Assembly (NCBI GenBank): GCA_038746835.1
Contig: JBCDKH010000010.1
Coordinates: 1-40,014 of the forward strand
Reading direction: 5' to 3'
DNA length: 40,014 bases
From: Planctomycetota bacterium
GTDB lineage: Bacteria; Planctomycetota; Phycisphaerae; Tepidisphaerales; Tepidisphaeraceae
Within the stretch, counting starts at the first letter, position 1. Each line of letters starts with the position of its first letter. Positions 1-40,014 of this stretch are shown in pieces. The notes beneath the pieces are model-generated. The model ran no database searches, was not told the origin of the DNA, and was given only the letters and a program-made list of their open reading frames with translations. Both the position numbers and the translations under genes were made by a program.

Positions 1-22
1 GCCGCGACGGTGCCGGAGCCGG

Positions 23-1699
23 CTATCGCGACGTCGCTGGTCGGGTTGCTGGCGCTGCGTCGTCGAGCACGTAGATGACGCCGTCGTCACCCGGCTGCCG
101 AGGCATCGCGACGAGGCCGATCAAGTCGGCAAACTGCTCGGGTGGGACGGCACCGTTGTCCTCGCCGTCTCGCTCATCGAGCACGACGAACGCTCCGCCG
201 TCGGTTGTGAAGGCAGTCTGAATGCGATCGAGCTCGTCGGCGTCAGGCGACCACGACGCTCCGGGCACCCGCCATCGCACGTACCCGCCGCGGGCGGCGA
301 GGACTTTGGAGTGCTGTCCGTACGACGCGACCCACGCCCCGCGCGGCAGCGTCTTGATCAGCCGACGCGTCACCGGCGATGTCGACAGCTTCGGCGTCGG
401 CCCCTGCTCATCGACGCGGCGATCGAGCGCGTAGCCGATCGTGCGATCGACGTTCCGTCCAACGATCAGCCCGACCAGCACCACGCCGGCCACCAGCGAC
501 ACGGTCCTCGGCAACCGGACTGACACGCGACTGAAGACCACGACCCCTGCGGTCAGCAGCAACACCTGCACCGGCATCATCAGCCGATAGTCCGCGTATC
601 CCTGATCAAGGAAGACTTTCACGAGCAGGATGAAGCTCACATACCCCACCGCTGCAAGCACGAACACGGGAACAACCGACGAAGGCTGACCGACTTCAGT
701 CGGTCTGAGTCTGCTTCGAAAACGAACCAACCCAATCCCCATACCCACCAGCACCACCCAGATCCCCACCACCCAGCCCACCCCGATCCCCAACCCCGGA
801 TCGGGCCACACCCAGTCCACCACCTGATCCCCGATCGTCTCGAGGTTGAACACCAGAAGCTCCCATCGCTCGCTCCACGTGACGTCCAGCGCTTCCTTGC
901 GACCCGTCGCCCGGGCACCGACGTGGACGTTGCGCAGCGCCCACGCCCCGACGAATGACGCCCCGACTAGCAAGGTGGTGCCGCTTTGCAAAACGATCCT
1001 CCGACGTCCCACAGGCTGAGCCTGTTGGCTCGTCAGCGCGACGACGACCAGCAGCAACGGAACGCCGACGACCAGCGACATACCCGCGTAGCGAGTCAGA
1101 TACGCGAGCCCCGTCAGCACGCCCAGCAAGCCTGCGACTTTCCATGACGGTCGGCTCACGTGCCGAACGACCAGCAGCAACGTCAGCAGCGTCAGTGTGA
1201 CGAAGATTGGCTCCGTCCAGACGTGCACATAAACGCGGAGCACCTTCGGCTGGCACGCCACCAACCACGCCGCCGCCGCGGCGGGCCAGAGGGTCGTGAC
1301 ACCGTCGCCTTCATCGTCCGATTGTCGAAGCCGAATACCCGAGGGCGCCCATGCCGTCGTCGCAGCCACGAGCGCGATCAAGCCGCCGAGCAAAACGACG
1401 TGCAGCAACCGCGCGGCCTGCCCCGGCGTCAGACCCGTCGCCATCGACAGCCACGCCAGAACCGTCGGAAACAAGCCTGGCCACCAGGACAGTGGCCGGT
1501 AAACAACCCGCCCGTCCTCCACCTGCGACACCGACACGCCGTGGCCCTCGGTCACACTCTGCGCCGCACGCAGGTACTGCAGCGAGTCCCGGCTGGTCAG
1601 TGGGCCCCACGTCGTCGCGACGAAGTGGAGCACCATGACGAACACGATCGCCCCGCCGATGATGACCAGCGGCAGACGGTGCTCGCGCGCGATCGTCAT
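23..1699 (-). CDS. GT39-like (GT-C) membrane glycosyltransferase
   Basis: Polytopic membrane protein of about 558 residues, probably a lipid-sugar-dependent glycosyltransferase of the ArnT/PMT (GT39-like) superfamily. After the first transmembrane helix comes an acidic first loop, RDSLQYLRAAQS, as in GT-C enzymes where an Asp in this loop is catalytic. About ten more hydrophobic segments follow, then a soluble C-terminal domain of about 120 residues. The frame stays open upstream to 1891, but that extension (Arg-rich, no signal) overlaps the upstream gene. The ATG at 1699 overlaps the flavoprotein stop as ATGA, which suggests translational coupling and fixes the start. The sugar donor and acceptor cannot be read from the sequence. 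Confidence 0.72.
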   Translation of the reverse strand: MTIAREHRLPLVIIGGAIVFVMVLHFVATTWGPLTSRDSLQYLRAAQSVTEGHGVSVSQVEDGRVVYRPLSWWPGLFPTVLAWLSMATGLTPGQAARLLHVVLLGGLIALVAATTAWAPSGIRLRQSDDEGDGVTTLWPAAAAAWLVACQPKVLRVYVHVWTEPIFVTLTLLTLLLVVRHVSRPSWKVAGLLGVLTGLAYLTRYAGMSLVVGVPLLLVVVALTSQQAQPVGRRRIVLQSGTTLLVGASFVGAWALRNVHVGARATGRKEALDVTWSERWELLVFNLETIGDQVVDWVWPDPGLGIGVGWVVGIWVVLVGMGIGLVRFRSRLRPTEVGQPSSVVPVFVLAAVGYVSFILLVKVFLDQGYADYRLMMPVQVLLLTAGVVVFSRVSVRLPRTVSLVAGVVLVGLIVGRNVDRTIGYALDRRVDEQGPTPKLSTSPVTRRLIKTLPRGAWVASYGQHSKVLAARGGYVRWRVPGASWSPDADELDRIQTAFTTDGGAFVVLDERDGEDNGAVPPEQFADLIGLVAMPRQPGDDGVIYVLDDAAPATRPATSR

Positions 1700-2964
1700 G
1701 CTGACACTCCGGCCCGGCCAGCGAGGAAACCCGTCGCCCAGGCCCACTGGAAGTTGAACCCACCGATTCGGCCGTCGACGTCGAGGATCTCGCCAGCAAG
1801 ATGCAGCCCGGACGTGACGCGGCTGCTCATCGTCTTCCACGCCACTTCGGACAATGGCACACCGCCGGCCGTCACTTCCGCGTGGTTCCATCCGCGCGCC
1901 TGCTCGACGGGCAGCTCCAGGTTTGTCAGTGCGTGGACGAGCTTGCGCCGGTCGTCACGTCGGACCTGAGCGAGCGGCGTTTTGTCGTCCACGCCGGTCT
2001 GCCACAGCACTGCTTCCGACACCTTCTCGGGTAACGGCGAACGCGAATCCGACTCGGCGGTCGACCACTGCTTGAGCGTCGACCGCAGCGGCAGCTTGGG
2101 CGTCTTCTCGGCCATGTGCAGCAGCGTCGCTTCGACCGACTCGAACGTCTCGTCCGGCAACAGATTCAGGTACCACTTCACCTCGCGACCCGCGGCCTTG
2201 TTTGCGAGCCAGTGGCGACTCGCGTCCATCGCGAGCGGGCCGCTCACGCCGAAGTGCGTCCAGAGCAGCGAACCGCGTCTTCGATCCACGGGCTTGCCGT
2301 CGGCCGTCGTGGTGATCTCGGCCTCGTGGCTGATGCCGGCCAAGTCGCCGTGGAAGAAGTGCTGCTGCAGCGTCATCGAAACGAGCGCTTCGTGCGTCCC
2401 GCCGACGGTGTGGCCGAGGGTCCTGGCCAAGACATAGCCGCCGCCGTCGCTGCCGGTCCTGGGCAAGCTACGTCCGCCAGAGCAGAGCACGACGCGACGG
2501 CATTGGTGTTCACCCCGCGGCGTGCGGACGACGAAGGAGTCGTCGGCCTGCTCAATCGACGTCACGCGGTGTTCCGTCAAAAGCGTCGCCCCGCGATCAG
2601 CCAGGCGCGTCAGCAGCGCGTCTAAGACCGTCCGCGCCTTGTCCGTCGTCGGGAAGAGCTTGCCGGTCGGCTCGCGTTTGAGCTCGACGCCCATGTCACG
2701 AAGCCACGCGATCGTGTCATCGACGGTGAAGCTGGCCAGGACGTTCTTGACGAAGTTGCGCGTGGCCGCGTTGTAGTCGCGGGCGTCGATCTTGTGATGG
2801 GTCACGTTGCACCGCCCACCGCCTGCCACCAGGATTTTCGCTCCGACCTTCCTCGCCCCGTCGAACACGACGACGCGTGCCTTGGGATTCGCCTCCGCCG
2901 CGAAGATGCCCGCCGCCAGTCCCGCCGCCCCGCCGCCGACGATGCCCAAGTCCCAGTCGCTCAC
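1696..2964 (-). CDS. NAD(P)/FAD-dependent oxidoreductase, HI0933/YhiN (BaiN-like) family
   Basis: Flavoprotein of 422 residues with a GTG start. The N-terminal dinucleotide-binding motif GIVGGGAAGLAAG (residues 7-19) is followed by the family hallmark GAKILVAGGGRCNVTH near residues 42-57, typical of the HI0933/YhiN family. The C-terminal stretch GGFNFQWAWATGFLAG is the usual FAD-contacting end. Length matches the family (about 400-420). The physiological substrate of the family is mostly unknown; some members reduce bile-acid intermediates. The gene is divergent from the VTT-domain gene (66 bp apart) and is the first gene of a two-gene unit with the GT39-like gene. Confidence 0.9.
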   Translation of the reverse strand: MSDWDLGIVGGGAAGLAAGIFAAEANPKARVVVFDGARKVGAKILVAGGGRCNVTHHKIDARDYNAATRNFVKNVLASFTVDDTIAWLRDMGVELKREPTGKLFPTTDKARTVLDALLTRLADRGATLLTEHRVTSIEQADDSFVVRTPRGEHQCRRVVLCSGGRSLPRTGSDGGGYVLARTLGHTVGGTHEALVSMTLQQHFFHGDLAGISHEAEITTTADGKPVDRRRGSLLWTHFGVSGPLAMDASRHWLANKAAGREVKWYLNLLPDETFESVEATLLHMAEKTPKLPLRSTLKQWSTAESDSRSPLPEKVSEAVLWQTGVDDKTPLAQVRRDDRRKLVHALTNLELPVEQARGWNHAEVTAGGVPLSEVAWKTMSSRVTSGLHLAGEILDVDGRIGGFNFQWAWATGFLAGRAGVSA

Positions 2965-3030
2965 GCGTGCACGCTATGTCGTCGCGACCAATCAACGACC
3001 AGCGCCGACGGGCCACTACGCTCCGGGCCG

Positions 3031-3696
3031 ATGCGCTCGCTCATCCGAGTCATGCTGCCGTTGTTCGCGTTCTTTACGACGATGATGATCGTCGCGCGGG
3101 CGACGGGTCTGGTCACGCCCGCCCGAATCCAGGCCGGCCTCGAAGCCGCACGCGAAGCCTCGCCGATCTGGGCCATGGCCGTCGTTGCCGGACTGTTGAC
3201 GGTCGACCTGTTCATCTTCGTGCCGACCCTGACGGTGCTGATGCTCGCCGGCTACCTGATCGGCTTTCCGCTCGCCTTCGTCGCCGGTGCGACCGGTCTC
3301 TACCTCGCTGGCCTGGTCGGCTACGGCCTGAGCTGGAAGTACGGCGAAGCACTCGTCCGCCGCGTCGTGAAGGACGAAACCCGGCGACGCGAGATGAACG
3401 ACGCTTTCCGCACGCACGGCGTTGCGATGATCCTGCTCTCACGCGCCGCGCCGATGTTGCCGGAAATGACCGCGTGCCTCAGCGGCATGACGCGAATGCG
3501 GTTCGGCAGGTTTCTGCTCGCGTGGACGGGCAGCGTCGTGCCGTACGTGCTGGTGACGACGTTCGCCGGGTCGCGCAGCTCGCTCGACAACCCGCTGCCC
3601 GCCATCGCGACGGCCGTCGGCATGGCGGCGGTCTTCGGGGTCGCGTGGTGGCTCTTCCGCAAGCGCGTCCTGCAGGCGACGCCCGCTACCGCCTGA
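3031..3696 (+). CDS. VTT-domain (DedA/TVP38-like) membrane protein
   Basis: Integral membrane protein of about 221 residues. Hydrophobic segments lie near residues 5-25, 45-100 and 160-215. The central region has the SNARE-associated/VTT pattern: a re-entrant GYLIGFPLAFVAGATGLYLAG segment followed by a polar loop and LLSRAAPMLPEMTACLSGMTRM, resembling the R-x3-P motif of TVP38/DedA proteins. These proteins are linked to lipid flipping and membrane homeostasis. The start chosen is ATG 3031 because the open frame further upstream runs back through the divergent flavoprotein gene. The 3' end overlaps the convergent threonine ammonia-lyase gene by 11 bp. Confidence 0.75.
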   Translation: MRSLIRVMLPLFAFFTTMMIVARATGLVTPARIQAGLEAAREASPIWAMAVVAGLLTVDLFIFVPTLTVLMLAGYLIGFPLAFVAGATGLYLAGLVGYGLSWKYGEALVRRVVKDETRRREMNDAFRTHGVAMILLSRAAPMLPEMTACLSGMTRMRFGRFLLAWTGSVVPYVLVTTFAGSRSSLDNPLPAIATAVGMAAVFGVAWWLFRKRVLQATPATA

Positions 3697-4909
3697 CCCG
3701 CGGCACCCAGAAGTCGACGCCCGCTTCGCGGAGCGCCTCGTGTACCTCGGCCACGTGCGTCTTGTCGTGCGTTTCGAGCACCAGCGAGATGTCGACGCGG
3801 CCCACATCCGCAGGGCCGAAGCTGCGATCGTGATAGACCTCTTTCACGCTTGCCCCGGCCTGCTTGATCGTCGTCAGCAACGACGACAGCGACCCGGCAC
3901 GATCGCTCACGCGACACGTCAGACGACACAACCGCCCGTCTGCCGCGAGGCCGCGCTCGATGATCCGGCCGAGTACCTGGACGTCGATGTTCCCGCCGCA
4001 CAGAACGATCGCGACCTTCTTGCCTGCGAGCCCGTCACGTAGCGGACCCATCACCGCCGCCAGCGATGTCGCCCCGCTTCCCTCGACGAGTGCCTTCTCC
4101 ACTTCGAGCAGGTTCAGCACAGCCCGCGCCGTCGCGCTCTCCGTGACCTGGACGACGTGGTCGACGTGATCGCGACATGCGGGCCATGCGTTGTCGCCCA
4201 GCCGAGGGATCGCCAGGCCGTCGGCGATGCCCGGCCGTGTCTCGACGTCGATCGGTCGATCCGCTTCGAGCGCGGCCGTCAGCGTCGGCGCGGCCTCCGT
4301 CTCGACGCCGATCACGCGACACGTCGGCCGACGTTCGTGGACGATGGTCGCGATGCCCGCGATCAATCCGCCACCGCCGACGGGAACGACGATCGCGTCG
4401 AGGTCAGGCACCTCTTCCAGCAGCTCCAGTCCGACCGTCCCAGCACCGGCAATCACCGCCGGGTCGTCGAACCCGTGGATGTAGACGAGGCCACGATCAT
4501 GAACGAGCTGGTTTGCATGCTGCCGCGCCTCGCCGAACGTCTGTCCATGCAGCACGACTTCGGCCCCGAAGCTCCGACACGTCGCGATCTTCACCAGCGG
4601 TGCGGTCGTCGGCATGACGACCGTGACCGCAATGCCGAGCGCCCGGCCGTGATAGGCGAGGGCCAGCGCGTGGTTTCCAGCCGACGCCGCAATGACGCCG
4701 GTGTCGATTTCGTCGCGCCGCACGAGCAACGCGTTGAGCGCGCCGCGCTCCTTGAACGACCCGGTCGGGTGCAGGTATTCCAGTTTGCAGAACAGCTCAC
4801 ACCCCGCCGACTCCGACAGCCTCGGCGACGCATGGGTCGCAACGGGCCGCATGCCGGCGTCGCGTAGCCGGATGCCTGCTGCTTCGACATCGGCTGCAAT
4901 AGTCGGCAT
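3686..4909 (-). CDS. ilvA: Threonine ammonia-lyase (biosynthetic/catabolic type with ACT domain)
   Basis: PLP enzyme of 407 residues that deaminates threonine to 2-oxobutanoate, the first step towards isoleucine or of threonine catabolism. The PLP lysine lies in TGSFKERGALNAL (K53), the substrate loop in SAGNHALALAYH (about 76-87), and the phosphate-binding glycine loop in PVGGGGLIAG (about 176-185). A C-terminal ACT domain of about 75 residues (from about 330, CRLTCRVSDRAGSLSSLL) suggests allosteric control. The single short ACT-like tail resembles the TdcB/YgeX-type ~400-residue form rather than the ~500-residue E. coli IlvA, so ilvA versus tdcB is not resolved. The start is ATG 4909. Confidence 0.88.
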   Translation of the reverse strand: MPTIAADVEAAGIRLRDAGMRPVATHASPRLSESAGCELFCKLEYLHPTGSFKERGALNALLVRRDEIDTGVIAASAGNHALALAYHGRALGIAVTVVMPTTAPLVKIATCRSFGAEVVLHGQTFGEARQHANQLVHDRGLVYIHGFDDPAVIAGAGTVGLELLEEVPDLDAIVVPVGGGGLIAGIATIVHERRPTCRVIGVETEAAPTLTAALEADRPIDVETRPGIADGLAIPRLGDNAWPACRDHVDHVVQVTESATARAVLNLLEVEKALVEGSGATSLAAVMGPLRDGLAGKKVAIVLCGGNIDVQVLGRIIERGLAADGRLCRLTCRVSDRAGSLSSLLTTIKQAGASVKEVYHDRSFGPADVGRVDISLVLETHDKTHVAEVHEALREAGVDFWVPRVRR

Positions 4910-5070
4910 CGCGATAATCTAGCTGATCGGCAGAGGGCAACGGAAGTCTCGCCGTCGCCATCCGCAGCACGCGAATCACGACGCTCGAGCGTGCCGATGT
5001 CGGGGACGCACTGCCATTGCTAAGGCGAACAGACGCTCGGATCGGTAACGCCACCAGCGTTCGTGCTGCC

Positions 5071-5379
5071 TCAGTCAGTCTTTCGATTGCGACCGTGGCT
5101 CGGCAGCCGGCTTGCGTGCTTGATCACGAGAACGAAGAGGTGGTCCGGCTCGACAGTGAGCTCGATGACGTAGGGGAACCGATCGTCGCGAGCCCGCCTG
5201 ATGCCGCGACGCTCATCGACCACCGGATAGCGCCGCGGTGCCTCAGCCGCCTGACGGGTCAAGGCCCGCATCCGCTTGATGAGATCGTCGCCCAGCCCTG
5301 CTCCCGGTTCTTGAGCGTCGAGATAATCCGCCGCCTTGATCAACTCGTTCTCTGCCTGCCGGTGAACGACGGTCCTCAC
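5071..5379 (-). CDS. RelE/ParE-family toxin
   Basis: Small basic protein of 102 residues with the ParE-like fold pattern. An N-terminal helix pair (AENELIKAADYLDAQEPGAG) is followed by YPVVDERRGIRRARDDRFPYVIEL and a C-terminal strand LFVLVIKHASR. The RxxxxRFPY signature is typical of ParE toxins, which usually poison gyrase, although some RelE/ParE members cut mRNA. The GTG start overlaps the antitoxin stop as GTGA, so the pair is translationally coupled, with the antitoxin first. Together with the upstream gene it forms a complete type II toxin-antitoxin unit. Confidence 0.82.
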   Translation of the reverse strand: MRTVVHRQAENELIKAADYLDAQEPGAGLGDDLIKRMRALTRQAAEAPRRYPVVDERRGIRRARDDRFPYVIELTVEPDHLFVLVIKHASRLPSHGRNRKTD

Positions 5380-5591
5380 CGCCGCTTCTCCAGCAGACGC
5401 GTGAACATCTCTTCGGCATCGACCAGGTTTGCCGTCCCGTTCCGAACCTGGTCCGCTCGCTCAATCGCCTCGGGACTCGCCGGTGGCTCATCGGCCTGCT
5501 CATGAAGCGACTGTTCCAGACGACGAATCAGCTCCAGCCGATCCGCCTCCGATAACGCCACCGCCGCTGCTTCGATCTCCTCAATGACCAT
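5376..5591 (-). CDS. Addiction-module antitoxin (PF09720-like)
   Basis: Acidic protein of 71 residues. The N-terminal half (IEEIEAAAVALSEADRLELI, then RRLEQSLHE) matches the helical start of the 'putative addiction module component' antitoxins, which are short, unstable and partner ParE/RelE toxins. The family's usual tryptophan-containing C-terminal helix is not obvious here; instead there is NLVDAEEMFTRLLEKRR. The gene lies 12 bp downstream of sufD on the same strand and overlaps the toxin gene by 4 bases. No recognisable DNA-binding domain is present. Confidence 0.75.
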   Translation of the reverse strand: MVIEEIEAAAVALSEADRLELIRRLEQSLHEQADEPPASPEAIERADQVRNGTANLVDAEEMFTRLLEKRR

Positions 5592-5603
5592 GCCGCAAGC
5601 GTA

Positions 5604-7031
5604 TCAGAAGACCACGTCCTCCGTCGCGTCTGCCAGGTCCTGAATGCGGAAGTCGGTCGGCAGGCCGTGCTGTTTGGCCATGTGGTCCTCGACCCGCTGG
5701 CGTACGGCCTCGACCTTGATTCGGCGCGTCACGTCGGCGGCGAAGGCGTAGGTCAACAGCCGCTTGGCCATGTCGCCGCTGACGCCGCGGCTGTTGAGGT
5801 AGAAGACAGCCTCTTCGTCCAGCGGCCCCGTCGTGCTGCCGTGGGTGCACTTGACGTCGTCGGCATAGATCTCGAGCGCCGGCTGACTCTGCATGGCTGC
5901 GTCGTCGCTCAGCAATAGGCTCCGGCTCGACTGCTTCGAGTCGGTCCGCTGGGCCTTTTGCGCGACAAAGATCTGCCCCTTGAAGATGCCGCTGGCCTCG
6001 TCGTCGAGGACGTGCTTGTACAGCTCAAAGCTCGGGCAATCCGGCTCCTGGTGATCGAGCAGCGTGTGGTTGTCGACGTGCTGCTTGCCCGTCAAGATCG
6101 AAACACCCGAAAGTGTCGCGTCGGCCCGCTCGCCATTGAGGTGAACGTTGAGGTCGTTGCGTGTCAGGAGGCTGCCGATCGTTGAGTTGTGATCGACAAA
6201 GACTGTCGACTTGCCGATGTCGACTTCCATCGTCGCCACATGCAAACCATCGCGGCCCTCGGCGTTGAGCTTGTTGTGGTCGATGTGGCAGTCGGCTCCG
6301 GCGACGATCTCGGTGACGGCGTTCGTCAGGTACGCCGTCTCCTCGGGCCCGACGAACGTCTCGACCAGCGAAAACTCGGCACGGTCACCGGCGATGACAA
6401 GCAGCCGCGGGTAGACCACGGCCTCCTCGTCGGAGGCCGAGTTGCCCGTGTTGATCGAAAGGACGTGGATCGGCTTGTCGATCGACGTCTTGCTCGGAAC
6501 GTGGACGACCGCCCCACCGCCGAGGAAGGCGGTGTTGAGCGCGACGAAGGGATTGGTCTCCACGTCGGCCTGCCGGGCTAGCTCCTTCTGAATCACGGGC
6601 TCGTTTTGGCCCATGTCGAAGAGGTCGCCGACGACAACGCCGGCCGGCAGGTCGCCGATCGTGCTGAGGTCTTTGCTGAAACGCCCGTCGACCATCACGA
6701 CGGTCGCTGCAACCGCCTCGAACGCGTACGCGTCGACGAAGACTTTCGCAGCCGCCTCGTCGCCGGTGCCGAGGGCGAACTTGCCGTTCGTCGCGGCACG
6801 CATGTTGGTGTAGCGAAACGACTCTTCCCGCTTGCCGGGGAAGCCCTTCTTCTCGAAGACCCGCACGGCTCGCTCGCGCAGGTCTTTGAGCCACTCGGGC
6901 CCGGTTGCGTCCTTGGCGAACGCGTGGGCGGCTTCAAGATGGACCTTGGACGCGTCCGCCGCCAGGTCCGCCGGCGTGGCGACTCTCTTGCCTGGAGCGT
7001 CGGTAGGAAGCGTGGTCTTGTCGTTACTCAC
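5604..7031 (-). CDS. sufD: Fe-S cluster assembly protein SufD
   Basis: Protein of 475 residues of the SufB/SufD family, scaffold partner of the SufBC2D complex that builds Fe-S clusters in the cytosol. The N-terminal region carries GFPGKREESFRYTNM, the conserved SufD entry motif, followed by a right-handed beta-helix core. Near residue 395 is DVKCTHGSTTGPLDEEAVFYL, which includes the conserved C-x-H-G motif; the His is needed for assembly in characterised SufD proteins. It begins with GTG 7031. sufB, sufC and sufS are not adjacent: the neighbours are a toxin-antitoxin pair (12 bp downstream) and a DUF1501 gene (upstream), so this sufD is orphaned from its usual operon. Confidence 0.92.
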   Translation of the reverse strand: MSNDKTTLPTDAPGKRVATPADLAADASKVHLEAAHAFAKDATGPEWLKDLRERAVRVFEKKGFPGKREESFRYTNMRAATNGKFALGTGDEAAAKVFVDAYAFEAVAATVVMVDGRFSKDLSTIGDLPAGVVVGDLFDMGQNEPVIQKELARQADVETNPFVALNTAFLGGGAVVHVPSKTSIDKPIHVLSINTGNSASDEEAVVYPRLLVIAGDRAEFSLVETFVGPEETAYLTNAVTEIVAGADCHIDHNKLNAEGRDGLHVATMEVDIGKSTVFVDHNSTIGSLLTRNDLNVHLNGERADATLSGVSILTGKQHVDNHTLLDHQEPDCPSFELYKHVLDDEASGIFKGQIFVAQKAQRTDSKQSSRSLLLSDDAAMQSQPALEIYADDVKCTHGSTTGPLDEEAVFYLNSRGVSGDMAKRLLTYAFAADVTRRIKVEAVRQRVEDHMAKQHGLPTDFRIQDLADATEDVVF

Positions 7032-7074
7032 GGCCCAGCATAGAGCCGAAAATCAACCGATCTTCAAAACCCGT

Positions 7075-8358
7075 TCAACCGCGTAGAAGCGTCGGTGCTT
7101 CCCATCGTCCGCCGAGGATGGCCGCGGTGACTTCGGGGCTCGTGTCGAGCCACTGCTGCAGCACGGCCGCGTAGCACTGACGGAAGTCGACGGTGTACGC
7201 GAGGTCGCCGTTGTCCAGCTGGACGAGCGACGGGTGCCGGCCCAGCAGGCCTGGCGTGACGCGATCGCCGAAGAAGAACATCGGCGCGGCCGCACCGTGA
7301 TCCGTGCCGCCAGACGCGTTCTGCTGAACGCGGCGGCCGAACTCGCTGAAGGTCATGACGGCGACGCGTTCGCTGTTGCCCTGCTGCCGCAGGTCAGCCA
7401 GGAAGGCGTCAATGCCCTGGGCGAACTGCTGCATGAGCCGGGCATGGCTGTTGAGCTGGTTCGCGTGCGTGTCGAAGCCGCCGAGGCTGACGTAGTAGAC
7501 GCGTGTCGGCAGCTTGCCACGAATCATCGCGGCGGTCGTTCGAAGACCGTCGCCGAACTCGCCGCGTGGGTAGTCCTTGGGCGGCGTGTGGCCCTGGATG
7601 GCGTCGAGCACCTTGTCGCTCGAGACCCGCGCGTCCATCGCGGTGCGTGTGAGGAAGTCGAGCTCGTCGCCACCAGCCTTACCGAGCTGCAACGCCGCCA
7701 TCGCGTCGGCGTCGGGGCCCTTGTAGCGGTAGTCGGCCGGGTTTTCGAAGGAGAGGGCCGTCACCTGCTCGCCCTGCATGGCGAGTCGATTGGACTCGCC
7801 GAGGCTGACCCCGATCTGCGGGTCGATGCTCTGCTCGATGCCCGCGGCCTGGTTGTTCGCGCCGGTGCCAGCGCACTGGCTGTCGAAGAACCGCCCGAGC
7901 CAACCGCTGCTCTTGGCCGCTTCGCCGGGGGTGGCGCTGTGCCAGATGTCCATCGACGTGAAGTGGCTTCGGTTCGGGTTCGGATAGCCGACGCCCTGGA
8001 CGATGCCCATCCGTCCGTCGTCAAAGAGTGCCTTGAGCGGTTCGAGGCTCTGGTGCAGGCCGACGTAGTCGCTGATGCGAAGCACCTGGTCGGGCCCGAA
8101 TCGCAGCATTGGCCGGGCCGCGTGATAGGCGTCGTCGCCGACGGGCACAACGGTGTTGAGCCCGTCATTGCCGCCAGAGAGCTGGACGACGACGAGAATC
8201 TTGCCATCGGTTCCGCTGTCAACGGCCACGCCCTTCTGCCCGAACGGATCGCCGACGGCAAAGGCGGTGCGGTTGATGAACGACGGCACCGTGACGCCTG
8301 CGGCGAGCATCGTCAGGCCGCTGGAGAGAAACGCGCGTCGGGTGGTGGGAGTGGGCAT
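7075..8358 (-). CDS. DUF1501 family exported protein
   Basis: Protein of about 427 residues. It starts with a twin-arginine-like leader, TTRRAFLSSGLTMLAAGVTV, and an Ala-x-Ala-type cleavage region near NRTAFAVGD. The body has DUF1501 hallmarks: VVVQLSGGNDGLNTVVPVGD near the start, GVGYPNPNRSHFTSMDIWHS, GGFDTHANQ, and VMTFSEFGRRVQQNASGGTD followed by HG. The family belongs to the alkaline phosphatase/sulfatase-like superfamily, but its substrates are unknown. It is nearly always next to a DUF1800 gene, as here. ATG 8358 is preferred because the upstream in-frame extension translates the tandem AAGCTTGAAG repeats. Confidence 0.88.
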   Translation of the reverse strand: MPTPTTRRAFLSSGLTMLAAGVTVPSFINRTAFAVGDPFGQKGVAVDSGTDGKILVVVQLSGGNDGLNTVVPVGDDAYHAARPMLRFGPDQVLRISDYVGLHQSLEPLKALFDDGRMGIVQGVGYPNPNRSHFTSMDIWHSATPGEAAKSSGWLGRFFDSQCAGTGANNQAAGIEQSIDPQIGVSLGESNRLAMQGEQVTALSFENPADYRYKGPDADAMAALQLGKAGGDELDFLTRTAMDARVSSDKVLDAIQGHTPPKDYPRGEFGDGLRTTAAMIRGKLPTRVYYVSLGGFDTHANQLNSHARLMQQFAQGIDAFLADLRQQGNSERVAVMTFSEFGRRVQQNASGGTDHGAAAPMFFFGDRVTPGLLGRHPSLVQLDNGDLAYTVDFRQCYAAVLQQWLDTSPEVTAAILGGRWEAPTLLRG

Positions 8359-8362
8359 GGCA

Positions 8363-8444
8363 GAAAGCTTGAAGGAGGAAGCTTGAAGCTTGAAGGTCTG
8401 GCTCGTCGCTTTTCCAAGCTTCAAGCTGCACTCTTCAAGCTTTC
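8363..8444. repeat. Nested inverted repeat built of GCTTGAAG units
   Basis: Between the DUF1501 and DUF1800 genes lie two nested perfect inverted pairs. GAAAGCTTGAAG (8363-8374) pairs with its complement at 8433-8444, and AGCTTGAAGCTTG (8380-8392) pairs with 8415-8427. The left half contains tandem GCTTGAAG words and the right half contains their inverted copies, around a spacer of about 22 bases. It fills the whole space between the two genes. It could act as an RNA hairpin between the cotranscribed genes, or be a relic of a small repeat element. Confidence 0.8.
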
Positions 8445-8449
8445 CGGTC

Positions 8450-9904
8450 TCAGCAAAGCTGATACTCCGGCATCGAGACGATCAGCTTGACGGCGTCGAG
8501 CGTGCCGCTGGTTGAAGGCGGACTGCCGACGGCGTTGGTGAGGCGGCGCGTCTTGATCGACTCGATTGGGCGTGGAATAAGCCGGCCGAGCCAGTAGGCG
8601 ACGACCTCGGACGGATCCTCGGACGAGGGCGTCGGTCGCGACTGAGCGGCGATGTTGCTGGCAAGGTTGTACCGGGCGAGCAGCGTCGCGGTGTTGATCC
8701 ATCGCTTGCCGTCGTACTGGCCGGGCCAGCCCTTGACGTTCGGCGGAGCGAACGGAATCTGGCCGAGCTTTTCGAGGTCGCGTGTGACCTGGCGCGGGCC
8801 AGGCAAGTCGGAACCGAACAGCCGATAGCTTCCGGCGACCAGCTGCACAGGGCTCTTGATCTTGTTACCGATGTGATCGCTGCTGTAGAACGCGCGGCTC
8901 CGCAGAATGACACGCAGGAGCGGCCGAAGCTCGAAGTTCGCACCCGACAGAACACTGCCGAGGATCGTCTTCAGCTGGGCGTCTGGCTCGGCACCGACAA
9001 AGTAGTGCCACAGCCGGCCGGCGATGTACGGCGCACAAGCCGGGTGCATGGCGAGGAGCCGAATGACCTCGTCCCCGCCGAAGCGTCCGCTGCGGCCGAA
9101 GACGGTTTTGATGCCGTTGTCGTGTCGGACGTCGTAGAACACGAATTCGACGCCGTCATGGGTCCAGCCGGTGAAGCAGCGGGCGACCTCTTTGATGTCG
9201 TTTTCGGTGTAGTTGCCGACGCCCAGCGTAAAGAGCTCCATGAGCTCACGGGCGTAGTTCTCGTTCGGGCTGCTGGCGACGTTCTGGTCGTTGTTGAGGT
9301 AGCCCAGCATCGCCGGGTCGCGACTCATCTGGGAGACCAGCTCGATGAAGTTGCCGGCGGCGAACTTGCGGAGCGTCTCGTTCTGATTCCAGAGCCGCCA
9401 AGAGCCCTCTCGGTCGTCGCGGATGGAGCTGGTGAAGTGCCCCGCCCAGAACAGCGTCAGCTTCTCCTGCAGCGGGTACGGCCCGTCAACCATCCGTCGA
9501 AGCCACCAGGCCTGACAAGCGACGATGTGCTGCAGGCTGGAACGCGTCCACTGCTGCCGCAAAAGCTGTCGCTGCGTGCGCGCTTCCTCGCCGACGCCGC
9601 GCCCGACTTGAGACATGGCTTGACGGCGTTCCTGACGCGTCCGCGGAACGTCGGCCAAGGCAGAGTCGTCGGGAACGTCGGTGCGCGACATCTCAGACGC
9701 CGAGGCATCGGGGAAATCGAGCAAGAGGTCGACCGCCCCGGACACGCCCAGCTTCTGGACAAGTGCGATTTCGTCGGGCGTGCCGCCGAAGGTCGCGCGG
9801 TTGAGCAAGTGCCCAGCCTTGACAGCATCAAACGGGTCGCCGTCACTCGGCTCCCACGGCTGAAGGTTTTCGGGCAGAGATCGTGTAAAGGAATTGGACA
9901 CCAT
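8450..9904 (-). CDS. DUF1800 family protein
   Basis: Protein of 484 residues with the DUF1800 layout: HLLNRATFGGTPDEIALVQKLG at the N-terminus, ending in a DLLLDFP segment. Then come KLTLFWAGHFTSS, a YLNNDQNVASSPNENYAREL-type stretch continuing into MELFTLGVGNYTE, EVARCFTGW, and PPNVKGWPG near the C-terminus. The function of the family is unknown; it is strongly linked to DUF1501 partners in Planctomycetota. No clear signal peptide is seen. ATG 9904 is chosen because AGGAG lies 7 bases upstream; an in-frame TTG at 9925 has no such site. It lies upstream of and probably cotranscribed with the DUF1501 gene. Confidence 0.87.
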   Translation of the reverse strand: MVSNSFTRSLPENLQPWEPSDGDPFDAVKAGHLLNRATFGGTPDEIALVQKLGVSGAVDLLLDFPDASASEMSRTDVPDDSALADVPRTRQERRQAMSQVGRGVGEEARTQRQLLRQQWTRSSLQHIVACQAWWLRRMVDGPYPLQEKLTLFWAGHFTSSIRDDREGSWRLWNQNETLRKFAAGNFIELVSQMSRDPAMLGYLNNDQNVASSPNENYARELMELFTLGVGNYTENDIKEVARCFTGWTHDGVEFVFYDVRHDNGIKTVFGRSGRFGGDEVIRLLAMHPACAPYIAGRLWHYFVGAEPDAQLKTILGSVLSGANFELRPLLRVILRSRAFYSSDHIGNKIKSPVQLVAGSYRLFGSDLPGPRQVTRDLEKLGQIPFAPPNVKGWPGQYDGKRWINTATLLARYNLASNIAAQSRPTPSSEDPSEVVAYWLGRLIPRPIESIKTRRLTNAVGSPPSTSGTLDAVKLIVSMPEYQLC

Positions 9905-10015
9905 GCAGCGACTCCTCTCGCTCAACGCCGGTCGATGGCGGTTTATTCTGCGACAATCCTATGAGATCGGTCGGCAGCCGGTGCAGCCGTTAGCGATCGC
10001 TGTTAAGTTGGGAAA

Positions 10016-11422
10016 ATGCAGCCCAATGTGGTCCTGATTGTTGGCGAAGACACCGGTCGTTTGCTCGGCTGCTACGGCGATCACTACGCCAAAACGCCCA
10101 ATCTCGACCGTCTCGCATCGCAGGGCTGCCGGTTCGATCAGGCGTGGACGACTTCTCCGGTCTGTGCGCCCTCGCGCGCTGCGATGGTGACGGGGCAGTT
10201 TCCGACCAAGATCGGCACGCACCAAATGCGGTCGAAGCTGATCAACCCGCCGCGTCTCTTCACGCAGGATCTCCAGGACGCCGGCTACTACGTCTCCTGG
10301 CCGACCAAGCTCGACTTCAACTTCAAGGAGCCCGACGGCTGGGTCAACGATCGCGACCCGTGGATCGATCGTCTTCGCGAGGGCTCGCTGGGCGACGGCA
10401 AGCCGTTCTTCGCCTTCGTGAACCTCAACGAGACGCACGAGAGCGGCATGTGGCCAGTCGGCACCTTTGCTCCCGAGGTCGGCCACCCCGTCGAGAAGCC
10501 GCGCTCGCCCGCCGTATCCGATCCCGACGAAGCGCCGGTGCCGCCCTACCTGCCGGACGTGCCGGCCGTGCGGGAGGACATCGCGCGGCACTACGACAAC
10601 ATCCACAAGATCGACAAGGACGTCGGCGAGATCCTCGACGCCCTCGACGCCTCAGGGAAGGCCGACGACACGATCGTGCTCTTCATCGCCGACCACGGAC
10701 GTGGTCTGCCACGCGAAAAACGCTGGCCGTACCCGGCGGGACTGCACATGCCGATGATCGTGCGGTGGCCCGGACATCTCGACGCGGGCAGCGTTCGGCA
10801 CGACCTGGTGTCGTGGGTCGACTTCGCACCGACAATCAACAATCTCGCGGGCAGGGAACCGTCGCCGGACCATGACGGACGTGTCTTCCTCGGCGAAGCG
10901 ACGCAACCCGGCCACGACGTTGTCTTCGGCGGGCGTGATCGCATGGACGAGTCGTTCGACCGTGTCCGCTCCTGCACCGACGGCCGGTGGCACTACGTCC
11001 GCAATTTTTTCCCTCAGCTTCCGTGCGCCCAGCGCAACCGCTACATGGAGCTCATGCCGACCGTTCAAACGATGCGGCAGATGAACCACGAGGGCACGCT
11101 CAAGGGGCCCGCGGCACTCTTCATGCAGCGGAGTAAGCCGGCCGAGGAGCTCTACGACCTTCAGACCGACTACGCGTGCGTCCGCAACCTCGCCGACGAT
11201 CCGGCACGGGCCGGCATCCTGAAGCGTCTCAGCGAACGAATGGACCGCTGGCTTGAAGAAAAGCCGGACATGGGAGCGATCAAGGAACGCGACCTCATTG
11301 CACGCGGCATCGTTGAGGATCAGTTCCCTGGCATCTCCGAACGTCGCGGCGATCTGCCCGAGCCGTATCGCAGCGAGACTCAGAAGTCCGTCATGGAAGA
11401 GGACGAAGTCCCGCCCATGTGA
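10016..11422 (+). CDS. Sulfatase (type I, Cys-type formylglycine), leaderless
   Basis: Protein of 468 residues of the type I sulfatase family. Metal-site residues are in NVVLIVGEDTGRLLGCYGD (residues 4-22). The sulfatase signature is SPVCAPSRAAMVTG with C50 as the residue to be converted to formylglycine (C-x-P-S-R). The later FIADHGRGLPREKRWPY segment resembles heparan N-sulfatase-like sulfatases. It lies next to the convergent GH50-like agarase gene (9 bp between stops), which fits desulfation of an algal polysaccharide. The protein starts directly with the first beta strand and has no signal peptide; an in-frame TAA at 10004-10006 rules out a longer form, so it appears cytoplasmic. Confidence 0.88.
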   Translation: MQPNVVLIVGEDTGRLLGCYGDHYAKTPNLDRLASQGCRFDQAWTTSPVCAPSRAAMVTGQFPTKIGTHQMRSKLINPPRLFTQDLQDAGYYVSWPTKLDFNFKEPDGWVNDRDPWIDRLREGSLGDGKPFFAFVNLNETHESGMWPVGTFAPEVGHPVEKPRSPAVSDPDEAPVPPYLPDVPAVREDIARHYDNIHKIDKDVGEILDALDASGKADDTIVLFIADHGRGLPREKRWPYPAGLHMPMIVRWPGHLDAGSVRHDLVSWVDFAPTINNLAGREPSPDHDGRVFLGEATQPGHDVVFGGRDRMDESFDRVRSCTDGRWHYVRNFFPQLPCAQRNRYMELMPTVQTMRQMNHEGTLKGPAALFMQRSKPAEELYDLQTDYACVRNLADDPARAGILKRLSERMDRWLEEKPDMGAIKERDLIARGIVEDQFPGISERRGDLPEPYRSETQKSVMEEDEVPPM

Positions 11423-11431
11423 TGTGCCGGG

Positions 11432-13546
11432 TCACTCGGCCTGGCTGCGGAGCTTATAGAGCTCGGCCGAGACGGCCTGCGACGCTTCGAGCATCTCCGG
11501 ATGCGGCTTGTCGGTCACGCTGACGAAGCCGATGCCGTGGTTCTCCGCGTCGAGCGATCGGCCGCTGGTGGGCTGATCAACCGCCTGGAACCAGTGGACG
11601 CCGACGATCTGCGGGTTCTGGGCAGCACTCTCGACGTACGCCTTGAACTTGTCGGCCCGGTCCTGGGCAGAACTGGCCTGAACGAGACCGCGTCCGAAGA
11701 CGCCCTGCTCGCGCGTGCCGAAGTGGAACTCGCCGACGATGACCGGCTTGTCAATGTCGGCCGCCGGTCGCCAGGCACCGATCGAGTCGCGGTACAGGTT
11801 GGTCGACACCACGTCGCAGAACTCAGCCGCGACGCGGACGACCTGCGGGTTGGCGTAGGCGAGCAGACGATCGCCGAAGTAGAGCTTGTTCGGGGCCGCG
11901 TTTTCGAGGGCGTCGTGCACCGTCTGGTAGTACTTGCGGACGATCACTTCGTTGAAGGCGACCAGGTCGGCGATGCCGGCCTCAGTGGTCGGGGCGGGCG
12001 TCGGCTTCAGGAAGTCTGCGAAGCTCGCGTAGCTGCTGCCCCAGGCCTCGTTGAGCGCTTCGACCGAGTCGTAGCGTTCCTTCACCCAGTCGCGCATCGC
12101 CTGCTTGGCATACTCGTTGGGCTTGCCCTTCTCGACGACACCGGTGGCGAGATACGACGTGTCGCCCCACGAGAGCTCGTTGTCGACGAAGACGCCGATG
12201 CACCACGGGTCGTCCTTGCTCTCGGCCAGCATGCCGCCGATGCGTCGATCGAGCTCTCGGCGGAGCATCGGGTTCCACGGATCGCTCACGCGATTCCGCG
12301 TGCCCGGCTGCCACGGCAGCTTGGCAGAGTTGATGAAGACCCAGTCCGTGTACGGGATGGTCTTCTCCTCGTGCAGCTCGTCGTCCGACCAGTTGGCGAT
12401 GGTGTTGAAGCCCCAAGTGACAAGACGCTTGGGCGTCCGCTCAAGCCACTCGTCGCGCCAGTTGTCGCCGTACTTGCGGTACAGGTTGGCCGAGTAGAAG
12501 GCAAAGCAAGGCACCTCGCCGCTCTCGTAGTCGCCCCGCTTGACTTGGCCGGTGCCGAGGAACTGCTCCATGTTCGGATCCGACTCCCACGGCGGGTTGC
12601 GGAACCAGCCAATGCGATCTTCGGTAATCGGCGTCATGCCACCCGTCTTGACGACGCACACGCCCAGCGACCAGAAGAGATGGCCATCGGGCGTTACGAG
12701 GTGCCAGACGCCGTCGATTTTCTCGGTGCGGAAGTGACCCGTCGCCTCCAGCTTCGGCCCGTCGAGCCAGCCACCGTACTGATCGCGGCCCGGCAGTTGG
12801 TAGCCCTCGCTCAGTTGCTCATCTTCCGCGGCCTTGTCGGCAAAAAGGTCCTCGACACTGTCGACCTTGCCATCCCAGTCGCCGTGGATGTACTGGCCGA
12901 ACTCGTCGACGAACGGGAAGAACGGATCGGCCGCGATGGCAGACGCCGGGTCGTATGAGCCGACGGCCCGCACCTCGGTCACCGCGACTTGGTACTCGCG
13001 AGGCGGCTTCTGCAGAAAGACTTGGATCTTGACGACGTCGGCCGGATCGATCGTCGCGGTCATCGGCATCCGCTTGCCCCAGGGCGTGTGCTGCATGTGA
13101 AGCAGCTCGGCCCGGAGGTCCATGTTCGTCCGACGATTGAACTCGACGACAATCGTGCCGGTCATCCCGGGCTCAACGGTTGCCGACCCGCCCGTGGCAT
13201 TCTTTCCGCCGCCCGCACCGGGGTTGTCGACACGGATGCCGATTTTGAGTGCCTCTGTACTCAGGTTGATCACGTCGACTTCAACCTGCTCGAAAGCATC
13301 CAGGTCCCACGCCTCACCCGACTCGGGTCGGAATCCGAGGTGTGGGTAGGGCTTCTCGTCGCCGAAGTTGATGACGAAGACGGGCTGGCCGTCGACTTCG
13401 CCGAGCGTCATGTAGCTGTCTAGTGAGCTCGACGCGTCCACCGCCGCCTGCGAGGGCTCGACGAGCGTCACGGAGTCAGCGATCGCAGCCGCAGGCGAAA
13501 CGAGCGCAGCAGCGACGAACAGCCGCGGATAGAGGGAGGAAAACAT
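11432..13546 (-). CDS. Secreted beta-agarase-like glycoside hydrolase (GH50-type)
   Basis: Protein of 704 residues. It has a signal peptide of about 24 residues (hydrophobic LFVAAALVSPAAAIADS), an N-terminal beta-sandwich/CBM-like domain (about 26-195), then a TIM-barrel domain. The barrel entry FFPFVDEFGQYIHGDWDGK (209-227), DQYGGWLDGPKLEATGHFR, and PDGHLFWSLGV are typical of GH50 beta-agarases. Expected catalytic glutamates are E457 in VDNELSWG (acid/base) and E606 in IVGEFHFG (nucleophile). GH50 enzymes release neoagaro-oligosaccharides from agarose. Neighbours are a sulfatase and, upstream on the same strand, pseudopilin and PEP-CTERM genes. Agarose versus another galactan is not decided by the sequence. 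Confidence 0.8.
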   Translation of the reverse strand: MFSSLYPRLFVAAALVSPAAAIADSVTLVEPSQAAVDASSSLDSYMTLGEVDGQPVFVINFGDEKPYPHLGFRPESGEAWDLDAFEQVEVDVINLSTEALKIGIRVDNPGAGGGKNATGGSATVEPGMTGTIVVEFNRRTNMDLRAELLHMQHTPWGKRMPMTATIDPADVVKIQVFLQKPPREYQVAVTEVRAVGSYDPASAIAADPFFPFVDEFGQYIHGDWDGKVDSVEDLFADKAAEDEQLSEGYQLPGRDQYGGWLDGPKLEATGHFRTEKIDGVWHLVTPDGHLFWSLGVCVVKTGGMTPITEDRIGWFRNPPWESDPNMEQFLGTGQVKRGDYESGEVPCFAFYSANLYRKYGDNWRDEWLERTPKRLVTWGFNTIANWSDDELHEEKTIPYTDWVFINSAKLPWQPGTRNRVSDPWNPMLRRELDRRIGGMLAESKDDPWCIGVFVDNELSWGDTSYLATGVVEKGKPNEYAKQAMRDWVKERYDSVEALNEAWGSSYASFADFLKPTPAPTTEAGIADLVAFNEVIVRKYYQTVHDALENAAPNKLYFGDRLLAYANPQVVRVAAEFCDVVSTNLYRDSIGAWRPAADIDKPVIVGEFHFGTREQGVFGRGLVQASSAQDRADKFKAYVESAAQNPQIVGVHWFQAVDQPTSGRSLDAENHGIGFVSVTDKPHPEMLEASQAVSAELYKLRSQAE

Positions 13547-13600
13547 GATGTTTTGGCTTTGAGAGGCTCGGTTCGAGCGTCCAGAAACGGTCTGCCGAGT

Positions 13601-14440
13601 TCACCGGTCAGGGCGAACGTTGTAGTTGAAAATCTCACCTACTTTGCGCGTTTCGGCATGCCCGTCGAGGAATGCGAGGTTGGCTGCCGTGTCTGCCTGG
13701 TGGCGATAGCGGACGTAGCCCTGGGTCTCGCCGTTGATGTTCTCGTGGTTCGGCGCTCCCTCTGGGCTCTCGCTGATGGGATCGAAGAGCGTCGGATCGT
13801 CCTCGTTGTAGAACGCGACTGCCGAGTCTGCCTGGCCGTCGGCAACTGCGCGGGCGAGCACCTCGCGAGCGCGATGCAGCTGTGGGGCACCAGGAGAGAA
13901 CGGAACCGGCGTCGAGCTGTTCGTCACGAGCTGCTGGACGCCATCAACCATCATCATCGTCTCGGACGAACGCTTCGATCGCGTGATCTTGTACGTCAAC
14001 GGATCGTCGACGCTGATCCAGGTCATGATTCGCCCTGGTGCCGAGTAGTGGTACTTCCCGCCATCCAGAACCGCGGACGGGCACTGGAACGCCGGGGTCG
14101 GCTCCGAGTTCTGCGTCCAGTTCGAGCCACCATTGACGTCGTCCATGTAGGCATCGATCATGAAGAACCAGTTGGTCGGCTCGGCTCCCAGTGCGACGGC
14201 ATTGGTCGCATTCACTTGGTAGGGGAGCGCGCTGTCATTTTCGCTCGCGTAGCCGATGACAGCCGTTGCGACCTGTCGCATGTTGCTCAGGCACTTCGTC
14301 GTTCTGGCTGCATCCTGTGCTCGACCAAGCGTTGGGAGCAGGATGGAGATCAGCAGTGCGATGATGCCGATGACGACGAGCAGCTCCACGAGCGTGAAAC
14401 CACAGCGCGAACGAGAAGAAACCGTCCGATGGCAATTCAT
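13601..14440 (-). CDS. Type IV pseudopilin-like protein, H-x-DG type (copy A)
   Basis: Protein of 279 residues with a class III prepilin leader cut at [18 protein letters not shown] (G14), followed by the hydrophobic N-terminal helix. The C-terminal region has [18 protein letters not shown], a His followed by 11 residues and DG; the common form in Planctomycetota has 9. It ends in NVRPDR. Such proteins are the large pseudopilin families of Planctomycetota, probably parts of type II secretion or pilus-like surface structures. ATG 14440 has GAGGAGG 6-7 bases upstream. It follows a PEP-CTERM gene and precedes the GH50-like gene by 54 bp. Confidence 0.85.
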
Positions 14441-14592
14441 GATGAGCCTCCTCAAATGAACACGGTGTCGGGAAATCAGTCGAGCCGATTGCACCTCTCA
14501 CCCATTCCCCACCAACCCCACCATCCCCACCGACCCCACGCCGCCCTCACCCAGAAGCCCCACACCCCCCGACGCGTTGCTCGGGTCAAGCC

Positions 14593-15363
14593 CTAGCGAC
14601 GGCGACGCACGGCCAAGCCGAGCAAGCCGAGACCGATCGCAGCCGCCGAGGTCGGCTCGGGGATGACCGCGTTGGATTCGATCACGACGTTGTCGAGGTA
14701 GAGCAGTCCTTGCTGTCCGGACGCAAACCCGAACTCGAACGTGTCGAACGTGACGGGTGTGCCGATACCGTTCGAAGCTGGGCCTCCGATGATGACGGTG
14801 TTCGACGACTCGGTCGTCACGCCGCCATCGAAGCTGATGCTGAAGACAAGCTCACCTGGCGCGGTCACATCCGCGCGCAAGGTGAGGCTCTGCGGCGTCT
14901 GACCGCTCGCGATCGTGTCGAACCGGCCAGCGTTGTTGTCGAGCTCCGTCGAGAAAGTCCCGCCATTGGTTGCGGCGGATGGGTTGATCGCGCTTCCGAG
15001 CTCCACGCCAGAAACGCTGTCAATGAGGTTGAACTCGACAGAGAAGTTGTCGTTTATGTCCTGTCCGAAGCGGTAATCGAGGTCCAACTCCACAAAGTCG
15101 CCGACATCGCTCAAGAGCAGCGACGGGGAGAACGCTCGCGTGGCGGTCCGGTTGTTCGACGTCGTCTCAAGCAGTAACGCGTTCGAGCCAAAGCCCGTGT
15201 CAGCCACGACGGAGACGGTGCCGCCGCCGCCGGACGGATCGGCGTAGCCGGGATTCGTCCCGTCGTCGAACGTGTCGTTGACGAGGATAACGCTGCCCAG
15301 AGCCGGGGCAGTGAGTGCGACGCTCGAGGCAAGAGCCAGGACGGCGATGGGTTTGGTGATCAT
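14593..15363 (-). CDS. PEP-CTERM sorted surface protein (copy A)
   Basis: Secreted protein of 256 residues. The N-terminal signal peptide is IAVLALASSVALTAPALGS. The body is Thr/Ser/Asn/Gly-rich and beta-strand-like (residues 25-230), lectin-like in character but without a firm domain match. The C-terminus is a PEP-CTERM signal: VIPEPTSAAAIGLGLLGLA followed by VRRRR. Exosortase recognises the PEP motif and attaches or releases the protein at the envelope. Start ATG 15363 has GGAGGAG upstream. A good sigma-70-like promoter lies about 90-115 bp upstream. It pairs with the downstream pseudopilin copy A. Confidence 0.85.
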   Translation of the reverse strand: MITKPIAVLALASSVALTAPALGSVILVNDTFDDGTNPGYADPSGGGGTVSVVADTGFGSNALLLETTSNNRTATRAFSPSLLLSDVGDFVELDLDYRFGQDINDNFSVEFNLIDSVSGVELGSAINPSAATNGGTFSTELDNNAGRFDTIASGQTPQSLTLRADVTAPGELVFSISFDGGVTTESSNTVIIGGPASNGIGTPVTFDTFEFGFASGQQGLLYLDNVVIESNAVIPEPTSAAAIGLGLLGLAVRRRR

Positions 15364-15450
15364 TTTCGCTCCTCCGCGAAGTCAGGGAGTTGGTGGTCAG
15401 ACGCGTGGTCATACGGAGCACGAATGGACCGGGCCGGTCGTGCCTCCCGC

Positions 15451-15479
15451 ATTGTACCTGCTCGCTGCGAGCCTTGCAA
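15451..15479 (-). promoter_or_regulatory. Sigma-70-like promoter of PEP-CTERM copy A
   Basis: Read on the minus strand, TTGCAA (15474-15479) and TACAAT (15451-15456) are separated by exactly 17 bases. The -10 box matches 5 of 6 consensus bases and the -35 box 4 of 6. The predicted transcript start would be near 15444, giving a leader of about 80 bases. Confidence 0.5.
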
Positions 15480-15497
15480 TAGAAAAGAAACAATCGT

Positions 15498-15508
15498 GCA
15501 AGGATTGC
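15498..15508. promoter_or_regulatory. Putative LacI-family operator A
   Basis: GCAAGGATTGC lies inside the palindrome GTGCAAGGATTGCAC (15496-15510; six-base arms around a three-base centre). It sits about 18 bases upstream of the -35 box of the PEP-CTERM copy A promoter. With the preceding CAAT it matches CAATNNNGCAAGGMTTGC, which recurs at 17367-17384 in front of lacI. Binding by the neighbouring LacI-type protein is inferred. Confidence 0.45.
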
Positions 15509-15533
15509 ACTAGGGGCTCGTCGGTCGGCTGGG

Positions 15534-15554
15534 AAACCGCTCAGAACGCGGTTT
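15534..15554 (-). terminator. Possible terminator hairpin after pseudopilin copy B
   Basis: AAACCGC (15534-15540) and GCGGTTT (15548-15554) form a perfect seven-pair stem with a seven-base loop, about 86 bases beyond the pseudopilin stop at 15641. There is no T-run after the stem beyond its own TTT, so termination is only plausible. Confidence 0.35.
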
Positions 15555-15640
15555 GACGGCGTTCAGCCGATGACCAGCCACGCCGAGCCGGGCTTGGCAA
15601 CACCGCAAACAGCAGATGCGTCGCAGGCCAACCGCCCGAT

Positions 15641-16471
15641 TCAACGGTCCGGCCGCATGTTGGCGTTGAGGACCTCGCCGCGAGTCATGGCCTTGGCACT
15701 GCCGTCAAGGAATGCGAAGCCCGCATCTTCGTCATCTCCGTGTCGCCACCGGACGTAGCCGTTGGTCGAATCGTCTGGATTCTCGAAGTTCGGGCTGTCG
15801 GGAGCACTGTCAGTGATCGGATCAAACATGCCATCGCGATCCGGGTCGTAAAAGCCGAGGTTGACCGACGTGGGACTCACTTCCCCTTTGAAACGCTCAC
15901 CCGCTCGTGCCCAGCGCGAGTCGCGGCTGCCGTTGGGTTTGAACTCGGGAATCGCAAGGCGTTGAACGCCGTCGCCCGCCAAGATGATCTCCGAGGTCCG
16001 CTTCGCCCTCGCGAGCCGGTACAGCTCGTCGGTGATGAGCCCGAGCTGAACGAAGACCCGGCTTGGCGCGGAATAGTGGGCGATACCGCCGTCAATGGAT
16101 GCACTCGGGCACTTGAACACTTCGGACGGATCGCCGTTCGTCGCGTTGGTCATTCCGCGCTCGGGGTAAATGTAACCGTCGACCACAAACCACCAGTTCG
16201 TGCGATCGGTGTTGAAATCCCCAGAAAAGTTGAACGTGATGTTGGCCGGCGGAAGGAAACCGTCGAAGGCCTGCGCGTAGGTCAGCGTGCCCTGGTGGAT
16301 CGACCTCAGGTTGCTGAGGCACGTCACCGTCCGCCCGGACTCGCGAAGCCGACCGAGCACCGGCAACAGAATCGCCACCAGCAGCACGATGATGCCGACC
16401 ACGACCAACAGCTCAACGAGCGTGAAGCCACGTCGGCATGGGCGGCTACTGCAAACGTTCCAACGGGTCAT
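15641..16471 (-). CDS. Type IV pseudopilin-like protein, H-x-DG type (copy B)
   Basis: Protein of 276 residues, paralogue of copy A. The leader is cut at [20 protein letters not shown] (G15). Then come CLSNLRSIHQGTLTYAQAF, a segment matching [19 protein letters not shown] of copy A. The C-terminus has RHGDDEDAGFAFLDGSAK (His, 11 residues, DG) and ends NMRPDR, as in copy A. Start ATG 16471 has CAGGAGA upstream. The gene lies 67 bp downstream of PEP-CTERM copy B, repeating the PEP-CTERM then pseudopilin order. It probably forms part of a surface or secretion structure; the exact role is unknown. Confidence 0.85.
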   Translation of the reverse strand: MTRWNVCSSRPCRRGFTLVELLVVVGIIVLLVAILLPVLGRLRESGRTVTCLSNLRSIHQGTLTYAQAFDGFLPPANITFNFSGDFNTDRTNWWFVVDGYIYPERGMTNATNGDPSEVFKCPSASIDGGIAHYSAPSRVFVQLGLITDELYRLARAKRTSEIILAGDGVQRLAIPEFKPNGSRDSRWARAGERFKGEVSPTSVNLGFYDPDRDGMFDPITDSAPDSPNFENPDDSTNGYVRWRHGDDEDAGFAFLDGSAKAMTRGEVLNANMRPDR

Positions 16472-16538
16472 GCGATCTCCTGCAGGGAAAACAGAGCAGT
16501 TTCAGCGTTCTCTTCCCGCAGCCATCAACGCTCCAGCC

Positions 16539-17282
16539 CTACCGCCGGCGACGCATCAGCATGAGCCCGGCCGGTGCGAGAATCGCAGCGGACGCAGGCT
16601 CGGGGATGACGGTCACGATCAGGCCGGACACGCTCACATCCGCGCGATTGCTGTCATCGCCATCGTCGCCAACGGTGAACGTGAAGCTCTCCCCGGCGGT
16701 GAGCTCGAGCGGCGAGGCGAAGGTGAAGAGATTCACCGACTCGCCATTCAGGTCAAAGGTCGAGGTATCCGCGAGTGTGATCGGGACGATTGTTCCGCCG
16801 TTGTCGATGAGCACCGTCTCGCCCGTCTCGAAGTTGCCGGCAAGCGCGATCGCGGTGACGAGCAGGTCTTCACTAAAGGAAAAGGTCAGCGACTCGTCAG
16901 CTGCGCCTGGCACAATGCCGACCTCATCGATCGCTGAGTTGGTGTCTTGGTTGTTGGCAAGGGCCGAGTTGATGCCAAGCCCGCCTTCGTTGAACGAGCG
17001 AAGCTCCGGACGATTCGCACCGGCCTGTGGGCCGTCTCCCTCGCCTGTGTAGTCGAGGTTCAAAGTCGTGACCGTCGCGCCCGGATCGTCGAGCGTGAAG
17101 GTCGCGAAGGTCGTCCCGGAGTCCGTGCTCGGACTCGCAACAGCGTTGACCACCAGGTCGTCGCCAACCGTGGCTCCAGGGAATCGTGTGAAGTCCAAGA
17201 CCACGGCAGCCCCGACGGACGAGGCAAGAGCCAACGATCCCGCCGAAGCGGCCATCACCAACGGAAGACGGTGCAAATTCAT
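16539..17282 (-). CDS. PEP-CTERM sorted surface protein (copy B)
   Basis: Secreted protein of 247 residues. The signal peptide ends near SLALASSVGAAVV. A beta-rich body with few charged clusters follows (residues 27-220; AVVLDFTRFPGATVGDDLVV, PLELTAGESFTFTVGDDGDD). The C-terminal exosortase signal is VIPEPASAAILAPAGLMLM then RRRR. Start ATG 17282 has GAGGAG upstream. It is the first gene of the minus-strand series ending in the agarase gene and is transcribed away from lacI, with a shared operator-like palindrome between them. Confidence 0.83.
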   Translation of the reverse strand: MNLHRLPLVMAASAGSLALASSVGAAVVLDFTRFPGATVGDDLVVNAVASPSTDSGTTFATFTLDDPGATVTTLNLDYTGEGDGPQAGANRPELRSFNEGGLGINSALANNQDTNSAIDEVGIVPGAADESLTFSFSEDLLVTAIALAGNFETGETVLIDNGGTIVPITLADTSTFDLNGESVNLFTFASPLELTAGESFTFTVGDDGDDSNRADVSVSGLIVTVIPEPASAAILAPAGLMLMRRRR

Positions 17283-17373
17283 GTTTCTCCTCGCTCAAAC
17301 AGACGTCTGTGCCCGCGTCCGGGCACCCTCGGCGGGAACGTAAACCACCCGCACGGACAACGCAAGCAATAAA

Positions 17374-17384
17374 GCAAGGCTTGC
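17374..17384. promoter_or_regulatory. Putative LacI-family operator B
   Basis: GCAAGGCTTGC is a perfect five-base inverted repeat around one base, flanked by an outer ACGCAAG (17360-17366) / CTTGCGT (17380-17386) pair. It lies 28 bp before the lacI GTG and 92 bp before the PEP-CTERM copy B start. Ten of eleven bases equal operator A, and CAAT is placed identically three bases before it. Autoregulation by LacI is the likely meaning. Confidence 0.5.
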
Positions 17385-17411
17385 GTAATGTTTGCGTCGT
17401 AGAGTTGAGCT

Positions 17412-18449
17412 GTGGCAACGGTCAAGCAGATAGCCGAGCACCTCGACGTCTCGAGCGCCACCGTCAGCCGCGTCCTGAACAATCGTCCCGGCATCGGCAG
17501 TGCCACCCGACAGCGCGTCCTCGAAGCTGCTCGCTCCATGGGCTTCGAGCGCGACAACGGGCTCCACGAGAGCCGCTACATCGGCTTCGTCCACCCGCTG
17601 GGCCACTTCAACGGCGACATGGGCGGCTACCACTCGGCGCTGATCGGGGGCATCGGCTCCGTGATGAGCCAGCACCAGTTCGACCTCGCCCTCATCGACC
17701 CGTACCGCGACAAGCGACCCGCCGAGAGCTTCGGCGAGTTCTTCCTGCGCAAGGGCTTACGCGGCGCGATCGTCCAGGTCCGGCCCGAGAACGATCGCGT
17801 CGTCAAAGCCATGGCCGACGAGCGGCTGCCGATCGTCCTCGTCGCCTCGCACCTCGATCACCCCGACCTCTCCACCGCCACCGTCGATTCAGCCGCCGGC
17901 TACGAGCAGGCCGTCGAACACCTCGTCCACCTCGGCCATCGCGACCTCGGGCTCGTCGGACGCACCGCCGGCGACTGGGACCACCGCGAACGCGTCCTCG
18001 GCTTCGAGCGTGCCATGGCTAAGCATGGCCTGGCGGAACGTCGCGACTGGCGCTGGACCTGCGATTCCGAGTTCCGCAGCGGACAAAGCATCATCCGTCG
18101 CATCGCCACGCTGCCGGACCGGCCGACCGCCCTTCTGTTCACCGATGGCAAGCCCGCCATCGGAGCCGTCAGCGCGTGCAAGGCCGTCGGCATCGACGTG
18201 CCGGGCGAACTGAGCATCGTCGGATTTGACGACTCGGTCCGGCGATTCGACACATCACCCGCCATCACCTGCGTCTGCCAGAACGCCCTCCGCCTGGGGG
18301 AAGAAGCGGCGACGCTGCTCCTTCGCAAGCTCGCTGGCGAGATCGATTCGCCCCAGCACGTCCAGCTGCCCGCCACGTTCGAAGTCTGCGAAACCACCGG
18401 CCCGGCAGCACTTTCAGAACCGACAGGCACCCTCGTCGCTCGTTCCTAG
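17412..18449 (+). CDS. LacI-family transcriptional regulator
   Basis: Protein of 345 residues with a GTG start. The N-terminal helix-turn-helix and hinge are classical (VKQIAEHLDVSSATVSRVLN then NRPGIGSATRQRVLEAAR). A periplasmic-binding-protein-like sensor follows (residues 60-330), with PTALLFTDGKPAIGAVSACK and GIDVPGELSIVGFDDSV as family landmarks. It is divergent from the PEP-CTERM/pseudopilin/agarase genes and has operator-like palindromes at its own promoter and at the second PEP-CTERM gene. That supports control of the polysaccharide locus by a sugar ligand, probably an agar or galactan product (inference). Confidence 0.9.
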   Translation: MATVKQIAEHLDVSSATVSRVLNNRPGIGSATRQRVLEAARSMGFERDNGLHESRYIGFVHPLGHFNGDMGGYHSALIGGIGSVMSQHQFDLALIDPYRDKRPAESFGEFFLRKGLRGAIVQVRPENDRVVKAMADERLPIVLVASHLDHPDLSTATVDSAAGYEQAVEHLVHLGHRDLGLVGRTAGDWDHRERVLGFERAMAKHGLAERRDWRWTCDSEFRSGQSIIRRIATLPDRPTALLFTDGKPAIGAVSACKAVGIDVPGELSIVGFDDSVRRFDTSPAITCVCQNALRLGEEAATLLLRKLAGEIDSPQHVQLPATFEVCETTGPAALSEPTGTLVARS

Positions 18450-18460
18450 CCTGACTGCCT

Positions 18461-19342
18461 ATGGCAGACCAGGTCACCCTCCAGCTCGGCCACTCCCCCG
18501 ATCCGGACGACGCGTTCATGTTCTACGCGCTCGCCCAGGACCCGCCGCTCGTCGACGCGGGCCGCTGGCGGTTCCAGCACGTGATGCAGGACATCCAGAC
18601 CCTCAGCCACCGCGCCAAGACCGGCGACCTCGAGTTCACCGCCATCAGCGTCGCCACCTACCCGCTCGTCGCCGACAAGTACGCCATCACCAGCTGCGGC
18701 GCCTCCATGGGCGACGGCTACGGCCCGATGCTCGTCGCCAAGACGCCCATGAAACCCGACGATCTTCGGGAGAAACGCGTCAAAATCGCCGTCCCCGGCA
18801 CGCTAACCAGCGCCTTCCTCACCTGCCAACTCTTCCTCGGCAAGGCGGGCGAAGCCTTCGATTACGAGGTCGTCATGTTCGACGAGATCCCACAGGCCGT
18901 GCTGTCAGGCCGGGCGGACGTCGGGCTCCTGATCCACGAGGGCCAGCTCACCTACCGCGACATGGGGCTACACCTCATCGCCGACCTCGGCATCTGGTGG
19001 AACGAGCACAACGACGGCCTGCCCTTGCCCCTGGGCTGCAACTGCATCCGCCGCGACCTCGACGCCGTGCACGGCGAGGGCTCCATGACCGACGCCACCC
19101 GCGTCCTGCGGGACAGCATCCAGTACAGCCTCGACAACCGCGAAGCGGCCGTCCGCTACAGCATGAAGTACGGCCGCGACCTCGACACCGCGACCGCCGA
19201 CAAGTTCGTCGGCATGTACGTCAACGACTGGACCCTCGACTACGGCCCTAGCGGCAAGGAGGCGATCACCCGCTTCCTCCGCGCCGGTGCCGCCGCCGGC
19301 TACATCCCGGCAGCGCCTGACATCCAGTTCGTCACGCCGTAA
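18461..19342 (+). CDS. mqnD: Menaquinone biosynthesis protein MqnD (1,4-dihydroxy-6-naphthoate synthase)
   Basis: Protein of 293 residues of the MqnA/MqnD family, which adopts a periplasmic-binding-protein fold. MqnD converts cyclic dehypoxanthine futalosine to 1,4-dihydroxy-6-naphthoate in the futalosine menaquinone pathway. Visible landmarks are LGHSPDPDDAFMFYALA (residues 8-24), ISVATYPLVADKYAITSCGA, VPGTLTSAFLTCQLFLG, and DVGLLIHEGQLTY containing a conserved His. It starts 11 bp after the lacI stop but has no evident link to sugar metabolism. Other mqn genes are not in the window. Confidence 0.88.
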   Translation: MADQVTLQLGHSPDPDDAFMFYALAQDPPLVDAGRWRFQHVMQDIQTLSHRAKTGDLEFTAISVATYPLVADKYAITSCGASMGDGYGPMLVAKTPMKPDDLREKRVKIAVPGTLTSAFLTCQLFLGKAGEAFDYEVVMFDEIPQAVLSGRADVGLLIHEGQLTYRDMGLHLIADLGIWWNEHNDGLPLPLGCNCIRRDLDAVHGEGSMTDATRVLRDSIQYSLDNREAAVRYSMKYGRDLDTATADKFVGMYVNDWTLDYGPSGKEAITRFLRAGAAAGYIPAAPDIQFVTP

Positions 19343-19369
19343 ATCGCGTCGAAAATGGCCCACGTGGAG

Positions 19370-19389
19370 CGCGCACCACGCGGTGCGCG
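19370..19389 (+). terminator. Hairpin downstream of mqnD
   Basis: CGCGCACC (19370-19377) pairs perfectly with GGTGCGCG (19382-19389) over a four-base loop, 28 bases after the mqnD stop. No strong T-run follows, so this is a candidate terminator or mRNA end-protecting stem. Confidence 0.45.
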
Positions 19390-19774
19390 TTGGACACTGT
19401 TGGGTCCCCGCCGATACCCCGCCCCGGCGCGGCCGACACCCAACGCCGACCCCGCCAACACCCGACTACGACCCACCGGCCACCCCGCCGCAACCCAACT
19501 CCGCCACCACCCCGCCGCCGGTTCGCTGCCACCCCGACAATCCGTCCCGCCGGCCGCCATCGCGCAGCGCGACGGCTCCTCGTCAGCAATCGCTGCGCCT
19601 CATCTGACTACGAAATCACCGGCTCTTCCCGCAAGCCTCGGATGCACGACCGACCGGCGTGACGAAGTCAAGCAACCGCCGGAAGCCCCGCCGCACAAAA
19701 CACTGCACCACTACCCATCGGGCGAGGTGCAGGAGGAGCGCCATCCCACGAGGTCGCCCGTGCAGAACAAGCTG
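19390..19774. other. Non-coding stretch with C-rich plus strand
   Basis: No convincing gene is seen between mqnD and the NACHT remnant. From about 19400 to 19560 the plus strand is strongly C-rich and G-poor (runs such as CCGCCACCACCCCGCCGCCG). Open frames here translate to Pro/Thr/Arg-rich low-complexity sequence with no ribosome site. Composition moves towards the AT-richer NACHT patch after about 19580. Confidence 0.5.
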
Positions 19775-21614
19775 CTATCCCGACCAGTCATCCCTCAACC
19801 TGCTGATCGTCAGATCTCCAGCTGACTCATCCTCAGCGATCTGGTCAAGCATAACCTGGTGCTGCTCACTTGCCACCCTACATATTTCATCAGCGATAGC
19901 GTCAAAGACAAACTCCGCTTTCTCAATCCCTTCCACAAGCGCAATGACGCTTCTAGTACGAAGCTCCGACTCATGGAGACTGTTATCATCAACTTCGCCT
20001 CGTGCCTTGATATTCTTCGCGAGATCGACTTTAGGAACTAGCGCCGATATATCCCTCGCCTGGGGCTCCGAGAGGCAAAACTCAATCACTTGACTAAACG
20101 GACCCATATATACAAGCTCCACAGAACGTTCGTTACCTAGATGGACTGCTTCTTCTGAATGCGAGAACAAGTTGACGTACGATTCACCGAATACAAAGCT
20201 CAACCTTCTCTTTCGCGACTCTCTCGTAGCCCTTTCGAACTCGCTTAGACACTGCCTAAGCTGCGGCTCAGCAAAGAATTTTGTATAGCGATAAGGCATA
20301 ATCTGCCTAATAAAGTTCATTTCGTTTAACCAATACTCTCCGAGATCTCGCTCGACAATGCCATGCAGAAGAGACCCCGCTGCCGATTCGTTCAACTCGC
20401 ACAGACACGACGCTGCGAAAAACTCCTGGACCGTTTTGTGCGCAAATTCGAAGACGCTTCCATCTTTGACTATCAGGCTAGTGGCCGCTTCGATGTCATG
20501 CAAGACATCGATTGGGTCAGCTTCTATTCTCAGATGTTCGATTGCCGCAATGCAGCAAGATTCCATATCGCGTGTCGAGAGAGCGATCGAACCGAATCGC
20601 TTTGATTCAAAACAGATTATCTCGAATATTTTCCGGAACGCAGAAATTTTCAGCTCGCATCGAAGCTCACGCAAGTATGCTTATTTCGACTCATCATGCT
20701 CTTCGAATAGCAATGGAAACAGCCTGTCATAAAACTCAACAGTAGTTATCGGGCAGCCGGCGTGTCTTCTTAAATATTACAAGCAGGATAGTGACAAGGA
20801 GTGGAGAAGTCAACATCTCTTCAAAGTCACTGTTCTTACTGGTGCGCAGTTGATGAATGATTGACGTCGCAAGCGTGCCCTCGGGGTCAAGTTTCCAGAT
20901 GAGCTCGTGCGCCTGCTCCTCTGATAGCGGCAGCAACGTTAAGTTACGGAAATAGCCAGATCGCTGAAGCCTTCCCCGCGGACGACTGCTAACAATGACA
21001 CGCGAATCACCGAACTCTGCGCGATGACACATTTGATTGATCGCTTCAATCGTCGCTTTCTGCGCATTGTGAGGAACTTCGTCAAATCCATCGAGGAATA
21101 CACTTACATTGTTGCGTTGGATTAAGTCTAGAACATCTCTTGGCGAAAAGTCAGCCTGAAGATCAGAAAAGTATCCAACCAATAAATCCATTAGCGACAT
21201 CTCATCTGACACATCTCTCAAGCGTACGAATGCGACGAATGCGCGATTCAACTGCTGCTCGATCGCGCAAGCATGTCGCATGAACAGAGATTTTCCATGC
21301 CCCGCGTGCCCCTCAATAAGGATGTTTCTACCGGGAAGATCATCAAGCGACCTCGCGGTGATTGCACCGAGTTGTGTTGAGAACGATCTATCTATGAAAA
21401 AATCTGCTATATCCTTTGGCTCTTTATCAAACCAGAATGTTTTGACCTGCCTCAGCTCTCGCAATCGGTGTTGTACAGCCTGCTCTAAATCAACGCGACT
21501 GATCCTACTCGATGTCTTCCTATCAATCTGTGAGAGCCTCCCGACCAGATCGGATCCAATACGCGCGATCGTCGACGTTGCAATAGGCTCGAGAGCGATC
21601 ACGTGATACGCCAC
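19775..21614 (-). pseudogene. Broken NACHT-domain STAND NTPase
   Basis: The N-terminal part (21614 to 20736, GTG start) has a NACHT domain. Walker A is IEGHAGHGKSLFMRH (G102-S109), Walker B is VSVFLDGFDEV (LDGFDE, 174-179), a sensor-like VIVSSRPRG follows, and then LTLLPLSEEQAHELI and TSPLLVTILLVIFKKTRRLP. It stops just after LPDN. In the next frame the expected continuation EFYDRLFPLLFEEHDESK is present (about 20737-20684), then an in-frame TAA at 20681-20683, and the C-terminal part runs on with FEFAHKTVQEFFAASCL, a typical NACHT post-domain motif. One frameshift (near 20742-20750) and one nonsense codon within about 70 bases therefore split one gene of about 610 codons. NACHT NTPases in bacteria include phage-defence proteins. 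The region is clearly AT-richer than its surroundings, suggesting transfer. Confidence 0.8.
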
Positions 21615-21924
21615 CTTTCCGAGACAATGCTGCTTAATGCGACGTGCGTCGCACCCGCCATGTATGGACAGTGTCTTCTACTTTCTCTCGCCCGGTTTAT
21701 GGATCGATCGACACGGCTGCGTTCGCGACGGTGGCGTCGCTCACATTCAGTTGACGTTCTTGTTCCAACCCTTTTTTGACTAACGCTTGCCGACACCCTC
21801 TTCGTCTGACGCCTCGCAGTTCGGCATGGAGTGCTTGGCGTGGACGTAGGCCGATCCTCACGTTGTATGCGCAAATGCGGCATCGTTCTCACCGTCAAGG
21901 TTAGCAGGCAAATCGAATCCGGTA
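21615..21924. other. Intergenic stretch upstream of the NACHT remnant
   Basis: Nothing coding is supported here. A minus-strand frame of 99 codons overlaps it but is Arg/Ser/Thr-rich, low in hydrophobic residues and without homology I can recognise. The stretch presumably holds the promoters of the NACHT gene. No repeat or attachment-site-like duplication was seen against the other edge near 19600-19800. Confidence 0.4.
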
Positions 21925-22878
21925 TTAATAGCCGGCGTGCAGGTCGACCTCGCTGGGTCGCTCACCCTGCGTGAGGGCCTGAAGCAGGTGGGCTAGGGCG
22001 GACAGGCGTTGGTCGCGGCGGCCGGGGCTGGAGAAGGCGGCGGCGACGTGGGGGCTGAGGAGGACATTGTCCAACGTCTCCCACGGCTGGGTGCCGCCGG
22101 TTGAAGGTTCGCCGTCGGGAAGCTGGTGCGGGTAGGTCCACCAGACGTCGAGGCCGGCGGCGGCGAGGGGGCCGGTTTGCAGGGCGGCGAACAGGGCCGA
22201 CTCGTCGAAGACGTGGCCTCGGCCGACGTTGACGATCACGCTGCCGGCGGGCAGCAGTGCGAGGCGGCGGGCATCGATCAGGCCGCGGGTCGCGTCGGTG
22301 AGCGGCAGGCTGCAGACCAGCACGTCGGCCCGGGGCAGGACGTCGTTGAGCCGGTCGATCGGCGTCGTGCCGTCACGGCCGGTGCGGGTGACGGCGGTGA
22401 CGCGGACGTCCATCGCTTCGAGGATGCGTCCGACGCGCCGGCCGATCTCGCCGAAGCCGAGCAGGACGGCCGACTTGCCTTCGAGGACGATCATCCGCTG
22501 GACGACGTCTCCCGGCGCGCCGCGACCTGGCCACTCGCCCCGCCGCTGCATGGCGTCGATCGTCGTCAGCCGCCGGCACGCAGCCAGGAGCAGTCCGACC
22601 GCATGCTCCGCCACGGCGGCCGCGTTGTCGTGGAGATTGTGCAACGTGACGCCGCCCCGCTCCAGCAGTGCCAGCCGCAACCGATCCGGCACTCCGGCCC
22701 ACGGCAGGACCCAGTGCTTCAGCTGCGCGGCATCGGCCAGCAACGCCGGGTCGCTCCCGACGATCACCTCGGCATCGGCGGGCGTGTCGACGAAGTCGCA
22801 GTAGGTGGTGTTTGCGATTAGCGCCGAGCGCTCGTCGTCGTCAGTGGCATAGGCGAGATGCACGCGGAGCGATGGCAC
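21925..22878 (-). CDS. D-isomer-specific 2-hydroxyacid dehydrogenase family protein
   Basis: Protein of 317 residues with a GTG start. The NAD-binding domain has AVLLGFGEIGRRVGRILEAM (G-x-G-x2-G) and then VTAVTRTGRDG. Later VLVCSLPLTDATRGLIDARR and PAGSVIVNVGRGHVFDESAL fit the phosphoglycerate dehydrogenase/hydroxyacid dehydrogenase family. The family's Glu and His active-site region is altered: the usual GAALDVFEEEP segment reads AAGLDVWWTYPHQ, followed by NVLLSPHVAAAFS with the catalytic-type His. The substrate is unknown. The gene stands alone between the NACHT remnant and the repeat-bearing gap. Confidence 0.82.
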   Translation of the reverse strand: MPSLRVHLAYATDDDERSALIANTTYCDFVDTPADAEVIVGSDPALLADAAQLKHWVLPWAGVPDRLRLALLERGGVTLHNLHDNAAAVAEHAVGLLLAACRRLTTIDAMQRRGEWPGRGAPGDVVQRMIVLEGKSAVLLGFGEIGRRVGRILEAMDVRVTAVTRTGRDGTTPIDRLNDVLPRADVLVCSLPLTDATRGLIDARRLALLPAGSVIVNVGRGHVFDESALFAALQTGPLAAAGLDVWWTYPHQLPDGEPSTGGTQPWETLDNVLLSPHVAAAFSSPGRRDQRLSALAHLLQALTQGERPSEVDLHAGY

Positions 22879-22941
22879 TGCAGCAGGCTAGTGATGAGCG
22901 ACACTTGAATGAGACTTCTAATACGGGTTTTGCCGTGAGCG

Positions 22942-23040
22942 TGCGCTTCCGTCATCCCGAGCGCAGCCGAGGGACCTCGTCTGGTGGAAGCTGAAGCGGT
23001 CCCTCGACTCGCTGCGCTCGCTCGGGATGACGGAAGCGCG
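22942..23040. repeat. Palindromic intergenic repeat 1 (REP-like)
   Basis: A 19-base arm GCGCTTCCGTCATCCCGAG (22943-22961) is the exact complement of 23021-23039. Inside it CGCAG then CCGAGGGACC (22962-22975) pairs with 22998-23016 apart from a four-base insertion. The tip is about 22 bases. The motif of CGTCATCCCGAGCG and GAGGGACC words is a common design of dispersed intergenic palindromes. Confidence 0.85.
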
Positions 23041-23141
23041 TACTCAAGTCAGAATCCGTATAATCGCAAGGATCGCGACTGCGAACAGCGTCTTCGAGCT
23101 ACCTGGTGAGCAATCCACCCCAGGTACACCCGCGCTCGACA

Positions 23142-23209
23142 CGAGCCCCGAGTGTGAGCGAGGGGTTCTGCACGGTCGTCGGATACCCCTCGCTCACGCT
23201 CGGGGCTCG
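23142..23209. repeat. Palindromic intergenic repeat 2 (REP-like)
   Basis: Two 25-base arms, 23142-23166 and 23185-23209, are complementary at 24 of 25 positions (CGAGCCCCGAGTGTGAGCGA... on the left side) with an 18-base loop. It lies in the same gap as repeat 1 but has unrelated sequence. With repeat 1 it accounts for most of the 495-base space between the dehydrogenase and the ROK gene; no gene is seen in the remainder. Confidence 0.85.
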
Positions 23210-23373
23210 CACCAACCATTCGAGCGACTTTCTTTCGGCTCGAAGAAACCGAGGGGCTGCGATGGAGTGGTCAACATGATCGTTTACTTCCGTCCTGGTG
23301 GCTTTGGCGACGAGCCGACTCACCAGACATTGTGCAAGACCAAACGATCGCGAGGCACTGCTAACGTGAGCGT

Positions 23374-24192
23374 GTGATCGGCCTCGACATCGGCGGTTCG
23401 AGTGTGAAGGTTGCGGCGTGGGATGGTCGGGCGTGGACGCTCTCGAAGAGCGACTCGTATGCGTGGCCGGATGGCGAGACGCTGCGGCGCGCGGTGGCGT
23501 CGTGTCTGGGTGATCAGGACGGCCCCGTCGGGCTGAGTGTGCCGGGCGTGTTGAGTGACGACAGGGCCCGCGTGCTGCGGGCGGCGAATGTGCCGGGGTT
23601 GGTCGGCCTGCCGTTGCGTGAGCTGGTCGGTCGGCCGGTGGTGGTGACGACGGATCAGATCGCGGCGGCGGTGGACATTGCAGCGTCGCGAAAACTGCGT
23701 GGGCGGCTGCTGTCGATCGCCATCGGTTCCGGCGTCGGGGCGGCGGTGCTGGACGTGAGCGACGAGCACCCGCTGGGCGTGCCGCTGCGGGTCAACGGCG
23801 ATTCGCCGGGGCATCTCGGGCAGATCGACGTGTCGCTGGACGACGATCCGCCGGTGGCTCCCGACGGCGGTGCGGGTGGCGTGGAGGCGTACCTCGGCGG
23901 CGTTGCGCTTGTCGATCGTGACGCGACGACGTTGTCTGCCGACGAGCCGGCGGTGCGGGCGTTGGTGCGACTGCTGCGGATCGCCCACGCGATTTACCGG
24001 CCGAACCACATCGTCCTTTCCGGCGGAATCGGCAGGCGACTGTCGCATCTGGCCGACGCGATCGTCGAGCGGACGAGCGATCGGCTGACCAACCTCGCCA
24101 GAGACGCCTGGACGCTGGGCTTCGGCGATGACGACCACCACGCCGCCCGCGGCGCGGCGAGATGGGCCTTGCAATCGCGCGGAATCGGTTAA
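23374..24192 (+). CDS. ROK-family sugar kinase-like protein
   Basis: Protein of 272 residues with an ASKHA-fold start, VIGLDIGGSSVKVAAWDG (phosphate 1 loop). Next come VGLSVPGVLSDDRARVLRAA, then LLSIAIGSGVGAAVLD (phosphate 2-like), GDSPGHLGQID resembling the ROK E/H-G-H motif, and HIVLSGGIGRRLSHLAD (adenosine motif). The ROK Cys-rich zinc motif is absent and the protein is shorter than glucokinase-type ROK proteins (about 300). It is probably a sugar kinase or a kinase-derived sensor; the substrate is unknown. The GTG start is assigned from the first beta strand. Confidence 0.7.
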   Translation: MIGLDIGGSSVKVAAWDGRAWTLSKSDSYAWPDGETLRRAVASCLGDQDGPVGLSVPGVLSDDRARVLRAANVPGLVGLPLRELVGRPVVVTTDQIAAAVDIAASRKLRGRLLSIAIGSGVGAAVLDVSDEHPLGVPLRVNGDSPGHLGQIDVSLDDDPPVAPDGGAGGVEAYLGGVALVDRDATTLSADEPAVRALVRLLRIAHAIYRPNHIVLSGGIGRRLSHLADAIVERTSDRLTNLARDAWTLGFGDDDHHAARGAARWALQSRGIG

Positions 24193-24263
24193 GCTGCGAG
24201 TCCCTCCTTCCGCGGCCGACGTCCTGTCGCCACCCACCGCCTCGTCCTGACGCGGAGACCATC

Positions 24264-25115
24264 ATGAAGCACTCACGAGACCTCGTGCGTTCCGGCCTGA
24301 TCGCCCTTTCGATGTTTGCGATCGCTGCCACTGCCCATGCGGCTGAACTGAAGACGCTGACGACCTTTGATGTTCGCGACATTCTGGAGCCGATCCCTGA
24401 GCTTGTCGTGATTGGTTCAGACGCGGAATTGCCGGAGGAAATGCCAGAGCCGCAACCGATTGGCCCGTTGCTGCTCGATCTGCTGCAGGACGTCGTCGCC
24501 GACCCGGATGCGATCACGCTCGAAGGCAGTCAGGTCCGCGGCCTCTTGACCAAGTCGGAACGAACAGATCTGACACACGTTTTACAACAGGTACGAGCGA
24601 CACGATTCCTGTGGCTTGGCGTGGAGTTGCAGGTCATGCAGGTGCCGTTTTCACTCGTCGATGGTCATGCAAAGAGCCAAGACCCAAACACACGGCCGAC
24701 CATTCTCACCCGAGCTGATTTTGAGCGACTCAGCAATCAGCTCAACAACTCGAAACTCGTCCGACGCTTGTTCGTATCGCACGTGCCACTGCGAAATGGG
24801 CAAATGCTGAAATGCACCGAAACCCTGGCTCTACCAAACAAGGCGATTGCCGATGGAGCTGAGAATCAGTCGTCTCAGTTGTCGATCATGCTGACGCCGA
24901 CGCTTTCGGCGGACCGTCGGTACGTCACATTCGCATTCGACGCCGAGCTCGAAGGTGTCGCCGCGGCCAAGAACAGGGAGCTACCAACGGCACTGCCGAC
25001 AGCGATTTCGATGCCGGTCGGCGACTGGATGATGCTCCCGTTCGAGCCGAGGTCCGAGGATCAGGACTGGCGCTTGGTCGCCCTAGTCAAGCCGACGCAC
25101 GTCAAGCGAGACTGA
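24264..25115 (+). CDS. Exported protein of unknown function
   Basis: Protein of about 283 residues with a signal peptide (SGLIALSMFAIAATAHAAE, cut after AHA). The mature protein opens with LKTLTTFDVRDILEPIPELV, a phrase resembling the YDVRDLL start of many Planctomycetota proteins that carry secretin-like repeats. The C-terminal half (SSQLSIMLTPTLSADRRYVT followed by FAFDAEL) resembles the beta-core of type II/III secretin proteins, but no full domain can be claimed. ATG 24264 is chosen because the signal peptide starts there. Base composition is somewhat lower in GC than the neighbours. Confidence 0.6.
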   Translation: MKHSRDLVRSGLIALSMFAIAATAHAAELKTLTTFDVRDILEPIPELVVIGSDAELPEEMPEPQPIGPLLLDLLQDVVADPDAITLEGSQVRGLLTKSERTDLTHVLQQVRATRFLWLGVELQVMQVPFSLVDGHAKSQDPNTRPTILTRADFERLSNQLNNSKLVRRLFVSHVPLRNGQMLKCTETLALPNKAIADGAENQSSQLSIMLTPTLSADRRYVTFAFDAELEGVAAAKNRELPTALPTAISMPVGDWMMLPFEPRSEDQDWRLVALVKPTHVKRD

Positions 25116-25118
25116 AGC

Positions 25119-25131
25119 CGACGGACCGTCG
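25119..25131. terminator. Short palindrome between convergent genes
   Basis: CGACGG, one base, CCGTCG forms a perfect six-pair stem in the 25-base space between two converging genes. It could serve as a weak two-way terminator, but the loop of one base and lack of T-runs make this tentative. Confidence 0.25.
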
Positions 25132-25140
25132 ACGATCTGG

Positions 25141-26217
25141 TCATCGCAGTGTCGACAGCCGCGATTCTGCCGCCGTTCGGAGCTTTGCATCGTCGAGCTC
25201 GGCGACCTGTCGCAGGAAGGCACGGTCACTTCGAAGCCGCTCGGCCTCGGCCGGATGAAGGACGCGGGCGGAGTCGACGAGGCGTCGCATCTGGCCCTCG
25301 GCCTCGGCGGATCGCGTGGCGTTTGACGTTTGAAGTCGGCGGGCGAGTTCGGCGATCGCGGATGGGCCGAGGGTGGCGAGGCGGTCGGCGGCGCGTTGGC
25401 GGTCGGGCCAGGCGTCGGCGTCGAGGCCTTTGATCGCCTCATCGACGGCGGCCTTCGTCTTGCCGTCGATGGGCAGGTCCGTCAGCAGCACGTCCATCGC
25501 CGTCTCGCGAAGCTCCGCCTCGAGCACCTCGGCCAGGCCCAAACGCTCGAACAGCGGGGTCGCGAACTTGTCGAACGCCTCCCGGTGCTCGCGACGAAGT
25601 GCCGCGAGGCTCGAAGCTTCGTGTCGTTCGCGAACGCGCGTGCCGTCGTCGAGCCTCCCGGTCACGTAGAACCGCACGCCCGGCTCGTCGGGGAAGACCG
25701 TCGGCGACAGCTGGATCACCTCGACCGTCAGCATCCCGGCGGGCGATTCACGGTCGGAGGAGAGGTGCAACGTGTCGCCGGCGTCGGGCCCGACGGTCAG
25801 GCGGACGAACTCGATGATCGGCTGCCCGCCGTCCAGCACCGCCTGCTCCGATTCGGCAGCTTTTGGCAGAAAGAGCTGGAATCCCGCGAACGCGCCTTCG
25901 CGAGGACCCGGCAGACGCGTGTACCGCGCGATTCCCCCCGGCAAGACGACGACCGGCCACGACGACTCGGGCGGCTCGACGTACGCGAACCCGTCCAGCA
26001 GCTCCGCCTGCAGCGTCAGCGCGTTCGGCTCCTCGTCGTCGGACGTGGCTAGCTCGCTTTCGACGAGCATCTGCGCCTCGCCGATCTGCTCGACCAGCGT
26101 CGGCTCGTCCGGCCGGGTCGATGTCGTCGGCTGAGCGACCGCCACGCCGCACGCGACGAGCGACAATCCGAGGACGCGAGCGGCAGACACCATCGCCAAA
26201 GATATCGCCGCTGCCAT
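25141..26217 (-). CDS. Exported protein of unknown function with HEAT-like C-terminus
   Basis: Protein of about 358 residues. The N-terminus (AARVLGLSLVACGVAVAQP) can be read as a lipoprotein signal (lipobox LVAC) or as an ordinary signal peptide cut after AVAQ. The middle is rich in beta strands (VVVLPGGIARYTRLPG, PGVRFYVTGRLDDGTRVRE). The C-terminal third (about 255-358) is helical with repeat-like AVDEAIKGLDADAWPDRQRA and ADRLATLGPSAIAELARRLQ, HEAT-like in character. No family is recognised. An open frame upstream to 26643 is rejected because it runs opposite the SpoIID gene. The start could also be ATG 26193. Confidence 0.6.
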   Translation of the reverse strand: MAAAISLAMVSAARVLGLSLVACGVAVAQPTTSTRPDEPTLVEQIGEAQMLVESELATSDDEEPNALTLQAELLDGFAYVEPPESSWPVVVLPGGIARYTRLPGPREGAFAGFQLFLPKAAESEQAVLDGGQPIIEFVRLTVGPDAGDTLHLSSDRESPAGMLTVEVIQLSPTVFPDEPGVRFYVTGRLDDGTRVRERHEASSLAALRREHREAFDKFATPLFERLGLAEVLEAELRETAMDVLLTDLPIDGKTKAAVDEAIKGLDADAWPDRQRAADRLATLGPSAIAELARRLQTSNATRSAEAEGQMRRLVDSARVLHPAEAERLRSDRAFLRQVAELDDAKLRTAAESRLSTLR

Positions 26218-26266
26218 CGCCTGATCTGGACGTGGGCGACACAATCGCGATGATGCGGGAGACGCC

Positions 26267-27544
26267 ATGAACGGACGCACGGCTTCACTCATCGTTCTCA
26301 TCCTCGCTCTGCCCTTCGCCCGCCTGCTGGTGGGCTGCAGCGACAAGGTTTCCGCCAACACGGCTGTGGTCTCGCCGGCGTCGTCGGCCGAGGTGCCGAT
26401 GGTGCGCGTGCTGCTGCAGTCGGACGTGCCGACGGTGACCATCCGCGCCGGCGGGCCGCTGATCGCGTCCAGGCCCGACGGCACCGAAGACCAGGGCCCG
26501 GTCCGCCTCAAGCTGCCCGACGCCCCGATCGTCGTCACGCGCGAAGGGGCCGGCTGGCGCATCGGCGACCTTCGGCTGTCGGGCGACGTGCTGGTCCTCC
26601 AGCCGGAGCGAGACGAGCCGATCGGCGTGGGCGACGCGTCCAACGAAGGGCTCTACCGCGGCAACGTCCGTCTCGTCCCCCAGGCCGGCGGACGATTCGC
26701 GGTCGTCAACGACATCGACGTCGAACGCTACCTGATGGGGGTCTTGCCAAAGGAAATCCTGCCGGAGTGGAGCGAAGCCGCCCACCGCGCCCAAGCCGTC
26801 GTCGCCCGGACCTACGCGCTGTACGAGGTCAAGACGGCCGGCCAGCGACGCAGCTACTTCGACGTCTACGACGACACCAAGTCTCAGGTCTACGGCGGCG
26901 CTCTGGCCGAGACGCCCAAGGCCAGGCGTGCCGTGCGCGAGACGACGGGTCAGGTCGTCGCGCACGAGACACCCGTTGGGCTCCGCATTTTCAAGGCCTA
27001 CTTCCACTCGACCAGCGGTGGCGTGACGCTGGGCGTCGACGACGCGTTCAACCAGCCGCCCGTCACCGCCCTGTCCGCCCAAACTCTCGGCGACGCAGGC
27101 CGACTCAGCGGGCGATTCGAGTGGGACCCGGTCCTCGTCTCTAAGGAAGAGCTCACGCGGCGCATGACCGCCTGGGGCAAGGCCAACGAGCACCCGATCC
27201 GCAGCATGCGTCGCCTGCACGAGCTGAACATCATCAGCCGCAACGCCCATGGCCGGCCGAACGCGTTCGAGGCGATCGACACCGTCGGTAATCGCTACGC
27301 CCTGTCCGCCGAAGAGGCCCGCTGGTCCGTCAACGCCGATCGCGGCGACGCCACGCCGATCTACAGCGGCTGGTTCACGCCGATCAACAACGAGAAGACG
27401 ATCGTCTTTGCCGAGGGCCGCGGCTGGGGTCACGGCGTGGGCATGTGCCAGTGGAGTGCCGAGGGCTTCGCGAAAGAGGGCATGAACTATCGCCAGATCG
27501 TCGCCCGCAGCTATCCCGAGACGCGGCTCGTCCGGGCGTACTGA
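26267..27544 (+). CDS. SpoIID/LytB-domain lipoprotein
   Basis: Protein of 425 residues. The leader ends in a lipobox, LLVGCSDK. The SpoIID domain has RYLMGVLPKEILPEWSEAAH, AQAVVARTYALYE, YDDTKSQVYGG, FKAYFHSTSGG and the C-terminal GRGWGHGVGMCQWSAEGFA. SpoIID proteins cleave denuded glycan strands of peptidoglycan, or in the LytB case activate an amidase. The conserved glutamate of PKE is visible. In a non-sporulating Planctomycetota lineage it probably acts in wall remodelling. GGGAG precedes the ATG. It is divergent from the unknown exported gene (49 bp). Confidence 0.88.
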   Translation: MNGRTASLIVLILALPFARLLVGCSDKVSANTAVVSPASSAEVPMVRVLLQSDVPTVTIRAGGPLIASRPDGTEDQGPVRLKLPDAPIVVTREGAGWRIGDLRLSGDVLVLQPERDEPIGVGDASNEGLYRGNVRLVPQAGGRFAVVNDIDVERYLMGVLPKEILPEWSEAAHRAQAVVARTYALYEVKTAGQRRSYFDVYDDTKSQVYGGALAETPKARRAVRETTGQVVAHETPVGLRIFKAYFHSTSGGVTLGVDDAFNQPPVTALSAQTLGDAGRLSGRFEWDPVLVSKEELTRRMTAWGKANEHPIRSMRRLHELNIISRNAHGRPNAFEAIDTVGNRYALSAEEARWSVNADRGDATPIYSGWFTPINNEKTIVFAEGRGWGHGVGMCQWSAEGFAKEGMNYRQIVARSYPETRLVRAY

Positions 27545-27624
27545 CGCGGATCAATTGACCCGCCATCGCGCCCGCCTATCGTGCCTGCCCGGCCGCTCCG
27601 GCGACTGGACCAGCGACCCCGTAT

Positions 27625-27698
27625 GGGGCGGTAGCTCAATTGGTCAGAGCCCCGGACTGTCGATCCGGAGGTTGCGGGTTCGAGCCCCGTCCGCCTCG
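27625..27698 (+). tRNA. tRNA-Asp (anticodon GTC)
   Basis: A 74-base cloverleaf. The acceptor stem is GGGGCGG (27625-27631) with CCGCCTC (27691-27697), one G-U pair, and discriminator G at 27698. The anticodon stem is CCGGA / TCCGG with loop CTGTCGA, placing anticodon GTC at 27659-27661. The T arm is GCGGG TTCGAGC CCCGT. CCA is not encoded. Confidence 0.95.
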
Positions 27699-27731
27699 CT
27701 GAGTGTCAGCCGAACAACGACGGCATTGCTT

Positions 27732-27757
27732 CGAACCTCGCCCCGCGGCGAGGTTCG
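27732..27757 (+). terminator. Hairpin terminator after tRNA-Asp
   Basis: CGAACCTCGCC (27732-27742) and GGCGAGGTTCG (27747-27757) make a perfect 11-pair stem with a CCGC loop, 33 bases after the tRNA. It is followed by CGTCTTTGTT, a weak T-rich stretch. Confidence 0.65.
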
Positions 27758-27809
27758 CGTCTTTGTTGCGGCAACCAATCAACCGATAGACACATCGTGG
27801 AGACAAACG

Positions 27810-28055
27810 ATGAGTGACATGGTCGCTGGTGATTCGAAGCGGCGTTCGCTGGCCAAGACGATTTCGTGGCGGGCGTTGGCGTCGATCACGACGGCGGTCA
27901 TCGCGTTCACTGTGATGCGGATGGTCGACACGTCGACGGCGACCGGCGGAGCAAAGGCGGCGGGTGTGATCGGCGGGATCGAGGTGCCGAGCAAACTCCT
28001 ACTCTACTACTTCCACGAGCGGGCCTGGACGCGGATCAGCTTCGGCCGCGCCTGA
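27810..28055 (+). CDS. DUF2061 membrane protein
   Basis: Protein of 81 residues with the DUF2061 pattern: RSLAKTISWRALASITTAVI then AFTVMR, a second hydrophobic segment GGIEVPSKLLLYYFHERAW, and a basic end RISFG. Two membrane passes are predicted. The start ATG 27810 has GGAGA upstream. The stop is 2 bp before cysC, so it is probably the first gene of the sulfate-activation operon. The family is repeatedly found with cysteine/sulfate assimilation genes, but its biochemical function is unknown; a role in sulfate or APS handling at the membrane is only suggested by position. Confidence 0.85.
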   Translation: MSDMVAGDSKRRSLAKTISWRALASITTAVIAFTVMRMVDTSTATGGAKAAGVIGGIEVPSKLLLYYFHERAWTRISFGRA

Positions 28056-28057
28056 CG

Positions 28058-28696
28058 ATGTCGACCCACCAGAACAACCTCACCTTCCACGCGGGCGGCG
28101 TGACCGCGGCCGACCGCGCGGCGTGCGTCGGGGGCGGACAAGGGGCGACCGTCTGGCTTACCGGGCTTTCCGGCAGCGGCAAGAGCACCGTCGCCGTCGC
28201 CCTGGAAAAGGCACTGCTGGATCACGGCCGGGCGGCGTACCGGCTCGACGGCGACAACGTCCGCCTCGGCCTGAATGCCGGGCTCGGGTTCAGCGCCGAA
28301 GACCGGGCGGAGAACGTCCGCCGCGTCGGCGAGGTCGCCAAGCTGATGGCCGATGCGGGTCTGGTGGCGATCGCCTGCCTCGTCAGCCCGTACGCGGCCG
28401 ATCGCGATCGCGTCCGGCAGTCGCACGACGCGTCGGATCTGGCCTTCCTGGAGGTCTTCGTCGACGCCCCGCTGGCCGTGGCAGAGTCGCGTGATCCAAA
28501 GGGGCTGTACAAGAAGGCTCGGGCGGGTGAGATTCCGAGTTTTACCGGCGTGAGCGATCCGTACGAACCACCCGCCTCGGCGGAGCTGGTCCTGAAGACC
28601 GACGAGATGACGCTCGACGAGGAAGTCGCCGCGATCCTCGGCCTGCTGAAGGCGCGCGGCGTGTTGCCCGAACCATCGATGGAGACGACTGGATGA
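28058..28696 (+). CDS. cysC: Adenylyl-sulfate (APS) kinase, stand-alone
   Basis: Protein of 212 residues that phosphorylates APS to PAPS. The P-loop is GLSGSGKST (36-44). APS-binding motifs are intact: [54 protein letters not shown], and [20 protein letters not shown]. The length is typical. The stop overlaps the cysD start as ATGA. A second CysC-like domain is fused to CysN downstream; that one has lost several motifs kept here, so this stand-alone protein is the likely catalytic APS kinase. Confidence 0.93.
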
Positions 28697-29637
28697 CCGT
28701 GACCGACTCTGAATCGACAACCACCCTCGGCGGCCGCCGGTTGACGCACCTGGACCAGCTCGAGGCCGAGGGCATCCAGATCATCCGCGAAGTCGTCGCC
28801 GAGTTCGAGCGGCCGGTGATGCTCTTCTCGATGGGGAAGGACAGCTGCGTCATGCTGCACCTGGCGCGGAAGGCCTTCGCGCCGGGCAAGCCGCCCTTCC
28901 CGCTGCTGCTCATCGACACGACGTGGAACTTCCAGTCCATGTACACCTTCCGCGATGAGCACATCGTCGGCGAGCTGGGCATGGAGTGCCTCGTCCACAT
29001 CAACGAAGACGGCATCCAGCAAGGCATCAACCCCTTCGAGCACGGCAGCAAGCGGTTCACCGAAGTCATGAACCTCGGCTCGCTCCGGCAGGCACTCGAC
29101 AAATACGACTTCGACGCAGCCTTCGGCGGCGGTCGACGCGACGAGGAGAAGAGCCGTGCCAAGGAACGCGTCTACAGCTTCCGCGACAAGAACCACCAGT
29201 GGGACCCCAAGAACCAGCGGCCAGAGCTGTGGAGCCTCTACAACGGCAACGTCAGCAAGGGCGAGCAGATTCGAGCGTTTCCGCTGAGCAACTGGACCGA
29301 ACTGGACGTCTGGCAGTACATCCACCGCGAAAACATCCAGATCGTCCCCGCCTACTACGCCGAAGAGCGTGACGTGGTCGAGTTCGAGGGCAACCTGATT
29401 GCCGTCGACGACGACCGCATGCCGGCCGACCTCCGCAAGACGGCCCGCAAGGAGTGGGTCCGCTTCCGCACCCTCGGCGACTACCCCCTCAGCGGCGCCA
29501 CCCCCAGCCGCGCCGACAACCTGCCGCAAATCATCCAGGAGATGCTGCTCGCGACGCGCTCCGAGCGTGAGGGCCGCGCGGTGGACAAGGACCCGGGTGC
29601 TTCGATGGAGGAGAAGAAGCAGCAGGGGTATTACTAG
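28693..29637 (+). CDS. cysD: Sulfate adenylyltransferase subunit 2 (CysD)
   Basis: Protein of 314 residues of the PAPS-reductase-like PP-loop ATPase family. With CysN it makes APS from sulfate and ATP. The PP-loop is [20 protein letters not shown] near residues 46-65, followed by [40 protein letters not shown], and [20 protein letters not shown]. The C-terminal YPLSGAT segment and RAVDKD motif are also kept. It overlaps cysC by 4 bases. The stop codon at 29635-29637 lies inside the left repeat of the S23 cassette that separates it from cysNC. Confidence 0.95.
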
Positions 29638-30088
29638 GGACTAGGGAGTAGGCGCTAGCGACTAGGGAATGGCATCGGACTCCGCTGGTTATCGTGAATT
29701 GATTGTTTGGCAGCGAGCGATGTCGCTGTGTGAGGCTGTGTACGCCTTTACTCGCGGGATGACGGAGTCAGAGCGCTACGGGCTGTCCTCGCAGATGCAG
29801 CGGGCGGCGGTATCTGTGCCGTCCAACATCGCCGAGGGGTACGGACGCGGTCCGGGCAAGGACTACGCCAAACATCTTCGCTACGCGCGAGGATCGCTCG
29901 CAGAGCTTGAGACTCAGGTCGAGCTTGCGGTGCGCTGCGAGCTTGCAACCCGAAACGAAGCAAAACCGGTTTGGTCGCTCGCGCAAGAAACCGGCAAACT
30001 GCTAACCCGCCTGATCCAATCCCAAACCCGCCAAACGCCACCACAGGCCTAGCCCTAGTCCCTAACTCCTAGTCCCTAGCGCCTACCC
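29634..30088 (+). mobile_element. Putative S23/IVP cassette with inverted-repeat ends
   Basis: A stretch of about 455 bases lies between cysD and cysNC and consists of one small gene framed by repeats. The left end holds three CTAGGGA words (29634-29640, 29641-29647, 29662-29668) and GTAGGCGCTAGCGACTAGG (29648-29666). The right end (30067-30086) is its complement with one mismatch in the first 19 positions, and carries further TCCCTAG words (30073-30079, and near matches at 30052-30065). The left end starts exactly at the cysD stop codon. Mobility is inferred from the repeat architecture; no transposase is present. Confidence 0.5.
29669..30052 (+). CDS. Four-helix-bundle protein, S23/IVP family
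   Basis: Protein of 127 residues with the family signature: ELIVWQRAMSLCEAVYAFTR, SERYGLSSQMQRAAVSVPSN then IAEGYGRG, and KHLRYARGSLAELETQVELA. The fold is a four-helix bundle that forms rings of five. Family members were first seen inside 23S rRNA intervening sequences, and a relative (Avd) assists diversity-generating retroelements. Here there is no reverse transcriptase or rRNA nearby. The gene sits alone between inverted repeats inside the cysD-cysNC junction. Its cellular role is unknown. Confidence 0.88.
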   Translation: MASDSAGYRELIVWQRAMSLCEAVYAFTRGMTESERYGLSSQMQRAAVSVPSNIAEGYGRGPGKDYAKHLRYARGSLAELETQVELAVRCELATRNEAKPVWSLAQETGKLLTRLIQSQTRQTPPQA

Positions 30089-30092
30089 CGCC

Positions 30093-32051
30093 ATGTCCGC
30101 CGAACAAGCCCTCATCGCCTCCGACATCCACGCCTACCTCAAGCGCCATGAGGAAAAGGAGCTACTGCGCTTCATCACCTGCGGCAGCGTTGATGACGGC
30201 AAGAGCACGCTCATCGGCAGGCTGTTGTTCGACTCGAAGATGGTCTACGAAGACCAACTCGCCGCGCTGAAGGTGGACAGCAAGCGGTTCGGAACGACCG
30301 GCGGCGAGTTCGATCCGGCGCTGCTGACCGATGGCCTGCGGGCGGAGCGGGAGCAGGGCATCACGATCGACGTCGCGTATCGCTACTTCTCGACGGACCG
30401 ACGCAAGTTCATCATCGCCGACACGCCGGGGCATGAGCAGTACACCCGCAACATGGCCACCGGGGCCAGCACCGCGAACCTGGCGATTCTGCTCGTTGAC
30501 GCCAGCAAGGGCATGCAGGTCCAGACGCGGCGTCACGCGTTCATCGTCAGCCTGCTCGGCATCAAGCACGTCGTCGTGGCCGTCAACAAGATGGACCTCG
30601 TCGATTACGAGCAGCGTGTTTTCGAGGAGATTCGACGCGATTTCACGGATTTCTCGGCTCGGCTGAGTATCCCGGACATCGAGTTCATCCCGATGAGCGC
30701 GCTGGCCGGCGAGGGCGTGACCAAACGACCCGAGGCGATGCCGTGGTACGAGGGTCGGCCGCTGCTCGATCATCTGGAGACGGTCCACATCGCCAGCGAC
30801 CGCAACCTCGTCGACCTGCGTCTGCCCGTTCAGTACGTCAGCCGGCCGGACCGCACGTTCCGCGGCTACTGCGGCACCGTTGCCAGCGGCGTCGTCCGCC
30901 CGGGCGAGGAAATCGTCGCCCTGCCGAGCGGCCAGCGCAGCCGTGTGAAGCAGGTGCTTCGACCGGGAGCCGTCGAGTTGGAGGAGGCCTTCCCGCCGAT
31001 GAGTGTGACGGTCACGCTCGAAGACGAGATCGACGTCAGCCGCGGCGACCTCATCGCGCCGGTCAACAACGTGCCGCACGTCGGCAACCGGTTCGAGGCG
31101 ATGCTCGTCTGGATGCACCCCGACGCCATGACGCCCGGCCGGCAGTACATCCTCAAACACTGCACACGGCAGGTGCAGGCGCGCGTGAGCGACCTGCGCT
31201 ACCGCGTCGATGTCAACACGCTTCGCCAGCACGACGCCGACGAGCTCGCCCTGAACGAGATCGGCCGAGTCGAGGTGACGTGTGCCCGGCCTGTCGCTTT
31301 CGACCCGTACGACCGCAACCGCACGACGGGCGCGTTCATCCTGATCGACGCGATCACGCTCAACACGGTCGGCGCCGGCACGATCCTCGATCGTGCCACC
31401 GCCGACGATCGCGGCGGCCGCGCCACGACCGACGCCGACCAACCCGAGTCCGCCCCGCCGCCACCATCACGCAGCTTGGTTTCCGCCGACGAACGGGCCG
31501 AGCGGCTTGGCCATCGTCCGCTGTGCGTCTGGCTCACCGGCCTGACCGGCAGCGGCAAGACGACCGTCGCGCTCGGCGTGGAGCGCGCCCTGTTCGACGC
31601 CGGCCTTGTCGGACGTGTCCTCGACGGCGGCGACCTGCGTCGATCGCTCGACGCCGACCTCGAGTTCACCGGACGAGATCGTCGCGAGCACTCGCGCCGC
31701 GTTGCCCAGCTCGCCGCCGCGATGGCCGAGGCCGGGCTGTTCAGCGTGTGCAGCCTCATCAGTCCGTTCGCCGACGACCGCACTCGCGCCCGCAAGACGC
31801 TGGAGCGACTCGTTCCCGACGGCGGATTCGTGCTCGTCCACCTCGATGCCCCGGCCGACGTCTGCCGACGCCGCGCGCCCGAAGCCTGGGCCACCGCCGA
31901 CGCGGGCAACGTCGACGGCTTCACCGGCGTCACCGCGCCCTACGAGCCGCCGGCCGACGCCGACCTGACTCTCCGCACCGACGAACTCGCGGCCGAGGCA
32001 TGTGTGGCCAAGATCGTCGACCTGCTTCGCTCGCGCGGTCTGGTCGGGTAG
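30093..32051 (+). CDS. cysNC: Bifunctional CysN/CysC: sulfate adenylyltransferase GTPase subunit fused to an APS-kinase-like domain
   Basis: Protein of 652 residues. The N-terminal CysN part (about 20-440) is an EF-Tu-like GTPase that drives APS formation with CysD: P-loop [16 protein letters not shown] (30-45), [16 protein letters not shown], and VNKMDLVDY. The C-terminal part (about 470-652) is APS-kinase-like: P-loop [53 protein letters not shown], ending in [16 protein letters not shown]. The kinase motifs are degenerate: DGDNVR reads DGGDLR, the ENxRR asparagine is Ser, and the [12 protein letters not shown] loop is replaced by [13 protein letters not shown]. An intact CysC is encoded upstream, so the fused domain may be inactive or regulatory. 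Confidence 0.93.
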
Positions 32052-32064
32052 CGCGATCACGCCA

Positions 32065-32090
32065 GCGGCCCCGACAATTGCCGGGGCCGC
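32065..32090. terminator. Hairpin between cysNC and the exosortase operon
   Basis: GCGGCCCCG (32065-32073) and CGGGGCCGC (32082-32090) make a perfect nine-pair stem over an eight-base loop. It lies between the converging cysNC and epsI-like genes, 13 bases after the cysNC stop, and may end both transcripts. No T-run follows on either side. Confidence 0.55.
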
Positions 32091-32122
32091 GTCATGTCGA
32101 GGGATTGTGCGTTCGCTCGGAG

Positions 32123-32806
32123 TTACCCGGCGTTGCCGTCCAAAATGGCTTCGAGCGCCGGCTTCATGCCACGGATGACGTCGCCGAACGCCGCGTCCCG
32201 CTCGGCTTCGTCCATGCCACCGTAGAAGAGCACCTGGACCTGCCCGCCGCCCCAGTCGCGGCCGGAGCCTTTGCGGGCAAACGACCGCAGCTGGTCCATG
32301 TCCTGGCTCGTCTCGCCGTCGGCCTGGAGCATGAAGTTGTGGATGTGGACGACCTGCTCCTCGCTCGCGCCGGGAGGACGCATTCGATAGATCGTGCCGC
32401 GGATGTCCAGCCCGTCGACCGTCCACTCGGCCGGCTCGTCACCGATGATGTCCCAGCCCTGGCCGGGGTAGCACGCGGGCGGGTAATGATTCAGCAGGTT
32501 CGCGATGTCGGTCGTCTGCACGAGCAGCATGCCCACCGCGCGACCCTGGCCGATCGATTCGTAGCTCCGCGAAATCAGAACGTTCGGCCGGAGCATGTCC
32601 TCCGCCCGCGTCGGCACAGGCACGTCTTTGCCGAAGAGTCCGCCCGGCAGAATGTGCGGAATCTCCTCCGCCGCCAGCCGACAGTTCGCGAAGTAGGCCG
32701 TGACTTCGGCGCTGACGTCGTCTTCCGTCCAACGCAGGTACCCGCCCCAGCCCAACAGGCCGGCGGTTGCGATGATCGCGAGCCAATGCACGAACGGAAG
32801 CTTCAC
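32123..32806 (-). CDS. EpsI/DUF3485-like exosortase-associated protein
   Basis: Protein of 227 residues with an N-terminal membrane anchor (VHWLAIIATAGLLGWGGYL) and an extracytoplasmic domain. The domain contains PGQGWDIIGDEP, a YPPACYPGQGW segment with Cys, and VVHIHNFML, as in EpsI-type proteins that accompany or are fused to exosortases. Its function is unknown but it is always tied to exosortase/EPS loci. The GTG at 32806 overlaps the exosortase stop as GTGA, which sets the start; the longer open frame upstream runs inside the exosortase gene. It is the last gene of the minus-strand EPS operon. Confidence 0.78.
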   Translation of the reverse strand: MKLPFVHWLAIIATAGLLGWGGYLRWTEDDVSAEVTAYFANCRLAAEEIPHILPGGLFGKDVPVPTRAEDMLRPNVLISRSYESIGQGRAVGMLLVQTTDIANLLNHYPPACYPGQGWDIIGDEPAEWTVDGLDIRGTIYRMRPPGASEEQVVHIHNFMLQADGETSQDMDQLRSFARKGSGRDWGGGQVQVLFYGGMDEAERDAAFGDVIRGMKPALEAILDGNAG

Positions 32807-33717
32807 GACGCCGCCTCCGCCGACTGGCTGACGATCGTGTTCGATCGGTTGATCGGAATGCCGACGAACTCCATGAGTGCCGTCATCCCCGTGAGCAGCA
32901 TGTAGCCGACGAACAGCACGGCCCACCCCGCGAGGTCATGGAACGTGTCGGCCGCCTCGGTGCTGTAGCTGCCGTAGACCCACACAGTCGGCACGAGGCG
33001 AATGACATTGCACAGCAGCGCCAGCAGCGGACTCGTCAGCAGCACTAGCGCGCGCACCCACCACTTGAACGGCGACGCGAACGCGAACGCCACCGCGACG
33101 AGCGTCAACGCCCAGATGCCGCGAATGCCGGCGCACGCCTCTTCGACCGTCGTCTCGACTCCGTTGATCGTCAGCAGATTGCCCGTCCGCTCGACCGGCA
33201 CGGACAGCGTCGTCAGCACGCCTTCGGTCGCGACGGCCGCGATATCCATCAGCGGCGAGGCCATCTCGTTCACCACGTTCGGCGGCAACGGCGTCAGGAA
33301 GCCGAGCACCAGAAATGCTGGGAAAAACTTCGTCAATGCCTCGCGTCCCGCGATCGTCAGGACCGCCCCCGAAATCATCGCGACCGCCCCAAGGTGGTAC
33401 GCCAGGAACATCGTCCGCTGGCTGCCGAAGAAAAAGACCGCGATGCCAAGGAACATCAGCACGCTGCCCACCCACGGCGACCGGACCACGAGATCGCCGA
33501 ACCGCTCGCGCCGCACGAAGACCAGCCACGCCGCGATCAACGGCACGAGCGTCAGGTGGCTCGACTCCGAGTCCTGCGTCGCCCGCTGAAACAGCAACGC
33601 CCACGCGTCCCACGTCACAGCGAACGCACCGGCGAGAAGCACCGCCATCAACACGAACCGCGTCGGCCAAGCGGCCGAAGCATGATTGTGGTCGGGATGA
33701 ATCGCGACGGTCGTCAT
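32803..33717 (-). CDS. Exosortase
   Basis: Integral membrane cysteine transpeptidase-like protein of 304 residues with about eight hydrophobic segments. The active-site triad is complete: C195 in VEEACAGIRGIWAL, R240 in LLCNVIRLVPTVW, and H260 in DTFHDLAGWAVLF. Exosortases process proteins with C-terminal PEP-CTERM signals; two such proteins are encoded at 14593-17282. The gene belongs to the glycosyltransferase operon, in line with the usual coupling of exosortase to exopolysaccharide production. The exact xrt subtype is not assigned. Confidence 0.92.
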   Translation of the reverse strand: MTTVAIHPDHNHASAAWPTRFVLMAVLLAGAFAVTWDAWALLFQRATQDSESSHLTLVPLIAAWLVFVRRERFGDLVVRSPWVGSVLMFLGIAVFFFGSQRTMFLAYHLGAVAMISGAVLTIAGREALTKFFPAFLVLGFLTPLPPNVVNEMASPLMDIAAVATEGVLTTLSVPVERTGNLLTINGVETTVEEACAGIRGIWALTLVAVAFAFASPFKWWVRALVLLTSPLLALLCNVIRLVPTVWVYGSYSTEAADTFHDLAGWAVLFVGYMLLTGMTALMEFVGIPINRSNTIVSQSAEAAS

Positions 33718-33764
33718 GAGATCATCGGTGGCATCAACTTTATCGATCTAAGAAGGCACTCGGT

Positions 33765-34919
33765 TCACCGGCCGACGACGTCGCGGATGAGCTTCACGCA
33801 CTCGGCGGAGGTCTGCGCGATGTGGAAGTGTGATAACGCCCGCTCCCGCCCGGCGATTGCCATCGCCATTCGCTCGCTCTCATCATTGAGGAGTCGCAGC
33901 ATCGCCGCCGCCATCGCACTCGCGTCCCCCGGCGGCACGAGCAGGCCAGTTTCGCCGTCCCGGACCGTTTCCCGAACGCCACCAGCATCAGTCGCGACGA
34001 CCGCCCGCTGTGCCGCCATCGCCTCGACGACGACCTGCCCGAATGGCTCGGGCGTCGTGCTGGCGTGGACAACGAGGTTCAGCTTGGCCAAGGCCGCGAA
34101 GATGTCGTCTTCGAAGCCGGCGAACTCGACGCTGCCCGCCAGGTCCGGCTGGGCAGCGCGGAAGATGAGTTCCCGCTCGTACGCATCCTCGCCGAAGAGC
34201 GCCGACCCGATCAGGCAAAACCTCGCATCCGGCCACTGCGCTCGAACCTTGGCCGCGGCGTCAAGAAACACGTGCTGCCCCTTCCACGGCGCGAGTCGAC
34301 CGACGATTCCGATGACCGGCGGCCCGTCCAACTCCGGCACAACGTCCGCAGGCGGCACGACGCCGCTGTAGACGACGCGCTGCAGCTTCGACGCCGGCAA
34401 TCGCAGCGTCTCGCGCGTGTGCTCACTGTTCGCCGCAACACCAGCCGGCAACAACCGACACAGCCGGCGAAAGACCGGCACCACTTTCGCCGGCAGATAA
34501 TCCGGCATCACGCGATCTCGCACGTGCCACACGCACGGCGTTCTCGCCAGTCTCGCCGCGAAGCCGCCGAGGATGTCCGCCTTGAGCGAGTTGCAATAGA
34601 CGAGGTCGACGTCTGCCTCTCGGATGAACCTCGCCAGCCGCTGCACGAAGCCGACGGCCCCAGGCAGCTTCATCAGCGAGCCAAGCCCAACGCCGTCCTT
34701 CTTCGCCGTCCGCAGTCGATCGCCCAGCGGCAAGACCGCAACGTCCACACCGCGATTCCGCACCTCCCGGAGCCGCCCGACCATCGGCCCATCCTCGAAC
34801 ACCATCACCCGCGGCTCGATGTCGATGCCACGGACCAGTTCGCCAAGCAGGTTGATCAGCGCAACCTCCCCACCGCCGAGACGGGCGGTGTGATCGATGA
34901 ACTGGACACGGATGCTCAA
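33765..34919 (-). CDS. GT4-family glycosyltransferase
   Basis: Protein of 384 residues with the GT-B fold. The N-terminal glycine loop is DHTARLGGGEVALINLLGEL. The C-terminal donor domain has GIVGRLAPWKGQHVFLDAAA and the E-x7-E motif in STTPEPFGQVVVEAMAAQRA. It transfers a sugar from a nucleotide donor to a growing exopolysaccharide or lipid-linked glycan in the cytoplasm; donor and linkage cannot be deduced. A TTG start is used, as no ATG or GTG fits the first strand SIRVQFIDHTA. It lies 47 bp upstream of the exosortase gene. Confidence 0.9.
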   Translation of the reverse strand: MSIRVQFIDHTARLGGGEVALINLLGELVRGIDIEPRVMVFEDGPMVGRLREVRNRGVDVAVLPLGDRLRTAKKDGVGLGSLMKLPGAVGFVQRLARFIREADVDLVYCNSLKADILGGFAARLARTPCVWHVRDRVMPDYLPAKVVPVFRRLCRLLPAGVAANSEHTRETLRLPASKLQRVVYSGVVPPADVVPELDGPPVIGIVGRLAPWKGQHVFLDAAAKVRAQWPDARFCLIGSALFGEDAYERELIFRAAQPDLAGSVEFAGFEDDIFAALAKLNLVVHASTTPEPFGQVVVEAMAAQRAVVATDAGGVRETVRDGETGLLVPPGDASAMAAAMLRLLNDESERMAMAIAGRERALSHFHIAQTSAECVKLIRDVVGR

Positions 34920-34942
34920 GGGATCGGGTCGTCTCTCGTGGT

Positions 34943-34958
34943 ACGACGTTCACGTCGT
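34943..34958. repeat. TC-centred palindrome in the GT operon
   Basis: ACGACGT, TC, ACGTCGT: perfect seven-base arms in the 92-base space between two glycosyltransferase genes. It shares its centre and layout with the pair at 36198-36257. Confidence 0.6.
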
Positions 34959-35011
34959 GTCGGGCGTCCGCCGGGAATGGAGCACCGTGTGAGCATCGTG
35001 CGACGCGGAGG

Positions 35012-36163
35012 TCAGAACCCCACGCCCGCCTTGTCCGCTTCACGAGCGACGGCCTCGTAAACATCAAGCGTCTTGCGTGCGCACGCCTCCCAAGTGAACG
35101 TCTTCGCCCGCTCAAGTCCCGCCTCGCGACGCAGCGTACGCTCCTCGGGATCGTCCAACACCCGCCGCACCGCGTCCGCGAGCGCCGCATCATCCTTCGG
35201 ATCGACCTGCACACCGGCATCACCCGCCACTTCCGGCAGACTCGCTGCATTGCTCGTGACTACCGGCGTCCCGCACGCCATCGCCTCCAACGGCGGCCAG
35301 CCAAACCCCTCGAACGTGCTCGGAAACACGAACACATCTGATGCCCTGTAGCACGCCGCCAACCCGTCATCGCTAGGCACCCGACCCGCATCCACAACGC
35401 GATCAGTCACTCCCAGCTCCCGCGCCAAGTCGGCCTCATCGTCGAATAACGGCCCGCCGACCCGAAACAGGGCCACGTCCTTCGGCAACTTCGCGAGCAT
35501 CCGTAGCACCGCCGGCGAATTCTTGTACCGGTTCCGCGTGCAGACATGCAGGACGACCTTCTTCCTCGGGTCGATGCCATACCTCGCCAGCACGCGTTCG
35601 CGTTCACCGTCCGGCCCTTCATGCGTGAATGAGTCCGGCCCCAGCTCGACGCCGTGCGGCACGACGACAACCCGCTGCGGCTTGATGTCGAGGAACCGCA
35701 ACGCCTGCCGCTTCGTCGCCTCACTCGGCACGATGATGCGGGCACACCGCTCGATCCGCCGCAGCTTTCGCCCGAAGGTCAGCTTCACCAGCCGCCCACG
35801 GTCGAAGTCGAGCTCGCCGAGGGCCGAGAGCATTGGGATGACGTCGTGCAGCGTCACGACCGACCGTCGCGGCTCACACGCCCCGAGCAGGTTCGCGTGC
35901 GAGTGATCGATAACGTGCGTCACATCATGTTCTTTCTCCAATCGCAGCCGACGAATCGTCCGCGGATACCGCACCAGCCGCCCCCATCTTGATGCGTTCG
36001 CCTCCCCCGCGACACGCCTCCCGAATGCCGGCGGCCTGACCTCGGGTGACCCCAACTCGAAGCCCCCGACACCCTTGATCGCCAACGCCAGGGACGTCGC
36101 ATACCGCACGCTGCTCCGCGACGGGAAGCCGGCGAGGTTCTGGAGCATCAGGACGCGTCGCAT
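35012..36163 (-). CDS. GT4-family glycosyltransferase
   Basis: Protein of 383 residues. The acceptor domain includes HVIDHSHANLLGACEPRRSV and VTLHDVIPML. The donor domain has VVLHVCTRNRYKNSPAVLRM and the E-x7-E motif in PSTFEGFGWPPLEAMACGTP followed by VVTSNAASLPEVAGDAG. It resembles mannosyltransferase/WbaZ-like GT4 enzymes of EPS loci. ATG 36163 is chosen (MRRVLMLQNLAG, the first strand); the open frame further upstream to 36763 runs opposite other coding sequence. The preceding 109-base gap holds a palindromic repeat. Confidence 0.9.
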   Translation of the reverse strand: MRRVLMLQNLAGFPSRSSVRYATSLALAIKGVGGFELGSPEVRPPAFGRRVAGEANASRWGRLVRYPRTIRRLRLEKEHDVTHVIDHSHANLLGACEPRRSVVTLHDVIPMLSALGELDFDRGRLVKLTFGRKLRRIERCARIIVPSEATKRQALRFLDIKPQRVVVVPHGVELGPDSFTHEGPDGERERVLARYGIDPRKKVVLHVCTRNRYKNSPAVLRMLAKLPKDVALFRVGGPLFDDEADLARELGVTDRVVDAGRVPSDDGLAACYRASDVFVFPSTFEGFGWPPLEAMACGTPVVTSNAASLPEVAGDAGVQVDPKDDAALADAVRRVLDDPEERTLRREAGLERAKTFTWEACARKTLDVYEAVAREADKAGVGF

Positions 36164-36197
36164 TCGCTCACAGACCGGTTGTCGATCACTCCGTGGC

Positions 36198-36257
36198 CGA
36201 ACTTCAGTTCGTGTTCTGTTGAAGCGGCCCGACTCACCCCACGAGCTGAAGCTCGTG
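36198..36257. repeat. Pair of TC/GA-centred palindromes (REP-like)
   Basis: CGAACT, TC, AGTTCG (36198-36211) and CACGAGCT, GA, AGCTCGTG (36240-36257) are both perfect. GTGGC (36193-36197) and GCCAC (36257-36261) could join the two into one larger structure. The element lies between two glycosyltransferase genes. Confidence 0.65.
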
Positions 36258-36272
36258 CCACGACAGACCATG

Positions 36273-37433
36273 TCATTGTGCTCGCTTCTTCCGCTCGGCG
36301 GCTTCGAGGTAGACCTCCTCGTAGGCCGCTCCGGCCGTCGCCCACGTCCGCCCGGCCGCGACCTCGCGGCCGTGGCGGGACAGCTCCTCCCGCATCGCCA
36401 GATCGCGTGCGAGATGTTCCAGCCAACTCGCAAGTCTCTCGTCGTCGGCGGGATCGTCAAGCACCAGCCCGCCCGCCTTGGCGACGAGGGACGCCGCCCC
36501 GACCGTCCGCGCCGTCGCCGTTGGCAGCCCGGCCGCCATTGCCTCGACGATGACGAGCGCGAACGGGTCGTAGTGCGAGCAGAAGACGAAGGCGTCCGCC
36601 CCGGCGTACAGCTCGCGCAAGTCGCCGCGATGTCCCAGAAACGCCACCCGATTGCCCAGACCCGACCGCTCGACCTCCGCCGGATACGGCCCACCTTCGT
36701 GCGAGCCGGCGACCGCCAGCCGGAACCGCTCGGGCAGCCGGGCGAGTGCCCGCAGGTTGACATCGAGGTTCTTGCGTCGCCCCTTCACTTCGCCGGCGAA
36801 CAGGATGACGAAGTCGTCGTCGCTCCACCGCGTCAGCCCGAGCAGCTGACGCCTTGCCTCGGCCCGGTCGACGCGCGGCGGCGGGTCACTCGCGTTCGGG
36901 AGGACGACGATCTTCGCCGGGTCGACGCCGATGTCGTTGACGAGCTGATTGCGAACCAGATCGGATACGGCCACGACGGTTCCCGCATCGTGATACGCCC
37001 GCCGCTCACGCCGGACGTTCGCCCGCGTCCAGAGCGACTGGTAGAGCCCGCGAGCGCCGCCGATCGCGTGCCGCGGATGGTGCGGACTTCGCAGCCACGG
37101 GCCGTGGGCAAAGTGGCATGCGTTCACGTCGGCTTTCACGCCCGGTGCCTGCGCGCCGTTGAGATGAAGTAAGTCGTAGCTGCCACGCAGCGATGTGACT
37201 ACCCGCTCGACCTGCTGTGAAAAGACGAGGCTCCGCGCCGCCGCTGTCGGAAGTGGGGGCGGACGCGTCGGCAGCCACGTCACGTTCGGATCCGCCGCAA
37301 ATGCCTCCGGCACCGCATCGCCAACGAGCGTCACCTCATGCCCCCGCCCGACCAGGTGTTGCGCGACCCGCAGATTCACCCGTCCCTGTCCGTCGGTCTC
37401 CGAGAAGACGTGGTTGACGATCAGGACCCGCAT
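36273..37433 (-). CDS. GT4-family glycosyltransferase
   Basis: Protein of 386 residues with the GT-B fold. It begins MRVLIVNHVFSETDGQGRVN. The donor site includes VILFAGEVKGRRKNLDVNLR, and the E-x7-E motif lies in SHYDPFALVIVEAMAAGLPT. The acceptor site includes NACHFAHGPWLR. ATG 37433 begins the first strand, but an in-frame TTG at 37442 overlaps the upstream stop as TTGA, matching the coupling seen at other junctions of this operon, so the true start may be three codons earlier. Acceptor and sugar are unknown. Confidence 0.88.
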   Translation of the reverse strand: MRVLIVNHVFSETDGQGRVNLRVAQHLVGRGHEVTLVGDAVPEAFAADPNVTWLPTRPPPLPTAAARSLVFSQQVERVVTSLRGSYDLLHLNGAQAPGVKADVNACHFAHGPWLRSPHHPRHAIGGARGLYQSLWTRANVRRERRAYHDAGTVVAVSDLVRNQLVNDIGVDPAKIVVLPNASDPPPRVDRAEARRQLLGLTRWSDDDFVILFAGEVKGRRKNLDVNLRALARLPERFRLAVAGSHEGGPYPAEVERSGLGNRVAFLGHRGDLRELYAGADAFVFCSHYDPFALVIVEAMAAGLPTATARTVGAASLVAKAGGLVLDDPADDERLASWLEHLARDLAMREELSRHGREVAAGRTWATAGAAYEEVYLEAAERKKRAQ

Positions 37434-37438
37434 CTGCT

Positions 37439-37897
37439 TCAAGAGCCTGCAGCACGTTTGGGTTTGCAGACAGCCGGCACACCGACCGCCAAGTGATCTG
37501 CTGGAACGTCACGAGTGACGACGGCCCCCGCGGCGACCATCGAACGACGACCGATCGTCAGGCCCGTGTCGACGCGTGGAATGATCAGACAGCCGGCTCC
37601 CAGCGTGGCACCATCCTCGATCACGACCCGGTGCGGCGAACCAAGCCACGTCTCGCCGGCGATCGTGACATTGTGAAAGATCGTCACATCGCGGCCGATG
37701 GTGACGTTCGGGTGAATAACCGTTCCGAGGCCCCAGTGTCGCAATTCGACAAATCCGGTCACCTCTGCTTCTGCGGGAAGGAGGCACTTAAATACGAAGA
37801 AGTTAATAAACTTCACAAACCTTGCGGTCCGGCGGAGGCCCCGAGCATGAAGCCGACGCGACCACGACCAGAGTCGCTCAGGGCCGAGCTTGCTCAA
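37439..37897 (-). CDS. Serine acetyltransferase-like hexapeptide acyltransferase
   Basis: Protein of 152 residues with left-handed beta-helix hexapeptide repeats: GTVIHPNVTIGRDVTIFHNV, TIAGETWLG, VVIEDGATLGAGCLIIP, and LTIGRRSMVAAGAVVTRDVP. The catalytic-type His is in IFHNV. The family covers CysE-type serine acetyltransferases, but the short length and EPS-operon position favour acetylation of a sugar residue. A TTG start overlaps the upstream stop as TTGA. The first 50 residues include a low-GC patch (FVKFINFFVFKCLL). Confidence 0.85.
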   Translation of the reverse strand: MSKLGPERLWSWSRRLHARGLRRTARFVKFINFFVFKCLLPAEAEVTGFVELRHWGLGTVIHPNVTIGRDVTIFHNVTIAGETWLGSPHRVVIEDGATLGAGCLIIPRVDTGLTIGRRSMVAAGAVVTRDVPADHLAVGVPAVCKPKRAAGS

Positions 37898-39186
37898 TCA
37901 GAGCCCCTTAGCAGCGACTCGATCTTGCCCGCAATTTTGTCCGCGTCGAAAGTCACTTCCGCATGCCGCCGCGTGACCGCCGTGTCGCACAGCGTGCCGG
38001 CTTTCTTCCGCTCGGATGCGTCGATAAAGGCGTTGCGCAGGTCATCGACCGTGTTGCTTCGCAGTTGGCGTGACATCGGGCAGAGGTAGTCGCCGGTCCC
38101 ATTGGTCGCCCCGACGATCGTCGGCGTCCCGCAGGCCATCGCTTCGGCGACGCTCATGCCGAAATCCTCTTCGTCGGATGGCTGGCAGAGCACGTCGGCC
38201 CCTTGCAGGAAGCCGACGACGTCCGTCCGCGGCACCCGCTTGAGGTAGGTCAGTCGCTCCTGATGTGGGTAGGCCTCAAGAAGCGATCGCAAGCCAGGAG
38301 CAAAGCCGAAGTTCCCGACGATCGTGAGTTCTACTTGCGTCCCACGTCGCTCGCACTCAGCCGCGGCATCGAGCTGGAGTTAATGTCGCTTCCGTGGGAC
38401 GATTCGCCCCTGCCTGAGTACCCGCAGCGACCCCGTGGGGTATGGCGCTTATTGACGAACCTTGAAAGCCGAGAAATCGAGCGGATAAGGCTGCGCGACG
38501 ATCGACTCGGACGGCAGACCGGTGTCCGCGATGAGTCGCTGGCGCGAAAAGGAGCTTCCGCAAACGAGTGCATCGCAGGCCGAGTAGTCGGGACTTCCCA
38601 CGGCCATGCGGTACTTGCCGTACAGCTGAAGCAGCATCAGTCGCCACGACTTCTCGGAACGGCGGAGCAGATCGTGGCGGTCGCGAATGGAACGCACGTC
38701 CGTCCCCGCGCCGCCCTGAACCCAGCTGACCGTTCGCACGTTCCCCACTCGACCGAATGCTGGCGTCCCAAGGAACAGCACCGCGTCGTAATCGTCGGCC
38801 GCGTGATCCGCCCGCATCTTCCGCATCACGACGCGTGCGAAGACCCGGTGCTGCAGCAGCGAGACCGGCGTCGCAAACTGCTGCCCGACTACCCTGGTTG
38901 CGACACGTTTGATCCGTTCGGCGACCGAATCTTCTGCCCGCCGATAGCGGAGCGTGTCGTGTCGCTCGAGGAGGTCGGAAGGATAGACAAACGAAGGCTT
39001 CGAGAAGAAGTCAATCCGATGCCCGCGGGCAAGGAGCGAGTCGAGCAGACGATGCCCCGCGGCCGCGATGCTCCCGCTGCCGGCGTCGACGTACCCGTTG
39101 CATGCGATGCGAAGCTGCCGGAGATCTCGTTGCGACGCTGCGGCCTGTGGCGACGCCGATTCTTTCGCCGTCCCTAGGGCTGTCAC
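37894..39186 (-). pseudogene. GT4-family glycosyltransferase interrupted by two in-frame TAA codons
   Basis: One continuous frame of 430 codons reads through two TAA codons, at 38449-38451 and 38380-38382. The N-terminal part has IACNGYVDAGSGSIAAAGHR and TVSWVQGGAGTD. Between the stops lies LRVLRQGRIVPRKR, a typical GT4 donor-domain start. After the second stop come ECERRGTQVELTIVGNFGFA and the E-x7-E region DEEDFGMSVAEAMACGTP. No frameshift is needed, so two nonsense mutations (or sequence errors) break an otherwise normal gene. The GTG at 39186 overlaps the upstream stop as GTGA, which fixes the original start and shows it belonged to the operon. Confidence 0.8.
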
Positions 39187-40014
39187 GGGCGAACCAGTCG
39201 ATGTTGGTAGGCGGGAACGGGTGGGCGAATGGCCAAAGCACACGCCGTCACGAGGTACAACCAAATCGCATTATCCGATTTGAAGAAGTTGGCAACGGCC
39301 AAGGCCATGAAGTGGCCGATTGCCAGCGCGATCGTCGCACGCAGGAGCAATCGATCGACAGGCGTTGCGGGCCGAACACGCTTCAAAGCCTTTCCGGCTT
39401 GGAAAAGACCGAGTCCGAAAAGTAGTGCACCGGGCAAGCCAAGTGCGAAAGGAATCTGAAGAAAACCGTTGTCGAACGCGGCCACCTCGAGGTCGCCGCC
39501 GGTAAGCCGGCCGGTTGCTGCGCCCGTTGAGCCGAGCCCGTAGCCCTGAGGTTTCTGCAGGATCTCACCGAGTGCATATCCAGAGAATTCGACGCGCCCC
39601 CTGAAGCTTCCGTCATTCTGCACATCGCCGAGCGAGCTCATCCGGTCGACCATCTTTTCGCCCTGCGGGATGAGCGGCAAGGCCACGAGCATCGCGATGA
39701 CGAGGACCGCCATCGACACAATGAGCCGAAACTTCTCCCCCGGCCGAGCGAGGATCGCGAAAGCAACGAGGCAGAGCGCTGCTGTCAGCCACGCCGAACG
39801 TACCATCGATGCCAGCGAGCACACCGCAAGAAAACCTGCGAGCGGCCAGAGCACAGGCGGACGCAGTGGGCGGAACATCAGCAAGAGTGCAAGAACGACC
39901 GCGCACGTTTGTCCCATCGCACCCGGCGCACCAAAGGGTCCAAAGAACCGGGATTTGAAGGGCTCAGGCTGTCCGATCGAACCCATTCCGGAGTTGACGA
40001 TCCAGTAGGAAGAC
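39183..40014 (-). CDS. O-antigen ligase-like membrane protein (partial)
   Basis: C-terminal 276 or so residues of a gene running off the right edge; the frame remains open to the last base. Several membrane segments surround a Wzy/WaaL-type region: SRFFGPFGAPGAMGQTCAVV, an Arg in SMVRSAWLTAALC, and the loop GRVEFSGYALGEILQKPQGY followed by GLGSTGAA. Proteins of this family polymerise or ligate lipid-linked glycans in the envelope. Its stop overlaps the start of the broken glycosyltransferase gene by 4 bases. It would be the polymerase/ligase of the EPS cluster. Confidence 0.82.
   Translation of the reverse strand, partial: SSYWIVNSGMGSIGQPEPFKSRFFGPFGAPGAMGQTCAVVLALLLMFRPLRPPVLWPLAGFLAVCSLASMVRSAWLTAALCLVAFAILARPGEKFRLIVSMAVLVIAMLVALPLIPQGEKMVDRMSSLGDVQNDGSFRGRVEFSGYALGEILQKPQGYGLGSTGAATGRLTGGDLEVAAFDNGFLQIPFALGLPGALLFGLGLFQAGKALKRVRPATPVDRLLLRATIALAIGHFMALAVANFFKSDNAIWLYLVTACALAIRPPVPAYQHRLVRP

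What the first reader, a model, noticed from the sequence alone, without database searches (positions are those of the whole stretch)
19775..21614. NACHT NTPase remnant in an AT-rich patch, split by one frameshift and one stop
Seen: intact Walker A and B, then the reading frame shifts near 20742-20750, continues with expected NACHT residues, meets TAA at 20681-20683, and continues in the same frame. Composition is clearly AT-richer than the flanks. Known: bacterial NACHT proteins include phage-defence STAND NTPases. Inference: a horizontally acquired defence gene now inactivated, perhaps because of fitness cost or lost phage pressure.
Basis: partly seen in the sequence, partly recalled or inferred. 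Interest (0 to 1): 0.5.

Follow-up and report, generated by a model that had tools for sequence, protein, structure and literature searches.

The report
Broken bacterial NACHT phage-defence gene
This is the recently broken remains of a probably imported bacterial immune-receptor gene of a known kind; the breakage is real in the assembly, but the kind of gene and its loss are ordinary.

Summary
On the minus strand, 21614-20736 encodes an intact NACHT module (Pfam E 7e-12). The frame changes within 20776-20736, and the next frame runs to 19775 with one stop, TAA at 20683-20681. The two pieces match consecutive stretches (17-297, 289-504) of one 602-position family profile. Of 35 assessable relatives from one public scan, 30 encode both halves in a single frame and 5 are broken, so the split is not a conserved two-gene design. 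The downstream frame has 1 stop where about 16 are expected, and 26 of 28 conserved residues remain: a recent break or, not excluded, assembly error. The gene looks foreign: third-position G+C 0.52 against 0.83-0.93 in four neighbours, and 100 relatives gave only 2 weak matches. Its kin are short NACHT proteins of antiphage type; 5 of 33 carry Pfam SNaCT domains, the window's C-terminus none. Seven relatives were seen broken, but an hsdM control also has broken copies, so excess loss is not shown. Verdict: an ordinary pseudogene, new member of a known kind.

The parts
20736..21614 (-). Upstream piece: short N-terminal region plus NACHT NTPase core (Walker A GHAGHGKS, Walker B VFLDGFDE, SSRP), GTG start, 292 aa, ending at a stop in the wrong frame
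20736..20776 (-). Overlap of the two open frames, within which the reading frame changes
   Evidence: intact relatives are continuous here
20681..20683 (-). In-frame TAA in the downstream frame, in a stretch that is coding in the 14 relatives aligned (...HDxxKxGxxRE...)
19775..20734 (-). Downstream piece: end of the NACHT helical part, winged-helix region with FAHKTVQEFFAA, and a C-terminal part of about 140 residues without a Pfam match above cut-off
19780..21930 (.). AT-rich patch that holds this gene and about 300 bases upstream of it; limits read by eye from the composition table

Best explanation
A pseudogene of a horizontally acquired bacterial NACHT (NLR-like STAND) defence gene. When intact, such a protein would sit in the cell in a closed, nucleotide-bound state, sense infection through its C-terminal domain, bind or exchange nucleotide in the NACHT core, assemble, and trigger a response through its N-terminal part (inferred from established knowledge of STAND/NLR proteins). 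Here a frame change at the end of the NACHT core, and a stop codon at codon 18 of the next piece, keep the winged-helix and sensor parts from being made in the same chain as the NTPase. At most a 292-residue NTPase stub without sensor could be made, and it is probably inactive. Shown: the two breaks in the assembly, the family, the unusual composition, the conserved residues. Inferred: the defence role, the acquisition by transfer, the lack of function.
For: The two pieces match adjacent parts of one profile in different frames. Of 59 loci of the genome-contig scan, 30 have one frame over both halves, 5 are broken (L106, L125, L129, L130, L139), 2 stop close to a contig end (L100, L101) and 22 have no match to the second half in that test (L123, a sister of the intact L111, among them) (my sorting). 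26 of 28 columns conserved in at least 90% of 33 relatives are kept. Third-position G+C is 0.517 and 0.520 in the pieces, 0.83-0.93 in four neighbouring genes. The upstream piece was matched in 2 of 100 relatives, weakly (E about 2e-5), and the downstream piece in 0 of 100. The only matches of the family profile in the same genome are these two pieces (3 of 14 candidates scored). In 5 of 6 relatives that I chose the gene is AT-richer than its flanks; L104 is the opposite. The downstream piece, TAA read as Q, models with a winged-helix region (my reading of the secondary structure) and its best PDB matches are NLRC4/NLRP chains, at weak E (1.7e-2 at best). Intact relative L096 matches NLRC4 at E 2.9e-12.
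Against: No reads, so the two breaks may be errors of a 335-contig assembly. Two conserved columns differ (P to V, S to T). The window's C-terminus matches no SNaCT model. No close relative or empty site was found to time the break or prove the acquisition: 12 regions fetched because they hold the menaquinone gene lack the gene of the other flank (several are cut by contig ends). A weaker NACHT-like match below cut-off lies elsewhere in the genome (C171) and was not studied.
Confidence: 0.75

Rival explanations
1. Assembly or sequencing errors: the gene is intact in the cell and the two breaks, some 53-95 bases apart, are artefacts.
For: The assembly is in 335 contigs and no reads can be seen. 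The frame on either side is well preserved and conserved residues are kept, as expected of an intact gene.
Against: Two different kinds of error would be needed within 100 bases. Of seven neighbouring genes scanned, three (LacI-type regulator, menaquinone enzyme, hydroxyacid dehydrogenase) have nearly complete Pfam matches in one frame; the others have a partial (ROK), a short (N_methyl) or no match and say little.
Confidence: 0.18
2. The upstream 292-residue NACHT piece alone is a functional short protein, for instance a regulator or decoy.
For: Complete NTPase motifs and an open frame. Two other interruptions lie near the same place: the insertion in G762 (profile position about 282) and the end of L101 (residue 280, beside a contig end).
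Against: 30 of 35 assessable relatives run through this point in one frame, and the five broken ones break earlier, at residues of about 180-245, by stop, frame change or insertion. The downstream piece still looks coding, which a settled short gene would not need.
Confidence: 0.04
3. Programmed recoding (frameshift and stop read-through) makes a full-length protein.
For: Both frames keep coding signal.
Against: Two recoding events would be needed. Intact relatives are continuous without them, and by eye the overlap sequence shows no slippery site known to me (recall).
Confidence: 0.03

Closest known systems
Bacterial NACHT (bNACHT) proteins of clade 14, with short NACHT-associated C-terminal (SNaCT) domains
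   Same: Same order and size: short N-terminal region without a recognised effector, NACHT core, winged-helix region, short C-terminal part. Homology to relatives of which 5 of 33 carry Pfam SNaCT11 or SNaCT1. Passages of PMC12169576 say that clade 14 proteins contain SNaCT domains, lack readily discernible effectors, and include bNACHT02 and bNACHT12, which protect against phages.
   Different: Broken by a frame change and a stop. Its own C-terminus matches no SNaCT model. Clade placement was not tested, for lack of the reference set.
NACHT protein WP_015632533.1 of Klebsiella plasmids
   Same: 609 aa with the same layout; 30% identity over query residues 100-290.
   Different: Intact and plasmid-borne. 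I recall, but did not verify, that it is one of the tested bNACHT proteins; none of the 10 papers listed holds its accession.
EruA, NACHT domain-containing antiphage protein (NCBIfam NF058535)
   Same: Relatives L096 and L034 match part of it (E 3e-9 and 6e-9); the window's upstream piece only at E 0.087.
   Different: 1318 positions long and the cut-off is far from met; a different, larger protein.
Animal NLRs such as NLRC4
   Same: Fold of NACHT plus winged helix in the model of intact relative L096 (E 2.9e-12).
   Different: Distant fold-level likeness only (TM-score 0.42 on the query for the top match); the leucine-rich repeats of NLRs (recall) have no counterpart in a protein of this size.

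Membership tests
NACHT STAND NTPase | NACHT domain above the curated cut-off | tested here: met
   PF05729 E 7e-12, 45.9 bits, cut-off 26.7
NACHT STAND NTPase | Walker A and Walker B motifs | tested here: met
   GHAGHGKS and FLDGFDE; conserved columns 109, 111-113 and 178-183 kept
NACHT STAND NTPase | NACHT core and winged-helix region in one continuous chain | tested here: not met
   Frame change in 20776-20736 and TAA at 20683-20681; the gene is a remnant
bNACHT clade 14 (SNaCT-bearing) | SNaCT domain at the C-terminus | tested here: not met
   No SNaCT match for the window's downstream piece; 5 of 33 relatives match one. C-termini of the 15 rows aligned differ widely
bNACHT clade 14 (SNaCT-bearing) | No recognised N-terminal effector domain | tested here: met
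   No Pfam match that starts before residue 80 of the upstream piece at E up to 1
bNACHT clade 14 (SNaCT-bearing) | Place in clade 14 on the NACHT tree | not tested
   The reference set was not held; in the tree the window is a long branch without a supported place
bNACHT clade 14 (SNaCT-bearing) | Antiphage activity | not testable with these tools
   Needs phage challenge

The most novel reading that the evidence does not exclude
Short SNaCT-type NACHT immune genes are gained and then broken unusually often, by stops, frame changes and transposon insertions, a trace of a self-damage cost that makes them disposable; the window is one case of a wider pattern.
Probability: 0.15. Interest if true: 0.45.

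Novelty: new member of a known kind. Interest (0 to 1): 0.2.

Why it matters
A single broken defence gene changes little. It adds one recent-looking case of loss of NLR-like immunity. Two of its same-class relatives correspond to records named Phycisphaerales and Phycisphaerae (Planctomycetota), so the host lineage is one in which such immunity is little described (recall). Seven further broken relatives were met in passing, so whether such genes are lost faster than other accessory genes could be measured properly with large genome sets.

Tried and rejected
Two conserved separate proteins: rejected, relatives are mostly single frames. A mobile element around the gene: one imperfect inverted pair (36 nt, 72% complementary, 19486-19521 and 22154-22189) brackets the patch; it lies in G+C-rich simple sequence and I take it for composition, untested. 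Transposases in the patch were not searched beyond the Pfam scans of the two pieces (only a sub-threshold TnpV at E 0.2). One tRNA, at 27625. An empty site in relatives: not found. None of the 60 relatives listed is of the window's own genus, and 12 regions fetched around the menaquinone gene hold no relative of the hydroxyacid dehydrogenase gene; 3 of the 12 (L158, L162, L165) hold relatives of window genes at 7075-9964 beside it, so gene order differs anyway. Viral contigs: 3 pattern matches, none confirmed. Solved structures by sequence: nothing meaningful. PADLOC: only mad8 at E 0.047. E. coli genomes with the Klebsiella NACHT gene, megablast: no match. Tree: window unsupported. A literature search for defence systems, pseudogenes, autoimmunity, fitness cost and NACHT (4 of 5 terms) listed 3 papers, none opened.

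Excess breakage of NACHT genes was tested and not established. In 100 genomes of the genus of G470 (the genome of Psychrobacter immobilis L097), 12 copies have one full-length frame, 2 are broken (G475:C38, G530) and 3 are cut within 80 bases of a contig start (G475:C51, G475:C55, G484) (my reading, where up to 13 candidates a genome were scored). For hsdM, 70 copies are above the cut-off; 1 looks split by about 11 kb (G551) and one spans the start of a contig (G502). 2 of 14 against 1 of 70 gives P 0.07. Broken hsdM copies tend to fall below that cut-off, for example G550, G514 and G532 with internal stops; with a rough tally of mine, 8 of about 110, which is no exact count, P is 0.31. The P of 0.015 for 5 of 35 against 1 of 70 compares different genomes and is not used.

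Full report
What is there. The window lies in a 3.85 Mb, 335-contig genome. On the minus strand a GTG-started frame runs from 21614 to a stop at 20738-20736 and encodes 292 residues with Walker A, Walker B and SSRP motifs and a Pfam NACHT match at E 7e-12. A second frame, open from 20776, carries the sequence expected next (FYDRLFPLLFEEHDESK), meets TAA at 20683-20681, and runs on to a stop at 19777-19775. The overlap of the two frames, 20776-20736, contains the frame change.

Is it one gene? A profile of 29 relatives (602 positions, window not included) matches the two pieces one after the other: positions 17-297 (E 1.4e-58) and 289-504 (E 6.5e-43, one TAA inside). A scan of public genomes gave 59 relatives. 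By my sorting have one open frame that covers both halves, 5 are broken, 2 stop close to a contig end (L100, L101), and 22 have no match to the second half in that test, most of them NACHT proteins of other layouts. So the split is not a conserved design. The stop falls in a stretch that is coding in the 14 relatives aligned. The five broken relatives break earlier in the gene (residues of about 180-245); the insertion in G762 (profile position about 282) and the end of L101 (residue 280) lie nearer to the window's frame change.

How old is the break? The downstream frame has 1 stop in 319 codons; a Markov model gives 16.5 on average and 0 of 5000 simulations had as few. Of 28 columns conserved in at least 90% of 33 relatives, 26 are kept, counting both sides of the breaks; P to V and S to T are the exceptions. 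Third-position G+C is alike in both pieces (0.517 and 0.520). The break is therefore recent, or is an error of assembly. Reads would decide and were not available.

Is it foreign? Third-position G+C is about 0.52 against 0.93, 0.85, 0.88 and 0.83 in four neighbours. The AT-rich patch spans about 19780-21930. Among 100 relatives, the upstream piece finds 2 weak matches (E about 2e-5) and the downstream piece none. In 397 genomes of the class, 43 have some match to the profile, but only 6 reach E 1.4e-58 or better, the window's own included (3 candidates a genome were scored). Four of these six read in one frame; the fifth, G762, is split by an insertion with a DDE_3 transposase; the sixth is the window. 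In 5 of 6 relatives that I chose the gene is AT-richer than its flanks; L104 is not. Relatives lie in Planctomycetota, Pseudomonadota, Bacillota and others. Transfer is the natural inference; no donor or empty site was found. Of 12 regions fetched because they hold the menaquinone gene, none holds the hydroxyacid dehydrogenase gene of the window's other flank.

What would it do? By homology it belongs with short bacterial NACHT proteins. Five of 33 relatives carry Pfam SNaCT domains, four SNaCT11 and one SNaCT1. Passages of PMC12169576 state that clade 14 bNACHT proteins contain SNaCT domains, lack readily discernible effectors, and include proteins that defend against phages. The window's C-terminus matches no SNaCT model, so membership in that clade is not claimed. 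The model of the downstream piece (TAA read as Q; mean pLDDT 73.6) has what I read as a winged-helix region; its best PDB matches are animal NLRs but weak (best E 1.7e-2). The model of intact relative L096 (mean pLDDT 78.9) matches NLRC4 at E 2.9e-12.

Other broken relatives. Ferrimonas senticii L106 (one in-frame stop), Methylotenera mobilis L125 (Mutator-family transposase inserted), Paracidovorax citrulli L129 and Metabacillus crassostreae L130 (frame changes), Psychrobacter sp. PG1 L139 (a TGA inside the match, and a transposase-like frame on the other strand after the break, my reading without a family search), G530 (frame change near a contig end) and G762 (transposase). These seven and the window are eight cases. 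An hsdM control in the same genus also shows interrupted copies, so a special tendency to break is not shown.

Verdict. It is an ordinary pseudogene of a known kind.

Noticed in passing
L198 (G762:C29:16500-20300), 1275-2351: A DDE_3 transposase frame sits inside a NACHT gene of the same family in another genome of the same class, splitting it at about profile position 282.
   Followed up: yes
L125:5459-6697: A Mutator-family transposase (PF00872, E 5.9e-124) splits the NACHT gene of Methylotenera mobilis 13.
   Followed up: yes
L118: A contig binned as Nitrospinaceae carries a NACHT gene close to those of Shewanella and Colwellia (short branches): recent transfer or a binning error.
   Followed up: no
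G564 and G470: Two Psychrobacter-genus genomes hold three and two full-length NACHT genes of this family, while 73 of the 100 searched have no match at all.
   Followed up: no
window 19400-19599: A C-rich (on the + strand) stretch between the menaquinone gene and the AT-rich patch, G+C 0.76 and GC skew -0.45 and -0.34 in its two 100-base steps.
   Followed up: no
window 19486-19521 and 22154-22189: An imperfect inverted pair (36 nt, 72%) brackets the AT-rich patch; probably composition, not tested.
   Followed up: no
window 16539-17282 (-): A 247-aa predicted secreted protein ending in a PEP-CTERM-like tail (recalled motif), without a Pfam match; next to a prepilin-like gene with an N_methyl motif at 15641-16471.
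   Followed up: no
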